NCBI GenBank assembly: GCA_903894295.1
Contig: CAITPI010000113.1
Coordinates: forward strand, 1-61,796
Origin: an uncultured Acidimicrobiaceae bacterium
GTDB taxonomy: Bacteria; Actinomycetota; Acidimicrobiia; Acidimicrobiales; RAAP-2
Reading direction: 5' to 3'
DNA length: 61,796 nt
The notes under the pieces were generated by a model, which did no database searches, was not told where the DNA came from, and worked only from the letters and a program-made list of their open reading frames with translations. Below, one piece after another: positions 1-61,796 of the stretch; the stretch's first letter is position 1, and every line of letters begins with the position of its first letter. A program made the position numbers and the translations under genes.

Positions 1-1
1 G

Positions 2-481
2 GGCTACTACCTGCTGGCCTCGAACGGAGCGGTCTACCCCTTCGGGGATGCCGTCTCCCGGGGTGACCTGCCGACCCTCAAGGTCACCCCGGCCAAGCCG
101 GTCGTGGCCATGGCGCTCACCCCGACCGGACTGGGCTACTACCTCGCCGGGGCCAACGGGGCGATCTACACGTTCGGGGACGCTGTCTTCTGGGGCGGTC
201 TGCCCGGCCAGGGTGTCACCCCGGCCAAACCGGTCGTGGCCATGGCCCTCACCCCGACCGGACTGGGCTACTACCTCGCCGGGGCCAACGGGGCGATCTA
301 CACGTTCGGGGATGCCGTCTTCCAAGGTGGCCTGCCCGGCCAGGGCGTGACTCCGAAGGCCGACGTGGTGTCCCTTTCTCTCGTGCCCGGTGGCACCGGG
401 TACTGGATGACCGACCTCGACGCCCAGGTCTTTGCACTTCCGGCCACGACGCCGTTCTACGGCTCTGCCTACGGAACGTAA
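2..481 (+). CDS. C-terminal part of a surface protein with GYY...FGDA repeats (truncated by window edge)
   Basis: The reading frame is open from the first complete codon, so the N-terminus lies outside the window. What remains is about three and a half copies of a 44-residue unit containing GYYLAGANGAIYTFGDAV, and it ends ...FYGSAYGT. Similar GYW/GYY...FGDA repeats are common in secreted or surface proteins of Acidimicrobiia and related actinobacteria, where they probably form a beta-rich, propeller-like fold. That is family recollection; no enzymatic motif is visible. The next gene starts 10 bases downstream, so the two are probably co-transcribed. The function is unknown. Confidence 0.8.
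   Translation, partial: GYYLLASNGAVYPFGDAVSRGDLPTLKVTPAKPVVAMALTPTGLGYYLAGANGAIYTFGDAVFWGGLPGQGVTPAKPVVAMALTPTGLGYYLAGANGAIYTFGDAVFQGGLPGQGVTPKADVVSLSLVPGGTGYWMTDLDAQVFALPATTPFYGSAYGT
92..355 (+). repeat. Two adjacent 132-bp tandem repeat units
   Basis: The units 92-223 and 224-355 are nearly identical at the DNA level. They share long runs such as the stretch coding for ALTPTGLGYYLAGANGAIYT. A degenerate unit precedes them from position 2 and another follows from 356. The period of 132 bp equals 44 codons, so the reading frame is kept. The low divergence suggests recent duplication or gene conversion within the protein. Confidence 0.9.
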
Positions 482-491
482 GGAGCAGACG

Positions 492-1382
492 ATGACGATC
501 ACCCTGACGCTCGGAATCTCGGCGGCGCTGGTGGCTCTGGCCGCCGCCGTGCGTTCGACATGGTCGCCTTGTGGCCAGTCCATGCTCTCGACCATCACTC
601 CGATGGGGGAGCGGGGCCGGGGCACCACCTTCCGGGCCACCGCGTCGTGGTTCATTGCGGGATCGCTCGTCGGGGGAGCCCTCCTCGGCGGCCTGATGGC
701 GGTGTTGGCGCAAGGTGTCCATCTGGCCGGCCTCTCGGGTCCGGTGACCGCCTCGGTGGCACTGGCCGGTGTGCTGGTCGCCATCGGTTCCGACCTTGGT
801 CTGGGTGGCCACCGGCTGCCCGTCCACCGCCGCCAGGTCAACGAGCGCTGGCTCGACCACTACCGGCCCTGGGTCTATGGCGCCGGGTTCGGCGTCCAGA
901 TCGGCTGTGGTCTGGCCACCTACATCACCACGGCGGCCGTCTATCTCACGGTCTGGCTGGCTGCCCTGTGCGGCCGGCCCTGGTGGGCGCTCGGCCTTGG
1001 CATCGGATTCGGTGGCGTCCGGGGAGCGGCGGTGCTGTTGGGCCGGTCACTGACGACCACCGAAGCCATGGTCTCCTTCCACCGGCGGTTCTTTGCGTCT
1101 TCTCCCGTCGCCAGCTGGATCGTCATCGCCGTCGAGGCCCTGGTGGCCACCGCAATCCTCGTCGTGACGGCCGATCCGGCTGCCTTCGGCGTCCTCGTGG
1201 CCTTGGTGGTCGTGGGTCTTGGTCTGGTGCTCGGATCGTCAACCCGGTGGATCGGTGTCCCGAGGCCCGATGCCATGGCGGGGCGCCCCGGGCGTGTGGA
1301 GCGAACGACGTCGGACCCTTCTGGAGACCCGGTCCGTGGTGGGCAACTCACGGCGGATCAGGTGTCGGCCCGGGGCGGTTGA
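492..1382 (+). CDS. Polytopic membrane protein of unknown function (SPCGxSMLSTITP motif)
   Basis: A 296-residue protein with about seven hydrophobic segments. I chose the ATG at 492 because AGGAG lies at 481-485, overlapping the upstream stop codon; the frame is open further upstream but lacks such a site. Near the N-terminus is WSPCGQSMLSTITPMGE, a motif I recall from uncharacterised actinobacterial membrane proteins. Its Pro-Cys next to a helix is reminiscent of CcdA/DsbD-like or TauE-like transporters, but I cannot assign it to either. The C-terminal tail after the last helix is basic and hydrophilic. It is probably co-transcribed with the repeat protein upstream. Confidence 0.75.
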   Translation: MTITLTLGISAALVALAAAVRSTWSPCGQSMLSTITPMGERGRGTTFRATASWFIAGSLVGGALLGGLMAVLAQGVHLAGLSGPVTASVALAGVLVAIGSDLGLGGHRLPVHRRQVNERWLDHYRPWVYGAGFGVQIGCGLATYITTAAVYLTVWLAALCGRPWWALGLGIGFGGVRGAAVLLGRSLTTTEAMVSFHRRFFASSPVASWIVIAVEALVATAILVVTADPAAFGVLVALVVVGLGLVLGSSTRWIGVPRPDAMAGRPGRVERTTSDPSGDPVRGGQLTADQVSARGG

Positions 1383-1459
1383 ACGGAAGTCGCCGACGCG
1401 TCGGTCAGGGCCAGAGAGGTTCGATCGCCGGTTCCACCGGTCGAAGGGACGTGTGGCCA

Positions 1460-1475
1460 CGAGGGGAACCCCTCG
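1460..1475. terminator. Short perfect hairpin between convergent genes
   Basis: CGAGGGG and CCCCTCG form a 7-bp perfect stem around two bases, in the 157-bp gap between a plus-strand and a minus-strand gene. There is no T-run, so terminator activity is inferred from position only. Confidence 0.35.
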
Positions 1476-1539
1476 GAAGCCTCCGGGCGGTCGGGATGGG
1501 TGGGCGCAGCCGACCGAACAAACGGCTGGCGCAACGGCG

Positions 1540-2499
1540 TCAGGCGGATCCGTCGTTCCGTGGAGAGTCGGCGGAACGGGCCACCTCGCCGGTCAGGGCC
1601 ACGTCGGCCTCCTCGTCGACGTCCAACCCGCCAGCTTCGGTGCTGTCGTCGACGTCGGCGTCCTTCACGGCCGCCCGCCAGGCCGGCAAGGCCCGCCAGC
1701 GGCTGACCAGCAGCACGAGACCAACCGCGGCCAAGGTGAGGCCGGCGATCTGCACCAGCATCGAGCCGACCTTTCCGTCTTCGCCCAACCACAGATGTTC
1801 GTCGAGGAACCGTTCGATTCCCCACATCACCATGCCGATGCCCAGGATCAGTCCGGCCGGTGGACGGGGCAGTTTGGCCAGCGCCTTGGGGTCATCGGCC
1901 AGTTCCGGTCGCAGAAGTGGACCGACCTTCTCCAGGTGGCGACCCACCAGGATCAGGACGATGAAGATCGCGAGGTCCTCGAGGGACTGGAAGATCGGGA
2001 CCGGAAGACGTTTCCCGACCTGGCCGGCGTAGTACATGCCGAACCACTGGTTGGTCGCATGTCCGCCTCCGGCGACCATCAGTTGGGGCCCGAGAATCCG
2101 GCCCAGACTCCAGCACGCCATGAGGATGGGGGCCATCAGGTCGGCAAAGCGCAAGGTGGAAAGGTCCGGGCAACGTCGGCGCTGGATCACAATGGCGACG
2201 GGGACGGCGAAGATCAGGCCACCGAAGGAAGACAGCCCTCCTTGCCAGATGGCGATGATCTGGGCCGGATGCGTCGAGTAGTAGCCGAGGTTGGACACCA
2301 CATGGAGGGCCCGGGCCCCGACGATGGCGGCCCCGATGACCCACAGGAAGAGCGAGGTGACCCACGAGTTGTCGTATCCCGCCCGGCCGAGGCGTCGCTC
2401 GGTGTAGCGCAGGCCGAACCAGAAGGTGAGGGCCAGTCCGATGCCGTACGTGTGGATCTCGAGGAACCAGAGGTGGAAGGCAACGGGAATCGGTCTCAT
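1540..2499 (-). CDS. lgt: Prolipoprotein diacylglyceryl transferase-like protein (divergent Lgt)
   Basis: A 319-residue membrane protein with the Lgt layout. It has an N-terminal helix with HLWFLEIHTYGIGLALT, the GAR motif at 61-63, WQGGLSSFGG at 85-94 and a GR pair at 133-134. Lgt moves diacylglycerol from phosphatidylglycerol to the lipobox Cys of prolipoproteins, and this window encodes at least one lipoprotein substrate (11793-13073). The key motifs are unusual. The position of E. coli His103 (SFHGG) holds Phe or Ser, and the GRxGNxxNxE segment is replaced by GRILGPQLMVAGGGHATN. The C-terminal 60 residues are an acidic soluble tail. It may be a divergent functional Lgt or a paralogue. Confidence 0.7.
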   Translation of the reverse strand: MRPIPVAFHLWFLEIHTYGIGLALTFWFGLRYTERRLGRAGYDNSWVTSLFLWVIGAAIVGARALHVVSNLGYYSTHPAQIIAIWQGGLSSFGGLIFAVPVAIVIQRRRCPDLSTLRFADLMAPILMACWSLGRILGPQLMVAGGGHATNQWFGMYYAGQVGKRLPVPIFQSLEDLAIFIVLILVGRHLEKVGPLLRPELADDPKALAKLPRPPAGLILGIGMVMWGIERFLDEHLWLGEDGKVGSMLVQIAGLTLAAVGLVLLVSRWRALPAWRAAVKDADVDDSTEAGGLDVDEEADVALTGEVARSADSPRNDGSA

Positions 2500-2564
2500 G
2501 GGGATCCCAGTATGCCTGACGACACGGCGTCCCGGCGGGCCGGGAAGCGGTCAGGAAGAATGGT

Positions 2565-3779
2565 TCAGGACACCCGGCCGACGCCGGCGAAGCCGTCGCC
2601 GGTGCGGATGGGCGTGATGTGCACGTTGTAGCCGGTCTGGGGTGCTTCCACCATCATCCCGCCACCGACGTACATCGCCACGTGCTCGTCGCCACCGGGA
2701 CCGTAGAAGAGGAGGTCTCCTGGTGCGATTTCACCGAGCGAGATGGGGGCGGTCATCTGGTACTGGGCGCCCGAGTAGTGGGGGAGGCTGATGCCCACCT
2801 GGGCGTAGGCCCACTCCACCAAACCGGAGCAGTCAAAGCCGGTGCCGGGTGAGGCACCACCCCAGACGTAGGGCACACCGACTTCACCCTCGGCGGCCTG
2901 AACGGCACCGGCCGCGCCGGGAAGGGTCGGAGGAGCGGGCGTCGACGGCACGTAGCCGGATCCGCCACCACTCGAGCCCGACGAACTCCCGCCGGATGAT
3001 GCCCCGCCGCCGGATCCGGCCTGCTGCTGGGCGACCGTCTTCTGGGCGGCGGCCAGGGTGGCCTCGGCCCGGGACCTGGCGGCGGCCGCTTGGGCGGCCT
3101 GCTCCTGGGCGACGGCCTGGGCCAACTGGGCCGACAGTCCGTTCTTGGTGGCCTGGGCCTGACTGAGTGCCGATTCCGCCTGATGTTTCTCGGACGACAA
3201 CTGGCTCTGGGTGGCCTCCACCTGTGCCTTCTGGCTCTGGAGCGAGGACGTCGTGGCGGCCAACTGGCTCTCGGCCGTGTGGAGCCGGTCAATGGTGGCT
3301 GTCACGTTCCCGGTGGCGATCGACGAGTACTCGTGCTGGATGCCGTTGGCGTTGAGGTTTCCGGAAAACATGTCCGTCACCTGGTTGCTGGTTCCACCCC
3401 TGGTGTAGTCGTTGATGGCCTGCTTCCTCAACTGGGACCGGTCGGCGTCCACGTACTTCTGGTCCTTGACCTGCTGGGCCTTCGTCGCCGCAATCTGCTG
3501 ATTGAGCTGCGACAGGTGGTAGTCGGCGGCCTGGACCTGACCGTCAATGGCCTGGATCCGGCTTTGGTCGGCGGCGAGCTGGCTGGACACCTGGGCCGCC
3601 TGGGCGCGGAGGCTGGACACCGTGTCGGCCGATACCGGCGAAGAAACGACAGCCATGGTTCCGCTGAAGGCCAGGGCCGCGGCCACGGTGGTGACGATGA
3701 CGTTACGTCGACGAGGCTTAGAAAGTGCGGTGGGGCAGGCACCAGGCTCGGACGTCGAGTACTGCTCGGCGTGAGTCAT
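2565..3779 (-). CDS. Secreted NlpC/P60 peptidoglycan endopeptidase (RipA-like)
   Basis: A 404-residue protein. I chose the ATG at 3779 because AAGGGGG precedes it; an in-frame start 13 codons upstream has no ribosome site. A signal peptide (RRRNVIVTTVAAALAFSG, then SADT) is followed by a long Ala/Gln-rich coiled coil at roughly 45-250, a Gly/Ser linker, and an NlpC/P60 domain at about 290-404. The catalytic residues are visible as Cys317 (FDCSGL), His366 (DEHVAMYVG) and Glu378 (MVEAP), matching the Cys-His-Glu set of mycobacterial RipA. It should cleave the D-Glu to meso-DAP bond of stem peptides during cell separation. It stands alone with a 250-bp upstream region. Confidence 0.9.
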   Translation of the reverse strand: MTHAEQYSTSEPGACPTALSKPRRRNVIVTTVAAALAFSGTMAVVSSPVSADTVSSLRAQAAQVSSQLAADQSRIQAIDGQVQAADYHLSQLNQQIAATKAQQVKDQKYVDADRSQLRKQAINDYTRGGTSNQVTDMFSGNLNANGIQHEYSSIATGNVTATIDRLHTAESQLAATTSSLQSQKAQVEATQSQLSSEKHQAESALSQAQATKNGLSAQLAQAVAQEQAAQAAAARSRAEATLAAAQKTVAQQQAGSGGGASSGGSSSGSSGGGSGYVPSTPAPPTLPGAAGAVQAAEGEVGVPYVWGGASPGTGFDCSGLVEWAYAQVGISLPHYSGAQYQMTAPISLGEIAPGDLLFYGPGGDEHVAMYVGGGMMVEAPQTGYNVHITPIRTGDGFAGVGRVS

Positions 3780-4029
3780 ATCGCCCCCTTTTCTAGTCGA
3801 AATGAACGATCCGAACAAGCCACCTTTGGCACGGTGGCGGTTCGAAGTTGTATGGAGACCACTCTAGTGAAGAGCAGTCCCGGCCCCGGTGGACCCTTGG
3901 TCAGGGGCCCTTTCGCCGGTTCACGAGGGTTCGGCCGGTCGATCTGACCGTTACGCCAGCGGGTTGGTCGCCAGGCACGGAGGGCGCCGAGGGCCACCTG
4001 GATCTGGATCCCTGATCCTCGTTGGGCCC

Positions 4030-4293
4030 CTAGACCGGTGAAGCGATCTCGTAGGCCTCGAGGTCCCACCAGCGGGACATGGGGAGGCGGCCCACGGTGG
4101 CCCTGGCCTCGGTCTCATCCTCGGCCACCACGTCGAGGAACACCTTGTCGCGTTTGACCGAAACCCGCACGCCGAGCAGTCGCCCCTCGTCCTGGAGGGT
4201 CTTGGCGGCAACCTGTTCTTCTGCCACCATCGCCGTCACCTCGTCCCACTGCGCATCAGGGGTGAAGGTGCAAACCATCATGTAGTTGGCCAT
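4030..4293 (-). CDS. Small dimeric alpha/beta-barrel protein, muconolactone isomerase-like
   Basis: An 87-residue protein with the muconolactone delta-isomerase pattern: N-terminal MANYMMVCTF, a central helix with EEQVAAKTLQDEG, RVSVKRDKVFLDVVAED, and a closing LPMSRWWDLEAYEIA. True muconolactone isomerases are about 95 residues and act in catechol degradation. No other pathway gene is nearby, so the substrate is unknown. It lies 67 bases downstream of the PPOX gene on the same strand and is probably part of that unit, under the divergent MarR regulator. Confidence 0.65.
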   Translation of the reverse strand: MANYMMVCTFTPDAQWDEVTAMVAEEQVAAKTLQDEGRLLGVRVSVKRDKVFLDVVAEDETEARATVGRLPMSRWWDLEAYEIASPV

Positions 4294-4360
4294 CGAGTTG
4301 TCTCGCTTTCTTCCTCCGGGCCTTGCTTCTCCCGGAACTGTTGTTTCGGACGGGATGGAG

Positions 4361-4759
4361 TCAGGCGGCCTGCGGGCCGACGACCCGGCGTTCCATGGTC
4401 GGAATGCCCGGCGTGGTGTCGTTGATGCCCCAGGAGATGACGACCTCGGGGGTGATGCGAAAGCGCGGGCCGTCGTCTGCCTCCTCGATCCGGGCCGAAC
4501 CGGTGATCTTGATGCCCCGGGGGCTCCACGGGTCGGTTGATGCCAGATCGTCGATCACCAGTGTGGCGCGGGGGTTGGCCCGGACGTTCCGGTAGCGCAC
4601 GGTGTGGGTGATGTCGAAGCCTGCTGTCAGGATGTCGCCGCCGTCGACCGAGAAGATCACGGGGGCAACGTCCGGCTTCCCGTCCGGCGAGGCGCTGGCG
4701 AAGCGCATCAGCGGCTGGGACTCGAGGTAGTCGAGTTCGGAATCGGTGAAGGTGGTCAT
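4361..4759 (-). CDS. PPOX-class, probably F420-dependent oxidoreductase
   Basis: A 132-residue split-barrel protein. It contains RFASASPDGKPDVAPVIF, the strand TVRYRNVRANPRATLVIDD and PWSPRGIKITGSARIEE. This matches the PPOX family I recall as MSMEG_5819/OxyR, which uses F420 or flavin to reduce small organic substrates. AAGGAG sits five bases before the ATG. The gene is divergent from a MarR regulator, and the shared intergenic region holds a clear inverted repeat. The natural substrate is not known. Confidence 0.8.
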   Translation of the reverse strand: MTTFTDSELDYLESQPLMRFASASPDGKPDVAPVIFSVDGGDILTAGFDITHTVRYRNVRANPRATLVIDDLASTDPWSPRGIKITGSARIEEADDGPRFRITPEVVISWGINDTTPGIPTMERRVVGPQAA

Positions 4760-4841
4760 CGGGCTCCTTGTCTGGACGGATGGCGAGGGCGGGAACTGCC
4801 GGCGGAGACAGCCACTGCCATGTGACCCTCACCATACCGCA

Positions 4842-4864
4842 TTAGTTGTGTGCGCACGCACTAA
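4842..4864. promoter_or_regulatory. Candidate MarR operator in divergent intergenic region
   Basis: TTAGT and ACTAA arms flank a GTGCGCAC core between the PPOX gene (minus) and the marR gene (plus). The repeat runs into the -10 box of the marR gene, so a bound regulator would block its own promoter. The symmetry is imperfect: the outer arms are offset by one base from the core palindrome. Confidence 0.55.
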
Positions 4865-4867
4865 TAT
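4862..4867 (+). promoter_or_regulatory. -10 box TAATAT, leaderless promoter of the marR gene
   Basis: TAATAT ends six bases before the ATG at 4874, so transcription should begin at or beside the start codon. No Shine-Dalgarno sequence is present. Confidence 0.6.
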
Positions 4868-4873
4868 AGCCCC

Positions 4874-5335
4874 ATGGAGATTGTGTCGCCATCACCACTG
4901 AACTCCGACGAGGATGCCGCCTGGCGCGCCCTGACCTACGTCGCCAACCATCTGGTCAAGACGCTCGGAGAGGACCTCGCCCAGGATTCGTCCCTTTCGG
5001 TGTCCGAGTACGTCGTGCTCGTCCACCTGTCCGAAGCAGAGGGCAGGCGCCTCCGGATCGGAGAGGTGGCGGCTGTGGCCGGACTTTCGCCCAGTCGTAT
5101 GTCCCGCCTCGTCGAACAGATGGCAACCGACGGTCTGGTCATGAAGAAGCAACTGGGGGACGACGCCCGGTGCATGGCCGCCGAAATGACCGACGCCGGT
5201 CTCGACGCCTTGGAAGAGGCCTATCCCATCCAGCTCGGCAATGTTCGACGACGAGTCTTCGATCACCTGAACCCCATGGAGGTGCAGGTCCTGGCTCAGG
5301 CCCTGGCGAAGGTACGAGCCGGCCTTGACCTCTAG
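4874..5335 (+). CDS. MarR-family transcriptional regulator
   Basis: A 153-residue winged-helix protein. The DNA-binding region includes LRIGEVAAVAGLSPSRMSRL (about 75-94) and the wing with KKQLGDDARCMAAEMTDAG. C-terminal helices would form the dimer. MarR proteins usually repress a divergent gene and respond to small aromatic or oxidising ligands. Here the natural targets are the PPOX and muconolactone isomerase-like genes across the inverted repeat at 4842-4864. The ATG at 4874 follows a -10 box directly. Confidence 0.85.
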   Translation: MEIVSPSPLNSDEDAAWRALTYVANHLVKTLGEDLAQDSSLSVSEYVVLVHLSEAEGRRLRIGEVAAVAGLSPSRMSRLVEQMATDGLVMKKQLGDDARCMAAEMTDAGLDALEEAYPIQLGNVRRRVFDHLNPMEVQVLAQALAKVRAGLDL

Positions 5336-5445
5336 GTCGGCTCGGAGGCGAAGCGGGCCGCCATGACGGGTGGTCGGCCGTCTGATGGTTCCGGCGACCC
5401 GTCCATGGACGACCTCTCCCGCCTCTCTGGAGTGTGGAGAAGCCA

Positions 5446-6183
5446 ATGGCTAAGGTGCGGACCATGGGAACCATGATCTCGTACGACAACGGTGAAGGCG
5501 GCCGGGGGCTGGGCTATCTGGCCGAACCGGCTGGAGGAACGGCCGGAGCGCCCGGGGTGATTGTGTTGCAGGAGTGGTGGGGTCTTGTCGATCAGATCAC
5601 CCGGACCTGTGACCGTTTTGCCGATGAGGGGTTTGTGGCCCTGGCGCCCGACCTCTACCACGGCACCACGGTGCCGCTGACCGAGCCCGACGAAGCGGGC
5701 AAGCAGATGATGGCGCTCGCCATGGATTCGACGGCTCGGCTGCTCGGCGGGGCCGTTGACGAGTTGTTGGAGAGAACCGGACGCAGTGGAGTGGGCGTCG
5801 TCGGCTTCTGCATGGGCGGAGGTCTGGCCCTGGTCCTCGCAACCCAGCGTCCCGATGCCGTCCGGGCCGTGGTTCCGGCCTACGGACTCATTCCGTGGCC
5901 GGACGCCCAACCCGACTGGGACGCCTTGACCGCCGCCGTGCAGGGTCACGCCGCCGGCCTGGACGACTACTTCACACCGGAAGCGGCCCGGGCCCTCGAG
6001 GCCGACCTGTCCGCCCGGGGAAAGTCCGTGGAGTTCTTCCACTACGACGACGCCAACCACGCCTTTTTCAACGAAGACCGGGCCGAGGTGTTCCATCCAG
6101 AGGCGGCCGAACTGTTCTGGAGCCGTGCCGTCGCGTTCCTCCATGACCAACTCGACGCCGCCGGAGGGCCGGCCGGCAACTGA
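5446..6183 (+). CDS. Dienelactone hydrolase family protein
   Basis: A 245-residue alpha/beta hydrolase. The nucleophile elbow GFCMGGG carries the Cys typical of dienelactone hydrolases, LDDYFTP supplies the Asp, and DANHAFFNE the His. VLQEWWGL near the N-terminus is the family oxyanion and Glu region. Enzymes of this family hydrolyse cyclic or activated esters, and carboxymethylenebutenolidase is the classical example. GGAG lies six bases before the ATG at 5446. A second ATG at 5464 also has a purine-rich site (AAGGTG), so the start may be six codons later. No degradation-pathway neighbours identify the substrate. Confidence 0.85.
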   Translation: MAKVRTMGTMISYDNGEGGRGLGYLAEPAGGTAGAPGVIVLQEWWGLVDQITRTCDRFADEGFVALAPDLYHGTTVPLTEPDEAGKQMMALAMDSTARLLGGAVDELLERTGRSGVGVVGFCMGGGLALVLATQRPDAVRAVVPAYGLIPWPDAQPDWDALTAAVQGHAAGLDDYFTPEAARALEADLSARGKSVEFFHYDDANHAFFNEDRAEVFHPEAAELFWSRAVAFLHDQLDAAGGPAGN

Positions 6184-6341
6184 GGCCTGTCCCGCCACGG
6201 CCTCCCGCAAGGTCACAGGCGGAACCGGGATTGCGGTGGTGTCGCCTGTGTCACCGACCTGACCCCGGCGTCGTGCCGCGGTAGTACAGCGAGGGGAGGT
6301 GCCGGACGGTTCTTCCGCGTGCCGCAATGACCGCCATCCGG

Positions 6342-6370
6342 TTGTTACCGATTGGTAATCAGCCTACGAT
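6342..6370 (+). promoter_or_regulatory. Strong promoter with embedded operator upstream of the CoA-ester lyase
   Basis: The -35 box TTGTTA (6342-6347) and -10 box TACGAT (6365-6370) are separated by 17 bases. The ATG follows six bases after the -10 box, predicting a leaderless mRNA. The spacer holds the perfect inverted repeat TTACC-GATT-GGTAA (6345-6358), a likely repressor site overlapping the -35 box. Confidence 0.7.
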
Positions 6371-6376
6371 GGGTCC

Positions 6377-7318
6377 ATGTCCGAACGATCCCGCCATCTT
6401 CCGCGTCGCTCCTGCATGTCGTCCCCCGGGTCGAGCGAGCGATTTCTGGCTAAGGCGCCCACGGTGCCGGCCGACATGAGCTTTCTGGACCTCGAAGACT
6501 CGGTGGCTCCCCTGGAGAAGCCGGCGTCCCGGGCCCGTGTGGCCGATGCCATCCGCAACCTCGACTGGGACGACCGGGTGTTGTGTGTGCGCGTCAACGC
6601 CTGGGACACCGAGTGGACCTACGAAGACGTGATCGAGGTGGTTTCCAACGCCGGACCCCGCCTCGATGAACTGATGCTGCCCAAGGTTCAGAGCGCGGCC
6701 GAGGTCGTTGCGCTCGACCTGTTGCTGACCCAGGTCGAGAAGAAGTGCGGCCTGCCGGTCGGACACGTCGGGATCGAAGCCCAGATCGAGACCACCCGCG
6801 GTCTGATCAACGTCGAGGAGATCTGTGCCGCATCGCCCCGCCTCGAAACCATCATCTTCGGCCCGGCCGACTTTGCCGCCTCGATGGAGATGCCCGTGTT
6901 GACCGGAGGCGTTGCAATCCCGGAGTATCCCGGAGACCACTTCAACTACGTCTTCTCCAAGATCCTGATGGCCGGACGGGCCAACGGACTGCAGGTCATT
7001 GACGGACCCTTCCTGAAGGTGCGGGAACTCGACAGTCTCCGGGACTTTTCCCAGCGGACGCGGGTCCTCGGCTACGACGGCAAGTGGGCTCTCACCCCGG
7101 ACCAGGTCGGAGTGCTCAACGAGGTGTACTCACCGACCCAGGAACAGTTCGACAAGGCCCACGCGATTCTCGATGCCTACAAGAAGGCCACCGAGCAGGA
7201 CCTCGCCGGCGCCGTGATGTTCGGCGACGAGATGATCGACGAGGCGTCGCGCAAGATGGCCACCAAGTTCGTCACCCGGGGCGAGCGGGCCGGCCTGACC
7301 CGGTCGCCGGCCGAGTAG
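6377..7318 (+). CDS. HpcH/HpaI (CitE-like) CoA-ester lyase, probable beta-methylmalyl-CoA lyase
   Basis: A 313-residue TIM-barrel lyase. Family marks in order are SPGSSERFLAKA (about 16-27), FLDLEDSVAP, RVNAWDTEW, LPKVQSAAEV, the metal-ligand region EAQIETTRGLINVEE, FGPADFAASM, and GYDGKWALTPDQV with NEVYSP. This is the architecture of malyl-CoA/beta-methylmalyl-CoA lyases, not of citrate lyase beta subunits. The reaction would be (2R,3S)-beta-methylmalyl-CoA to glyoxylate and propionyl-CoA, the last cleavage of the ethylmalonyl-CoA pathway. The methylsuccinyl-CoA dehydrogenase-like and MaoC genes nearby support that reading. It could also act on malyl-CoA or citramalyl-CoA. Confidence 0.8.
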   Translation: MSERSRHLPRRSCMSSPGSSERFLAKAPTVPADMSFLDLEDSVAPLEKPASRARVADAIRNLDWDDRVLCVRVNAWDTEWTYEDVIEVVSNAGPRLDELMLPKVQSAAEVVALDLLLTQVEKKCGLPVGHVGIEAQIETTRGLINVEEICAASPRLETIIFGPADFAASMEMPVLTGGVAIPEYPGDHFNYVFSKILMAGRANGLQVIDGPFLKVRELDSLRDFSQRTRVLGYDGKWALTPDQVGVLNEVYSPTQEQFDKAHAILDAYKKATEQDLAGAVMFGDEMIDEASRKMATKFVTRGERAGLTRSPAE

Positions 7319-7334
7319 CCCGGTCGGGGTAGCG

Positions 7335-7380
7335 CCACCCGGGCCACCGGCCCGGGTGGAACAACAGGCCGGCGGCCTGT
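7335..7380. terminator. Double hairpin, bidirectional terminator between convergent genes
   Basis: CCACCCGGGCC-ACC-GGCCCGGGTGG (7335-7359) is a perfect 11-bp stem. ACAGGCC-GGC-GGCCTGT (7364-7380) is a perfect 7-bp stem. They fill the 88-bp gap between two convergent genes. Neither has a long T-run, as is usual in high-GC actinobacteria. Confidence 0.7.
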
Positions 7381-7406
7381 CTTGTGCGGCGACCGGTCGG
7401 TGACCG

Positions 7407-9032
7407 TTATTTCTTGGCGTCGGAGAGCAGGCGCCGGGCGATCACCTTGAGGCAGAGGGTCTCGTCGGCACCTTCGAAGATGGAGAGCACCCGGGCGTCC
7501 ACGAAGTAGCGGCTGACCGGATACTCCTCGGCATATCCCATGCCACCATGGATCTGGAGGGCTTCTCTCGTCACCCACTCGGCGGTCCGACAGACGTAGG
7601 CCTTGATCATGGACGCCTCGAGGACACCTTCGCCCTTGGACATCAGCCGGGCCACCTCATAGGAGAACTGGCGGGAGGCCTGGATCATGATGGCCATCCG
7701 GGCCAGCTTGACCTGGGTGAGCTGGTACTCGCTGATCGGCGAACCAAAGACCTTGCGGTTCTCGGCGTACTCCTTGGCCGCCTCGTAGGCCGCCTGCATG
7801 AGACCCACGGCCCGGGCGGCGGTCTGGAGGCGACCGTTCTCGAATCCCTGCATCTGGAGGTAGAAGCCCTGGCCGAGGCCGGCTTCGCCGCCGATCAGGT
7901 TGCTGTCGGGAACAAACCAGTTCTCGAGGGCGACCTCGTAGGAGTGCATTCCCCGGTAGCCGAGGGTGTCAATGGCCCGACCTTCCATCCGGCCTGACGA
8001 GTCGGTGGGCCGCCCGTCGGCTCCCGGCTCCTGGGTGAAGACGAATCCGTGTCCTTCGGCGACCGGCTTTTCCACCAGGAAGATCGACAGACCCCGGTGC
8101 CCCTTGGTGCGGTCCGGGTCGGTGCGGGCCAGAAGCAGCAGTACGTTGGCCCGGGCGGCAAAGGTGCACCACGTCTTTACGCCGTTCAGGATCCAGCCTC
8201 CGTCCACCTTGGTGGCCGGCAACATGACTCCGGCGACGTCGGAGCCGAAGTCGGGCTCGGTGACGGCCACTGCTCCGAGGACCTCGGCCGTTGCCAGTTT
8301 GGGGAGCCAGTACTGCTTTTGCTCTTCGGTTCCACCCTTCACGATGGCCCGGGTCAGGATCTCGGGCCGGGTGATCAGCGAGCCACCGGCTCCCAGCGAA
8401 CCCCAGGTGAGCTCTTCGGTGGCCACGACCATGCTCATGTAGTCGGCCTCGCCCTCTTCGGCGCCGCCCCCGTACTCTTCCGGCACCGACATGCCGAAAC
8501 CGCCCATCTCGGCGAGACCCTCGATGATCTCCTCGGGAATGTCGGTGTTCGCCCGGTGGATGTGCTCGGCCCGGGGTCGGATCTGCTCCTCGGCGAAGCG
8601 GTGCAGGGCGTCGCGGAGCAGGGCGAAGTCATCATCAAGATGGGCGTCGGTCGTGACGTCGGCCATGGACGCGAGGAACGCCGGATCCCGGAAGGTGGCC
8701 ACGAAACTTTCGGCGGGAGCCATCCAGTCGGCGGCGACTCCCCATTCGGCGGTTCGACCAACCAGGCGGCTGGCGAGGTCGGCCAGGGCATCCGCGGTGA
8801 AGGCGCAGGCGACCAGGGCTTCGGCTTCGCCGTGGGCACCGTAGGCAAGGACGGCCTCGGCCGTGCGAACAGCGGCGGCCGCATGGGCCACGTCGTAGGC
8901 AAGTACCTGGGCGACGTCGGGACCGCCGGCGGCGGCGAGTTGGGCAATGCCCGACTCGACCACCCGGCTGGCCAGAGCGGCGGCATCGGTGGCGGTGGCG
9001 AGATCGGGACTGGGGCGATGGAAAGTGGTCAC
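7407..9032 (-). CDS. mcd: Long acyl-CoA dehydrogenase, probable (2S)-methylsuccinyl-CoA dehydrogenase
   Basis: At 541 residues it is much longer than the usual 380-residue acyl-CoA dehydrogenase. The first 130 residues are an Ala-rich helical extension. The dehydrogenase core runs from about 133 (LRDALHRFAEEQIRPRAEH) through the FAD region VAVTEPDFGSDVAG to QIHGGMGYAEEYPVSRYFVD. The catalytic Glu should be Glu520 in SIFEGADETL. Length, extension and the ending ETLCLKVIARRLL match Mcd of the ethylmalonyl-CoA pathway, which oxidises methylsuccinyl-CoA to mesaconyl-CoA. The start is a GTG six bases after a -10 box. It ends tail-to-tail with the lyase gene. Confidence 0.8.
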   Translation of the reverse strand: MTTFHRPSPDLATATDAAALASRVVESGIAQLAAAGGPDVAQVLAYDVAHAAAAVRTAEAVLAYGAHGEAEALVACAFTADALADLASRLVGRTAEWGVAADWMAPAESFVATFRDPAFLASMADVTTDAHLDDDFALLRDALHRFAEEQIRPRAEHIHRANTDIPEEIIEGLAEMGGFGMSVPEEYGGGAEEGEADYMSMVVATEELTWGSLGAGGSLITRPEILTRAIVKGGTEEQKQYWLPKLATAEVLGAVAVTEPDFGSDVAGVMLPATKVDGGWILNGVKTWCTFAARANVLLLLARTDPDRTKGHRGLSIFLVEKPVAEGHGFVFTQEPGADGRPTDSSGRMEGRAIDTLGYRGMHSYEVALENWFVPDSNLIGGEAGLGQGFYLQMQGFENGRLQTAARAVGLMQAAYEAAKEYAENRKVFGSPISEYQLTQVKLARMAIMIQASRQFSYEVARLMSKGEGVLEASMIKAYVCRTAEWVTREALQIHGGMGYAEEYPVSRYFVDARVLSIFEGADETLCLKVIARRLLSDAKK

Positions 9033-9038
9033 CCCAAT

Positions 9039-9044
9039 ACTTTA
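9039..9044 (-). promoter_or_regulatory. -10 box TAAAGT, leaderless promoter of the mcd-like gene
   Basis: On the minus strand TAAAGT ends six bases before the GTG start at 9032. No Shine-Dalgarno sequence is present. Confidence 0.6.
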
Positions 9045-9112
9045 GTGAATGGTCCCGATGAACACTTCATCGATCGAGGGGCTCCGGTGGACTCCCCGGT
9101 TGTCCCGGAGAA

Positions 9113-9763
9113 TCAGTTGCCGGCGGGGACCCGGGCGATCACGGTGACCAGGGGCGGAAGGACGATGGCGTCGTCACCGGGGTCCACTTCGGTGAGGAAG
9201 TGCACGTAGTCGGCGACCACACCGGGGCCGGCACCCGCCGGCGCTTCGGCCCAGGCGTCGACGATGTCCAGTCCGACCTGGCGGATGAGTCCGGGGAGCA
9301 AGGCACCGATGTCCGGATGGCGGGCGACCGGCATGGAAAACGGTTGTCCGTCGATCCGGCCGGCCGAGGTCACCGGTTCCTGGGCCACGATCCAGCCCCC
9401 GGGACGCACGACGGTGGCCATCCGGGCCAGGACGACCAGGGGATCGATGACGTGCATCAACAGGAAGCGGCAGAAAGCGAGGTCGACCTGTTCGGGCAGG
9501 ACCAGATCTTCGCCGGCCTGGGTGAGGGCGATGACCTGGCTGTAGGTGCTGGCGGCCTCGGCGGTCACGTCGCGGGAACCCGGGTCGGAGTCCACGGCGT
9601 AGATGCGACCCTGCCGACCCACCACTTCGGCCAGGGCCACGGCCACATCGCCACCCCCGGCCCCGACGTCCACGCATCGCCAGGCTTCGTCGAGACCCAG
9701 ACGGTCGAGGGCGGTGGCCAGTGGACGGCGGTAGACATCGTCGCGCAGGCCCTTGAACTCCAT
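9113..9763 (-). CDS. Class I SAM-dependent methyltransferase
   Basis: A 216-residue Rossmann-fold methyltransferase. Motif I is VDVGAGGGDVA (about 31-41), the acidic residue ending strand 2 is in IYAVDSDPGS, and motif IV/post-I is LAFCRFLLMHV. Then comes VVRPGGWIVAQEP, typical of UbiE/Methyltransf_25-type enzymes acting on small molecules. The substrate cannot be predicted. It reads in the same direction as the mcd-like gene 80 bases downstream, but both have their own leaderless -10 box, so they may be transcribed separately. Confidence 0.8.
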   Translation of the reverse strand: MEFKGLRDDVYRRPLATALDRLGLDEAWRCVDVGAGGGDVAVALAEVVGRQGRIYAVDSDPGSRDVTAEAASTYSQVIALTQAGEDLVLPEQVDLAFCRFLLMHVIDPLVVLARMATVVRPGGWIVAQEPVTSAGRIDGQPFSMPVARHPDIGALLPGLIRQVGLDIVDAWAEAPAGAGPGVVADYVHFLTEVDPGDDAIVLPPLVTVIARVPAGN

Positions 9764-9769
9764 GGCGGG

Positions 9770-9775
9770 AGACTA
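9770..9775 (-). promoter_or_regulatory. -10 box TAGTCT, leaderless promoter of the methyltransferase gene
   Basis: On the minus strand TAGTCT ends six bases before the ATG at 9763. Confidence 0.55.
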
Positions 9776-9861
9776 CTTCGGCCCGCCGGGAACTCACGCC
9801 TTTGGGGCCGGACGGCCCTTCCCTGGCGGTTGGACCGTGCGCCACCCGTTGGACAAGCCAC

Positions 9862-9867
9862 TAACCT
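9862..9867 (+). promoter_or_regulatory. -10 box TAACCT, leaderless promoter of the DUF6941-like gene
   Basis: TAACCT ends seven bases before the GTG at 9875. It supports the GTG over the next in-frame ATG at 9887. Confidence 0.5.
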
Positions 9868-9874
9868 TGGCGAC

Positions 9875-10297
9875 GTGAAAGTAACCATGATGTTGTGTGA
9901 CTCCGCCCAGGTGGCTGACGGCAAGTTGTTCATTCTCGGCGGAGGGTGGAGCATGATCGGTCCAGGGCCGGCCCCTTCGGCCATCGCCCTCAAGGTGGAC
10001 GTGGGCTGGCACGAGGCGGAGAACGCCCACCACTGGGAACTCTTCCTCGAGGACGCCGACGGCCGACCGGTCCAGATCGAGACGCCCGACGGACTGCAGG
10101 CCGTGGAAGTACGCGGGGAGTTCAACGTGCAGCGGCCGGCCGAGGTTCCCGAAGGATCTCCCATCGACATGGCGTGGGCCGTCAACCTCGGTCCCCTCCC
10201 ACTCGCTCCCGGCTCCCGCTTCACCTGGCGACTTTCGATCGACGGCGACTCCGAGCCTGACTGGTCGCTCTCGTTCACGACCCGGATGCCGAACTGA
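9875..10297 (+). CDS. Conserved actinobacterial protein, DUF6941-like
   Basis: A 140-residue soluble protein. It begins with MKVTMMLCDSAQVADGKLFI, continues with GGGWSMIGPGPAP and EAENAHHWELFLEDADG, and ends with an RFTWRLSIDGD strand. I recall this pattern as DUF6941, a widespread actinobacterial family of unknown function; this is memory, not a search result. It appears all-beta, with no catalytic residues evident. The frame is open far upstream, but codon use and the -10 box support the GTG at 9875. It lies between two genes of the probable ethylmalonyl-CoA cluster, which may be coincidence. Confidence 0.7.
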   Translation: MKVTMMLCDSAQVADGKLFILGGGWSMIGPGPAPSAIALKVDVGWHEAENAHHWELFLEDADGRPVQIETPDGLQAVEVRGEFNVQRPAEVPEGSPIDMAWAVNLGPLPLAPGSRFTWRLSIDGDSEPDWSLSFTTRMPN

Positions 10298-10403
10298 CCA
10301 AACACCGCTCCGGCCCGGTGCGAGGCGACGTCCGGCCCGCGGTGCCGGCGCGGTCGCCCGGGCTAGGCGTGACCACCAGACAGTGAAGGGAACCTCGAAC
10401 ACG

Positions 10404-10916
10404 ATGACCACCTACGACCGGCCTTTCGGCCGCAACTTTGAAGATTTTGTCCCCGGAGACATCTACCGGCACTGGCCCGGCAAGACCATCACCGAGGCCG
10501 ACGACCATCTGTTCTGCATGATCACCATGAACCATCACCCCTTGCACACCAATGCCTTCTTTGCCGAGCAGGACTCGGTGCAGGGCCGCAATGTGGTGGT
10601 GGGGAACCTCGTCTACTCCCTGGTCCTCGGCATGAGCGTGCCCGACGTCAGCGGTTCGGCCATCGCCAACCTCGAGATCGAGTCCCTGATCCACCGGCAT
10701 CCGACCTTCCACGGCGACACCATCTACGCCGAGACCAAGGTCATCGAAAAGGTGGAGTCGAAATCCCGGGACGACCGTGGTGTCGTGACGGTGGAGACCA
10801 AGGGCTTCAACCAGGACGGCCAGGAAGTCTGTTTCTTCCGCCGCAAGGTGATGGTCTGGAAGGAAGCCTTTGCTCCGGCCCGGCGACTGCCCTATGCCGG
10901 CGACGTCTGGAGCTGA
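10404..10916 (+). CDS. MaoC-family hotdog hydratase, probable mesaconyl-CoA hydratase
   Basis: A 170-residue single-hotdog protein beginning MTTYDRPFGRNFEDF. The active-site loop is MNHHPLHTNAFFAE, with the conserved H-x3-N replacing the usual D-x-NP-x-H of R-hydratases. Other family marks are GKTITEADDHLFC and GNLVYSLVLGMSV. This variant loop occurs in mesaconyl-C1-CoA (beta-methylmalyl-CoA) hydratases, which fits the lyase at 6377 and the dehydrogenase at 7407. Alphaproteobacterial Mch proteins are about twice this length, with two hotdog units, so a dimer is expected here. A GTG seven codons upstream is an alternative start. Confidence 0.75.
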   Translation: MTTYDRPFGRNFEDFVPGDIYRHWPGKTITEADDHLFCMITMNHHPLHTNAFFAEQDSVQGRNVVVGNLVYSLVLGMSVPDVSGSAIANLEIESLIHRHPTFHGDTIYAETKVIEKVESKSRDDRGVVTVETKGFNQDGQEVCFFRRKVMVWKEAFAPARRLPYAGDVWS

Positions 10917-11826
10917 GCAGATCGCACCAAGAGGAGTCTCCCTCCCGGTTCCGGCCGACGGACTGAGGCTTCTCGGACAGCGCATCGCCGACTGGGGCCC
11001 ACAGCGGGACGAACTTCCCTGGCGTCACACCCGCGACCCGTGGGCGGTCCTGGTGAGCGAAGTCATGGCCCAGCAGACCCAGATCGGCCGGGTGGTCCCG
11101 GCGTACCACGCGTTCCTGGAGCGGTTTCCGACCCCGGGGGACTGCGCCCGGGCCCCGCTGTCCGAGGTGCTCCAGGCCTGGGCCGGTCTCGGCTACCACC
11201 GGCGGGCCCGCCACCTGCATCTGGCGGCCCAGGTCGTGACCGATCGCCATGACGGCATGCTGCCGGACGACCTCGGGCAGCTGCTCGCCTTGCCCGGAGT
11301 CGGCCCCTACACCGCCCGGGCGGTCCTCGCCTTCGCCTTCGAATCAGACGTGGGACTGGTGGACACCAATGCCGGGCGTCTCCTGGCCCGTGCCGCGACC
11401 GGCCGGCCCTTGCGGCCCGCCGAGGCCCAACGGGCCGTCGATGCCATGGTGCCTCCGGCGACCGGTTGGCGGTTCAACCAGGCGCTGCTGGATCTCGGCG
11501 CACTCGTCTGCGTGGCTCGGACGCCGGCATGTGACCGGTGCCCACTGGCCGGGGTGTGTGTCTGGAACGCTTCCGGGCGTCCCGAACCGGACCCGGCGGG
11601 TGGGTCGGCCGGAGTGTCGACTCGGCAGTCCCGCTTCGAGGGGTCGGACCGGCAGGGCCGGGGTCGACTGTTGGCCGCCTTGCGGGAGCGACCGGTGACG
11701 CCGGCCGAACTGCCCGTCGTCACCTCCTGGGATGACGACGCCAGGATCGGGCGCATGGTCGCCTCGCTGGTGGCTGACGGACTGGCCGTCGCTCATCCCG
11801 ATGGCGTGCTGACGTTGCCGGAGTAG
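10894..11826 (+). CDS. mutY: A/G-specific adenine DNA glycosylase MutY
   Basis: A 310-residue base-excision enzyme that removes adenine mispaired with 8-oxoguanine. It has the catalytic Glu56 in SEVMAQQTQIGRVVPAY, the helix-hairpin-helix LPGVGPYTARAVLAFAF, Asp157 in VDTNAGRLL, and the [4Fe-4S] ligands Cys206, Cys213, Cys216 and Cys222 (C-x6-C-x2-C-x5-C). The C-terminal 80 residues look like a short winged-helix domain rather than the Nudix-like domain of E. coli MutY, as in other actinobacteria. The start is uncertain. The ATG at 10894 overlaps the MaoC gene by 23 bases in another frame. Confidence 0.9.
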   Translation: MPATSGAEQIAPRGVSLPVPADGLRLLGQRIADWGPQRDELPWRHTRDPWAVLVSEVMAQQTQIGRVVPAYHAFLERFPTPGDCARAPLSEVLQAWAGLGYHRRARHLHLAAQVVTDRHDGMLPDDLGQLLALPGVGPYTARAVLAFAFESDVGLVDTNAGRLLARAATGRPLRPAEAQRAVDAMVPPATGWRFNQALLDLGALVCVARTPACDRCPLAGVCVWNASGRPEPDPAGGSAGVSTRQSRFEGSDRQGRGRLLAALRERPVTPAELPVVTSWDDDARIGRMVASLVADGLAVAHPDGVLTLPE

Positions 11827-13073
11827 GCGTCGGCCAACTGCTGGACGTCGGAGACAAGGTCGCCGAGCGCCAGGTTGGCGCTTTCGGGATCCAGCCCCCA
11901 CGGTGAACCGAGTCCCTCGTCGAGCCCTGGTCGCTTGTCGCCCGGGGCCTTGTTGAGATCGACCTGGAGCCAGGTGTCGCTCCCGTTGGTCTGGCACTGC
12001 GCCAGATACCGGTTGGGATAGTTCACCCAAGGAGTCGCAGCCTTCGAGTCGCTCGGAGTCGAGAAGTCCGGAAGGTTGATGGCTGCGTTGGACCCGGTGG
12101 GGAAGAAGGAGTTGAGCCCGGTGGCGAGGGCGCGACCCGGTGCCGTCGAGGTCTGGGCGGCCGGATTCACGCACGCCACCGGATCACCGGCGATGGCGCT
12201 CTGGGATGTCAGTTGGTCGAGATTGGCTCCGGCGTGTCCGAAGTTGGCTCCGGCCGGTGGGACCTGGCTGAAGGCCGAATACGTGATGATGCAGCCGGGA
12301 ATGTCGAACTCGCTGCACACCGGAATGGAGGAGAACGTGCCTCCGGTGGTCTGGTTGGGCGCCACCTGGATGTCGGCGCCAAGCAGGATGGCTCCCACCA
12401 GATGCAAGCGGAGCTGGGCGTTGTGGTCCATCTGGCTCTTCATCAGGTGGACCAGGAGATCGGCCCCCTGGTCCACCCCAATCAGAACGATGCCCCGGTG
12501 GTTGTTGTCGTGCAGCAGAAACGAATCCCAGGCGTTGAGCACGTCGCTGTAGGCCAGGGCAACATCGGCCGACGTGACCGGAATCGAGCCGTTGACGGCG
12601 CCGAGCGTGAGCTGTCGGTAGACAGGTGCGTAGACCTCGCACTGGTCGGAGAAACGGGACGCCTGGGCCACGGCGACGGCGGTTTCGGCCGGCCCGGCGA
12701 CAAGGGGAGCATTGGCTGTAGTTCCGGTGGCGACGGTGGGGTAGACGTAGAAGCAGTCCACCGGGGCGTTGGGCGGGTAACTGGTGATGACCGAGTGGGT
12801 GGATCCGCTGGCCAGCACCTGGGTATAGGACGGGTCGGAGGTGCAGGGATCGTTGGCCAGTCCGGGACGGCACAGCCACGTCACGGGATGGACCGATGGG
12901 GCGGTCGGGGTCGGGGACGACGTCGGAAGGGAGGCGGTGGTTTCGGTCGTGGACTGGGTCGGGGCGGACGAGCCACCGCAGGCCGCGACCCCGGCTCCGA
13001 GCACCAGGACCGTCACGGCCAGGGCCGACCAGCGGGACGGGCACGGACGCTCCCCTGTAGCCAAGATGGACAT
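11793..13073 (-). CDS. DUF3089-type lipoprotein, alpha/beta-hydrolase fold with altered nucleophile elbow
   Basis: A 426-residue protein with a lipoprotein signal: hydrophobic LAVTVLVLGAG, then VAAC with Cys32 as the lipidated residue, then a Ser/Thr/Pro linker. The rest matches the DUF3089 hydrolase-like family: TWLCRPG, DCFYVYPTV, SRFSDQCEVYAPVYRQ and FNIPxC-like EFDIPGCIITYS. Family members normally have G-H-S-Q-G as nucleophile elbow. Here the motif is GVDQG (199-203) with Asp201 in place of Ser, encoded by GAC. It may be non-catalytic or use another residue. It overlaps the 3' end of mutY by 34 bases, tail to tail. Confidence 0.8.
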   Translation of the reverse strand: MSILATGERPCPSRWSALAVTVLVLGAGVAACGGSSAPTQSTTETTASLPTSSPTPTAPSVHPVTWLCRPGLANDPCTSDPSYTQVLASGSTHSVITSYPPNAPVDCFYVYPTVATGTTANAPLVAGPAETAVAVAQASRFSDQCEVYAPVYRQLTLGAVNGSIPVTSADVALAYSDVLNAWDSFLLHDNNHRGIVLIGVDQGADLLVHLMKSQMDHNAQLRLHLVGAILLGADIQVAPNQTTGGTFSSIPVCSEFDIPGCIITYSAFSQVPPAGANFGHAGANLDQLTSQSAIAGDPVACVNPAAQTSTAPGRALATGLNSFFPTGSNAAINLPDFSTPSDSKAATPWVNYPNRYLAQCQTNGSDTWLQVDLNKAPGDKRPGLDEGLGSPWGLDPESANLALGDLVSDVQQLADAYSGNVSTPSG

Positions 13074-13161
13074 GGCTACATCATCGTCCAGCGAACGGAG
13101 CCTCTTGAGGGCAGGAGCGAGGCCGAGGTGGCGAGGCACCGGCCCTGCCCCCGGGGGCTTC

Positions 13162-14031
13162 TCAGTTGGACAGGAAATCCAGAATGAGCCGGCCGACCCG
13201 TTCGGGCTGCTCGACCTGGAGGAAGTGACCGGCGTCTTCGATGATCTCGACGGCCGAACCGGGGGCGAGGAAGTCAGCCACCGGCCCGATGATGTCCACG
13301 CCCAGACAGCCGTCATCGGCACCGTGGAGGTAGAGGGTGGGCTGGGGCGCGGTGGTGTCACCGGCCGCCTGGGCGGCCGCCGCCACGGGATCGTCGGACG
13401 GACCGGTGAGCATGCTCCGGTAGTAACCGATGGCCGCCGCCAGGTTTTCCGGGGTTCCGAGCGACTTCTTGACCTCGGCCGTGTCCCAGGCGAAGTCGTA
13501 TCCGGGTGACCAGGTGCGCCACAGGCCATCGATGAATGCGTAGTTGTCCATTCCGACGGCGAACTCGGCGAGGGGAGTCTGGAAGAAGAACATGTACCAG
13601 CTGCGGCGCAGCTGGTCGAAGGTGAAGAACCGCTCGCCCATCGAACGCTGGGGTGGTACGGCCGCCGTGACCACCTTGCGCCAGCGGTCCGGCTCGTGGG
13701 CCGATGCGCCATAGGCGATCATGGCGCCCCAGTCGTGTCCGACGAGGACGGCGTCCCCGTTGCCCCCGAGCGCCTCGTGGAGTGCGCAGGCATCCAGCGC
13801 CAGTGTGCCGAGGTCGACCTGCAGGTCCGAGGGGACCGAGGTGGGGGCGTAGCCCCGCAAGAACGGGGCGACCGCCCGGTAGCCGGCCGATGCCAGTTGG
13901 GGGAGGAGATAACGCCAGGTGTGGGCAGTGTCCGGAAAGCCATGGAGGCACAGGGCCAGCGGACCGTCCGAGGGCCCTTCGGCCAGGAAGGAGATGTCGA
14001 GACCGTTGGCGTGGATGGTGGCGGATTCCAT
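13162..14031 (-). CDS. Alpha/beta hydrolase, epoxide hydrolase/dehalogenase type
   Basis: A 289-residue enzyme. HGFPD at 30-34 forms the oxyanion region. The nucleophile elbow VGHDWGAM carries Asp100 instead of Ser, the mark of epoxide hydrolases and haloalkane dehalogenases. AGHFLQVEQPERV supplies the His. The cap region includes WYMFFFQ and a Tyr-containing YYRSM, consistent with epoxide hydrolase tyrosines. The substrate is unknown. It is divergent from the MBL operon; both promoters lie in a 72-bp gap. Confidence 0.85.
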   Translation of the reverse strand: MESATIHANGLDISFLAEGPSDGPLALCLHGFPDTAHTWRYLLPQLASAGYRAVAPFLRGYAPTSVPSDLQVDLGTLALDACALHEALGGNGDAVLVGHDWGAMIAYGASAHEPDRWRKVVTAAVPPQRSMGERFFTFDQLRRSWYMFFFQTPLAEFAVGMDNYAFIDGLWRTWSPGYDFAWDTAEVKKSLGTPENLAAAIGYYRSMLTGPSDDPVAAAAQAAGDTTAPQPTLYLHGADDGCLGVDIIGPVADFLAPGSAVEIIEDAGHFLQVEQPERVGRLILDFLSN

Positions 14032-14037
14032 GCCAGA

Positions 14038-14043
14038 ACGCTA
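14038..14043 (-). promoter_or_regulatory. -10 box TAGCGT, leaderless promoter of the epoxide hydrolase-type gene
   Basis: On the minus strand TAGCGT ends six bases before the ATG at 14031. The same hexamer precedes the genes at 29020 and 60372. Confidence 0.6.
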
Positions 14044-14089
14044 CCGGACGCCGAGAGTGTCGGCCGGTGCCGGGGTTGACCCGGGCGGC

Positions 14090-14095
14090 TAGCGT
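14090..14095 (+). promoter_or_regulatory. -10 box TAGCGT, near-leaderless promoter of the MBL operon
   Basis: TAGCGT ends eight bases before the GTG at 14104. No Shine-Dalgarno sequence is visible. Confidence 0.5.
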
Positions 14096-14103
14096 GCGGG
14101 GCA

Positions 14104-14961
14104 GTGAACATTACGTATTTTGGCGTCCGGGGTTCGTGCCCTTGCTCCGCTCCGGACCAGGTCCGCTACGGAGGCAACACCTCTTCGGTGCTGGTGGAGA
14201 CAGACGGAGAACCCCCCTTGATCCTCGATCTGGGGTCGGGCCTTCGGCCGCTGGGTGACCGTCTGGCGATCCGCTTCGCCCGTTCGGGTGAGCCACCGAA
14301 GGTCAATGTGCTTCTGACCCACCTGCATTACGACCACATCATCGGACTGCCGTTCTACGGACTGCACCAGGACCCGGACGGCCACATGGTGATCCATGGT
14401 CCGGCCGGCCACGAAGAAGGGCCCGGCCTGACGTTGCCCCGGGCTGTCCATCCGCCATACTTTCCGGTCACTCTGGACGAGTTCCCCGACCAGACGACCA
14501 TCCATGATTTGCCGGTGCCCTCCGTGTTCTCCCTTGGGGGTTACCGGGTCATGGTCCAGGCGGTGGCCCATGCCGGCTTCACCGTGGGTTACCGGCTCGA
14601 GATCAACGGATCGTCTCTGGCCTACCTCTCCGATCACCAGGCTCCCCTCGACGGAGTCTCGGTGGAACCTTCGGTCATGGAGTTGTGCCGGGACGTCGAT
14701 CTGTTGGTTCACGATGCCCAGTACACCCCGGCCGAGTTTGGCGAGCGCAGTGACTGGGGGCATTCGACCCCGGACTATGCCGTCCGGGTGGCCCTTTCTG
14801 CCGGGGTGAAACGACTCCACCTCTTCCATCACGACCCGGCCCACAGCGACGGACAGCTCGACGAGATCCTGGCCGGGGCCCAGGCGCTTTCCCGGTCCCT
14901 CGGCGGTCCTCCGGTGGAGGCCGCCCGGGAGGGGGAGTCCCACCGCATCGGAGAGGGCTGA
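14104..14961 (+). CDS. MBL-fold metallo-hydrolase (cyclic phosphodiesterase-like)
   Basis: A 285-residue metallo-beta-lactamase-fold protein. It opens with YFGVRGSCPC and RYGGNTSSVLVE, as in the PhnP/PDE1-like branch. It has the metal motif LLTHLHYDHIIGLPF (HxHxDH), then LAYLSDHQAP with a later metal Asp, HDAQYTPAEF, and HLFHHDP near the end. Enzymes of this branch hydrolyse phosphodiesters or cyclic nucleotides; the exact substrate is not predictable. It is the first gene of a tightly packed five-gene unit (14104-18084). Confidence 0.8.
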   Translation: MNITYFGVRGSCPCSAPDQVRYGGNTSSVLVETDGEPPLILDLGSGLRPLGDRLAIRFARSGEPPKVNVLLTHLHYDHIIGLPFYGLHQDPDGHMVIHGPAGHEEGPGLTLPRAVHPPYFPVTLDEFPDQTTIHDLPVPSVFSLGGYRVMVQAVAHAGFTVGYRLEINGSSLAYLSDHQAPLDGVSVEPSVMELCRDVDLLVHDAQYTPAEFGERSDWGHSTPDYAVRVALSAGVKRLHLFHHDPAHSDGQLDEILAGAQALSRSLGGPPVEAAREGESHRIGEG

Positions 14962-14968
14962 GGCGATC

Positions 14969-15502
14969 ATGGATACCGCAGCATTCCGGGAGGTGATGGG
15001 TCGTTTTGCCACCGGCCTGACGGTGGTGACCGGTCTGGACGACACGGAACCGGTGGGGTTCACCTGCCAGAGTTTTGTCTCCGTCTCCCTTGATCCCCCC
15101 TACGTGGCCGTGGCACCCGCCCGTCGGTCCACGACCTGGCCCCGCATCGCCCGAAGTGGCAGGTTCTGCGTCAACGTCCTCTCCGATTCCCAGCAGGATC
15201 TCGCCGAGCGATTCGCCGCATCGGGCGGATCCAAGTTCGAAGGCGTCTCCTGGACGCCGGCCCCGGCCACCGGCTCGCCCCTCCTGGCCGGATCGCTGGC
15301 CTGGGTCGACTGCTCGGTGGAGTTGATCCACGATGCCGGAGACCACGAACTGATTCTCGGTCGGGTGCTCGATCTGGCCACCGGCGAAGGCCGGCCGCTC
15401 GTGTACTACGGCAGCGCCTTCGCTACGCTGGCCACCGAGCCGGAGGTGTCAGGAGGACGCCCCGCCCCACCGGGACCGGCTGAAGGGAGCCAGCATGCCT
15501 GA
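14969..15502 (+). CDS. Flavin reductase-like domain protein
   Basis: A 177-residue split-barrel FMN protein of the HpaC/RutF type. It starts FREVMGRFATGLTVVTG, followed by GFTCQSFVSVSLDPPYVAVA, RFCVNVLSDSQQDLAERF and DHELILGRVLDL. It would reduce FMN or FAD with NAD(P)H for a partner monooxygenase, or act on small flavin-bound substrates. No monooxygenase is adjacent. It starts eight bases after the MBL gene and overlaps the next gene by eight bases, so it is co-transcribed. Confidence 0.8.
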   Translation: MDTAAFREVMGRFATGLTVVTGLDDTEPVGFTCQSFVSVSLDPPYVAVAPARRSTTWPRIARSGRFCVNVLSDSQQDLAERFAASGGSKFEGVSWTPAPATGSPLLAGSLAWVDCSVELIHDAGDHELILGRVLDLATGEGRPLVYYGSAFATLATEPEVSGGRPAPPGPAEGSQHA

Positions 15503-16046
15503 CATCCAGCCGTCGGACGTCATTGCCGACGTCATCGTGGTCGAGCCCAACGCCCATGGAGATGAGCGGGGCCGGTTTGTGGAGACCTATCGGCGCAGCT
15601 GGTTCCCCCTGGGCCGCGAGATGATCCAGGGCAACCGGTCGGAGAAACAGGCCGGAGCCATCGTGGGCCTGCACTACCACCTTCACCAGGCCGACTACTG
15701 GTATGTGTTGCGGGGCCGGGCCCGGGTGGTCCTGCACGACCTGCGCCAGGGCTCTCCCACCGACGGTGCCACATTGATGCTGGATCTCGACGGTGAGCAT
15801 GACCGGGGTCTGTTCATTCCTCCGGGCGTGGCGCACGGCTTCGCTTCGCTGACCGACCTGACGCTCTGGTACCTGGTTGACGGCTATTACAACCCGAACG
15901 ACGAGTTGGGTGTGGCGTGGGACGACCCGGCCATCGCCGCCGACTGGGGTCTTGAGGACCCCATCCTGTCCGCCCGGGACCAGCAGAACCCGCGTCGCTC
16001 CGAGATCCCGGCCGGCGTGCAGCCGATCTACGGGATGCGCACCTGA
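15495..16046 (+). CDS. rmlC: dTDP-4-dehydrorhamnose 3,5-epimerase family protein
   Basis: A 183-residue cupin. RmlC marks are DERGRFVETYR (about 18-28), GNRSEKQAGAIVGLHYH with the catalytic His, and DYWYVLRGRARVVLHDLR. FIPPGVAHGFASL and GVAWDDPAIAADWG complete the pattern. The enzyme epimerises C3 and C5 of dTDP-4-keto-6-deoxyglucose on the way to dTDP-rhamnose. RmlA, RmlB and RmlD are not beside it, so it may act on a related sugar. It overlaps both neighbours (8 bases upstream, 1 base downstream), which indicates translational coupling. Confidence 0.85.
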   Translation: MPDIQPSDVIADVIVVEPNAHGDERGRFVETYRRSWFPLGREMIQGNRSEKQAGAIVGLHYHLHQADYWYVLRGRARVVLHDLRQGSPTDGATLMLDLDGEHDRGLFIPPGVAHGFASLTDLTLWYLVDGYYNPNDELGVAWDDPAIAADWGLEDPILSARDQQNPRRSEIPAGVQPIYGMRT

Positions 16047-16828
16047 TGGACGCTCCCGCCGGACTCGGTGATCCCGGAACCGGTGTGCTGGTCACCGGCG
16101 GCGCCTCGGGCATCGGGCGGGCCACCGCCCTGGCCCTGGCCGAGGTCGGCCGCCCGGTGGCCATCTGGGATCTGGACGAGGCCGGAACGTCGGAAACTCT
16201 GGAGCGCTGCGGGTTGTTCGGCGTGGCAGCGTATGGAGCCCGGGTGGATGTGGCCGATTCTTTTGCCCTGCCTGGTGCGGTCGCCCGGGCCGAGGAAGCA
16301 CTTGGCTCACTCGGTGGCTTCGTCCATGCCGCCGGACGCAGCGGGGCGATGACCGTCGACCAGATCGATGACGAACTGTGGGACGACACGTTGAATGTGA
16401 ACCTGCGGTCGGCCGTGATGATCGCCCGGCAACTGATCGGTCCGTTCAGCCGGGCCGGGGCCGGTTCGGCGATGGTGTTGATCTCGTCCATCGAGGGCCT
16501 GTTCGGCAGTTCGATGCTGCCGGCCTACTGCGCATCCAAAGGTGGCGTGCTCGGAGTGATGCGGTCCCTCGCCCAGCACTTTGCAGCTGACGGCGTACGG
16601 GTGAACGCCGTCTGTCCCGGAGCGGTGGACACCCCCATGCTGGCGCCGGCCTTCGAGCTGGTGCCGGGCTTCCGGGAGGAGCTTGAAGCCCGCACTCCGC
16701 TCCACCGGGTCGCCTCGCCCGAAGAGATTGCCCGGCCGGTCCGCTTCCTGCTGTCGAACCAGGCATCGTTCGTGACCGGAACCCACCTGACCGTTGACGG
16801 TGGCCTGACCGCCATCACGGCCATCTGA
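16046..16828 (+). CDS. Short-chain dehydrogenase/reductase
   Basis: A 260-residue classical SDR. It has the cofactor motif TGGASGIG near residue 18, catalytic Ser in VLISSIEGLFG, YCASK as the Tyr/Lys pair, and RVNAVCPGAVDTPM. The strand-2 end (IWDLDEAG) has Asp, suggesting NAD(H) preference. The C-terminus FVTGTHLTVDGG is typical of FabG-like enzymes. The substrate is unknown. It starts in a TGATG overlap with rmlC. Confidence 0.85.
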   Translation: MDAPAGLGDPGTGVLVTGGASGIGRATALALAEVGRPVAIWDLDEAGTSETLERCGLFGVAAYGARVDVADSFALPGAVARAEEALGSLGGFVHAAGRSGAMTVDQIDDELWDDTLNVNLRSAVMIARQLIGPFSRAGAGSAMVLISSIEGLFGSSMLPAYCASKGGVLGVMRSLAQHFAADGVRVNAVCPGAVDTPMLAPAFELVPGFREELEARTPLHRVASPEEIARPVRFLLSNQASFVTGTHLTVDGGLTAITAI

Positions 16829-16845
16829 TCGGAGGTTCGAACACT

Positions 16846-18084
16846 GTGCTGATCGCTCTTGCCATCGCCGTGGTCGTGGTCGGGATTGTCATCGCCGTGG
16901 TTCTCGTGCTGCGCCCGAAGGGGAAGGACCTCAACTCGGTGCAGTCGTACTACACGGCTCTGGGCACCCTGGAGCACCTTTCCGAGCGGGTCGGTGCGCC
17001 GCCCCCGCCCCGGGTCACCCCCTACCGGTCACGGGATCCCCGCGTGGTCGCCATGTCCGGCGTGCCGGGCGAGGAAGTGCCCGAGCATCCCCGGCCGGTG
17101 AAGATCGTCCCCCCCTCCAGTGCCAGCCCGGCCGATGTGGCGGCCGGTGAGCCGGTGCTGATCTTCGACGACCGGACGGCCGGAATCGTTCCACCCCGGC
17201 CGGAGAGGCAGCCCGCGACGGAGGCGGAAGCCCCTCGTCGTTTCGCCGACGACGTGGTTGAAGCACCGGGAGGCGATGGTGCCGGCGACCTTTTCGATGA
17301 CCGGGCGCCGATCATGGTTGTCGGCCCCGGCGCTGGTGGTCCGGATGTTCCGGTGGCCCCACCGACTGCGGTGGCCGAGTATCCGGCCGATCCCGGTCCG
17401 GGTTTCAACCCGGTCCTGGAGTCGGGTCTCAACCTGCCCCAGTTGTCCCGGGCCGAGCGCCACGCCGTGCAGGGCATTGACAGCCAGGTCCGGCGGCGCC
17501 GGACCGCACTGGTGATGGCATTTTTCGTCGGCGTCCTGGTTCTGGTGCTGGTCTTCAGCCAGAGTGGCCACTCGTCACCGAACAACGCCACCGGTGCCAA
17601 CTCCACCACGACGACGGTCGCCCACCACGGCAAGAAGAAGCCGCCGACCACCACCACCGTCCACGCCACGACCCCGTATGCGCCGGTGACCTCGACCTCC
17701 ACCTCGGCGACCTATCAGGTGAGCGCCCAGTCCTACACGTTGACCCTGAGCGCCTCGGGAACGTGCTGGGTCGAAGCCCACAACGAGACGGCCGGCACGA
17801 TGCTCTGGGCCGGAGAGTTGACGGCCGGCTCCTCCCAGGTGCTTCAGGCCACCGGGACCACCACGGTGCAGATCGGAACCCCCACGGTTTCCTTCGAGGT
17901 CAACTCGGTGCCGGTCACGTTGCCATCCCCGATCTACACCCCGTTCGTGGCCACGTTCACCCAGGCCCCACCACCAACCCCGACCACCACGACATCCCTG
18001 CCATCGGGGAACACGGGACCGGTTCCGACGACGTCGACCGTGCCGTCAACCACCACGACACTGCCCGATCCCTTCGCCGGATAG
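16846..18084 (+). CDS. Membrane protein with two transmembrane helices and RodZ-like C-terminal domain
   Basis: A 412-residue protein. A transmembrane helix at 1-22 is followed by an acidic, Pro-rich region of about 200 residues. A second helix (ALVMAFFVGVLVLVLVF, near 225) comes after a basic RRRRT. After a Thr-rich linker there is a beta domain with YTLTLSASGTCWVEAHN and WAGELTAGSSQVLQATG. That domain resembles the DUF4115 domain at the C-terminus of RodZ, which helps organise the rod-shape machinery. The helix-turn-helix of true RodZ is absent. The Thr/Pro tail suggests an extracytoplasmic end. GGAGGT nine bases before GTG sets the start. Confidence 0.7.
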   Translation: MLIALAIAVVVVGIVIAVVLVLRPKGKDLNSVQSYYTALGTLEHLSERVGAPPPPRVTPYRSRDPRVVAMSGVPGEEVPEHPRPVKIVPPSSASPADVAAGEPVLIFDDRTAGIVPPRPERQPATEAEAPRRFADDVVEAPGGDGAGDLFDDRAPIMVVGPGAGGPDVPVAPPTAVAEYPADPGPGFNPVLESGLNLPQLSRAERHAVQGIDSQVRRRRTALVMAFFVGVLVLVLVFSQSGHSSPNNATGANSTTTTVAHHGKKKPPTTTTVHATTPYAPVTSTSTSATYQVSAQSYTLTLSASGTCWVEAHNETAGTMLWAGELTAGSSQVLQATGTTTVQIGTPTVSFEVNSVPVTLPSPIYTPFVATFTQAPPPTPTTTTSLPSGNTGPVPTTSTVPSTTTTLPDPFAG

Positions 18085-18120
18085 GGGCACCGCGCCGGAC
18101 GGCTGACCCCGATGGCCGGC

Positions 18121-20316
18121 TCAGGCCGTCGGCAGGGGCATCGGGAGCGTGTCGACGAGGCCCAGCGCGTCCAGGATGAAGGCGTAGACGAACGACTCGT
18201 CCCGCCACGCGTCGTACCGACCGGACGGTCCTCCGTGGCCGGCCGACATCTCCGTCTTGAGCAGGACCCGGTTCGCCGGATTGGCCGCCCGGAGCCGCTG
18301 GACCCACTTCGCCGGCTCCCAGAAGCCCACCCTCGGATCCGAGAGTCCTCCGGTGGCGAGAATCCGGGGATAGCGGACCCCGGTTCCATCGTCGTGTCGC
18401 GCCCGGACATTGTCGTAAGGGGAGTAGGACTTCATGACCTCGTAGATCGCTTCGTCCTCGACCGGATTGCCCCACTCTTCCCACTCGGTCACCGTGAGCG
18501 GGAGTGACGGGTCGAGGATGGTCGTGAGGCAGTCCACGAAGGGCACCTCGGCAACGATGGCGGCAAACAGCTCCGGTGCCAGATTGGCTACGGCGCCCAT
18601 CAACAGCCCTCCGGCACTGCCGCCCCGGGCCACCAGTTGTTCCGGTGACGTCCAGCCGGCGTCCACCAGCTGGCGGGCGCAGGCGACGAAGTCGGTGAAG
18701 GTGTTGGGCTTGGCTGCGAACTTCCCGTTCTCGTACCAGGACCGACCCATCTCGCCCCCGCCCCGGATGTGGGCGATGGCGAAGATGAAGCCCCGGTCAA
18801 GGAGGCTCAGGCGCAAGGACGAGAACGTCGGATCGACCGAATGCTCGTAACTGCCGTAGCCATAGAGGAGACACGGTGCTCCGCCGTCCTGGCCCCCCGG
18901 CCCCCGCACCAGGTCCGGCCGGTAGACGAGGGACATCGGAACGGCGGTCCCGTCGTCGGCCGTGGCCCACAGGCGCTCGGTCCGGTAGAAGGCGGGATCG
19001 AAGTCGCCCAGGACCTTCTGGCGCTTGAGCAGGGCCGACTGGCCCGAGTCCATCGAGTAGTCCAGAACCGAGCGGGGCGTGATGAGCGAGGTGTACTCGT
19101 AGCGCAGGGTCTCGGTGTCGTACTCAGGGTTGGCCCCACCCCAGATGGTGGAGGGATGCTCCGGGGCCTCCAGCGTCGATTCGGAGCCGTCGCGCCCGAG
19201 GATGCGCACCTGGGTCTCTCCGCCCTGACGCTCGAAGAGCACCAGGTGGTTCCGGAACGGCTCGACATTCTCCAACCGGACCCCACTGCGGGCCGGGACG
19301 ATCTCGCGCCAGTTCTCCCGGCCGGGCTGGTCGTCCGACACCTCGAGCAGGCGGAAGTCCTCGGCGTCCTCGTTGGTCAGGATGAGGAACCGGCCACCTT
19401 GGCCGCGGTCCGGGTCACCACGATCGTGGTCGATCCCGTACTCGATGCCGTGCTGCCTCGGGGCAAAGATGCAGAACTCGCCCTCGGGATTGTTGGCGTC
19501 GAGAACGAGAACTTCCGACGTCAGCCGGGAGTCCAGGCTGCAGAGGATGAAGGCGTCGTCCTTGGTGCGGCTGACACCGAGGAAGTAGTGGTCGTCGGGC
19601 TCCTCGACCACCAGGACGTCGTCGGCCGGATCGGTGCCCACCCGGTGGCGCCAGAGCTGGAACGGTCGCATGGCATCGTCCACCCGGACGTAGAACACGG
19701 TGCGGTTGTCGTTGGCCCACGCCATGCCGTACGACGTGTCGGCGAGGGATTCGTGGGAATCGAGTCCGGTCTTGAGGTCCCGGAAGAACATCGTGTAACG
19801 CTCGGCGCCGGTGAGGTCGGTGGAGTAGGCCAGGTGGCGGTGGTCCGGGGAGATCCCGAGATTGCCCAGTGCGAAGTAGTCCGAGTTTCCGGCGAGGAGG
19901 TTCTCGTCCAGGACGACCATCTCGTCGTCGAATCTCCCGTCGGAAGGATCACCCGTGGCCGAACCGGCCGGCCGTCGACAGTGGATTCCGTAGTTGGAGC
20001 CCTCGACGGTGCGGCCGTAGTAGAGCCAGTCTCCCTTGCGGACCGGGACCGAGAGGTCGGTCTCTTCGATGCGGGCCACGATCTCGGTGAAGAGCTGTTC
20101 CTGCAGGTCGCGGGTCGGGGCCAGGACCGCTTCGGTATAGGCGTTTTCGGCCCGGAGATACTCGATGACTTCGGGGTCGTCCTTGTCGCGCAGCCAGTAC
20201 CAGTCATCGGTCCGGACGTCGCCATGGGCCACGACGTCGAAAGGCCGGCGCTCGGCTTGCGGAGGCGGGGGGAGTTCGCCGGCCTCGTGTGGACGTTGGT
20301 TGGACTGATCGGACAT
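18121..20316 (-). CDS. ptrB: Oligopeptidase B (prolyl oligopeptidase family S9A)
   Basis: A 731-residue cytosolic serine peptidase that cleaves short peptides after basic residues. The N-terminal half is the beta-propeller, with DDWYWLRDKDDPEVIEYL near residue 38 and YYGRTVEGSNYGIHCRRP. The C-terminal hydrolase domain has Ser567 in RGGSAGG, Asp660 in GLSDPRVGFWEPAKW and His694 in SAGHGGPSGR. IAHIRGGGEMGRSWYENGK is also characteristic of the family. Specificity is inferred from family likeness. It ends 36 bases from the operon on the other strand. Confidence 0.9.
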   Translation of the reverse strand: MSDQSNQRPHEAGELPPPPQAERRPFDVVAHGDVRTDDWYWLRDKDDPEVIEYLRAENAYTEAVLAPTRDLQEQLFTEIVARIEETDLSVPVRKGDWLYYGRTVEGSNYGIHCRRPAGSATGDPSDGRFDDEMVVLDENLLAGNSDYFALGNLGISPDHRHLAYSTDLTGAERYTMFFRDLKTGLDSHESLADTSYGMAWANDNRTVFYVRVDDAMRPFQLWRHRVGTDPADDVLVVEEPDDHYFLGVSRTKDDAFILCSLDSRLTSEVLVLDANNPEGEFCIFAPRQHGIEYGIDHDRGDPDRGQGGRFLILTNEDAEDFRLLEVSDDQPGRENWREIVPARSGVRLENVEPFRNHLVLFERQGGETQVRILGRDGSESTLEAPEHPSTIWGGANPEYDTETLRYEYTSLITPRSVLDYSMDSGQSALLKRQKVLGDFDPAFYRTERLWATADDGTAVPMSLVYRPDLVRGPGGQDGGAPCLLYGYGSYEHSVDPTFSSLRLSLLDRGFIFAIAHIRGGGEMGRSWYENGKFAAKPNTFTDFVACARQLVDAGWTSPEQLVARGGSAGGLLMGAVANLAPELFAAIVAEVPFVDCLTTILDPSLPLTVTEWEEWGNPVEDEAIYEVMKSYSPYDNVRARHDDGTGVRYPRILATGGLSDPRVGFWEPAKWVQRLRAANPANRVLLKTEMSAGHGGPSGRYDAWRDESFVYAFILDALGLVDTLPMPLPTA

Positions 20317-20376
20317 GCCACCACAATGACATGTTCCGGTCCATTTCGGGCACCCGGTACGCCGAAGGCGCCGGGG

Positions 20377-20405
20377 TTGTTACTATCTGTGTAGGAGAAA
20401 TTATC
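20377..20405 (+). promoter_or_regulatory. AT-rich promoter region of sufB
   Basis: A locally AT-rich patch in a GC-rich gap holds TTGTTA (20377-20382), TACTAT (20381-20386) and GAGA-AATTA-TCTC (20394-20406). Either a TTGTTA/17/ATTATC pair or TACTAT as a -10 box could serve. The leader before the sufB ATG would be about 70-90 bases, unlike the leaderless genes around it. Which element is used cannot be decided by eye. Confidence 0.35.
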
Positions 20406-20477
20406 TCGTCGTTGTTGTCCCGCCGGGAACGTTCCGGGTGGGCTGGCAAGCGGACAACCCGGTGAACCAGGAGTTCC

Positions 20478-21878
<1,401 letters not shown>

Positions 21879-21990
21879 TTCCCCACTGCCGTCGCCCGGC
21901 AAGGCGCCTTGGCTGCCCGGCTTCGGGCAGAATGATGGGAAGGATCAGCGGTCCGGACGAACGGACGGACGGTGCCAGCAAGGAGTCACC

Positions 21991-22335
21991 ATGTCGATGC
22001 GTGAAGAGTGCAAGCATTTCCAGAGCCGGACCTACGATTCGGGCGAAGTGGCTCGCTACTGCGCCCTCGATCTGGCCCCCGAAGCGCCGTGGAAGTGCCC
22101 GGAGAACTGCCCGTCCTATGCGCCGAGACTGGCCGACGTCGGTTGGGTGCACGGTTCGCTGGTCGACCCACCGGTCGAGCCCATGCCCGACGTACCTGGC
22201 GACGAGGCCGCCGCCCTGTTGGAGCAGGCCGAAGAGATCGTGAACGCGGCCGGGCCGGAGATCCTCTCCGAGGTGCGGGCCGAAGATGCCAAGAAGGACC
22301 AGCGCGGCCACCGGTGGTGGAAGCGCAAGAACTGA
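21991..22335 (+). CDS. Small Cys-containing protein of unknown function downstream of sufB
   Basis: A 114-residue protein with four Cys and one His in the first 40 residues: Cys7, His9, Cys24, Cys36 and Cys40 (C-x16-C-x11-C-x3-C). The last part reads WKCPENCPSYAPR. The C-terminal half is acidic, then basic (RGHRWWKRKN). The Cys pattern suggests a bound Zn ion or Fe-S cluster, and the position 113 bases after sufB suggests a link to cluster assembly; both are inferences. AGGAG five bases before the ATG makes the start firm. I do not recognise the family. Confidence 0.7.
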   Translation: MSMREECKHFQSRTYDSGEVARYCALDLAPEAPWKCPENCPSYAPRLADVGWVHGSLVDPPVEPMPDVPGDEAAALLEQAEEIVNAAGPEILSEVRAEDAKKDQRGHRWWKRKN

Positions 22336-22408
22336 CGGGAAGCGAACCCGACGCCTCGAGATGACCGAGGGGGTGACCGGACGGCCGGGGGTCGAGAAGA
22401 GTTTCCGA

Positions 22409-22425
22409 CGGGACCGTCCGTCCCG
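22409..22425. terminator. Hairpin between convergent genes
   Basis: CGGGAC-CGTCC-GTCCCG forms a 6-bp stem in the 102-bp gap between the small Cys protein and the GNAT-M24 gene. No T-run follows. Confidence 0.4.
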
Positions 22426-22437
22426 CGGTCGGTGGCT

Positions 22438-23670
22438 TCAGCGGCGGGCCGACCCGAGGGCCGGGGCGTCGTTCTGCAGTTTCTCGTCGGCCAGCAACAG
22501 ATCCTCGTAGAAGGCGCCGAACGGGCGGGAGCGGTGGCGGATCTGGATCTCCAGGATCCATCGCCGGTCGTTCGGGGTCAGTGGCACGATGTCGAGTGAT
22601 CCGTCGTAGTGGCTGGCGTGGGGAAACTCCGAGATCCGATGACCGGTGAGGTCGAGGTTGAGGACCCAACCCATCGCCGTGGCCTGCCGCTGGGCGAACT
22701 CGTAGAGGGCGATGCCGGTCAGCGAACCGGCAAGCCACGCCTGACGGGTTCGCCGCCACAGTTCGACCACGTCCTGCCTCGCCTGGAGCATCTCGGGGTC
22801 GTGGCCCACCGTGAAGGTGGCCCCGACATCTCCTTCGCACCCGTTGAAGATCGGGCCGACATCGACGAAGAAGATGTCGTTTTCGCCCAGCACCACGTCC
22901 GGCTTCGATGCCTGGTGGAAGCTCCGGGTGGTGTTCTCCCCGAAGCGCACCACGATCTTGTGCCATCCCTTCCTGAGCCCACGATTCCGCAGGACATCGG
23001 CCGCATGTTGGCGTCCTTCGGTCTCGGTCATGCCACTGGCGATGCCCGCTGCGATCTCGGTGACCGCCTCGTGGCACCGTCGTCGCACGTCCACCAGTCC
23101 GTCTTCGAGCGCATCCGGCTCGATGGCTTCGAGCGCTTCGAGGTCGACATCGGGAGCAAGGCCAACCAGTCGGCGTCGGAAGCAGACGCTGCGGGGGTCG
23201 TGCCTGAACTCGCCGTAGGGGAGGATGGGCAGGTAGTCCGCCCGCTCGTAGAGGCCGATGGCCGCCGGTTGTTCGGTGCCGGTCTCCAGCCACGCCTCCT
23301 CGTACCCGGCGGCCACGATCCGCCGTTCAAGTTCGCCGAGAAGGGCCCGGCCGAGGCCCCGGCCCCGCCGGGAGGGTTCGAGGTAGACGCCTTTCAACTC
23401 GGCCCGGGAGTCGTCCTCCTCGCCCCACTCCCCGCGTCGCACCAGCGGCCGGAAGCCTCCGCAGGCCACCGGCTCGTCGCCCTCGGTGACGAGCACGAAG
23501 CCGCCGGAGGGCTCCTGATGGTCGTCCGTCCGGAGCCGGGATGGCCCGTCGCCTCCATACAGGGACTGCATCTCGAGGGAGAAGGCCCGGTGGAGTGCCA
23601 CCACCCGGGGGTCGTCCGACGTGACCGCGTGGAAGCGGAAGCCTTCGGGCAGGGCGGGTAGGGAATCCAC
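22438..23670 (-). CDS. Fusion of GNAT acetyltransferase and M24 metallopeptidase domains
   Basis: A single 410-residue chain. Residues 1-165 are a GNAT domain with the acetyl-CoA loop RRGRGLGRALLGELE (101-115), preceded by ELKGVYLEPS and followed by GLYERADYLPI. Residues 175-410 are an M24 (methionine aminopeptidase/Xaa-Pro peptidase) pita-bread domain. All five metal ligands are visible: Asp270 and Asp281 (VDVGPIFNGCEGDVG), His344 (LTGHRISEFPHA), Glu374 (ILEIQI) and Glu389 (FYEDLLL). Both halves look intact. The GTG start lies five bases after the crotonase stop codon, indicating translational coupling. The combination suggests coupled processing and acetylation of one amine substrate, but this is a guess. 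Confidence 0.8.
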   Translation of the reverse strand: MDSLPALPEGFRFHAVTSDDPRVVALHRAFSLEMQSLYGGDGPSRLRTDDHQEPSGGFVLVTEGDEPVACGGFRPLVRRGEWGEEDDSRAELKGVYLEPSRRGRGLGRALLGELERRIVAAGYEEAWLETGTEQPAAIGLYERADYLPILPYGEFRHDPRSVCFRRRLVGLAPDVDLEALEAIEPDALEDGLVDVRRRCHEAVTEIAAGIASGMTETEGRQHAADVLRNRGLRKGWHKIVVRFGENTTRSFHQASKPDVVLGENDIFFVDVGPIFNGCEGDVGATFTVGHDPEMLQARQDVVELWRRTRQAWLAGSLTGIALYEFAQRQATAMGWVLNLDLTGHRISEFPHASHYDGSLDIVPLTPNDRRWILEIQIRHRSRPFGAFYEDLLLADEKLQNDAPALGSARR

Positions 23671-23675
23671 CCGGC

Positions 23676-24527
23676 TCAACGTCCGGTGAAGTGGGCGGGC
23701 CGCTTCTCCATGAACGCCGTCATCGCCTCGGTGAGGTCGTCCGACACCAGGAACGCCGAGTTCCAGAGGGCGACCTGGGCCAGACCTTCGGCCACCGCCT
23801 TGGTGTCGGCGGCGGCCAGGACCGCCTTGGTCCCCTGGACAGCGAGCGGCGAGTTCCCGGCGATCTCGGTGGCCATGGCCTGCGCGCTGGCGAGTACCGA
23901 ATCGGCGTCGGCCGCGACGTGGTTGACCAGACCGATGGCGGCGGCCCGGTTGGCGTCGATGTCCTTGGCCGTGTAGGCCAATTCGGCCAGGTGTCCGTGT
24001 CCGATGATGCGGGGCAGTCGCTGGAGACTGCCGATATCGGCCACGATGGCCACCTTCGCCTCCCGTAGCGAGAAGATCGCATCGGCGCTGGCCAGCCGGA
24101 TGTCGCAGGCGGCAACGAGATCGAGACCACCGCCGATGCAGTAGCCGTGGATGGCGGCGATGACCGGAACGGCGCAGTCCGCCACCGCGGTGACCGACGC
24201 CTGCATCCGGGTGATCTCCTTGTGGGACCGGAGCGCCCGGGCGGCCGGGGATGCCTTGGATCCGTCCCCAGGATCTCCTCCGCCCGCCAGGCCGGCCATG
24301 GCGACGAGATCGAGGCCGACCGAGAAGTGGGGACCGCGGGCGGCGATGACGACCGCCCGGATCGATTCGTCGGCGCCGATGGCAGCCATGGCCACGGGAA
24401 GGTCGTTCCAGAACTCCGGACCCATGGCGTTCCGCTTCTCGGGACGGTCCAGCCACAGGGTGGCGACATTTCCGTCGACCTCGATGGACAGGACGGTTGA
24501 GGTGAAGGCATTGATTGACTGGCTCAT
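23676..24527 (-). CDS. Crotonase, delta(3,5)-delta(2,4)-dienoyl-CoA isomerase-like
   Basis: A 283-residue enoyl-CoA hydratase/isomerase family protein. The oxyanion regions are GPHFSVGLDL and HGYCIGGGLDLVAACDIRLA. Acidic residues fall in FSLREAKVAIVADIGSLQRL, the ECH1 pattern of a Glu and an Asp (AD-I/V-G-x-LQRLP). That supports dienoyl-CoA isomerase activity over simple hydration. The enzyme would move double bonds during oxidation of unsaturated fatty acids. The ATG at 24527 follows a leaderless -10 box, so the open frame upstream of it is not used. The GNAT-M24 gene is coupled downstream. Confidence 0.85.
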   Translation of the reverse strand: MSQSINAFTSTVLSIEVDGNVATLWLDRPEKRNAMGPEFWNDLPVAMAAIGADESIRAVVIAARGPHFSVGLDLVAMAGLAGGGDPGDGSKASPAARALRSHKEITRMQASVTAVADCAVPVIAAIHGYCIGGGLDLVAACDIRLASADAIFSLREAKVAIVADIGSLQRLPRIIGHGHLAELAYTAKDIDANRAAAIGLVNHVAADADSVLASAQAMATEIAGNSPLAVQGTKAVLAAADTKAVAEGLAQVALWNSAFLVSDDLTEAMTAFMEKRPAHFTGR

Positions 24528-24533
24528 TCCCCA

Positions 24534-24539
24534 AGCGTA
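24534..24539 (-). promoter_or_regulatory. -10 box TACGCT, leaderless promoter of the crotonase gene
   Basis: On the minus strand TACGCT ends six bases before the ATG at 24527. Confidence 0.6.
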
Positions 24540-24585
24540 GGCCCCCGATGGTTCGGGATGCACCGGGATTGGGTCAAGATGAGGC

Positions 24586-26415
24586 ATGGCATCGGACGCA
24601 GAGTTCCCTTCGGCGTCAGCCCGGGAGACCATTGTCTTCTGCTGGAACCAGATCGGGCGCCATCGGCGTCAACTGGTCGTCTCGTGGGTGTTCATCGCCT
24701 TGGCTGTCCTTGACGCCGATCTCGTCTGTCCACTGATCTTTGCCTCGGTTCTCAGTCGGGTGGCCTCCCTGCCGGCCCATGGCCACGCCAGCGAAGGTCA
24801 CACCTTTGCCTCGTTGCTGGTGGCCTACGCCCTGGCCGGCCTGGTGTCGGTCGGACTCTGGCGGATTGCCGGGTGGAACCAGTGGGGTTCGTCGCTGCGC
24901 TCGTTCTCGCAAGGCACCACGAACGGCTACCGGCACCTGCTGACCCTCAGCTACCGCTGGCACATGGACCATCCGGCCGGAGAAGTCATCTCGGCCCTCG
25001 GCAACTTCTCGTGGGCGTTCGTCGACATGATCGACAGTTTTTCGTGGGGACTCCTTCCCGTCGCGATGGTCCTGCTGGCGGCCCTTGGGGTGCTGGCGGT
25101 GGTGGCGTGGCCCGCCGCGCTGGCCCTGCTGGTCATGGTCGGAGGCTTCGTCTGGGTCATGGCCCGCCGGCTGCCGTTGGTCCGGGCCGCATCCCAGGAG
25201 TTCGAGGACTTCCACTCCCAGGCCACCGGCGTGGTGGCCGACACCGTGACCAACCTGATGGCGGTGCGGACGGCGGCCGCCGAGCCCCGGGAGCGGCAAC
25301 GGGTGGATGATCTCATGGACCAGTCGGTCCGGGCCGACCTGCGGGCCCGTTCCATCTTCATGCGCACCCAGTTGCAGCTCGAGTCGTCGATCGTGGTCGG
25401 AACCTTTCTGGCCCTCCTGGCCGGCAGCTGGATGGCGGTTCACCACTGGGCCTCGACGGCCATCGTCTACCTGATCCTCTACTACGCCGCCCAGGTGGCA
25501 TTGCAGCTCCAGCAGTCCTTTGAGTCCCTGCGGAACTTCACCCGCTGTCTGGGCCGGGCGGCCAAGTTCACGGCCATCTCCGAGGTGGCCCCCGAAGTTG
25601 TCGACGCCGACGACGCAACGGCCCTCGTGGTCAGTTCGGGCCGGGTGTCCTTTTCCGATGTCCGGTTCTCCTACCGGTCGACGTCGGAACTCTTCGCCGG
25701 ACTCACCCTCGAGGTGGAACCAGGTGAGCACGTGGCGCTCGTCGGCCCGTCCGGTTCGGGCAAGTCGACACTGTCCAAGTTGCTCCTCAGGTTCATGGAC
25801 ATCGAGAACGGAACGATTGCCGTCGACGGGCAGGACATCCGTTCGGTGACCCTGACCTCGCTGCGCCAGGGCATCAGCTACGTGCCACAGGATCCCCAAC
25901 TCCTCCATCGCACGATTGCCGAGAACATCTGTTACGGCCTTGCTGCTCCCAGCGACGCCGACGGTCGGCTCGGCCCGGTTCTTGATCCGGATCTGGTGGC
26001 CGAAGTGGGACGGGCCGCCCACGTGGAAGAGTTCATCCAGGATCTGCCGGACCGGTACGACACCCTGGTCGGGGAGCGGGGACTCAAACTCTCGGGTGGC
26101 CAGCGCCAACGGGTGGCCATTGCCCAGGCCATGGCCAAGCGGGCACCGATTCTCGTTCTCGACGAGGCAACGTCGGCCCTCGACTCGGAATCGGAGCACC
26201 TGGTCCAGGAGGCCCTGTGGCGTCTCATGGAGAACACCACCGCCGTCGTCATCGCCCATCGGCTCTCCACCATCGCCCGGATGGACCGGATCATCGTCCT
26301 GGAACAAGGTCGGATCGTCCAGGAGGGCAGCCACCAGGCACTCCTCGCCGAAGGGCCGGAAGGGCTCTATGGACGCCTCTGGCGGCACCAGTCCGGCGGA
26401 TTCCTGGTCGACTGA
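24586..26415 (+). CDS. ABC exporter half-transporter (membrane domain fused to ATPase)
   Basis: A 609-residue protein. The N-terminal 320 residues hold about six membrane helices of the type I exporter fold. The ATPase begins near 345 (RVSFSDVRFSYRS) with Walker A GPSGSGKSTLSKLL, Q-loop YVPQDPQL, signature LSGGQRQRVAIAQAM, Walker B ILVLDEATSALD and switch His in VIAHRLSTI. It would act as a homodimer, or with a partner not encoded next door. Lipids, peptides and drugs are all possible cargo. It splits sufB from sufD together with the preceding genes. Confidence 0.9.
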   Translation: MASDAEFPSASARETIVFCWNQIGRHRRQLVVSWVFIALAVLDADLVCPLIFASVLSRVASLPAHGHASEGHTFASLLVAYALAGLVSVGLWRIAGWNQWGSSLRSFSQGTTNGYRHLLTLSYRWHMDHPAGEVISALGNFSWAFVDMIDSFSWGLLPVAMVLLAALGVLAVVAWPAALALLVMVGGFVWVMARRLPLVRAASQEFEDFHSQATGVVADTVTNLMAVRTAAAEPRERQRVDDLMDQSVRADLRARSIFMRTQLQLESSIVVGTFLALLAGSWMAVHHWASTAIVYLILYYAAQVALQLQQSFESLRNFTRCLGRAAKFTAISEVAPEVVDADDATALVVSSGRVSFSDVRFSYRSTSELFAGLTLEVEPGEHVALVGPSGSGKSTLSKLLLRFMDIENGTIAVDGQDIRSVTLTSLRQGISYVPQDPQLLHRTIAENICYGLAAPSDADGRLGPVLDPDLVAEVGRAAHVEEFIQDLPDRYDTLVGERGLKLSGGQRQRVAIAQAMAKRAPILVLDEATSALDSESEHLVQEALWRLMENTTAVVIAHRLSTIARMDRIIVLEQGRIVQEGSHQALLAEGPEGLYGRLWRHQSGGFLVD

Positions 26416-26457
26416 GCCGTCCGGTCGCAGCCCGTCGGGCCGTCGGGTCGGGCCGAC

Positions 26458-26463
26458 TAGAAT
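26458..26463 (+). promoter_or_regulatory. -10 box TAGAAT upstream of sufD
   Basis: TAGAAT lies about 70 bases before the ATG at 26531. It implies that sufD, the Rieske gene and the first sufC have their own promoter and a leader of about 60 bases. No matching -35 box is seen. Confidence 0.45.
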
Positions 26464-26530
26464 GGGGGTTCGTTTGCTGGACCGCTCCGGGCACAAGGCC
26501 CCAAAGGCCGGCAGGCAACATCACTCGCCC

Positions 26531-27853
26531 ATGCCCCTCGCCGACCCCCCAGCCCTTGACGGGCCCTCCTGGATGAACGAGCGCCGGACCGCGTCCCGCC
26601 AGGCGCTGGCGGAGGCCCGCTGGCCAACGAGCCGGGATGAAGTGTGGCGCTACAGCCGAATCGACGAGTTCGATCGGGACCGCTTCACGCCGGCCCGACG
26701 CTCGGGTGTGGTTGATGCCGGAGTTGGCCGTTCGCTCTCCGAGCAGGTTCACGCCTTGGCCGGAGAGTTCGGGCCCCGTTCCGCCCTGCTGGTCACCCTG
26801 GACGGTGTCCTTACCACCGTCTCTTCCACGCTGGCGGGCGACGTGGCCTACATCGGCAAGCTGGCGGACAGTTCCGATGGTGAAGTTCTCATCGCTTCGA
26901 CGGTCGGTGGCGCCAAGGACTTCGTCCTGATGAACGATGTCGAGTGCATCGACCCGCTGCTCATCGACGTCGGCGAAGGTTGCAACATCGCCGATCCGGT
27001 GGTGGTGATCCATGTGGTCACCGGGGAAGAGGGGTCGGCCACCTTCCCCCGGACGGTTGTGCGCGTCAAGGCCGGAGGTCACCTGGCACTGGTCGAGGCG
27101 GTGGTTGATGTCCACTCGCCCCTGCTTCGGCCGACCTCGACCAACGTTCTGGCGACGCCTCCGGGTGAGCGGATGGTGGCACCGGTGACCGAACTGGTCC
27201 TCGACGAGAACGCCACCCTCGACTATGTGGGTATCCAGTCGCTCTCGGGCGCCACCTGGCAGTTCGCCCACCAGTCAAGCCGCATCGATGCCGGGGCGGT
27301 CATGCGGAGTTTTGTCGTGGCTCTCGGCGGGAACTACGCCCGGCTCCGCACCGACTCGCTTCTGATGGGACAAGGCGGCCGATCCGAACTGCGGGCCGCC
27401 TTCATCGGCCGCGACGACCAGATGCTCGACTTCCGGACGCTTCAGGACCATGCGGCACCCAAGACGGTGAGTGACCTGCTGTTCATGGGAGCCGTGACCG
27501 ACCGCGCCCACTCCGTCTACAGCGGACTGATCCGGGTACGCAACGGTGCGGTGAAGTCCGACGCCCGTCAGACCAACCACAACCTGGTGCTGAATGAAGG
27601 CGCCCATGCGGACTCGGTGCCCAATCTGGACATCCTGGAGAACGACGTGGCCTGCAGTCACGGATCGACGGTGGGCCCGGTCGACGAAGACCAGCTCTAC
27701 TACCTGGCCTCCCGTGGCATCGAGCCGGGCGAGGCGGAGCGGCTCATCGTTGGCGGATTCTTCGCCAGTATCGCCGAACAGACCCCGGTGGCCGGGACCC
27801 AGGCGTTGATCGCCCGGGCGCTGGCGGCCCGAACGGAGTTGGCCCATGACTGA
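26531..27853 (+). CDS. sufD: Fe-S cluster assembly protein SufD
   Basis: A 440-residue partner of SufB. The N-terminus includes RWPTSRDEVWRYSRIDEFD, the usual SufD 'trp-arg' start. The beta-helix core has LVLDENATLDYVGIQSL and RTDSLLMGQGGRSELRAAFI. The C-terminus SDARQTNHNLVLNEGAHADS, then VACSHGSTVGPVDEDQLYYL, is diagnostic, with the His near the SufC-binding end. The start could instead be the ATG at 26573 (MNERR). The Rieske gene overlaps its 3' end by eight bases. Confidence 0.9.
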   Translation: MPLADPPALDGPSWMNERRTASRQALAEARWPTSRDEVWRYSRIDEFDRDRFTPARRSGVVDAGVGRSLSEQVHALAGEFGPRSALLVTLDGVLTTVSSTLAGDVAYIGKLADSSDGEVLIASTVGGAKDFVLMNDVECIDPLLIDVGEGCNIADPVVVIHVVTGEEGSATFPRTVVRVKAGGHLALVEAVVDVHSPLLRPTSTNVLATPPGERMVAPVTELVLDENATLDYVGIQSLSGATWQFAHQSSRIDAGAVMRSFVVALGGNYARLRTDSLLMGQGGRSELRAAFIGRDDQMLDFRTLQDHAAPKTVSDLLFMGAVTDRAHSVYSGLIRVRNGAVKSDARQTNHNLVLNEGAHADSVPNLDILENDVACSHGSTVGPVDEDQLYYLASRGIEPGEAERLIVGGFFASIAEQTPVAGTQALIARALAARTELAHD

Positions 27854-28172
27854 ATCCGGCGACCGGTTGAAGCTCTGTGACCGGGATGACCTCGCTCCCG
27901 GGGAGGCCCGCCGCATCGACGTCGGTGGTCTGCGGATCGCCCTCGTCCGGATCGGGGACGAGTTCCATGCCATCGGGGACCGCTGCAGCCACGAGGACTT
28001 TTCGCTGGCCGATGGTGAAGTGCTGACCGCCGAGTGCGAGATCGAGTGTGCCAGGCACGGCTCCACCTTCGACCTGCGCAGTGGTGCGCCATGTTCGTTT
28101 CCGGCCACCAAGCCGGTGCCCGTCTACACCCTCGCCCTGGAAGGCAACGCGGTCTATGTGGTGGTGCCATGA
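27846..28172 (+). CDS. Rieske [2Fe-2S] ferredoxin in the suf operon
   Basis: A 108-residue Rieske protein. The ligands are Cys47 and His49 (RCSHED) and Cys68 and His71 (ECARHG), in the CxH-x18-CxxH spacing of ferredoxins paired with non-haem oxygenases. A closing strand VYTLALEGNAVYVVVP completes the fold. In actinobacterial suf operons such a protein often lies between sufD and sufC and may supply electrons for cluster building. It overlaps sufD by eight bases and sufC by four (ATGA). Confidence 0.9.
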   Translation: MTESGDRLKLCDRDDLAPGEARRIDVGGLRIALVRIGDEFHAIGDRCSHEDFSLADGEVLTAECEIECARHGSTFDLRSGAPCSFPATKPVPVYTLALEGNAVYVVVP

Positions 28173-28915
28173 GCAGCGGTGAACTGGTCATCGAGGACCT
28201 CTGTGCCGGGATTCCCGGTCGGGAGATCCTGAAGGGGGTGTCGCTCACGGTTCGCAGCGGCGAAGTCCATGCCGTCATGGGCCCGAACGGTTGCGGCAAG
28301 AGCACCCTGGCCCACGTCCTGATGGGCCGGCCCGGCTACGAAGTGCTTTCGGGGCGGGTCACCCTGGACGGTGTCGACCTGCTGGCCCTGCCGACCTGGC
28401 AGCGGGCCCGGGCGGGACTCTTCCTCGCCATGCAGCACCCCATCGAAGTGCCCGGAGTCACCCTGGTCGATGCACTGGGGGCGGGACGGCCCGACGTTCC
28501 GGCGGACGAAGTCGGGCCACAGTTCAAGCCGGTGGACGAGCGCCTGGCCGAACAGGCCGACCGGATCGGCTTTGACCGCCGGTTTCTCGAGCGTCCGCTC
28601 AACGTCGACCTGTCCGGCGGCGAGCGCAAGCGGAACGAGACGCTCCAGATGACGGTGCTCGAACCCCGCTTCGCCGTGCTCGACGAGATCGACTCGGGTC
28701 TGGATGTCGACGCCCTGGCGGCGGTCGGCCGCCGGGTGCTAGAGGCCACCGCCGAGTGGGGTCTTGGTGTCCTCGCCATCACCCACTTCCGTCGCCTGCT
28801 TGACGTGTTGCCGCCCGATGTCGTGCACGTCATGGCCGATGGCAAGGTGGTGGCGACCGGCGACCGGTCGCTCGCCGACCTCGTCGACAAGTCGGGATAC
28901 GCCGGGTACCGCTGA
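28169..28915 (+). CDS. sufC: SufC-type ATPase, divergent copy
   Basis: A 248-residue ABC ATPase. It has Walker A GPNGCGKSTLAHVL, Q-loop FLAMQHPIEVPGV, signature LSGGERKRNE, Walker B FAVLDEIDSGLDVDAL and switch AITHFRRLLD. SufC drives shape changes in SufB-SufD during cluster assembly. Compared with the second copy at 32187 it departs from SufC consensus in the Q-loop (QHP for QEP) and Walker B (DEID for DETD or DESD). Its position directly after sufD and the Rieske gene argues that it belongs to that SufD complex. Confidence 0.85.
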   Translation: MSSGELVIEDLCAGIPGREILKGVSLTVRSGEVHAVMGPNGCGKSTLAHVLMGRPGYEVLSGRVTLDGVDLLALPTWQRARAGLFLAMQHPIEVPGVTLVDALGAGRPDVPADEVGPQFKPVDERLAEQADRIGFDRRFLERPLNVDLSGGERKRNETLQMTVLEPRFAVLDEIDSGLDVDALAAVGRRVLEATAEWGLGVLAITHFRRLLDVLPPDVVHVMADGKVVATGDRSLADLVDKSGYAGYR

Positions 28916-29007
28916 GGAGCGATGGCCGGCCTGTTCGAAACGGGACCGGCCAGCCACGGCGCCACCAGCAGGGCCGGGGCGTCACGCCCATGGCGCAAGG
29001 CAACCGG

Positions 29008-29013
29008 TAGCGT
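29008..29013 (+). promoter_or_regulatory. -10 box TAGCGT, leaderless promoter of the LCP gene
   Basis: TAGCGT ends six bases before the ATG at 29020. Confidence 0.6.
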
Positions 29014-29019
29014 TTGACC

Positions 29020-30234
29020 ATGTCCGCCCGCCGCGCCCACAGCGCCAAAGCCCGCCGCAAGGAGGCCCGTCGGCCCCATCGTCGGCGCCGGTGGGTCGAC
29101 CGGGTCCTGCTTGCCCTCGTGGTCGTGGTGGCGGCGGCCCTCGTGGCAGTGGCCGGGACGGATTACTACGTCACCTACCGCTTCAACCAGGTCACCAAGG
29201 TTTCGGTCACCCACCTGAAGGTGGTGCCGGTGGGACTTCCCTTCAACGTGCTTCTGATCGGATCCGACTCCCGGTCCGGCTTGACCGGCGGCCAGTATGG
29301 ATCGGCATCCTCGGTGACCGGCCAGCGTAGTGACGTGGTGAAGATCCTCCATGTCGTCCCGGCCACGGGCCAGATCCGGGTGCTGTCGATTCCCCGGGAC
29401 ACCGTGGTGGCCATCGCCGGCGACACGACCGATTTCGGTCATTACAACCGGATCAATGCCACCTACAACGCCGGGCCCAGCCAACTGGTCCAGACCATCG
29501 AGAACAACTTCGGCATCCCGATCGAACACGTGGTCCAGATCGACTTCGGCGGCTTCCAGAGCGCCGTCGATGCCGTCGGTGGCATCAATCTGGACTTCAC
29601 CTATCCGGCCCGGGACTACTACTCCGGACTCGACGTGGGAGCTGGATGCCAGCATCTGGACGGGAACCAGGCGCTGGCGGTGGCACGAAGCCGTCACTAC
29701 CAGTACTACGAAGGCGGCTACTGGCAGTACGACGGAACCAGTGATTTCGGCCGCATCCAGCGGCAGAATGCGTTCCTGAAGGCGTTGATCAACCAGGCCG
29801 AGGGTAAGTACAACCCGTTGACGCTCAATGCCTTCATCTCCTCGGTGGCCCACGGTGTGACCATCGACTCGAGTTTCAAAGTCTCCGATCTGGTGAATCT
29901 GGCCGGACAGTTCCACAAGTTCGCATCGTCCAGCCTCGAGACCCAGACGTTGCCGACCTACTCGCAGGCCTCGTCGACTTTCGCTGGCCTGGGGGATGTG
30001 CTCTACGTTCAGGAGCCGGAAGCAAACTCGGTCATCACGACGTTCCTCGGAGGACCTCCCGGGGTGGCAACCACGCCACCGCCGGATCCCTACGGCTCTC
30101 CGGTGAGCGTCGGTGCGAGCGGAACCACCGGTTCATCGGGGGCCACGGCGACCACGGTGGCGGGGGCCACCGGTACGGCGCCGACCACCACGACCACGGC
30201 ACCGCCCCCGGATTTTGATCCGACGCCCTGTTGA
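29020..30234 (+). CDS. LytR-CpsA-Psr (LCP) family cell-wall glycopolymer transferase
   Basis: A 404-residue membrane-anchored protein. A basic N-terminus (RRKEARRPHRRRR) precedes one transmembrane helix (VLLALVVVVAAALVAVAG). The LCP domain then follows with LLIGSDSRSG, the polyprenyl-phosphate site VLSIPRDTVV, HYNRINATYNAGP, VVQIDFGGFQSAVDAVGGI and the Arg-rich VARSRHY. LCP proteins attach teichoic acids, capsular sugars or arabinogalactan to peptidoglycan. The C-terminal 70 residues are Thr/Pro/Gly-rich, probably a wall-spanning linker. The LytR_C domain seen in some homologues is missing. I chose ATG 29020 over TTG 29014 because of the -10 box. Confidence 0.9.
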   Translation: MSARRAHSAKARRKEARRPHRRRRWVDRVLLALVVVVAAALVAVAGTDYYVTYRFNQVTKVSVTHLKVVPVGLPFNVLLIGSDSRSGLTGGQYGSASSVTGQRSDVVKILHVVPATGQIRVLSIPRDTVVAIAGDTTDFGHYNRINATYNAGPSQLVQTIENNFGIPIEHVVQIDFGGFQSAVDAVGGINLDFTYPARDYYSGLDVGAGCQHLDGNQALAVARSRHYQYYEGGYWQYDGTSDFGRIQRQNAFLKALINQAEGKYNPLTLNAFISSVAHGVTIDSSFKVSDLVNLAGQFHKFASSSLETQTLPTYSQASSTFAGLGDVLYVQEPEANSVITTFLGGPPGVATTPPPDPYGSPVSVGASGTTGSSGATATTVAGATGTAPTTTTTAPPPDFDPTPC

Positions 30235-30308
30235 GCCCCGGCGGAGGAGAACCGGATCCCCGGGACTGCCGTCCGGAGCGGGGTCGTCTTGCCGACCTGG
30301 CCCCTGAT

Positions 30309-30806
30309 TCAGGTCTCTCCGAGTTCGTCGAGTCCCTGGGCCAACGTGTTCCACGACAAGGTGGCGCACTTGATACGGACCGGGAACTTCACCACTCCCT
30401 GCAAGGCCGCCAGCTCGCCGATCGCGTTGATGTCGATCGCCATGGGTTCGACCAGAGTGTCTCCCACCGACTTCCCGCCGTCGCCGGCCGGGAGGGTCGC
30501 TTCATGGATGGACATCATGCCCTTGAAGGTCTGGATCAGCTCCCTGACCTCGGGCACCGACTTGCCCTTCACGGCGGCCGACATCAGCGAGGCCGAGGAC
30601 TGGCTGATCGAGCATCCGGTGCCGGCGATCTTGATGTCGGCCAGGGCCCCGTCTTCGACGAGCAGGCTGACAACGATCTCGTCACCGCAGAGCGGGTTGA
30701 AGCCTTCGATCCGGTGGGCCGGCGGGCACTCGAGCTCGCCCCGGTTCCGCGGTGAGCGGTAATGGTCCAGGATGATCTCCCGGTAGAGGTCTTCGAGGCC
30801 GGGCAT
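30309..30806 (-). CDS. sufU: SufU, sulfur-transfer/Fe-S assembly protein
   Basis: A 165-residue IscU-like protein of the SufU branch. It carries the Zn/sulfur-acceptor residues Cys40 and Asp42 (NPLCGDEI), Cys65 (GTGCSISQSSASL) and Cys147 (RIKCATLSW). A SufU-specific insertion lies between the second and third motifs (EATLPAGDGGKSVGDTLVEP). SufU takes persulfide sulfur from SufS. It lies 136 bases downstream of sufS on the same strand and may also have its own promoter at 30842. Confidence 0.95.
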   Translation of the reverse strand: MPGLEDLYREIILDHYRSPRNRGELECPPAHRIEGFNPLCGDEIVVSLLVEDGALADIKIAGTGCSISQSSASLMSAAVKGKSVPEVRELIQTFKGMMSIHEATLPAGDGGKSVGDTLVEPMAIDINAIGELAALQGVVKFPVRIKCATLSWNTLAQGLDELGET

Positions 30807-30841
30807 CAGGCCGTCATTTCACACGTTGGATACACACCCTC

Positions 30842-30847
30842 AGCGTA
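30842..30847 (-). promoter_or_regulatory. Possible -10 box TACGCT upstream of sufU
   Basis: TACGCT on the minus strand lies 35 bases before the ATG at 30806, within the sufS-sufU gap. It would give a short leader. The hexamer is the same as in the leaderless promoters, but here a leader is required. Confidence 0.35.
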
Positions 30848-30942
30848 GTGTGCCGGTCCCGACGGCCAACGCAAGGCAACGCCCCGTCCGGGGTCCACGA
30901 TCCCGCTGGTGCCATGGGTCGGAACACCGCTGTTCGCCGGGC

Positions 30943-32196
30943 TCACGAAAAGAACTCCCGGGCGTGTTGGAGGGCTTCGGCGAGTACGTCGACGTCGGCC
31001 TCGTCGTTGTAGGGACCGAACGACGCCCGGGCGGTGGCGTTGACGCCCAGACGGCGCATGAGGGGCTTGGCGCAGTGGTGGCCGGCCCGCACGCACACTC
31101 CGTACTCGTCGAGGATCTGGGAGATGTCGTGGGGATGGACGTCACCGAGGGCAAACGAGATCACGCCTCCACGGTCCGCCGGATCCGGAGGTCCGAAAAT
31201 GGTGATGTCGGTTCCGAAGCGGTCCCGCAGCAAGCCCATGGCGTAGGTCGTGAGGTCGATCTCATGTTGGCGGACGGCCGGCATGGTGAGACCTTCCAGG
31301 TAGGCCACCGCCGCTTCGAGGCCGATGGCTTCGGTGATGGGCGGGGTGCCGGCTTCGAACCGCCAGGGAATCTCGTTGGGGGTGAACCCGTCCTTGCGGA
31401 CGTCGAGGATCATCTCGCCGCCACCGAGAAAGGGAGGCAGGCTCTCGAGAATCTCCCTCCGGCCCCACAGGATGCCGATGCCGGTCGGGCCCAGCATCTT
31501 GTGGGCGCCGAACGCCACAAAGTCGGCCCCGAAGGCCGTGACGTCGGTCGGCAGGTGCGGCACCGCCTGGGCAGCATCGACCACCACCACCGCTCCGGCC
31601 CGATGGGCCGCTTCGGCCACCTGGGCCACCGGATTGATGGTGCCGAGCACGTTCGACATGGCCGTGAGGCCGACCAGCCGGGCCCCGTCGACCAGCGCCT
31701 CGAGGTCGTCGAACACCAGTTGGCCGTCGTCGTCGACCGGGATCCACCGGATCTCGAGTGCCCGCTCGGCTGCCAGCATCTGCCAGGGAACGATGTTGGC
31801 GTGGTGCTCCATCTCGGTCAGGACGATGACATCTCCCGGGTGGAGATGGGTCCGTCCCCAGGTGTGGGCCACCAGGTTCAGGCACTCGGTGGTGTTCTTG
31901 GCAAAGACGATCTCGTGGGCGGGATCAGGAGCGCCGACGAAGCGTCCGACGGCCACCCGGGCCGATTCGAACAACCGGGTCGCCTCTTCGGCGATGGTGT
32001 AGACCCCGCGGTGCACGTTGGCGTGGGTCGTTTCGTCGTAGTGACGCATCGCATCGAGGACCGATCGGGGCCGCTGGGAGGAGGCCGCCGAATCCAGATA
32101 GACGATCGGCTTCCCGTGGACGGTCCGGGCGAGGAGCGGGAAGTCCTTCCGCACGGCGGCCACGTCAAAGGCAGTGGTGGATTCGCTCAGCGCCAC
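30943..32196 (-). CDS. sufS: Cysteine desulfurase SufS (class II)
   Basis: A 417-residue PLP enzyme that takes sulfur from cysteine and passes it to SufU. Landmarks are YLDSAASSQRP (33-43), HANVHRGVYTIAEEAT, TEMEHHANIVPW, VDAAQAVPHLPTDV, Lys233 for PLP in FGAHKMLGPTGIGIL and the catalytic Cys375 in VRAGHHCAKPLM. The short lobe around the Cys is the class II (SufS) type, as expected with SufU. It overlaps the upstream sufC by 10 bases. Confidence 0.95.
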   Translation of the reverse strand: MALSESTTAFDVAAVRKDFPLLARTVHGKPIVYLDSAASSQRPRSVLDAMRHYDETTHANVHRGVYTIAEEATRLFESARVAVGRFVGAPDPAHEIVFAKNTTECLNLVAHTWGRTHLHPGDVIVLTEMEHHANIVPWQMLAAERALEIRWIPVDDDGQLVFDDLEALVDGARLVGLTAMSNVLGTINPVAQVAEAAHRAGAVVVVDAAQAVPHLPTDVTAFGADFVAFGAHKMLGPTGIGILWGRREILESLPPFLGGGEMILDVRKDGFTPNEIPWRFEAGTPPITEAIGLEAAVAYLEGLTMPAVRQHEIDLTTYAMGLLRDRFGTDITIFGPPDPADRGGVISFALGDVHPHDISQILDEYGVCVRAGHHCAKPLMRRLGVNATARASFGPYNDEADVDVLAEALQHAREFFS

Positions 32197-32972
32197 GCGT
32201 CATACCCTTCTGCTTCCAGCCGGGCTGCCAGTTCGGGACCACCTTGAGCCACGATCACGCCGTCCACCAGAAGATGGACAACGTCGGCGTGCAGCTCGTC
32301 CAGCATGCGCTGGTAGTGCGAAATGACGAGCACTCCGAGTTCGGGTCGGACCTCCCGCACGGTATTCACCCCCCGGGCCACGGCCCGGAGTGCGTCCACA
32401 TCAAGGCCGGAGTCGGTCTCGTCGAGCACGGCGAGATCCGGATCGAGCATGGCCATCTGGAGGATTTCGTTGCGCTTCTTCTCGCCGCCCGAGAAACCTT
32501 CGTTCAGGTGCCGCTCGCCGAAGGCGGGATCCATGCCGAGCTTGTCCATCCACTCCATCATCATCAGGCGGACTTCGAGTACCGAGAGGTCCATCCCCCG
32601 ACGGGCCGAAAGGGCCTGCCGCAGGAACTGGATGACCGGGACGCCTCCGATCGCTTCGGGCTCCTGGAAGGCGAGGAACAACCCTGCCTTGCCCCGCACA
32701 TCGGTGGGCCAGGACGTGATGTCCTCGCCGCGGAACCGGACCGACCCGGCCGTCACCTCGTAGGAAGGGTGTCCGAGGAGCACGTTGGACAGGGTCGACT
32801 TGCCCGAACCGTTCGGTCCCATCAGGGCATGGACCTGACCGGCCTGGACTGACAGGTTGACGCCCTTCAGGATGGGCTGGCCCTCCACCGAGACGTGGAG
32901 ATTGTCGATGACAAGCAGCGGCGGAGTGGTGCCGTCTTCAGTGCGGTTCCTGGCCGCTTCGGTGTCGCTCAC
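32187..32972 (-). CDS. sufC: SufC ATPase, canonical copy
   Basis: A 261-residue ABC ATPase close to the SufC consensus. It has Walker A GPNGSGKSTLSNVLLGHPSY, Q-loop FLAFQEPEAIGGV, signature FSGGEKKRNEILQMAMLDP, Walker B AVLDETDSGLDVDAL and switch VISHYQRMLDEL. It heads the minus-strand unit sufC-sufS-sufU. Two complete SufC proteins in one SUF region is unusual. This copy has the more typical sequence, while the one at 28169 sits beside sufD. The GTG start follows a leaderless -10 box. Confidence 0.9.
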   Translation of the reverse strand: MSDTEAARNRTEDGTTPPLLVIDNLHVSVEGQPILKGVNLSVQAGQVHALMGPNGSGKSTLSNVLLGHPSYEVTAGSVRFRGEDITSWPTDVRGKAGLFLAFQEPEAIGGVPVIQFLRQALSARRGMDLSVLEVRLMMMEWMDKLGMDPAFGERHLNEGFSGGEKKRNEILQMAMLDPDLAVLDETDSGLDVDALRAVARGVNTVREVRPELGVLVISHYQRMLDELHADVVHLLVDGVIVAQGGPELAARLEAEGYDAWR

Positions 32973-32979
32973 GCCCTTG

Positions 32980-32985
32980 ACCTTA
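32980..32985 (-). promoter_or_regulatory. -10 box TAAGGT, leaderless promoter of the sufC-sufS unit
   Basis: On the minus strand TAAGGT ends seven bases before the GTG at 32972. Confidence 0.55.
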
Positions 32986-33086
32986 CTCCCATCCCGGGAT
33001 TTCTCCTACGGCCGGAGTGGGAATGTACGGAAGGACGACGGAGGGGACCAACGAATCGGACCAGCGGAGCGGCAAGGTGGGTCCAC

Positions 33087-33092
33087 TACGCT
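33087..33092 (+). promoter_or_regulatory. -10 box TACGCT, leaderless promoter of the debranching-type gene
   Basis: TACGCT ends six bases before the ATG at 33099. It decides the start: the frame is open upstream to 32895, but that part overlaps the divergent sufC. Confidence 0.6.
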
Positions 33093-33098
33093 TGGATC

Positions 33099-35306
33099 AT
33101 GTCCGACCCCTGGAACTACGCCGGTCCGGTCACCCAGTGGAACGGGGGAATGGGCTCGGTCACCCTGGTCGACGAATCCAGCTTCGTGATCTCGGAGGCC
33201 ACAGGAGACATCCGGCCCGACAGCGCCCATGGCCTCTTCGTGCGGGACACGAGGCTGCTGTCCGGTTTCGAGCTCCGGATCGACGGGATGGCGACCGAGC
33301 CGTTGGCGGCGGTCAACGACGATCCGTTCTCCGCCACCTTCGTGTCCCGGGGCCGACCGGCACCGGGACGGGCCGACTCGACGGTGATGGTGTTCCGGGA
33401 GCGCCACGTGGGACAGGGCATGTTCGAGCAGTTGACTTTGCGGAACTTTGCCGACGAAGCGCTTGAGTGCGAGGTGGCGCTCTCCGTGGCCGTCGATTTT
33501 GCCGACCTGTTCGCCGTGAAGGAAGGCCGGGTGGATCACCAACGCCAGGCGGTCGCTTGCGAGGTGGAGGTGGTGCCACCGACCGGAGCGGGGGACGCCG
33601 GACCGGCCGTGGTGGTCCGCTATGTGGCGGCCGAGGGCCCCCGGGGCCGGGAAGTGGCACTCCGGTTCCACGGGGATGCCCGGATCGAGGGGGGCTCGGT
33701 CCGTTTTGTGGCCCAGGTCCCGGCCCACGGGGAGTGGTCGACCTGCTGCGAGGTGGCCCCGGTCTTCAACGGGACGCTGATCGAACCCCGCTACCGGTGC
33801 GGGGAGCCGATCGAACGGGCCATGCCCTCGGAGCGCCTGGCCAACTGGCGTCAGCAGGTGCCCCAGGTCACGTCGGATGATGCCCGGTTGAAGACGGTGG
33901 TCACCCGGAGCCTCGAGGATCTCGGGGCCCTTCGGATCTTCGATCCCGACTATCCCGAGCGGGTGGTCGTGGCGGCCGGTGCTCCCTGGTTCATGACGGT
34001 GTTCGGCCGGGACTCGCTGCTGACGGCATGGATGGCCCTTCTGATCGATCCCGAACTGGCCCGAGGCGTGCTTCAGACCCTGGCCCGGTTCCAGGGCAGA
34101 AAGGTCGATCCGGCCCACGACGAGGAGCCCGGTCGGATCCTGCACGAGATGCGCTTTTCCGAGGCGGCGTCGCTCTCCCTCGGCGGTGGCAGCATCTACT
34201 ACGGCACCGCTGATGCGACACCACTCTTTGTCATGCTGCTCGGCGAACTGCGGCGCTGGGATGTTGCCCGGGACCTGGTCGACGAGTTGCTGCCCAACGC
34301 CGAGGCGGCGATTGCCTGGATCGAGCACTTCGGCGACGCCGACGGGGACGGCTACGTCGAGTACCACCGCTCCAGCGAGCGAGGACTGGCCAACCAGGGG
34401 TGGAAGGACAGTTGGGACGGCATCCGCTACGGCGACGGCCGGGTGGCCGAGGCGCCGATTGCCCTGGCGGAAGTGCAGGCCTACACCTACGGGGCGTATC
34501 TGGCCATGGCCCACTTCGCTTTTGAAGCGAACGACACCGCCACCTACGAGCGCTTCCGGGCCAAGGCCACCGCCTTGAAGGTGGCGTTCAACCGGGATTT
34601 CTGGATGGAGGACCATGGGTGGTTCGCGGTCGGTCTCGACGCCAACAAGCAGCCCATTGACTCGTTGACCTCCAACATCGGACACTGCCTGTGGACCGGC
34701 ATCGTCGACGAGGACAAGGCGGCCCGGGTCGTCGAGGCGCTCATGTCCGAGGACATGTTCACCGGCTGGGGCCTCCGGACGTTGTCCGCCAGCAGTGGGG
34801 GATACAACCCGATCAGCTACCACTGCGGTTCGGTGTGGCCCCACGACACGGCCATTGTGGCGGCGGGCCTGGCTCGCTACGGCTACGACGCCGAAGCCCA
34901 GCGGGTCATCTTCGGACTCCTCGATGCGGCCGTGGCCGAGTCGGGCCGCCTGCCGGAACTCTTCAGCGGTCTGGCCCGCAGCGAACTCTCGACCCCGGTG
35001 GGTTACCCGACGTCGTGTTCCCCGCAGGCCTGGGCCGCGGCATCACCGCTGCTGTGTCTGCGCACCCTGCTGCGTCTCGACCCCTGGATCCCCTACGGAA
35101 AGATCTGGCTGTCACCGAACCTGCCCGATTTCATTACCTACCTGAAGGTCGACGGCATTCCCCTGGCGGGAACCCGGGTGACCATCGAAGTCGGCAGCCA
35201 TGTGGAAGGTGGCGTGCGGATCACGGGCCTGCCCGCCAACATCGAAGTGGTGAGGGCACCCCGGCCGCCACTCACCTCGGTGGGCCGCCCGACAACCGGG
35301 GGGTAG
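33099..35306 (+). CDS. Glycogen debranching enzyme-type protein (amylo-alpha-1,6-glucosidase family)
   Basis: A 735-residue cytosolic protein with an N-terminal beta domain (about 10-240, with SFVISEATGDIRPDSAHGLF and RDTRLLSGFELRIDG). A C-terminal (alpha/alpha)6 barrel holds APWFMTVFGRDSLLTAWMAL, GWKDSWDGIRYGDGR, EVQAYTYGAYLAMAHFAFEA and NPISYHCGSVWPHDTAIVA. This is the actinobacterial 'glycogen debranching N-terminal domain' family, related to GH15/GH63-type barrels. Likely substrates are alpha-glucans or trehalose-like sugars. Candidate catalytic acids lie in the FGRDS and KDSWDG motifs. No glycogen genes are adjacent. Confidence 0.8.
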   Translation: MSDPWNYAGPVTQWNGGMGSVTLVDESSFVISEATGDIRPDSAHGLFVRDTRLLSGFELRIDGMATEPLAAVNDDPFSATFVSRGRPAPGRADSTVMVFRERHVGQGMFEQLTLRNFADEALECEVALSVAVDFADLFAVKEGRVDHQRQAVACEVEVVPPTGAGDAGPAVVVRYVAAEGPRGREVALRFHGDARIEGGSVRFVAQVPAHGEWSTCCEVAPVFNGTLIEPRYRCGEPIERAMPSERLANWRQQVPQVTSDDARLKTVVTRSLEDLGALRIFDPDYPERVVVAAGAPWFMTVFGRDSLLTAWMALLIDPELARGVLQTLARFQGRKVDPAHDEEPGRILHEMRFSEAASLSLGGGSIYYGTADATPLFVMLLGELRRWDVARDLVDELLPNAEAAIAWIEHFGDADGDGYVEYHRSSERGLANQGWKDSWDGIRYGDGRVAEAPIALAEVQAYTYGAYLAMAHFAFEANDTATYERFRAKATALKVAFNRDFWMEDHGWFAVGLDANKQPIDSLTSNIGHCLWTGIVDEDKAARVVEALMSEDMFTGWGLRTLSASSGGYNPISYHCGSVWPHDTAIVAAGLARYGYDAEAQRVIFGLLDAAVAESGRLPELFSGLARSELSTPVGYPTSCSPQAWAAASPLLCLRTLLRLDPWIPYGKIWLSPNLPDFITYLKVDGIPLAGTRVTIEVGSHVEGGVRITGLPANIEVVRAPRPPLTSVGRPTTGG

Positions 35307-35347
35307 GCGGCGGGAACGCCACACCACGACGGCGTCACCAGGGTCAA

Positions 35348-35965
35348 TCACCAGCCCCGGGCGACCCATTCGTCGAGATGGGGTGCCTCGGTCCCGATGG
35401 TCGTCCCGGTCCCGTGACCCGGAAGCACCAGGGTGTCAGGGGCAAAGGCCGAGAACAGGCGACGGTCGATGGACTCGATGATCGTGGAGAAGTCGGCGTT
35501 CTCGAAGCTGGTGTTGCCCGGCCCACCGGGGAAGAGCGTGTCCCCGGTGAAGAGCAGGGGCGTCCCCTCGACGGCAAAACACATCGAGCCGGGCGTGTGA
35601 CCCGGCGTGGCGATGGTGGCGATCCTCAGGTTGCCGATTTCGAGCGTTGTCTCGTCGTCCAGAATCTGGTCGTAGGAGGGCAGCATCTCGGCATCGGCCT
35701 GGGTGACTGCCACGTCGTATCCGGCATCCCGGACGGCCTCGACCGCCTGGATGTGATCCCAGTGGCCATGGGTCTCCACGACCCGGCGCACCCCGAGGTC
35801 CCGGCAGAGTTCGAGCAGGAGTTCGTGTTCGTTGGCGGCATCGATGAGCAGGGCATCACCGGTTGACCGGCAACGCACGATGTAGACGTTGTTGTCCATA
35901 GGCCCCACGACGACCTTGTGGACCGAAACGGCGGTGTCTTCGTACTCGATGGTGGTGGGAGCCAT
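35348..35965 (-). CDS. MBL-fold hydrolase, glyoxalase II-like
   Basis: A 205-residue metallo-beta-lactamase-fold protein. It begins with VGPMDNNVYIVRC and has the metal motif VETHGHWDHIQAV (HxHxDH), a second metal His in ATPGHTPGSMCF, the bridging Asp in LLFTGDTLFPGGPGN and a final LVLPGHGTGTTIG. This is the glyoxalase II-like/persulfide-dioxygenase-like branch, which acts on thioesters or thiol conjugates. AGGAG ten bases before the ATG at 35965 sets the start and excludes the open frame upstream. Confidence 0.8.
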   Translation of the reverse strand: MAPTTIEYEDTAVSVHKVVVGPMDNNVYIVRCRSTGDALLIDAANEHELLLELCRDLGVRRVVETHGHWDHIQAVEAVRDAGYDVAVTQADAEMLPSYDQILDDETTLEIGNLRIATIATPGHTPGSMCFAVEGTPLLFTGDTLFPGGPGNTSFENADFSTIIESIDRRLFSAFAPDTLVLPGHGTGTTIGTEAPHLDEWVARGW

Positions 35966-36205
35966 GGGGGTCTTCTCCTCGCAAGGCCGGATCGAGGGTC
36001 CTCCGGCGGTCGGCCTGGCTCCGAGGGGCGGTTGCCTCCGGAGCTTGCGCCAAAGCGTAGTGGCCAGGCGGATGTCCCCAGGGTTCAACCCTTCGACGGC
36101 AGCGGAGGGTTTTCAACTTGTCCATGTGGCTTCCACCGCTGTGGTTCTGGTAAACAAGGGCACCGTGCCTCCGCTTGGGAGGTTGAGTCAGGGGATCGCG
36201 CAGAG

Positions 36206-37321
36206 ATGAATTTCGCCTTTAGTGAAGAGCAGGACGAACTCCGCCGGTCGGTGCGACGGTTCCTCGAGGAGAAGTCCGACGAGACGGAAGTCCGTCGACT
36301 GATGGAGACGACCGAAGGATTCGACCGGGCGGTCTGGAGCCAGATGGCCGACCAGTTGGGCCTGCAGTCCCTGACCATCCCGGAGGAGTACGGCGGTGCC
36401 GGCTTCTCCTATGTGGAGCTCGTGGTGGTGCTCGAAGAGATGGGGGCCGCCCTGCTCTGCTCGCCGTTCTTTGCCACCGTGGCCCTGGCGGCCAATGCCC
36501 TGCTGACCTCGGGTGACGAGTCGGCCAAGGCCGACCTGCTGCCCGGCATTGCCGCCGGAGAGACCATCGCCACCCTGGCCTTCACCGAGGACAGCGGAAA
36601 GTGGACAACCGACGCCGTCGAGCTTGCGGCAACGCCCGCCGGTGACGGCTGGACGCTCAGCGGAACCAAGTCCTTTGTCATCGACGGCCACAATGCGGAT
36701 CTGATCCTGGTGGTCGGCCGCACCGCCGCCGGCCTGTCGCTGTTCGCCGTCGAAGGCGATGCGGACGGCCTGATCCGGACTCCGCTGGCCACCATGGACC
36801 AGACCCGCAAGCAGGCCCGCCTCGAGTTCGCCGGCACGCCGGCCCGGTTGGTGGGAACTGACGGAGGGGCCGAGCCCGGCCTGGCCAAGACGCTGGATCT
36901 GGCCGCCGTGGCCCTGGCGGCCGAACAGGTGGGCGGCGCCCAGCGGTGCCTCGACAGTGCTGTCGAGTATGCCAAGACCCGCATCCAGTTCGGTCGACCC
37001 ATCGGCAGCTTCCAGGCCATCAAGCACAAGTGCGCCGACATGCTGCTCGAGGTGGAGTCGGCCAAGTCGGCCGCCTACTACGCCGGCTGGGCGGCTGCCG
37101 AGGATTCCGAGGAACTCCCGGTGGTGGCCAGTCTCGCCAAGTCCTACTGCTCGGAGGCCTACTTCCACGCTGCCGCCGAGAACATCCAGATCCACGGAGG
37201 CATCGGCTTCACCTGGGAGCACCCGGCCCACCTCTACTTCAAGCGGGCCAAGTCCTCGGAGTTGATGCTGGGAGACCCGGCGTATCACCGGGAACTGCTG
37301 GCCCAGCGCATCGGGATCTGA
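36206..37321 (+). CDS. Acyl-CoA dehydrogenase (FadE type)
   Basis: A 371-residue flavoenzyme beginning MNFAFSEEQDELRRSVRRFL. It has the FAD region ATLAFTEDSGKW, KSFVIDGHNADLILVVGR, the FAD-contacting RIQFGRPIGSFQAIKHKCAD, and IQIHGGIGFTWEHPAHLYFK. The last motif is typical of actinobacterial FadE proteins that often work as alpha/beta pairs on steroid or branched side chains. The usual catalytic Glu near the C-terminus is not obvious. No partner subunit is adjacent. The GTAAAC-containing upstream region shows no clear promoter. Confidence 0.85.
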   Translation: MNFAFSEEQDELRRSVRRFLEEKSDETEVRRLMETTEGFDRAVWSQMADQLGLQSLTIPEEYGGAGFSYVELVVVLEEMGAALLCSPFFATVALAANALLTSGDESAKADLLPGIAAGETIATLAFTEDSGKWTTDAVELAATPAGDGWTLSGTKSFVIDGHNADLILVVGRTAAGLSLFAVEGDADGLIRTPLATMDQTRKQARLEFAGTPARLVGTDGGAEPGLAKTLDLAAVALAAEQVGGAQRCLDSAVEYAKTRIQFGRPIGSFQAIKHKCADMLLEVESAKSAAYYAGWAAAEDSEELPVVASLAKSYCSEAYFHAAAENIQIHGGIGFTWEHPAHLYFKRAKSSELMLGDPAYHRELLAQRIGI

Positions 37322-37405
37322 GTCGCACCCCGGGAGTTCTTCCTGTGCCCAACGTCACTGCGGAAAAGTTCGCGCCATCATGTCCGGGTCACGTCTTCCA
37401 TGACG

Positions 37406-37411
37406 TAACGT
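37406..37411 (+). promoter_or_regulatory. -10 box TAACGT, leaderless promoter
   Basis: TAACGT ends seven bases before the ATG at 37419. Confidence 0.5.
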
Positions 37412-37418
37412 CTAGACC

Positions 37419-38078
37419 ATGACGTCCCGCAACGCGACCCCGTTCCTCATCCTCGCCATCCTCGTCCTTCTGGGCGGTGCGGGAGCGCTCCTCGGCCTCT
37501 CCCAGTCGAAGAACGCCACCTCGTTTGCGACGGCGGTGACCAACACGCTGGGTGCGACCAGTTATGACGAGAGCGTCGTGGCGACGGCCCAAGGAGTGGT
37601 GGAAAGCGACCATCTGACCTACAACTCCCCGGACAAGCTGGGTGGCTACGTGCAGCGCAACAACCAGCGCACCTACGTGTACATCATCGGCGGCCGGGCG
37701 TATGAGACGAAGACGGTTGCGGCATCCACGCCAACCAGCAGCCTCACCTTCTACAGCCAGCCCGCGACGCAGCTGGCCAACGCCTCGGATCCGGTTCGCC
37801 AGTATCTCCGTCTGGCCGGAATGGCGACGAACGTGGTCCAGCATGGACAGACCTTCACCTTCTCGGTGACCCGGGGTGGCCAGACCGGGCAGTTCTCGGG
37901 ATCGATTGCCGGCAACTACATCTCGACGTTGAACCTGAAGGTGACCGGAGAGACGATCGACCTCTCGATCTCCAACGTGAACTCGGCAGGGACCGTGTCC
38001 CTCCCGGCCGGCGCGACCGTCAAGAACGCCCCCAACCCGGCAACGTCGTCAACCGGCAGCGCGTCCTCGGCCGGCTGA
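37419..38078 (+). CDS. Secreted or membrane-anchored protein of unknown function
   Basis: A 219-residue protein with an N-terminal hydrophobic segment (PFLILAILVLLGGAGALLGL) that could be a membrane anchor or signal peptide. The body is rich in Thr, Ser, Val and Gln, and predicted beta (SLTFYSQPATQL, TFTFSVTRGGQTGQFSGSI, LNLKVTGETIDLSISNV). The alternating pattern resembles the LppX/LprG/LolA-like lipid-binding fold, but there is no lipobox and I cannot confirm it. The tail is Ser/Ala-rich. It stands alone, with a convergent thiE downstream. Confidence 0.6.
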   Translation: MTSRNATPFLILAILVLLGGAGALLGLSQSKNATSFATAVTNTLGATSYDESVVATAQGVVESDHLTYNSPDKLGGYVQRNNQRTYVYIIGGRAYETKTVAASTPTSSLTFYSQPATQLANASDPVRQYLRLAGMATNVVQHGQTFTFSVTRGGQTGQFSGSIAGNYISTLNLKVTGETIDLSISNVNSAGTVSLPAGATVKNAPNPATSSTGSASSAG

Positions 38079-38114
38079 CCGGGCACCGGTCGACCCGGAC
38101 GTCCACGCCGGTCG

Positions 38115-38825
38115 TCAGACGGTGGCGTCGGCTGTGGCGATGGCCTCATCGAGGGCGGTTCGCAGTTTCCGGGCCGCCCCTTCCGGGTCGTCGGACTCGG
38201 TGAGGTAGCGGACCACCACCATGTGGCGGCCGCCGGCCAGCACGACATCGCCCAGCGTCTCCGGTGTGATGCCCCCGGTGACAAACACCGGCAGGGGAGT
38301 GCGCATCGTGGCCTCAGAGACATAGGCCAGGCCGGTCCCGGGCCGTCCGGGCTTGGTCGGTGTGGCGACCACAGGACCAGCCGACAGGTAGTCAACCGGG
38401 ACGGTTGCCCCGTCGGGCCCGAGGCCCTCCAAGGCAGCCGTCAGCTCGCTTGAGGCATGGGTTGACAGGCCGACGATGGCGTCCGGGCCCACGAGGCGCC
38501 GGGCGGCCATGGGGTCGAGGTCGTCCTGTCCGACGTGGACTCCGTCGGCTCCGATGGCGGCGGCCAGATCGGGTCGGTCGTTCAGGACGAACGGCACGTC
38601 GTGGGCGGTACAGACGTTCTGGATGACGGCGGAGCGCCGGGCCAGCTCGGCGTCGTCCAGATGCTTGTCCCGTAGCTGGACGAGATCGACACCGCCCCGG
38701 ATCACTCCTTCGATGAACCCCGCCAGGTCCGGTCGGTCGCCAGTGCAGAGGTAGAGGCGCCGTTTGGCGAGGGACCAGCGTCGGCCGGCCGGTGTCTCCA
38801 TGGGTGACCGTTGGTGTGTGGTCAC
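38115..38825 (-). CDS. thiE: Thiamine phosphate synthase ThiE
   Basis: A 236-residue TIM barrel joining HMP-PP and thiazole phosphate to make thiamine phosphate. Landmarks are LYLCTGDRP, GVDLVQLRDKHLDDAEL, FVLNDRPDLAAAIGADGVHV and GQDDL. DYLSAGPVVATPTKPGRPGTG corresponds to the usual GP-(I/V)-xxTxTK loop, and VFVTGGITPETL to the phosphate site. The GTG start overlaps the stop of the HhH-GPD gene (GTGA). No other thi genes are nearby, and no TPP riboswitch fits in the available space. Confidence 0.9.
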   Translation of the reverse strand: MTTHQRSPMETPAGRRWSLAKRRLYLCTGDRPDLAGFIEGVIRGGVDLVQLRDKHLDDAELARRSAVIQNVCTAHDVPFVLNDRPDLAAAIGADGVHVGQDDLDPMAARRLVGPDAIVGLSTHASSELTAALEGLGPDGATVPVDYLSAGPVVATPTKPGRPGTGLAYVSEATMRTPLPVFVTGGITPETLGDVVLAGGRHMVVVRYLTESDDPEGAARKLRTALDEAIATADATV

Positions 38826-39406
38826 CCGGACGTGGTCGACCGGGCCCGGGCCTCGGCTTTGGCCTGTTGCTTGGCTGCCCGCACCCGTTTGAAGGCTTCC
38901 GGGGAGTCGATGTCGGCCACCGACAGGAAGACGCCGGTTTCCCCGTAAGGAGAGGTGACCTCCTGCCAGCCGGGAGGGGTCACACCCAGCCGCTTGGCCA
39001 ACAGAGCGGCGAAGATCCGGGCCTTCTGCTCGCCGAACCCGGGCAGGGTCCGCAAGGTCGCCAGCAGTTCCTCACCGGAGGTGGCGGACTCCCACAGGTT
39101 GCTGGCCACCCCTTGATTCTGGCCGACGACCACACCGCAGACCTCCTGCACCCGGGCCGCCATGGAGCGGGGGAAGCGGTGCAGGGCCGGTTTCTGCTGG
39201 AAGATCTCGGTCAGGGCGTCAGGGTCCATGGCGGCCAGATCCGCCGGGTCCAGGGTGCCACCAAGGCGCTCGCGCAGTTCGAACGGGGCGCGAAACGCCC
39301 GCTCCATCGGTATCTGCTGGTCCAGCACCATGCCGATCAGCAGCGCCAGCGGGTCGGCGAAGAGGAGTTCGTCGGCGTCGTCGTCGCCAGTCAGAAACGG
39401 GGGCAT
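38822..39406 (-). CDS. HhH-GPD family base-excision-type protein
   Basis: A 194-residue helical protein that begins with DPLALLIGMVLDQQIPMERA, then PALHRFPRSMAARVQEVCGV, the hairpin LPGFGEQKARIFAALLAKRL and GVTPPGWQE. This matches the actinobacterial HhH-GPD group I recall as TIGR03252. The family resembles endonuclease III/AlkA glycosylases. The usual catalytic Lys is not evident, and there are no Fe-S cysteines. Its DNA substrate is unknown. It is translationally coupled to thiE, an odd pairing. Confidence 0.8.
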   Translation of the reverse strand: MPPFLTGDDDADELLFADPLALLIGMVLDQQIPMERAFRAPFELRERLGGTLDPADLAAMDPDALTEIFQQKPALHRFPRSMAARVQEVCGVVVGQNQGVASNLWESATSGEELLATLRTLPGFGEQKARIFAALLAKRLGVTPPGWQEVTSPYGETGVFLSVADIDSPEAFKRVRAAKQQAKAEARARSTTSG

Positions 39407-39412
39407 CTGACA

Positions 39413-39418
39413 AGTTTA
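39413..39418 (-). promoter_or_regulatory. -10 box TAAACT, leaderless promoter of the HhH-GPD/thiE unit
   Basis: On the minus strand TAAACT ends six bases before the ATG at 39406. Confidence 0.55.
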
Positions 39419-39521
39419 GGGTGAAGGGCCACTTTTGGCGCCCTTCGGGGCGATCCGACAGCCATCGGCCCGTCCGGGGGCCGTGCACCGCGGGCCCGTC
39501 GCCAGAGGGCATGATCGGAGG

Positions 39522-39986
39522 GTGAACGAAACCATGGGCAACATCGACAATGCGGCTGACCGGGTGACCGTCTACACCGACGGTTCGTGTCGGGGGAACC
39601 CCGGGCCCGGTGGGTGGGCCTGGGCGGTGGACGGCGGGGCCAGTGGCAGCGGCGGCGAGCCGCACACCACCAACCAGCGCATGGAGGTGAGGGCGGTGAT
39701 CGAGGCCCTGAAGACCCTGGACGGCCCGTTGCACGTGGTCAGCGACTCGACCTACGTGGTCAACTGCTTCAGGCAGCGCTGGTGGGCCGGATGGCAACGC
39801 AAGGGTTGGCGCAACAGCAAGGGTGAGCCGGTGGCCAACCAGGATCTCTGGAAGGAGTTGTTGCCCATGGTGCTCGACGAGGGACGAAGCATCACGTTTT
39901 CCTGGGTGAAAGGTCATTCCGGGGACCGCATGAACGACGTCGTCGACCAACTGGCACTGGCGGCCGCATCGGCCCAGATGGACTGA
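39522..39986 (+). CDS. rnhA: Ribonuclease HI
   Basis: A 154-residue nuclease that cuts the RNA strand of RNA-DNA hybrids. The four catalytic acids are Asp20 (YTDGSCRGNPGPGG), Glu55 (QRMEVRAVIEAL), Asp75 (VVSDSTYVV) and Asp139 (RMNDVVDQLA). The basic handle WWAGWQRKGWRNSKG and the WVKGHSG loop are present. The start is either this GTG, six bases after a CATGAT that could be a -10 box, or the ATG at 39534 behind GGAGGG. Confidence 0.95.
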   Translation: MNETMGNIDNAADRVTVYTDGSCRGNPGPGGWAWAVDGGASGSGGEPHTTNQRMEVRAVIEALKTLDGPLHVVSDSTYVVNCFRQRWWAGWQRKGWRNSKGEPVANQDLWKELLPMVLDEGRSITFSWVKGHSGDRMNDVVDQLALAAASAQMD

Positions 39987-40078
39987 CCGCCTCCGGGGGC
40001 GACACCCCGGCCCCGACCACATCCGCCGGAGACGGTCAGGAGGTGGCCGCCGGTTTGGGGTGGAGGCCCAACTTCTCC

Positions 40079-40084
40079 TAATCT
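40079..40084 (+). promoter_or_regulatory. -10 box TAATCT, leaderless promoter of the HSD10-like gene
   Basis: TAATCT ends six bases before the ATG at 40091. Confidence 0.6.
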
Positions 40085-40090
40085 GGGGCA

Positions 40091-40858
40091 ATGGAGATCA
40101 ACGGAAGTTCGGCAATCATTACTGGTGGAGCATCGGGCCTCGGTGAGGCGACCGCTCGCAAGCTGGCCTCGGAGGGCGTGCGCGTCACGATTTTCGACCG
40201 CAACGAAGATGGCGCCAAGGCCGTGGCGGCCGAAATCGGTGCCAACGCCAACTACGTGGCCGGCGACGTGACCGATCCCGAGGACTGCCAGAAGGCGGTT
40301 GACCAGGCGGCCGACGGCGGCAACCTGCGTATCGCCGTGAACTGCGCCGGGACCGGTTGGGTCGGTCGGGTCATCAACCGCGACGGCTCGCCCCATGATC
40401 TGGCTCCGTTCCAGTTCATCCAGAACCTGAACGTCATCGGCACCTTCAACATCATGACCAAGGCGGCGTCGGCCATGGCCACCGTCGAGCCCCAGGCCAA
40501 CGGCGAGCGTGGTGTGATCGTCAACACCGCCTCGGTGGCGGCGTTTGACGGACAGATCGGCCAGTTGGCCTACTCGGCATCCAAGGGCGCCGTGGTTGGC
40601 ATGACGCTGCCGGCGGCCCGCGACCTTGCGGTGGTGGGTATCCGGGTGCTGGCGATCGCCCCGGGACTCTTCAACACCCCGCTGCTCGCCATGTTGCCCG
40701 ATGACGCCCGCAACGCCCTGGCCCAGTCGGTGAACTTTCCGAAGCGCCTCGGTGAGCCGTCCGAGTTCGGCGCCCTGGTGGCCCACATCGCCACGAACAG
40801 CTACCTCAATGCCGAAGTCATCCGGCTCGACGGTGGCATCCGGATGCCGCCGAAGTAG
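40091..40858 (+). CDS. Short-chain dehydrogenase, 3-hydroxyacyl-CoA dehydrogenase type II (HSD10-like)
   Basis: A 255-residue SDR. It has TGGASGLGEATARKLASEG (12-30), strand 2 ending IFDRNEDG (Asp, hence NAD), VNCAGTGWVGRV, catalytic Ser in VNTASVAAFDGQIGQ, YSASK, and RVLAIAPGLFNTPLLAML. The last motif and ERGVIVNTASVAAFDGQ match human HSD17B10-type 3-hydroxyacyl-CoA dehydrogenases. It probably oxidises 3-hydroxyacyl-CoA in beta-oxidation of straight or branched acids. It is a single-gene unit followed by a large hairpin. Confidence 0.85.
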   Translation: MEINGSSAIITGGASGLGEATARKLASEGVRVTIFDRNEDGAKAVAAEIGANANYVAGDVTDPEDCQKAVDQAADGGNLRIAVNCAGTGWVGRVINRDGSPHDLAPFQFIQNLNVIGTFNIMTKAASAMATVEPQANGERGVIVNTASVAAFDGQIGQLAYSASKGAVVGMTLPAARDLAVVGIRVLAIAPGLFNTPLLAMLPDDARNALAQSVNFPKRLGEPSEFGALVAHIATNSYLNAEVIRLDGGIRMPPK

Positions 40859-40894
40859 GCGTCCGGGCCCGGCGACCGGGTCCAGTTTCGTTCC

Positions 40895-40935
40895 ATGCCC
40901 GTCCGGGCGGCCGGTGTGGCCATCCGGACGGGCAT
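40895..40935. terminator. Long perfect-stem hairpin downstream of the HSD10-like gene
   Basis: ATGCCCGTCCGG (40895-40906) pairs perfectly with CCGGACGGGCAT (40924-40935) around a 17-base loop. It lies 37 bases after the stop codon. There is no strong T-run, so it could be a terminator or an RNA-stability element. It could also affect the ABC operon downstream. Confidence 0.55.
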
Positions 40936-41010
40936 CGGCATTTCCCTACCGGGTTCCGGTTCTTTAAGGACCCGGGGAGTATTGCAAGGCAACCGGGCGA
41001 AAAGGGACGT

Positions 41011-42021
41011 TTGAGTGCGGTGGTGACCGGTCCCAAGACTCCTTCGTCCTCGGCCCACCACCCGCCTACTGGCGGTGGGGCCGTCATCCGGACGGAACGG
41101 TTGACCAAGGTCTACGCCGGTTCCGAGTTCACCGCCGTCGACGGACTCGACCTCGAGGTGGGCTCCGGAGAGATCTTCGGTCTGCTCGGGCCCAACGGCG
41201 CCGGGAAGACCACGACGGCCGGCATGTTGACCACCCGGGTCATTCCGACCTCGGGCCGGGCGTTTGTCGGCGGCATCGACGTGGTGGCCCAACCGGCGTT
41301 GGCCAAGCAGATCCTCGGCATCGTGAGCCAGCAGAACACGCTGGACCGTCAACTGACGGTGTGGGAGAACCTCTATTTCCATGGTCGGCTGTTCGGCTAC
41401 CCGTCGCGGGCGGCCCGGAAGATCGCAGACGAACTGCTCGTTCAGTTCCATCTTGAGAAGTGGGGCAAGGCCTCGGTCTATGCGCTCTCCGGTGGCATGG
41501 CCCAACGTCTGATGGTGGCCCGGGCCATCTTCCACCGCCCGGCCGTCCTGTTCCTCGACGAACCCACCGCCGGTCTGGATCCCCAAAGCCGCCTCGCCCT
41601 GTGGGAGACGTTGCGGGAGTTGAACCAGGCCGGCCAGACGATCCTGTTGACCACCCACTACATGGAAGAAGCCGACCAGTTGTGTGACCGCGTGGCCATC
41701 ATGGACCAGGGCCGGATCCTGGCGCTTGGCACCCCGGCTGCCCTCAAACAGGAGATCGACGCCGACACCATCGTGACCGTCATGGCCAGTGGAGATCCGG
41801 CCGAGTTGGGTCGGGTGCTCGGTGCCGCGGTGCCCGGGGTGACCGCGGCGAGGCCGGTCGATGGCGGCGTGGCCCTTCATGTCCGCGGACGGGAGCGACT
41901 GGTCCCTCTGGTGGTGGCCGCCGCCGAAGACGCCGGGTTTCGGGTGGCCGACCTGTCGGTGGCCGAGCCTTCCCTCGAGACGGTCTTCATCAACCTGACC
42001 GGAAAGGACCTGCGCGACTGA
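41011..42021 (+). CDS. ABC transporter ATPase of a DrrA-type exporter
   Basis: A 336-residue ATPase. It has Walker A GLLGPNGAGKTTTAGML (about 58-74), Q-loop IVSQQNTLDRQLTVWENL, signature YALSGGMAQRLMVARA, Walker B AVLFLDEPTAGLDPQSR and switch His in LLTTHYMEEADQLCDRVAIM. A C-terminal extension of about 90 residues ends SLETVFINLTGKDLRD, as in DrrA/antibiotic exporters. With the permease at 42021 it should export a lipophilic compound. The start is uncertain: TTG at 41011 or GTG at 41020, behind AAAAGGGA. Confidence 0.9.
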   Translation: MSAVVTGPKTPSSSAHHPPTGGGAVIRTERLTKVYAGSEFTAVDGLDLEVGSGEIFGLLGPNGAGKTTTAGMLTTRVIPTSGRAFVGGIDVVAQPALAKQILGIVSQQNTLDRQLTVWENLYFHGRLFGYPSRAARKIADELLVQFHLEKWGKASVYALSGGMAQRLMVARAIFHRPAVLFLDEPTAGLDPQSRLALWETLRELNQAGQTILLTTHYMEEADQLCDRVAIMDQGRILALGTPAALKQEIDADTIVTVMASGDPAELGRVLGAAVPGVTAARPVDGGVALHVRGRERLVPLVVAAAEDAGFRVADLSVAEPSLETVFINLTGKDLRD

Positions 42022-42914
42022 TGAGCACGTCTTATGCCATGCCGACTCCCGACCAGAGCGCCACCTGGGTGCACACCGCGCCGGATCGCTCGGCGATCTC
42101 GGCCGCCCGTCTGGCCCTGTGGGCGCTGATCCTGCGGGACCTGCTGGTGGTGCGCAAGCACCTGTTCGAGTTCGTCGCCCGGACCCTGGTGCAGCCTTTT
42201 CTGCTCTGCTTCGTCTTTCTCTACGTCTTTCCCAAGATCGGACAGGGGATCGGCGGTGGCACGAACACGGCCGCCCAGTCGGACTTCGCCACGGTGCTCG
42301 TGCCCGGAGTGGTGGGCATCTCGATCCTCTTCCAGGGAGTGCAGTCGGTGGCGCTGACCATGTCCCAGGAGTTCGGGTACACCCGGGAGATCGAGGACCG
42401 GGTGCAGGCCCCGTGTCCGATCTGGCTGGTCGCCATGGCCAAGGTCTTCTCGGGCGCCGTCCAGGGCCTGATCTCGGCCATCATCGTGTTGCCCATCGCT
42501 TCGGTCGTCCACGCCAAGGGGGTGGAGGCACACTTCGATTTCCACTGGTGGATCATCCTCACGCTGACACCCCTGGCCTGCGTGACGATGGCTTCGCTCG
42601 GGCTCTTGTTGGGAACGAGTTTCGAGCCCCGCAACATCGGCCTCATGTTCGGCTTCATCATCCTGCCCGTCACCTTCCTCGGTGGCACCTACTACGAGTG
42701 GACCCGGTTGGCTCCGGTCGAGGTCCACGGCATCCACTGGCTGCAGATCCTGGTGCTGGTGAATCCCTTGATCTACGTCAACGAAGGGATGCGGGCCGCC
42801 CTGACCTCGGCGCCGCACCTTCACCTGTATGTGATCTATCCGGTTCTGGCCGGATTCCTGGCACTCTTTCTCGGCCTCGGCCTCCGCAACTTCCGCCGCC
42901 GGGTCCTTACCTAG
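42021..42914 (+). CDS. ABC-2 type permease (DrrB-like)
   Basis: A 297-residue membrane protein with about six helices. After a cytoplasmic N-terminus comes LILRDLLVVRKHLFEFVART, then QPFLLCFVFLYVFPKIG, GVVGISILFQGVQSVALTM, the conserved DRVQAPCPIWLVAMAKV, IILPVTFLGGTYYEW and LVNPLIYVNEGMRAALT. This is the ABC-2 membrane-domain pattern. It begins in a TGATG overlap with the ATPase, so the two are translated together and form one exporter. Confidence 0.9.
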   Translation: MSTSYAMPTPDQSATWVHTAPDRSAISAARLALWALILRDLLVVRKHLFEFVARTLVQPFLLCFVFLYVFPKIGQGIGGGTNTAAQSDFATVLVPGVVGISILFQGVQSVALTMSQEFGYTREIEDRVQAPCPIWLVAMAKVFSGAVQGLISAIIVLPIASVVHAKGVEAHFDFHWWIILTLTPLACVTMASLGLLLGTSFEPRNIGLMFGFIILPVTFLGGTYYEWTRLAPVEVHGIHWLQILVLVNPLIYVNEGMRAALTSAPHLHLYVIYPVLAGFLALFLGLGLRNFRRRVLT

Positions 42915-43047
42915 CCCGGGTCCTTTCTCGTTTGCCTGTTCCGGCACCAGGGGGGTGTTGTCCATCACTCCTGTGGGCGGTTTCCATCCTGGCTGCCTTT
43001 CGGGCTTCGACCGGTAGTGTGGCCGTGTCGTCGCCCGGAAAGGCGAC

Positions 43048-44481
43048 ATGATCGAGAAAGGCGTTGCGGTGCCCGACAGTTTTGACCTCGTGGTGATCGG
43101 AGGGGGTCCGGGCGGTTATGCAGCGGCCCTTTATGGGGCATCGGCCGGTCTGTCGGTGGCCCTGGTCGAGCAGGACAAGGTCGGCGGTACCTGTCTGCAC
43201 CGGGGATGTGTGCCTGCCAAGGCGTTTCTGGAGACGGCGTCGGTCAACCGGACCGTCCGAGGTGCCCAACAGTTCGGGATCGGTGACGGCGTCGTGCCCG
43301 CCGTCGATTTCACGGTGAGCCAGGACCGCAAACAGAGTGTGGTGGGGCAGCTGTTTGCCGGCCTGTCCGGTTTGATCAAGGGCCGGGGCATCACCCTCTA
43401 CAACGGGACCGGCACGCTCGGTGCCGACGGCGAGGTCACGATCACCGGAAGTGATGGCGAGGTGACCAGGATTTCCGGAAGCAACGTGGTGCTGGCTCCG
43501 GGGTCCCTGCCTCGGACCGTCCCCGGGTTTGTCGTGGACGGCCGGCTGGTGCTCACCTCGGACGAGTTCCTCGACCTTGCGACCCTGCCCGGACGGGTGG
43601 CCGTGATCGGAGGCGGGGCCATCGGTTGCGAGTTCGCCTCGATGCTGGCCGACCTCGGTTCCGAGGTGACCATGTTCGAAGCCATGGAGACCATCCTGAA
43701 CGGCTGTGACGACGACGTTGTCCGCACCGTGGCCCGGTCGTTCAAGAAGCGGGGCATCACCGTTCTGGCCGGCACCCAGGTGAACGGCCACACCCCCAGT
43801 CCGGACGGAACTTCCACCGTCGTGTCCTACGGCGACTCCCAGAGCGTCGAGGTTGATGCGGTCGTGGTGTCGGTCGGACGCCGACCCCGGACCGAGGGCC
43901 TGCTGGGCGAGGGCACGGGGGTGACCATCGACGAGCGAGGATTCGTCGTCGTGGACGAACTCATGGCCACCACGGCACCGGGGGTCTGGGCGGTGGGCGA
44001 CGCCACGGCCACCCCCCAACTGGCCCACGTGGCCTTCGCCGAGGCGATCGTGGCCGTCCGGTCCGTTCTCGGGGAAGCGGCCGTGCCGGTGGACTACTCC
44101 CGGGTGCCCTGGGCCATCTACTGTCATCCCGAAGTGGCCTTTGCCGGAATGACCGAGGCCCAGGCCCGCTCGGCCGGTCACGATGTCGTGGTGAAGAAGG
44201 ACCCGTTCGGGGGGAACAGCCGGGCCCGCATCATCGGCGAGACCGAGGGCATGGTCAAGGTGGTGGCCGAACGGAGGCCCGACGGCTCGGCGGGCCAGGT
44301 GTTGGGTGTCCACATGGTCGGTCCGTGGGTGACCGAACAGCTCGGAGCGGGATACCTTGCCGTCAACTGGGAAGCGACCGTGGACGAGGTGGCGCACTTC
44401 ATCCAACCCCATCCGTCCCTGTCCGAGACGTTTGGCGAAGCCGTGTTGGCACTGACCGGAAGGGGACTGCACGTTGGCTGA
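43048..44481 (+). CDS. lpdA: Dihydrolipoyl dehydrogenase (E3)
   Basis: A 477-residue FAD enzyme that reoxidises dihydrolipoyl groups of 2-oxoacid dehydrogenase complexes. It has the FAD motif VVIGGGPGGYAAALYGASAG, redox Cys pair GGTCLHRGCVPAK, NAD motif VAVIGGGAIGCEFASMLADL, GVWAVGDATATPQLAHVAFA, and the C-terminal His-Glu in QPHPSLSETFGEA. A TAGTGT at 43015 and GGAAAGG before the ATG suggest a short leader with a ribosome site. A GTG eight codons in is a second possible start. The E2 gene overlaps its end. Confidence 0.95.
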   Translation: MIEKGVAVPDSFDLVVIGGGPGGYAAALYGASAGLSVALVEQDKVGGTCLHRGCVPAKAFLETASVNRTVRGAQQFGIGDGVVPAVDFTVSQDRKQSVVGQLFAGLSGLIKGRGITLYNGTGTLGADGEVTITGSDGEVTRISGSNVVLAPGSLPRTVPGFVVDGRLVLTSDEFLDLATLPGRVAVIGGGAIGCEFASMLADLGSEVTMFEAMETILNGCDDDVVRTVARSFKKRGITVLAGTQVNGHTPSPDGTSTVVSYGDSQSVEVDAVVVSVGRRPRTEGLLGEGTGVTIDERGFVVVDELMATTAPGVWAVGDATATPQLAHVAFAEAIVAVRSVLGEAAVPVDYSRVPWAIYCHPEVAFAGMTEAQARSAGHDVVVKKDPFGGNSRARIIGETEGMVKVVAERRPDGSAGQVLGVHMVGPWVTEQLGAGYLAVNWEATVDEVAHFIQPHPSLSETFGEAVLALTGRGLHVG

Positions 44482-45799
44482 CATCACGCTGCCCGAACTC
44501 GGGGAGACGGTGACCGAGGGCACCATCACCCGATGGCTGAAGGCGGTCGGAGACGCCGTGGCCCGCGATGAGCCACTCTATGAAGTCTCCACCGACAAGG
44601 TCGACTCCGAAGTTCCGTCTCCGGTTGAAGGGGTGCTCACCGCCATTCTGGTGCCCGAAGGCGACACGGTCGACATGGGCGTCGTTCTCGCCGTCATCTC
44701 GCCGGCCGGAGAAGTGGCGGAGGTTCCGACTCCCGAGGCTCCGACCGGTGTGGCGCCGGCCGGGGATCCGGCTCGGTCGGATCCGCCTGCTCAGGTCCCG
44801 GCCGAGACCGGAACGACGTCGGGACCGGTGTCCGCCCCGGTCGGTGGAGCGGTCCTCTCACCGGTGGTTCGGGCCCTTCTGACCAACGCCGGCATTGACC
44901 CGGCCACTCTGACCGGCACCGGACTCGGTGGCCGGATCACCCGCTCGGATGCCGAACGGGCGGTGGCCGGCCTGGCGTCGGGACCACAGACGTCCGTATC
45001 CGCCGGGACCCCGGTGGCGCCCGCCACCGGTGGGGTCCCTTCGGGTTCGATGGATCTCGGTGCCTTCGCGCCGCCGCCGCCCGGCGACCGGGACGAGGTG
45101 GTGCCGTTCACGACGATCCGCCGACGCACGGCCGAACACATGCTGGCGTCCCAGGCCATCTCCGCCCATACGTTGATGGTCCGCGAGGTGGACTACGAAT
45201 CCGTCGAGCGGATTCGCCGGTCCCACGGGGAGCGCTTCATTGAAGAAGAGGGCTTCGGACTCGACTACGTGACCTTTGTGGCCCGGGCTGCAGTGGAGGC
45301 ACTGGGCGAGTTTCCGCACCTGAACGCTTCGGTCGGAAACGGGGGACTGATCGTCCACCGGGACGTCAACCTCGGTGTCAGCGTGGACCTCGGGGGCGAG
45401 GGCGCCATCGTGCCGGTGGTCCATCAGGCCGAAGAGTTGAACCTTCGGGGTATGGCCCGTCGCCTCCAGGAGGTGACGGCCCGGGCCGAGGCTTCGGCCC
45501 TCACCCTGGACGACATCAGCGGCGGGACGTTCTCCATCTCCAACACCGGTCCCCTGGGCACGTTTGTGACCGGGCCGATCATCAACCAGCCCCAGGTGGC
45601 GGTGCTGTCGGTGGACGGCGTCCGGCGCAAGCCGGTGGTGGTGGAGTCGACCGACGGGACCGAGTCCATCGCCATCCACTCGATCGGCATGGTGGCGGTC
45701 ACCTTCGACCAGCGGGCCGTCGACGGCCCGTATGTGGCCCGGTTCCTGGCCCGGGTGGCCGAGATCCTGGACGAGCGGGACTGGGCCGGAGAGCTCTGA
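44474..45799 (+). CDS. Dihydrolipoamide acyltransferase (E2) with Gln in place of the catalytic His
   Basis: A 441-residue E2 subunit. Residues 1-77 are one lipoyl domain with the lipoylated Lys42 in EVSTDKVDSEVPSP. An Ala/Pro linker follows, then a peripheral-subunit-binding domain (SPVVRALLTNAGIDPATLTG, about 134-175). The catalytic domain (about 205-441) includes ISGGTFSISNTGPLG and PIINQPQVAVLSVDGVRR. The usual DHRxxDG motif near the C-terminus reads FDQRAVDG here, so Gln413 (codon 45710-45712, CAG) replaces the catalytic His. The TTG start overlaps the lpdA stop region by eight bases. It is probably the succinyl or acetyl transferase of a 2-oxoacid dehydrogenase; no E1 gene is in the window. 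Confidence 0.85.
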   Translation: MADITLPELGETVTEGTITRWLKAVGDAVARDEPLYEVSTDKVDSEVPSPVEGVLTAILVPEGDTVDMGVVLAVISPAGEVAEVPTPEAPTGVAPAGDPARSDPPAQVPAETGTTSGPVSAPVGGAVLSPVVRALLTNAGIDPATLTGTGLGGRITRSDAERAVAGLASGPQTSVSAGTPVAPATGGVPSGSMDLGAFAPPPPGDRDEVVPFTTIRRRTAEHMLASQAISAHTLMVREVDYESVERIRRSHGERFIEEEGFGLDYVTFVARAAVEALGEFPHLNASVGNGGLIVHRDVNLGVSVDLGGEGAIVPVVHQAEELNLRGMARRLQEVTARAEASALTLDDISGGTFSISNTGPLGTFVTGPIINQPQVAVLSVDGVRRKPVVVESTDGTESIAIHSIGMVAVTFDQRAVDGPYVARFLARVAEILDERDWAGEL

Positions 45800-45801
45800 G
45801 C

Positions 45802-47448
45802 GTGAGGGTTCGCCGCCTCGGCCGGGTCAGCTACGGCGAGGCCTGGGACCTGCAAAAGGCCTTGCAGCGGGAGAGCGACGAGGAGTATCTCCTGCTGCTC
45901 GAGCACCCGGATGTCTACACCCGGGGTCGCCACGCCGATCCGGCCAACACCAGGGATCTCGGTGTCGATGCCACCATGGTGGACGTCGACCGGGCGGGAG
46001 ACGTGACCTTCCATGGTCCGGGCCAACTCGTCGGCTACCCGATCGTGAACGTGGGCACCGGACCCCACCGGGGACCGGAGCACGTGCGGCGGGTCGAGCA
46101 GGTGGTGATCGATGCGCTGGTGGCACTCGGTCTGGACGCCGACGATGTCGGACGGCTGCCGGGCTGCCCCGGTGTGTGGGTCGGTCTCGCCGGAGTTGAT
46201 CCGGCCCCGAGGAAGATTGCGGCGGTGGGAGTCCGGGTGGCCCGGGGGCGCACGATGCACGGCTTTGGCCTGAACGTGACCACCGACCTCGCCGGCTTTT
46301 CCCGGATTGTCCCGTGTGGGATCTCGCGCCACCCGGTGACGTCGCTGGAAGCCGAGGGGTGGTCCGTTCCCATCGACGAGGTCGCCTCGGCCGTCGAAGC
46401 GGCGGCGGTGCGACAGTGGGGGCCGGTCGAGAGCCATCAGGCCGTCACCCCGGCTGGCGTTGACGCTCCGGCCGGTGCGGGCGGGGCCACGTCGGCCTTG
46501 CAGCGTCGGCTGCGACGGGCCGGAGTCGACGAGGCGGTCGACATCTCCGGGCGCAAGCCGGCCTGGATGAAGGTGCCGGTCCGCATGGGCGAGGAGTTCC
46601 GGGAGCTCCGGTCTTCCCTGGCCCGGGCCGACCTCGTGACCGTGTGTGAAGAAGCGGGCTGTCCGAACATCTATGAGTGCTGGTCCGCCGGCACCGCGAC
46701 CTTCATGATCAACGGGTCCCGGTGCACCCGGGCCTGTGGGTTCTGCCTGATCGACACGTCCCGGCCGTTGCCGCTCGATCCGGGCGAGCCGGCCCGGGTG
46801 GCCGATGCCGTGGCCCGCCTGGGATTGGCGCATGCGGTGGTCACCTGCGTGGCGAGGGACGACCTGCCAGACGGCGGAGCGGCCGCCTTTGCCGCCACCA
46901 TCCGGGCCATCCGGGACCGGTCGGCCCACACAGTGGTCGAAGTGCTGATCTCGGACCTGAAGGGTGAACGGTCCTCGCTCGACCTGGTGCTCGAGGCCCG
47001 GCCGGACGTGGTCAACCACAACATTGAAACATCGGCCCGACTCCAGCGGGCCGTCAGACCGTCCGCCTCCTACGCCCGAAGCCTGGTGGTTCTGGCCCGG
47101 GCCAAGGATGGCGGTTTCACCACAAAGTCGGGCATCATCGTGGGCATGGGAGAAGGGAAAGCGGAGGTGTTGGCCACCATGGAGGATCTGCGCGCCGTTG
47201 GGGTGGACATCATCACCATCGGTCAGTATCTGCGGCCGACCGACCGGCACGTTCCGGTGGCCCGGTGGTGGGCGCCCGAGGAGTTCGACGAACTGGCGGC
47301 CGCCGGGGAGGCCATGGGTTTCGCCCACGTGCAGGCCAGCCCGCTCACCCGTTCGAGCTATCACGCCAGGGAGGCCGCCGACGAAGCCCGACCGGCACCC
47401 TTGCCGGCCTGGGTCCCGGTGACCCTGGGTTCGAAGGTCCTCCCATGA
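45802..47448 (+). CDS. Bifunctional lipoyl(octanoyl) transferase-lipoyl synthase, LipB-LipA fusion
   Basis: One uninterrupted 548-residue frame. Residues 1-205 are LipB, with DVTFHGPGQLVGYP (67-80), catalytic Lys138 (KIAAVGVRV) and catalytic Cys172 (PCGISRHPVTS). After a 40-residue Ala/Gly-rich linker, residues 250-548 are LipA. Its auxiliary cluster Cys282, Cys287 and Cys293 lie in VCEEAGCPNIYEC, its radical-SAM Cys308, Cys312 and Cys315 in CTRACGFC, then VARDDLPDGG and the C-terminal RSSYHA Ser. LipB transfers octanoate from ACP to Lys of E2, and LipA inserts two sulfurs. Both active sites look complete. It starts two bases after E2, its likely substrate, and overlaps the next gene by four. 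Confidence 0.9.
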   Translation: MRVRRLGRVSYGEAWDLQKALQRESDEEYLLLLEHPDVYTRGRHADPANTRDLGVDATMVDVDRAGDVTFHGPGQLVGYPIVNVGTGPHRGPEHVRRVEQVVIDALVALGLDADDVGRLPGCPGVWVGLAGVDPAPRKIAAVGVRVARGRTMHGFGLNVTTDLAGFSRIVPCGISRHPVTSLEAEGWSVPIDEVASAVEAAAVRQWGPVESHQAVTPAGVDAPAGAGGATSALQRRLRRAGVDEAVDISGRKPAWMKVPVRMGEEFRELRSSLARADLVTVCEEAGCPNIYECWSAGTATFMINGSRCTRACGFCLIDTSRPLPLDPGEPARVADAVARLGLAHAVVTCVARDDLPDGGAAAFAATIRAIRDRSAHTVVEVLISDLKGERSSLDLVLEARPDVVNHNIETSARLQRAVRPSASYARSLVVLARAKDGGFTTKSGIIVGMGEGKAEVLATMEDLRAVGVDIITIGQYLRPTDRHVPVARWWAPEEFDELAAAGEAMGFAHVQASPLTRSSYHAREAADEARPAPLPAWVPVTLGSKVLP

Positions 47449-48626
47449 GCGCCGGGACGCCGAATCCGGTGTTGTCCGAGGGTGCCCGTTCGGCCCGGGT
47501 CGACCGGCTCGAGCGGGTGCGCCAGGCCATGGACCACCAGGGGATCGATGCCCTGCTCCTCTCCCATGGTGCCGACCTCCCGTGGCTGACCGGCTACTCC
47601 GCCATGCCGCTGGAACGCCTGACGCTTCTGGTGGTGCCCCGCCGGGGAACCCCGGTGCTGGTGGTGCCGGGTCTCGAGGCGCCACGGGTGCCCGACAGCG
47701 ACGGAATGGTCGAGTTGGCACCCTGGTCGGACGCCGAAGATCCGATGGACCTCGTTACGGATCTGCTCAGGCGGGCCGGTGCCACTGCCGGCCGTCTTGG
47801 CATTTCCGACCGGGCCTGGGCCACCACGGTGCTGGGACTCCAACGGCACCTGCCCGAAGCCCGATGGCGGGAGGCGTCAGCCGTCACGGCTCCGCTCCGG
47901 GCCGTGAAGGACGCCACCGAGTTGGAGGCGTTGCGCCGGGCCGGTGCGGCCGCCGACCGGGTGGCGGCGGCCTTGCAGGCGGGCGAGATCCCCATGGTCG
48001 GTCGCCGGGAAGCCGATGTCTCGGCCGAGTTGGGGGCCCGGCTTCTGGCCGAAGGACACTTCCAGGTCAACTTCGCCATCGTCGGCAGTGGGCCGAATGC
48101 GGCCAGTCCCCATCACGAACCGGGTGAGCGCGTCATCCAGGCCGGAGAGACCGTCGTCTGTGACTTCGGTGGCGCCCTCGCCCTCGATGGCGACGTCGGC
48201 TACTGCTCGGACATCACCCGCACCGTGGTGACCGGAGAACCCACGGCGGAGGTGGGTGAAGCGTATGAGGTCCTGCGCCGGGCCCAGCAGGCCGGCGTGG
48301 CGGCGGCCCGGGCCGGAGTGACGGCCGCGTCGGTCGATGCGGTGACCCGGACCGTGATCGACGAGGCCGGCTGGGGCGAGTACTTCATCCACCGCACCGG
48401 TCACGGGATCGGGATCGAGGAGCACGAAGACCCCTACATCGTGGTGGGAAACGAAACCGTCCTCGAGCCCGGACATGCCTTCAGCGTCGAACCGGGCATC
48501 TACGTGCCCGGCCGGTTCGGCATGCGCCTCGAGGACATCGTGATCATCGACGAACAGGGAGGGCCGGAGAGGTTGAACCGGGCCGACCATGCGTTGGCGG
48601 TCGTGGAGTCCGGGGTCGCTCCGTGA
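47445..48626 (+). CDS. Xaa-Pro aminopeptidase (M24B)
   Basis: A 393-residue metallopeptidase. The N-terminal creatinase-like domain (about 15-150) holds DALLLSHGADLPWLTGYSAM. The catalytic domain has metal ligands in VVCDFGGALALDGDVGYCSD and ITRTVV (Asp, Asp), HRTGHGIGIEEHEDP (His), FSVEPGIYVPGRFGMRLEDI (Glu, Glu). It removes N-terminal residues preceding proline. The ATG overlaps the LipB-LipA stop by four bases, so it is translationally coupled to the lipoylation operon. Xaa-Pro peptidase genes often sit in unrelated operons, so no functional link is implied. Confidence 0.9.
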   Translation: MSAGTPNPVLSEGARSARVDRLERVRQAMDHQGIDALLLSHGADLPWLTGYSAMPLERLTLLVVPRRGTPVLVVPGLEAPRVPDSDGMVELAPWSDAEDPMDLVTDLLRRAGATAGRLGISDRAWATTVLGLQRHLPEARWREASAVTAPLRAVKDATELEALRRAGAAADRVAAALQAGEIPMVGRREADVSAELGARLLAEGHFQVNFAIVGSGPNAASPHHEPGERVIQAGETVVCDFGGALALDGDVGYCSDITRTVVTGEPTAEVGEAYEVLRRAQQAGVAAARAGVTAASVDAVTRTVIDEAGWGEYFIHRTGHGIGIEEHEDPYIVVGNETVLEPGHAFSVEPGIYVPGRFGMRLEDIVIIDEQGGPERLNRADHALAVVESGVAP

Positions 48627-49348
48627 ACCTGGGTCTGGCCGGAAAGGTGGCGCTCGTCACCGCCGCGTCGAAAGGTCTCGGCCGGGCCACGGCGTTGGCA
48701 CTGATCGTCGAAGGCGCACGGGTCATGCTGACCTCGCGCTCCATCGGGCATCTGGAGGTGGCCCGTGACGATTTGGTCGCACTCGGGGCCGACGTGGAGA
48801 TCCTTGTGGGTGACCTGTCGGACCCCGACACACCGGCCCACCTCGTGGCCGCCACGCTCGAACGCTTCGGCTCGGTGGACATCGTCATCGCCAACTCCCC
48901 GGGTCCGCCCGCCGGCGGCGCCCTGGGTCTGGACGACGCCGCCATCACCTCGGGCATCAACAACAACCTCTTGAGCGCGGTGCGGCTCGTGCGGGCCGCC
49001 TGGCCCCTTCAGCGCCAGGCTGGCTGGGGCCGCAACGTCTTCATCACGTCCTACTCGGCGATTCAGCCGGTGCCCGGTCTGGCCCTGTCCAACGTGGCCC
49101 GGTCCGGGCTGTGGGCGTGGGCCAAGACGGCAGCCCAGGATCTGGCTGCCGAGGCGCCGGGAGTCACCCTCAATCTCCTCTGCCCCGGGCCGCATGCCAC
49201 CGACCGGATGAAGGAACTGGGTGGCGGCGGCCGGATGGGTGATCCCGAAGATTTCGGCCGGATTGCCGCGTTTCTCTGTTCGGAGTCGGCCCGCTACGTC
49301 AACGGGGCGGCCTGGGTGGTGGACGGCGGCGCCACCCTGGCGCTCTAG
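48623..49348 (+). CDS. Atypical short-chain dehydrogenase lacking the Tyr-Lys pair
   Basis: A 241-residue SDR-fold protein with an intact cofactor motif (VTAASKGLGRATALALIVEG). The usual YxxxK position reads SNVAR in VPGLALSNVARSGLWAWAKT, so Tyr becomes Ser and Lys becomes Arg. The catalytic Ser is kept in FITSYSAIQP. I recall an SDR group with LSNxxR at this place, annotated as 3-oxoacyl-ACP reductase-like, so the change may be ancestral. The reaction is unknown. The GTG start overlaps the previous stop (GTGA), making it the last gene of the operon. Confidence 0.8.
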   Translation: MNLGLAGKVALVTAASKGLGRATALALIVEGARVMLTSRSIGHLEVARDDLVALGADVEILVGDLSDPDTPAHLVAATLERFGSVDIVIANSPGPPAGGALGLDDAAITSGINNNLLSAVRLVRAAWPLQRQAGWGRNVFITSYSAIQPVPGLALSNVARSGLWAWAKTAAQDLAAEAPGVTLNLLCPGPHATDRMKELGGGGRMGDPEDFGRIAAFLCSESARYVNGAAWVVDGGATLAL

Positions 49349-49360
49349 GAGTCGGTCCGG

Positions 49361-50149
49361 TCAGTCCCCGCTGCCGTCGTCGCCTGGTGACGACGGATCG
49401 GACCCGTCCGGTTGGCCCGGGGCCGACATGGCGCCGGGATCGTCCATCACCGGGACGGGTGGCAGGGCGTTGCGCCTCATCTCCTCGACCAGTTCCCGGC
49501 TGGGCGGAGGGGGCAGGTCCCACTCGTCAGGCCCGGCGTTGGGGACCAGAGGATGGGCCTCGACCGCCCGGGCCGGGGCTTCCACCGGCAACAGGGGAAG
49601 ATGGGCGACCGGGTTGGCCGGGGGAACCTCGAGCCGGGGCAGGGGCGGGCTGGGGCCATCCTCCCTCGTCACCGGAGCGGGCTGGTCGACGGACGGTGCG
49701 CCGGCGGCCCGGGCCTCGGACTGGAGTTGGCGGAGCCGTCGGGCGGCGTCCGCATCGAACGCCGGCGTGGCTTCGTCGTCACCGCTGGTGGCCGGCGGAG
49801 CGTCCGACATTCTCAAGGGGGGCAGTCCGGTCGAAGGAAGCGGTGCCGTGCTCATCGATTCGCTGCGCCGGGGTGGTGCCGGGGCCGGATTCGTGCCCGG
49901 TGTGAAGTCCGGGGCCAGAGATGCGCCCGCGCCCCTCGAGGTCGCCTGTCCACCGTAGCGGGCGGCATCGGCGTCGTAGTAGGCCTGGCCGGCCGCCCGA
50001 CGACGTCGGGCCTGACGGCGCCGGAGAATCGTGACGAGGATCAGCAGCACCACGAGGGCAATGACCACGTAGACCAGGATCTTCTCGATGTCGGCCGTGC
50101 TGCCGGCCGCTGCCATCAGCGGGTGGTGCCCTGTCGCCAAGGAAGTCAT
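49361..50149 (-). CDS. Single-pass membrane protein with long Pro-rich cytoplasmic tail
   Basis: About 262 residues. After a short N-terminus, one transmembrane helix (ILVYVVIALVVLLILVTIL) is followed by a basic stop-transfer RRRQARRRRAAG. The remaining 200 residues are disordered, rich in Pro, Ala and acidic residues (ending DGSDPSSPGDDGSGD). No domain is recognisable. The ATG at 50149 is my choice; a GTG at 50161 is also possible. TAAGGT at 50160-50165 on the minus strand could be its -10 box, which would favour the ATG. It ends 12 bases from the SDR gene on the other strand. Confidence 0.65.
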   Translation of the reverse strand: MTSLATGHHPLMAAAGSTADIEKILVYVVIALVVLLILVTILRRRQARRRRAAGQAYYDADAARYGGQATSRGAGASLAPDFTPGTNPAPAPPRRSESMSTAPLPSTGLPPLRMSDAPPATSGDDEATPAFDADAARRLRQLQSEARAAGAPSVDQPAPVTREDGPSPPLPRLEVPPANPVAHLPLLPVEAPARAVEAHPLVPNAGPDEWDLPPPPSRELVEEMRRNALPPVPVMDDPGAMSAPGQPDGSDPSSPGDDGSGD

Positions 50150-50179
50150 GTCAAGGTTCACCTTAGGTCACCGGTGGCA

Positions 50180-53100
50180 TCAGGCCACGAAATACTTGGC
50201 CCGGGGGTGGTGGCAGATGATGGCCGTGGTGGACTGTTCCGGGTGCAACTGGAACCCTTCGGAGACTTCGACCCCGATCTGGCCGGCACCGAGCAGGTCG
50301 ACCACCTTGGCGTTGTCCTCGAGGCGGGGACAGGCCGGATAGCCCCACGAGTAGCGGCCACCCCGGTACTTCTGGCGGAACAGCCCGGCGAGGGACGGTC
50401 CGTCCTCATCGGCGAAACCAAGTTCTTCCCGGATGCGACGGTGCCAGAACTCGGCCAGCGCTTCGGCCATCTCGACCCCGAGTCCGTGCAGGTAGAGATA
50501 CTGCTGGTACTCATCGGCGGCAAAGAGCCGGGCCGCCTCTTCGGAGACCCGGCGCCCCATGGTCACCACCTGGAACGTCGCCCAGTCCTTTTCGCCCGAC
50601 TCCACCGTGCGGAAGAAGTCGCTGATGCACAACCACGGCTCTTCGCTCTGGCGCGGGAAGTTGAAGCGCATCCGCTCTGCGGTCCGCGACTCGTCGGTGA
50701 AGATGACGAGATCGTCCCCGTCGGCGTTGGCGGCGAAGTGGCCCCAGGCCACCTGGGGCACGAGCAGTTGCTCGGCCTTGGCCAGCGCCAGTTGCTCCCG
50801 CAACAAGGACCGGACCCGGTCCTTGAATTCGGGGTCGGTCTCTCCATTTTCGGGCCGGAATCCCCACTGGTTCCGGAAAAGCGCCGTCTCGTTGAGGTAG
50901 GCCGACACTTCGTCGATGGACATTCCCTTGGCCACCCGGGCGCCGACAAAGGGGGGCGGGAAGAGTGGATTGTCGGCTTCGACCTCGGGCGAACGCACCG
51001 GAAGGACTTCGCCGCGGGCCTTGGCCTCCTCGGCCGCCTGCCGGCGCAACTCGCTCCGCCGGGGCCCGAGGTCCCGGCCGCCGAGGGTGGTGCCGAAGCC
51101 GGGATCGTCTTCGCCGCTGCGCTTCATCTCGACCAGCCGGTCCATGGTGCGCAGCCCCTCGAAGGCGTCCTTTCCGTAGAAGAGGCGACCGTCATACACC
51201 TCGCGCAGGTCCCGCTCCACGTAGGTACGGGTCAGGGCGGCTCCGCCCAGGATGACCGGGATGTGGCTGAGACCCCGACGGTTCAGCTCCTCCAGGTTCT
51301 CCCGCATGATGAGGGTGGACTTGACCAGCAGGCCGCTCATGCCGATGGCGTCGGCTCCGGACTCCTCCACGGCAGCGATCATCTCGGCGATCCCGATCTT
51401 GATCCCGAGGTTCTTCACGGTGTACCCGTTGTTGGTCAGGATGATGTCCACCAGGTTCTTGCCGATGTCGTGGACGTCACCCTTTACGGTGGCAAGCACC
51501 ATGGTGCCCTTGCCACCCTGGTCGGCCTTTTCCATGTGGGGCTCGAGGAAGGCCACCGCCGTCTTCATGGTTTCGGCCGAGCCGAGCACGAACGGCAGCT
51601 GCATCTCGCCCGAGGCGAACAGTTCGCCGACCGTCTTCATCCCGGCCAGCAGGTGGTCGTTGATGATGGCGAGCGGCGTGATGCCGGCCTCCATTGCCTC
51701 GGCGAGGTCGTCTTCCAGCCCGTTGCGGTCGCCGTCGATGATCCGGTGCTCGAGGCGTTGCTCGACCGGCCATCCGGAACGGTCCTCCCGGGTCGAGTTC
51801 GAGGTGGCCGAGACCCCCTCGAACATGGTGAGCAGTTCGGAGAGCGGGTCATAGGTGTCGGTGCGCCGGTCGTAGATGAGGTCGAGACAGACCTCCCGGG
51901 CCCGCTCGTCGATCCGGGCCAGCGGGAGGATCTTCGAGGCGTGGACGATGGCGGCGTCGAGTCCGGCCCCCACGCATTCGTGGAGGAAGACCGAGTTGAG
52001 GACCTGCCGGGCGGCCGGGTTCAGGCCGAACGAGACGTTGGACAGGCCGAGAATGGTGAAGACGCCGGGCAACCCTTCCTTGATGCGGCGGATGCCTTCG
52101 ATGGTTTCGATCCCGTCCCGGCGGCTCTCTTCCATGCCGGTCGACAGCGGCAGGGCCAGGGCATCGAACATGAGATCTTCGGGGCGCAACCCGTAGCGGT
52201 TCACCGCAATGTCGTGGATGGCCTTGGCCGACGAGAACTTCCAGTCCGCCGTGCGGGCCTGGCCCTCTTCGTCGATGCAGGTGCAGACGACGGCTGCTCC
52301 GAACTCCTTGGCCAGGGTGAGGAAGGAGTCCAGCCGGGTACCTTCGGCGTCGCCTTCTTCCAGGTTGACCGAGTTGATGACGGCCCGGCCTCCGATCCAG
52401 GCCAAGGCGGTCTCGACCACCGGGGCTTCGGTGGAGTCCACCATCAGGGGCACGGTCGACTGGGTGGCGAACCGCGAGGCGATCTCCTCCATGTCGGCCA
52501 CGCCGTCGGCCCCGGTGTAGTCCACGCAGACATCGATCAGGTGGCTTCCTTCTCCGACCTGCTCCCGGGCCATGGCCACACAGGTGTCCCAGTCACCGTC
52601 CAACATCGCTTCCCGGAACTTCTTCGAGCCGTTGGCGTTGGTGCGTTCCCCCACCACGAGGAAGGAGGAGTCCTGCACGAAAGGCACGTGCGTGTAGATC
52701 GAGGCGGCCCCGGGTTCGGATTCGGGCGTCGGCCGGGCCGGGGTGAGGCCCCGCACCGCATCGACGACGGCCGCCAGATGGTCCGGCGTGGTGCCGCAGC
52801 AGCCGCCGACAATGGAGACGCCGAGTTCCGAAACGAACTGGCGTTGGTACTGGGCCAACTGCTCCGGGCTGAGGTCGTAGTGCATCGCCCCGTCGACCAC
52901 CGACGGCAGTCCGGCGTTGGGAAGGCAGGAGATCGGCACCCGGGCATGGCTGACGAGGTAGCGCAGCGGCTCGAACATCTCGGCCGGACCGGTGGCGCAG
53001 TTGAGACCGATGACGTCGACATCCATGGCCTCGAGGGCCGACAGGGCGGCGCCGATCTCGGTGCCCGGCAACATCGTGCCGGTCAGTTCGATCGTCACCT

Positions 53101-53683
53101 GAACCTGGATGGGCAGGTGGATGCCGGTGGCGGTCATGGCCCGACGGGCGGCATTGATGGCGGCCTTGGCCTGCAGGAGGTCGAAGACGGTCTCGATCAG
53201 GATGAGGTCGACCCGTCCCTCGATGAGGGCTTCGACCTGTTCCTGGTAGACGTCTCGCAGGTCGGCGTAGCGGATCTGGCCGAGGGTGGGGAACTTGGTG
53301 CCCGGTCCGATGCTGCCGGCCACAAACCGGGGCTGCTCCGGCGTCGAGTACTCGTCGGCGGCCGTCCGGGCCAGCGTGGCGGCGGCCAGGTTGAGTTCCC
53401 GCACCCGGTTCTCGAGTCCGTACTCGGCCAACACGGTGCTGAAACCCCCGAAGGTGTCGGTCTCGACCACGTCGCAACCCACGGCGAAGAACGAGCGGTG
53501 CACGTTGGCGACCGATTCGGGTCGGGAGACCACCAGCACCTCGTTGCAGCCCTCGAGGTCCGCACTACCGAAGTCTTCGGCACTCAATCCGGCCAGCTGG
53601 AGGTTGGTGCCCATCGCACCGTCGAAGACCAGGACGCGCTCGTTGACGGCCCGCAGGTAGGGAGAATCAGAAGTGGAAGACAT
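50180..53683 (-). CDS. metH: Cobalamin-dependent methionine synthase MetH
   Basis: A 1167-residue, four-module enzyme making methionine from homocysteine and methyltetrahydrofolate. The homocysteine module (1-320) has GAMGTNLQL and Zn ligands in GLNCATGP and VGGCCGTTPDH. The folate module (about 340-600) has VVGERTNANGSKKF and DVCVDYTGADG. The cobalamin module (about 640-880) has the cap, ATVKGDVHDIGKNLVDIIL with the B12-ligand His, and MSGLLVKST. The activation module ends with RYSWGYPACPRLEDN and CHHPRAKYF. All modules appear complete. It is divergent from a cobalamin adenosyltransferase 88 bases away, a gap too short for a B12 riboswitch. Confidence 0.97.
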   Translation of the reverse strand: MSSTSDSPYLRAVNERVLVFDGAMGTNLQLAGLSAEDFGSADLEGCNEVLVVSRPESVANVHRSFFAVGCDVVETDTFGGFSTVLAEYGLENRVRELNLAAATLARTAADEYSTPEQPRFVAGSIGPGTKFPTLGQIRYADLRDVYQEQVEALIEGRVDLILIETVFDLLQAKAAINAARRAMTATGIHLPIQVQVTIELTGTMLPGTEIGAALSALEAMDVDVIGLNCATGPAEMFEPLRYLVSHARVPISCLPNAGLPSVVDGAMHYDLSPEQLAQYQRQFVSELGVSIVGGCCGTTPDHLAAVVDAVRGLTPARPTPESEPGAASIYTHVPFVQDSSFLVVGERTNANGSKKFREAMLDGDWDTCVAMAREQVGEGSHLIDVCVDYTGADGVADMEEIASRFATQSTVPLMVDSTEAPVVETALAWIGGRAVINSVNLEEGDAEGTRLDSFLTLAKEFGAAVVCTCIDEEGQARTADWKFSSAKAIHDIAVNRYGLRPEDLMFDALALPLSTGMEESRRDGIETIEGIRRIKEGLPGVFTILGLSNVSFGLNPAARQVLNSVFLHECVGAGLDAAIVHASKILPLARIDERAREVCLDLIYDRRTDTYDPLSELLTMFEGVSATSNSTREDRSGWPVEQRLEHRIIDGDRNGLEDDLAEAMEAGITPLAIINDHLLAGMKTVGELFASGEMQLPFVLGSAETMKTAVAFLEPHMEKADQGGKGTMVLATVKGDVHDIGKNLVDIILTNNGYTVKNLGIKIGIAEMIAAVEESGADAIGMSGLLVKSTLIMRENLEELNRRGLSHIPVILGGAALTRTYVERDLREVYDGRLFYGKDAFEGLRTMDRLVEMKRSGEDDPGFGTTLGGRDLGPRRSELRRQAAEEAKARGEVLPVRSPEVEADNPLFPPPFVGARVAKGMSIDEVSAYLNETALFRNQWGFRPENGETDPEFKDRVRSLLREQLALAKAEQLLVPQVAWGHFAANADGDDLVIFTDESRTAERMRFNFPRQSEEPWLCISDFFRTVESGEKDWATFQVVTMGRRVSEEAARLFAADEYQQYLYLHGLGVEMAEALAEFWHRRIREELGFADEDGPSLAGLFRQKYRGGRYSWGYPACPRLEDNAKVVDLLGAGQIGVEVSEGFQLHPEQSTTAIICHHPRAKYFVA

Positions 53684-53692
53684 GGTGGGACA

Positions 53693-53698
53693 AGGCTA
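53693..53698 (-). promoter_or_regulatory. -10 box TAGCCT upstream of metH
   Basis: On the minus strand TAGCCT ends nine bases before the ATG at 53683, giving a leader of at most a few bases. Confidence 0.45.
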
Positions 53699-53758
53699 GT
53701 GGGCACGCAGTGCCAAGGAACAGGGTTGGGGCCGGGAAAACCTCACGCCGGTTTCGCT

Positions 53759-53764
53759 TAGCAT
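53759..53764 (+). promoter_or_regulatory. -10 box TAGCAT, leaderless promoter of the adenosyltransferase gene
   Basis: TAGCAT ends seven bases before the ATG at 53772. Confidence 0.55.
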
Positions 53765-53771
53765 CGACGTC

Positions 53772-54374
53772 ATGAGTGAACGAGCGCGGATTTACACCAA
53801 GACCGGAGACGACGGGACCACCGGACTCCTCTATGGCGGCCGGGTGCGCAAGGACTCGGTCACCATGCAGATCACCGGGACGGTCGACGAGGCCCAGGCC
53901 GTCATGGGACTGGCCCGGGCCGAGGCGTTGCCGGGCAGTGAACTCAACACCTTGCTGGTGGAACTCGAGCGGGCGCTCTATGTCCTCATGGCCGAGATCA
54001 CGACCGATCCGTCCCACCGGTCCAAATTGGTGGCCGGCAAGACCCTCATCAGCCAGGAGATGATCGACACGCTCGAAGGCCACATCGACGCCCTGCTGAC
54101 CCGCTTCGAGATGCCAACCGACTTTGTGGTGCCCGGGGCCAACCGGGCCTCGGCCGCCCTCGACGTGGCCCGCACGGTGGTGCGGCGGGCCGAGCGGTTG
54201 ATGGTCTCTTCCCCCATCGAGGACTCCCTGGCCCCCCGTTACGTCAACCGTCTGTCGGACCTGTTGTGGGCCATGGCCCGGTGGGTCGAAGGTGACGAGC
54301 ATCTGCTGGCCCGGGGCAAAGGCGGCCGACGGGTCGATCCGGCCGAGGCCGGAGTGGAGGACGAGCCCCGATGA
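53772..54374 (+). CDS. PduO-type ATP:cob(I)alamin adenosyltransferase
   Basis: A 200-residue helical-bundle enzyme that makes adenosylcobalamin from cob(I)alamin and ATP. Landmarks are IYTKTGDDGTTGLLYGGRV (7-25), the ATP loop; TVDEAQAVMGLARAEAL; ALDVARTVVRRAERLM with the conserved Arg and Glu; and RYVNRLSDLLWAMARW. The usual LPGG before the Arg helix reads VVPGANRASAA. Adenosylcobalamin serves mutases such as methylmalonyl-CoA and ethylmalonyl-CoA mutase, which links it to the CoA-pathway genes at 6.4-10.9 kb. Confidence 0.9.
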   Translation: MSERARIYTKTGDDGTTGLLYGGRVRKDSVTMQITGTVDEAQAVMGLARAEALPGSELNTLLVELERALYVLMAEITTDPSHRSKLVAGKTLISQEMIDTLEGHIDALLTRFEMPTDFVVPGANRASAALDVARTVVRRAERLMVSSPIEDSLAPRYVNRLSDLLWAMARWVEGDEHLLARGKGGRRVDPAEAGVEDEPR

Positions 54375-54497
54375 CCGGCCGGTCCGGTCGCCTGGCCGGC
54401 ATCGGATTTTCGGCGGGATGACACGGAACCAGGGATCGGCAGCAACCCGGAAGTTGGAAGACAGCCCGGACCCGGTCGGGTCCGGGAGAAGGAGCAC

Positions 54498-56039
54498 ATG
54501 ATGATGCGGGTAGTGGCAGCAGTTTCGGTCGAAGGCGACGCTCTGGTGGCCTGGGGCCTTCCGGTGGTTTCGGGCGACGATGGACCCATGGTGGCGGTAG
54601 ACAGCGACGCTCTCGGGGCCGACGTCGAACTCCCGTCGACGCTCGACGCCGAATGGTGCGAACGACTCCGGTTCACCGGCAAGGTGGGATCAACGGTCGT
54701 GCTGCGCACGGCCGGCGCCAAAACGGACGTCGTCCTGGTCGGCGTTGGCCCGACGGCCCGCCTGGTCGGAAACGCCGGACTCGAGTCGCTCCGACGGGCG
54801 GTGGCCGCCTTCGTGCGGTCAGCGTCAGGGGGCGAACGGGCCGCCTTCGTCATGCCCGTGGTCGAAGGAATCGGCATCGAAGTTGCCACCGAAGCGGTGG
54901 CTGAAGCGGCAATTTTGACCTCCTATCGCTACGACGTGCTGCGCAGCGAAGACGCCCCGGCCGGCCTGGGGGAGCTGGTCGTCGTCGTCCCGGGCGATCT
55001 GGATGCGGCCGAGGCGGGCGTGGCCCGCGGCACCGAGATCGCTTCGGGTGTCACCCTCGCCCGGGATCTCGTCAACGAACCGGCCGCCACACTTACGCCG
55101 GAGCGTTTTGCCGAGGTCTTTGTGGGTCGCCTCGCATCCATCCCGGGCGTGGACGTCGAGGTATGGGACCTGGCCCGGATCCGACAGGAGCGTCTCGGTG
55201 GCCTGCTCGGAGTGGCGGCCGGATCGACCAACGAGCCCCGGGTGCTGCGGGCGACCTACGAACCCCCGGCGTCGGTGCCGTCCGGCGGCCGGGTGCCCCA
55301 CGTGGCCCTGGTGGGCAAGGGAATCACCTTCGATACCGGTGGCCTCTCGCTCAAGACCGCCGGTGGGATGGAGACGATGAAGACCGACATGGGTGGCGCG
55401 GCCGCCGTGTTCGCCGCCCTGGAGGCCGCCGCCCGGCTCGGTGCCCCGATGAGGATCTCGGCGTGGGCCATGCTGACCGAGAACATGCCGTCCGGCACGG
55501 CCACCAAGCCGGGCGACGTGTTGACCACCCGGAAGGGCAAGACCATCGAGGTGCTGAACACCGATGCCGAAGGTCGGCTCGTCCTCTCCGACGGACTGCA
55601 GCTGGCGGTCGAGGCCGAACCCGATGCCATCATCGATCTGGCCACCCTGACCGGCGCGTGCATCGTGGCCCTGGGTGACGAGATTGCCGGAGTGATGGGT
55701 ACCGGTGACGCGCTGGTGAACGAGATCCGCCGGGCTTCGGAACGGGCCGGCGAGTCGCTGTGGCCGTTGCCGTTGCCGGAGGATTACCGGTCCCACATCG
55801 ATTCCGAGATCGCCGACATGAAGAACATCGGCAAGGCCGGACAGGCCGGCACGATCTCGGCCGCCCTGTTGCTCAAGGAGTTCGTCGACGATGTCCCGTG
55901 GGCCCATCTGGACATCGCCGGCCCATCCCGGGCCGACGGCGACCGGCGCTACCTGACCCGCGGCGGCACCGGATATGGGGTCCGCACCCTTGTGCAACTG
56001 CTGACCTCCGGGGAGTTCGCGGCCAGCCTCATCGACTGA
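54498..56039 (+). CDS. pepA: Leucyl aminopeptidase (M17)
   Basis: A 513-residue cytosolic aminopeptidase. The N-terminal macro-like domain extends to about 170. The catalytic domain has LVGKGITFDTGGLSLKTAGG with metal-binding Lys and Asp, MKTDMGGAAAVFAA, and the signature NTDAEGRLVLSDGL. DLATLTGACIVALGDEIAGV follows. It forms hexamers with two metal ions per subunit and recycles peptides. AGAAGGAG lies before three consecutive Met codons, so the exact start is ambiguous by two residues. It is a single-gene unit. Confidence 0.95.
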   Translation: MMMRVVAAVSVEGDALVAWGLPVVSGDDGPMVAVDSDALGADVELPSTLDAEWCERLRFTGKVGSTVVLRTAGAKTDVVLVGVGPTARLVGNAGLESLRRAVAAFVRSASGGERAAFVMPVVEGIGIEVATEAVAEAAILTSYRYDVLRSEDAPAGLGELVVVVPGDLDAAEAGVARGTEIASGVTLARDLVNEPAATLTPERFAEVFVGRLASIPGVDVEVWDLARIRQERLGGLLGVAAGSTNEPRVLRATYEPPASVPSGGRVPHVALVGKGITFDTGGLSLKTAGGMETMKTDMGGAAAVFAALEAAARLGAPMRISAWAMLTENMPSGTATKPGDVLTTRKGKTIEVLNTDAEGRLVLSDGLQLAVEAEPDAIIDLATLTGACIVALGDEIAGVMGTGDALVNEIRRASERAGESLWPLPLPEDYRSHIDSEIADMKNIGKAGQAGTISAALLLKEFVDDVPWAHLDIAGPSRADGDRRYLTRGGTGYGVRTLVQLLTSGEFAASLID

Positions 56040-56076
56040 TCCGGGAAGTCCTGGCCGACCCTTCGGCCCGACCGGG

Positions 56077-57159
56077 TCAGGGCAGGCTGATCCCGGCCGG
56101 ACCCCGCCACTCGAGCCATGCGCCATGGGGGTGGGCAAATCCCAGGAAATGGGGTGTGGCGGTTCCCTGATGGAACACCGTGAGGCCGACGTGGTTGTCG
56201 CCGTTGTAGGTGGCGGGCGTGACGTCGGGTTCCTGGTCGATGGTGGCGATGACGCCCGGAGCCTCCAGACTCACCAGGACCAGCGGCCGTTGCATCGACA
56301 CCGCTTTCAGGAGGTCCATGAACGCCTGACGGGTCTCCGTGTCGAAGTAGGCGACCACCCAGGTCGTGGTGAGCACCACCAGCGACTCCTCGGGAACCGT
56401 GGCGATCAGGGCGGCCAGATCGTTGACGGCGTCGCCCTTCACGGAGTGGGGCGGGTGGACCTTGGCCAGTTCGATGGCGGCCGCCGTGCGGGCCAGCCGG
56501 GGGCTTGCGGGCCAGACGCAGGCCAGCAGCCACCGTGCTTCCTCCGGGTCGCCGATGTCAACCGGCGCCCGGTCGAGGCCGAGGATGTGGCTGAAGGCGG
56601 GAGTGCGCTTTGCGATCACCGGAGGTTCGCCGACGATTTCGCACGTCGCCACCACCGGGGAGCCTTCGGGCCCGGTGGTGCCATGTTCGCCGTAGTCGAG
56701 GCGGTAGTGGGGCACCAACTGCAGGAGTCCGGCGCTGGTCCCCACGTCGATCCAGGCCAGCGGCCGACTGGCGCCCGACTCCACCAGGGTGAAGGCCGGG
56801 GCCAGCAAGGCCGTCCGGCCACACTCGTTGGTCTGGATGTAACGGTTGATCATCAGTTGGAGCAACTCGTCCCAGTGCTCGTGCACGAAGGCGAGGAACA
56901 ACGGGACGGGATCGGCGTCGGACTCCTGTCGGTAGACGAGGGCGAGCGGGTCCTCCGGGTTGCCGAGCAGGAGGTAGTGCACCGAGGCGAGGAGCGGAAG
57001 GGGCCAGTGGGAGGCAACGGGGGATTCGCTGATGCGGGTCATGACCTCCTCGTCGTCGGCCACGGCCAGACTGACGGCCATGTACAGCGGTGCATCGGCG
57101 AAACTGGCTTCGGCGAACCGGCGGAAAGAGTCGGCCAACCGGTCACTTTCGTCGCTCAT
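56077..57159 (-). CDS. DUF2332 family protein
   Basis: A 360-residue soluble protein. It begins RLADSFRRFAEASFADAPLY and has YLLLGNPEDPLALVYRQ, QTNECGRTALLAPAFTLV, PLAWIDVGTSAGLLQL and VVLTTTWVVAYFDTETRQAF. I recognise this as DUF2332. The DVGTSAGL segment and overall layout suggest a Rossmann-like methyltransferase fold, but no biochemical function is known to me. Its ATG overlaps the stop of the upstream gene (ATGA), so the two are translated together. Confidence 0.8.
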   Translation of the reverse strand: MSDESDRLADSFRRFAEASFADAPLYMAVSLAVADDEEVMTRISESPVASHWPLPLLASVHYLLLGNPEDPLALVYRQESDADPVPLFLAFVHEHWDELLQLMINRYIQTNECGRTALLAPAFTLVESGASRPLAWIDVGTSAGLLQLVPHYRLDYGEHGTTGPEGSPVVATCEIVGEPPVIAKRTPAFSHILGLDRAPVDIGDPEEARWLLACVWPASPRLARTAAAIELAKVHPPHSVKGDAVNDLAALIATVPEESLVVLTTTWVVAYFDTETRQAFMDLLKAVSMQRPLVLVSLEAPGVIATIDQEPDVTPATYNGDNHVGLTVFHQGTATPHFLGFAHPHGAWLEWRGPAGISLP

Positions 57160-57953
57160 GGCTCCATCTTCCTATCGAATCCCGGGAGGGAACGCAACGG
57201 CCCGGCCGGCGGGCTGGCCCGCCCGGGCGCTCTCCGCGGCGGGACCGGCTGGAGTGTCAAGGTGGCGTCCCGGGCCACGGTGGCCGCCACGGAGGGATGG
57301 AAGCGCCAACGAGCCAGTTGTTGTTCGATCTCCTCGGCCGGACGTCCCTCGGCGACGAGACCGGCCGCCAGTCGACGGGCCCGTCGCTGCAACTGCTCCG
57401 CGACCGGCAGCCGTTGTTCCTCCAGCCACCGGCGGTGACTGGCCTGGAGCGAGGCCGGCAGGCGGGTGACGTGACGCAAAGGCAGCGGCGGGATGGAGGT
57501 GCGCACGGCGAGACCGTTCGGACCATGGGCCCGGGCCAGTTCGAAGTTGGACAGACGACCCAGACTTCGCCGGAACGGCGAGTTCTTCCCCATCCTCTCC
57601 CCGAGGCCGAGGGACCTTGCCGTGTCCCGCAGGTGCAGCATGAAGCCGTCGGGATGGACTTCGAGTCCATACGACAGGCGGCGGAGCAGCCAGGTGGACG
57701 ACGGCCCGAGGATCCCCAGCCAGTAGAGCTCGACGTAGCGGGAGCAGGCCGGCACGCCGAGGGGGTCGGCCACCGGGTCATCCCACCGGACGATATGGAG
57801 AAAAGGAACATCTTCTCCTCCCGGCCCGGTTGACGAGAGCCGGCTGACCGGCAGGGGTTCGGCCGGAGCCGGTTCGACAGGCGGGGAAGCCGAAGGCTCG
57901 GGACCGTTTGCCCGGGAGGATTGGGTGAAGGCCGGGTGGATGTTGATGGGCAT
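57156..57953 (-). CDS. Conserved actinobacterial protein of unknown function
   Basis: A 265-residue protein. After a Pro-rich N-terminus of about 45 residues it reads VPFLHIVRWDDPVADPLG, RYVELYWLGILGPSSTWLLR, GFMLHLRDTARSLGL, NSPFRRSLGRLSNFELA, and IPPLPLRHVTRLPASLQASH. The last two resemble a small DNA-binding or winged-helix region, but I cannot assign a family. I recall close homologues across actinobacteria annotated only as hypothetical. GGAGA four bases before the ATG sets the start. It is coupled to the DUF2332 gene and divergent from an efflux pump. Confidence 0.65.
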   Translation of the reverse strand: MPINIHPAFTQSSRANGPEPSASPPVEPAPAEPLPVSRLSSTGPGGEDVPFLHIVRWDDPVADPLGVPACSRYVELYWLGILGPSSTWLLRRLSYGLEVHPDGFMLHLRDTARSLGLGERMGKNSPFRRSLGRLSNFELARAHGPNGLAVRTSIPPLPLRHVTRLPASLQASHRRWLEEQRLPVAEQLQRRARRLAAGLVAEGRPAEEIEQQLARWRFHPSVAATVARDATLTLQPVPPRRAPGRASPPAGPLRSLPGFDRKMEP

Positions 57954-58078
57954 GGCTTCTCCGATCTGACAGGGACTCGATGGCGCCATGGTGACCTTGG
58001 GTACTTGCCCGGAGTCTGGACGCCGACCTTGCCGGTCGGACCGGGGGCAGCCGAGGTGGGGACTTTTCCTCCGGCATG

Positions 58079-58094
58079 GCTTGCGCGCGCAAGC
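58079..58094. promoter_or_regulatory. 16-bp perfect palindrome, candidate repressor operator of the efflux pump
   Basis: GCTTGCGCGCGCAAGC is perfectly self-complementary and lies seven bases upstream of TAGGAT (58102-58107), a good -10 box. It covers the -35 region. TetR or MarR family repressors commonly bind such sites at drug-pump genes. No regulator gene lies next to it. Confidence 0.6.
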
Positions 58095-58155
58095 AACTCG
58101 GTAGGATTGGGGGGGAAGTGAACGCGGTGTGGGTGACGGAGCGGAGGAGCCGACG

Positions 58156-59703
58156 ATGGCCACGGATCAGGCAGTGACGTCTCTCGACGACGACAAACTC
58201 AGTCCCGAAGTACTGCGCATTGGGGCGGTGGTGGTCCTCGGCACGATCATGGCCATCCTCGACACCACGATCGTGGCGGTGGCCCTTGCCACGTTGGCCA
58301 AGGATTTCCACACCGACGTGAACACGATCCAGTGGGTCACGACCGGGTACCTGCTGGCCCTGGCCGTCGTGATCCCGCTGTCCGGTTGGGGCGTGCACCG
58401 CTACGGCGGGAAGCCGGTCTACATCGTCTCCCTGGTCCTGTTCATCGGGGGTTCGATCCTGTGTGGCCTGGCCTGGTCGGCCTCGAGCCTGATTGCCTTC
58501 CGGGTTCTGCAGGGACTCGGTGGCGGCATGATCATGCCGGTCGGCCAGACGATCATGGCCCGGTCGGCCGGACCCAACAAGATGAACAAGGTGATGGCCC
58601 TGATCGGCGTGCCCACGTTGCTGGGGCCAATCCTCGGACCGGTCATCGGTGGGGTCATTGTCACCAACTTCTCGTGGCGCTGGATCTTCTTCGTCAATGT
58701 GCCGATCGGTATCGTTGCCCTGATCCTGTCCTTCCGGTATCTGCCCAGGTCGGCCCCGGACAAGGGACACCGGTTCGACCTCTGGGGCTTTCTGTGCCTG
58801 GCCCCGGGTTTGGCGCTGCTGGTCTACGGACTCTCCGAGGTGGGCACCACCGGAGGTTTCACGGCCCACAGCGTGACCTACAGCCTGGCCGGCGCCGTGG
58901 TGCTGATCGTCGGGTTCGTCTTCCGGTCGCTGCGGGCGCCCGAGCCCCTGATCGACCTGCGGCTGTTCAAGCGCTTCAACTTCACGATCGCCACCATCTG
59001 CATCTTCCTGGTGGGGGCCACGCTGTATGGAACCATGTTCCTCCTGCCGCTCTACTACCAGATCTGCCGCGGTGAATCGCCCTGGATGGCCGGCCTCCTG
59101 ATGGCCCCCCAGGGCATCGGAGCCGCCATGGTGATGCGACCGGCGGCCAACCTGGCTGACAAGCTCGGGACCCGCAAAACGGTGCCGGTCGGCATGGCCT
59201 TCCTGGCGCTCGGAACCCTGGCCTACACCCAGGTGAGCGGCTCCACGAGCTACTGGTTCCTGGCCGTGGCGCTCTTCGTGCGGGGAATCGGGCTGGGCTT
59301 CGGGATGATGCCGGTGTTCGCCGCCAGTTATCGGGGTCTCACCCACGATCAGGTGCCCCGGGCCTCGACGGCCACCAACATCATCCGCCAGGTCGGTGGA
59401 TCGCTCGGTGTGGCCGTCTTCGCGGTGGTGTTGTCCCGGTCGATTGCGTCGGTGTTCCCGGGTCAGAACTTCAATCTGGGTGCGAGCCCCGATGTCCGGC
59501 TGCCGGTCACGGTGGTGGACAAGCTGGCCGGTGCGTTCTCCACGTCGTTCTGGTGGTCGTTCGGGGTCTGCGCCTTTGCCATCCTTCCGGCCCTCCTGCT
59601 CCCGGGTCCGTTGCCGGCCGAGCCCGGCGTCCGGGACGAACTGGTGGAGGCCGAGCGGGATGCCGTCGACCGGGGCGAAGTCGCCAACGTCATCCCGGAC
59701 TGA
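58156..59703 (+). CDS. MFS efflux transporter, DHA2 family (EmrB/QacA type)
   Basis: A 515-residue protein with about 14 membrane helices. It has the family motif ILDTTIVAVALATLAKDF (with Asp in helix 1), WVTTGYLLALAVVIPLSGW, RVLQGLGGGMIMPVGQTIM, and GPILGPVIGGVIVTNFSWRW (antiporter motif C). It should export drugs or toxic hydrophobic compounds in exchange for protons. I chose ATG 58156 because GGAGGAG precedes it; GTG 58129 is an alternative. The palindrome at 58079 probably controls it. Confidence 0.9.
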   Translation: MATDQAVTSLDDDKLSPEVLRIGAVVVLGTIMAILDTTIVAVALATLAKDFHTDVNTIQWVTTGYLLALAVVIPLSGWGVHRYGGKPVYIVSLVLFIGGSILCGLAWSASSLIAFRVLQGLGGGMIMPVGQTIMARSAGPNKMNKVMALIGVPTLLGPILGPVIGGVIVTNFSWRWIFFVNVPIGIVALILSFRYLPRSAPDKGHRFDLWGFLCLAPGLALLVYGLSEVGTTGGFTAHSVTYSLAGAVVLIVGFVFRSLRAPEPLIDLRLFKRFNFTIATICIFLVGATLYGTMFLLPLYYQICRGESPWMAGLLMAPQGIGAAMVMRPAANLADKLGTRKTVPVGMAFLALGTLAYTQVSGSTSYWFLAVALFVRGIGLGFGMMPVFAASYRGLTHDQVPRASTATNIIRQVGGSLGVAVFAVVLSRSIASVFPGQNFNLGASPDVRLPVTVVDKLAGAFSTSFWWSFGVCAFAILPALLLPGPLPAEPGVRDELVEAERDAVDRGEVANVIPD

Positions 59704-59731
59704 GAGTCGGGCCTTCCCCGTCGAACCGACC

Positions 59732-59763
59732 GGTGTCGGTCCCGGCCCGTTCGGGATGACACC
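59732..59763. terminator. Hairpin between convergent genes
   Basis: GGTGTC plus TCCCG (59732-59744) pair with CGGGA plus GACACC (59752-59763), with a small internal bulge and a 7-base loop. It sits in the gap between the efflux pump and the nitroreductase gene. Confidence 0.5.
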
Positions 59764-59772
59764 GGGGGACCG

Positions 59773-60372
59773 CTACCAACGGCCCCGGTGCACGCTCTCT
59801 TCAACCGTTCGGTTCGGTCGCAGCCGTGACGTGGACGGCGGGTCCGGCCGGGCCGGCTGACCAAGGAGCACGGCTCCGAGCCAGGACAGGCGGGCGGGCA
59901 CGCCGAGGGCGGCCTTGAGCGCCGCTTCCCCCCGGAAGTTCCCGAGAAAGGCCGCCCCGATGTCGAGGTCGGCGGCGCCGAGCAGCAAGGTCATGACGGA
60001 AAACGCGGCATCGACGTGCCAGTAGGGGACCACCCATTTGGTGGCGTCGGCCCCCTTGGGGCGCTTGTCGGCCTCGTCGTAGCGGGCCCGGTAGGCGTCC
60101 GGGTCGCTGAAGGTGAGCACGATCACCGGCGCCCGGGACATCCCTTCGAACCGTCGGGACCGGGCCCGCCAGGCCTCGTCGGTCGTGGCGTCCCAGTAGC
60201 GCACCGTCTCGTCGGGGCCTTCCAGGACCACAAACTCCCGGCCCTGGGTATGGCCGGCCGAGGGAGCCCTGAGGGCCTGGGCGAGCAGGGAGTCGAGTAC
60301 CCCTGCAGCGAGGGGTTCGCCGGTGAAGTTGCGGGTCATGTGCCGTCGACGCACTGCGTCGGCAAAATCCAT
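59773..60372 (-). CDS. Nitroreductase family FMN protein
   Basis: A 199-residue flavoprotein. It begins DFADAVRRRHMTRNFTGEPL and has LLAQALRAPSAGHTQGREFV for FMN phosphate binding, a variable central region, WHVDAAFSVMTLLLGAADLD, and GAAFLGNFRGEAALKAALGV. Family members reduce nitro compounds, quinones or flavins with NAD(P)H, and some process iodotyrosine or F420 substrates. The specific reaction is unknown. A leaderless -10 box and a strong inverted repeat lie directly upstream. Confidence 0.85.
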   Translation of the reverse strand: MDFADAVRRRHMTRNFTGEPLAAGVLDSLLAQALRAPSAGHTQGREFVVLEGPDETVRYWDATTDEAWRARSRRFEGMSRAPVIVLTFSDPDAYRARYDEADKRPKGADATKWVVPYWHVDAAFSVMTLLLGAADLDIGAAFLGNFRGEAALKAALGVPARLSWLGAVLLGQPARPDPPSTSRLRPNRTVEESVHRGRW

Positions 60373-60378
60373 GCTGTC

Positions 60379-60384
60379 ACGCTA
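60379..60384 (-). promoter_or_regulatory. -10 box TAGCGT, leaderless promoter of the nitroreductase gene
   Basis: On the minus strand TAGCGT ends six bases before the ATG at 60372. Confidence 0.6.
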
Positions 60385-60393
60385 GTGCGCCGG

Positions 60394-60416
60394 AACATTC
60401 CCGGGTCGGGAATGTT
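60394..60416. promoter_or_regulatory. Inverted repeat with perfect 10-bp arms at a divergent promoter
   Basis: AACATTCCCG and CGGGAATGTT flank three bases. The repeat covers the expected -35 region of the nitroreductase promoter and precedes the rhodanese-E1 gene by 52 bases. It is a strong candidate operator for one regulator of both genes. I cannot match it to a known regulator; it is not the LexA box GAAC-N4-GTTC. Confidence 0.65.
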
Positions 60417-60468
60417 GACCAGACTGGTAGTGTTTTACGAGCAGGAACCTGAACAAAGGACGAAGATC

Positions 60469-61647
60469 GTGCCCACTTTCCGGGAGATGCTGGCGGAAGC
60501 CAAGGCGAACATTCGAGAGATCGAGCCGGTGGAGGCAGCCACCGAGATCGCGGCCGGAGGTGCCGTGGTGCTCGATGTGCGCGAACCCGACGAGTACCAG
60601 CAGGGGGCACTGCCCAACGCCGTGCACATCCCCCGGGGAACGCTCGAGACCTCGATCGAGGGTCGGGTCCCCAACAAGGACGCCCACCTCGTCGTCTACT
60701 GCGCCGGCGGAACCCGCTCCGCCTTCGCCGCCCAGACCCTCATGCAGCTCGGCTACACCGACGTGGCCTCGGTCATTGGCGGGTTCAACCGGTGGAAGGA
60801 CGAGGGCCGGGACTGGTCGGCCCCGCGGTCGCTGACCGCCGAGCAACGCAACCGCTACCAGCGCCACCTCCTTCTCCCCGAGGTCGGGGAAGCCGGTCAG
60901 ATCAAGCTGCTTGACGCCAAGGTGCTGATGCTCGGAGCGGGCGGACTCGGCTCTCCGGCCGCCCTGTATCTGGCCGCCGCCGGGGTGGGCACGTTGGGTG
61001 TCATCGACATGGACGTCGTCGATGCCTCCAACCTGCAGCGCCAGATCCTCCACAACACCGAACGGGTGGGGGAGCGCAAGGTCGACTCGGCCAAGAAGAC
61101 CCTGACCCTGATGAACCCGGACATCAACGTCGTCACCTACGACGTGCGTCTCGGTGCGGACAACATCCTCGACATCATCGACGGCTATGACGTGATCGTG
61201 GACGGCACCGACAACTTCCCGACCCGGTATCTCGTGAACGACGCCTCGTTGCTCAAGAAGATCCCGGTCGTTCACGGGTCCATCTTCCGGTTCGAGGGCC
61301 AGGTGACCGTCTTCAACCCCTACGAGGGCCCGTGCTACCGCTGCATGATTCCCGAGCCCCCGCCCGCCGAGATGGCACCGAGCTGCGCCGAAGCCGGCGT
61401 GCTCGGAGTGCTGCCGGGCATCATCGGCTCCATCCAGGCCATCGAGACCATCAAGATCCTGCTCGAACTGGGTGACACCCTCCAGGGACGTCTTCTGGCC
61501 TATGACGCCATGGAGCAGAGTTTCCGGACCTTCAAGGTGCATCGGGACCCGAAGTGCCCGGCGTGCGGTCCCGACGCCGGACCCATCCAGATCGCCGAGT
61601 ACGACGATCTCTGCATGCCCCACCCGGTGGCACCTCCAGCCAGCTGA
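60469..61647 (+). CDS. Rhodanese-E1 fusion sulfur-carrier activating enzyme (MoeB/ThiF family)
   Basis: A 392-residue protein. Residues 15-110 are a rhodanese domain (VVLDVREPDEY, active Cys78 in VVYCAGGTRSA, VIGGFNRWKDEGRDW). From about 120 on it is a MoeB/ThiF/HesA E1 domain, with RYQRHLLLPEVGEAGQIKL, nucleotide motif MLGAGGLGSPAALYLAAAGV, DGTDNFPTRYLVNDA, CYRC, PSCAEAGVLG with the likely catalytic Cys, and a second Zn pair CPAC. It would adenylate and thiolate a MoaD/ThiS/CysO-like carrier. The order is the reverse of MoeZ/MOCS3, where rhodanese is C-terminal. AAAGGA eight bases before GTG sets the start. Confidence 0.85.
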   Translation: MPTFREMLAEAKANIREIEPVEAATEIAAGGAVVLDVREPDEYQQGALPNAVHIPRGTLETSIEGRVPNKDAHLVVYCAGGTRSAFAAQTLMQLGYTDVASVIGGFNRWKDEGRDWSAPRSLTAEQRNRYQRHLLLPEVGEAGQIKLLDAKVLMLGAGGLGSPAALYLAAAGVGTLGVIDMDVVDASNLQRQILHNTERVGERKVDSAKKTLTLMNPDINVVTYDVRLGADNILDIIDGYDVIVDGTDNFPTRYLVNDASLLKKIPVVHGSIFRFEGQVTVFNPYEGPCYRCMIPEPPPAEMAPSCAEAGVLGVLPGIIGSIQAIETIKILLELGDTLQGRLLAYDAMEQSFRTFKVHRDPKCPACGPDAGPIQIAEYDDLCMPHPVAPPAS

Positions 61648-61796
61648 ATCTCGACCGGTGTTCACATGGCCGCTGATGACCCAGCTCTCCGGCGGGCACA
61701 TCCCCTAGGCCGTTGGCGCTCATTCTGATCCTGGCGAGAACGTCCTTGGGGCCTCGGATCACACTCGGCTGGCGCCCGAGAAGACCATGGCGTAAC

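Follow-up and report, generated by a model that had tools for sequence, protein, structure and literature searches.

The window, which is the whole stretch of 61,796 nucleotides analysed here, holds at 45802..47448 on its forward strand one frame of 548 open codons that begins with GTG and ends with TGA. By its open frame and family matches, it encodes a putative fused octanoyltransferase-lipoyl synthase of 548 aa, here called lipBA. The LipB half (residues 1-206; 45802..46419, +) contains the H71-Q75 loop, Lys138 and Cys172, and is supported by NCBIfam, alignment and a structural match to 1w66. A linker of about residues 207-250 (46420..46551, +) follows, with a conserved LxxRLxxAGV segment and a predicted helix at 232-239. 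The LipA half (residues 247-528; 46540..47385, +) is supported by TIGR00510 and PRK05481, by invariant columns and by a structural match to 5exk.

Both halves score above the curated NCBIfam cut-offs. The LipB models PRK14345 (residues 1-205) and TIGR00214 reach 183.6 bits against a cut-off of 155 and 117.3 against 83.55, respectively, and the LipA models TIGR00510 (residues 247-528) and PRK05481 reach 336.6 bits against 310.25 and 388.4 against 203. The Pfam search draws the same two-half picture, with LIAS_N marginally below its cut-off (26.8 versus 27 bits). A sequence-only reading of this DNA had proposed one frame of 548 codons in which a complete LipA comes after a complete LipB, and had called for a domain search; the open frame and these profile matches bear the proposal out. 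The source genome, a draft of 137 contigs, shows one LipA and one LipB, lipBA being the sole copy of each.

The residues expected of the two enzymes are all at the positions given in that reading. The LipB half has Lys138, Cys172 and HGPGQ at 71-75 (lipBA numbering), and the LipA half has the auxiliary cluster Cys282/287/293 (CX4CX5C), the radical-SAM cluster Cys308/312/315 (CX3CX2C) and the C-terminal motif RSSYH at 517-521. The LipB Lys/Cys pair is K142/C176 in Mycobacterium tuberculosis and K135/C169 in Escherichia coli (PMC9307952), and the K138-C172 spacing of 34 in lipBA is the same as in both. In an alignment of 89 diverse fusions, K138 and C172 are invariant, and so are C282/287/293, C308/312/315 and R517-S519. 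As the catalytic and cluster-binding residues are invariant, the LipB and LipA activities are both very likely retained in the fused protein.

The fused gene lies in a compact cluster. The first gene considered encodes a dihydrolipoyl dehydrogenase, or E3 (43048..44481, +; Pyr_redox_2 and Pyr_redox_dim), and the second a 2-oxoacid dehydrogenase E2 (44474..45799, +) with one lipoyl domain (TDKVD), an E3-binding domain and a catalytic domain (PF00364, PF02817 and PF00198). The GTG start of lipBA is 2 nt past the E2 stop codon, and the lipBA stop codon is overlapped by the ATG of an M24 peptidase of the Xaa-Pro type (47445..48626, +; PF00557 and PF01321). Among fused loci whose flanks are long enough, most keep the E3-E2-lipBA order, and the M24 peptidase is often found 3′ of lipBA in the relatives. 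Scans for Rfam families, tRNAs and promoters gave nothing further.

One GcvH is found in the source genome. The two Biotin_lipoyl matches besides that of the E2 have an AMKM motif of the biotin type, which reduces the visible acceptors to the adjacent E2 and the single GcvH. Hence, judging from gene content, this E2, from the gene just upstream, and the GcvH are the likely acceptors. A second E2-type catalytic domain occurs in a 1237-aa frame (G000:C51:12990-13688, +; L210). That frame may encode a fusion of the KGD/SucA type (E1o-E2o) that lacks a lipoyl domain of its own and would share the adjacent E2. Separately, contig C108 of the source genome encodes a second lipoate-ligase-like protein, of 225 aa (L204:1288-1965, −; PF21948, 41.8 bits; RRRTGGG). 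It may be an enzyme like LplA or LipM, serving scavenging or GcvH.

The fusion is widespread in the class. Our sample comprised 198 Acidimicrobiia genomes, 186 with a match and 12 without, and the matched ones were classified by hand, mostly from a single alignment over both domains in one open frame. LipB and LipA share one stop-free frame in 182 of the 186, some of these with two incomplete halves where the contig ends, and the locus is cut by contig ends in three others (G158, G195 and G241). The remaining genome, G147, has a lone lipB (L250:1501-2097, −) with a stop before any LipA. LipA was not found elsewhere in this assembly, which is 85% complete, and the lone LipB may reflect loss, contamination or missing sequence.

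Most loci with a flagged stop or a two-piece match were fetched and the stretch between the halves was inspected. None of the 15 class loci examined for flagged stops has one between the halves, so the flagged stops must fall in other parts of the match. At each fetched locus, a script located LipB and LipA independently of each other and translated the sequence between them. This gave 150 fused loci with no stop, 33 loci with one or two same-frame stops and eight with a frame change. The separated loci are all outside the class except L074, whose halves are in different frames on a MAG contig of 1.25x coverage, probably by error.

The same architecture recurs among 60 relatives, and it was met again in named MAGs and in an isolate. 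The sequence-only reading had proposed a search of related genomes and had taken absence from every close relative as the sign of an artefact; instead, the fusion was found class-wide. Judged by the genomes sampled, it is a trait of the class Acidimicrobiia, common beyond the source genome. An acidimicrobiian-type fusion also occurs on a contig titled as a 'Bifidobacterium breve' MAG (L062). It groups with the acidimicrobiian sequences in the LipB tree, and the organism label is probably wrong.

Outside the class, the two genes stand apart. In the outgroup (Dietzia, Rhodococcus, Nocardioides, Streptomyces and others), lipB and then lipA are separate neighbouring genes, just as the earlier reading had held for actinobacteria, and they are separate at all out-of-class loci where both were placed. 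No fusion from outside Acidimicrobiia appeared among the long-frame candidates fetched from within the phylum. The view of lipBA as a fusion of operon partners is thus supported by the outgroup order and by the completeness of both domains.

The trees of both halves are compatible with one early fusion of neighbouring genes in the class. In the maximum-likelihood tree of the LipA half, the fused sequences make one group with an SH-aLRT of 95. The quick maximum-likelihood tree of the LipB half gives modest support: with the long branch L200 omitted, a single branch with an SH-aLRT of 90 separates off the fused sequences, and with L200 included two changes are counted.

We therefore propose, with high confidence in the reading as a whole, that lipBA encodes a bifunctional enzyme that would octanoylate and then sulfurate lipoyl domains. 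The LipB half would take octanoyl from octanoyl-ACP onto Cys172 and hand it on to a lipoyl-domain lysine, on the upstream E2 or the single GcvH. Using radical-SAM chemistry, the LipA half would then insert two sulfur atoms into the octanoyl chain while it is bound to the protein. Two adjacent genes, lipB and lipA, would have been joined in a single event, at the root of Acidimicrobiia or close to it, and kept joined since then almost without exception. We infer that the joined halves may ease the hand-off of octanoyl-E2 from LipB to LipA, the channelling that the sequence-only reading thought possible.

The fusion may also be neutral, with two independent enzymes in one chain gaining co-expression and equal amounts and no hand-off of octanoyl-E2. 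This shares the same bifunctional core and differs only on the hand-off, and we give it somewhat less than an even chance. It agrees with each half having all the residues for acting alone, with the acceptor holding the intermediate covalently so that diffusion could suffice, and with the linker length, which differs widely among the relatives (roughly 25-130 residues by alignment). Against it are the conserved segments in the linker, a well-defined overall arrangement in the AlphaFold2 predictions and the joined state kept across the class, even in the streamlined Actinomarina.

As to the linker, the sequence-only reading had described about 40 Ala/Gly-rich residues. The size stands, while the composition does so only in part, with Ala or Gly at 16 of 44 residues of about 207-250 and a conserved segment, SALQRRLRRAGVD, which recurs in many relatives and is predicted by AlphaFold2 as a confident helix. 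In many Acidimicrobiales, the linker closes with LxxRLxxAGV...RKPEW, in front of which FSRGxG often stands, and in Actinomarina and related families it resembles VDxLVxxGxFSPE...PIxIxGxLPGEPERPEWM. The RLxxAGV-type segment is absent from the stand-alone LipA of the other actinobacteria compared. By this conservation, the linker is more than a featureless tether.

The AlphaFold2 prediction of the lipBA protein from the 89-sequence alignment has a mean pLDDT of 94.0 and a pTM of 0.93, and that of the Actinomarina homologue a pLDDT of 92.9 and a pTM of 0.91. In lipBA the linker helix spans 232-239, and confidence is lowered mainly around 221-230 (about ten residues) and at the C-terminus. The pTM values suggest a fixed relative placement of the two halves. 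A stronger version of the hand-off is a rigid lipoyl-assembly module in which the linker helix and an inter-half interface align the active sites, so that one E2 visit brings octanoylation and then sulfuration. We consider this rather unlikely; if true, it would be a committed cofactor-assembly route for a whole bacterial class.

Two polypeptides could still come from the locus if the chain were cut in the linker or LipA were also translated from an internal start. In 45 of the 150 fusions, the linker does have a possible start codon preceded by a purine-rich stretch. However, the start is ATG in only 10 of the 150, at unconserved positions, and the window's linker has no ATG with such a stretch. 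A conserved internal LipA start was found in none of the 150 fusions by what is a weak scan, as a purine-rich stretch precedes only 48 of the 150 main starts.

Moreover, the linker is stop-free and its sequence is conserved lineage-wide. The linkers of the 150 fused loci (143 distinct proteins) have zero in-frame stops over about 8,000 codons, whereas the shifted frames have 164 and 231 over the same stretch, the linker bounds being set by a rough rule that places them badly at a few loci. Production of two polypeptides is thus very improbable. A false join of two genes through faulty assembly or sequencing, conceivable in a draft of many contigs, is rejected as having practically no chance, given the 182 fused class genomes, the isolate Acidiferrimicrobium sp. 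IK (L061) and the single-contig genomes G042, G073 and G086.

Returning to the bifunctional enzyme, its closest counterparts are the separate lipB-lipA pairs of other Actinomycetota. They have the same two enzymes in the same gene order, often with an E2 upstream of lipB as well, but one or two stop codons or a frame change stand between the genes, where lipBA has none. The solved relatives, M. tuberculosis LipB 1w66 and LipA 5exi/5exk, each cover one half of lipBA, with 46% and about 51% identity by structural alignment, and 5exk is the best structural match of the LipA half. Reportedly, as attributed to Hassan and Cronan in 2011, E. coli LipB and LipA copurify with dehydrogenase complexes. 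The E. coli pair carries out the same two-step chemistry as proposed for lipBA (PMC9307952), although as separate proteins with no covalent link rather than in one chain.

A fusion with LipA is known in another form. The NCBIfam family NF053790 (LplA_LipA_fuse, lipoate--protein ligase/lipoyl synthase) likewise has a lipoyl-attachment enzyme N-terminal to LipA, this being LplA by the model name and LipB in lipBA. On the lipBA protein the model scores 346 bits, where its cut-off is 800, and matches only the LipA part (model 332-605), so membership was rejected with the N-terminal part unmatched. Such proteins may already carry a multifunctional-fusion label from automatic annotation in databases.

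The earlier reading knew of no characterised LipB-LipA fusion, and none was found described in the literature searched; in a 2023 survey on how lipoate is assembled (PMC10332631), the passages on fusions deal with those of LplA/LplB. What appears to be new is the class-wide LipB-LipA fusion, while the family of each half and an LplA-LipA fusion family are already known.

The lipBA gene provides a natural covalent link, class-wide, between consecutive enzymes of an essential pathway. It is a ready construct for asking about the LipB-LipA hand-off of a protein-bound intermediate and may let the LipB-LipA-E2 assembly be seen by structure. The fusion is also a simple sequence trait marking Acidimicrobiia among the actinobacteria sampled. 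Elsewhere in the window, on the strand opposite to the lipBA cluster, lies a gene for MetH, the cobalamin-dependent methionine synthase, with homocysteine, pterin, B12 and activation domains (50180-53683, −).
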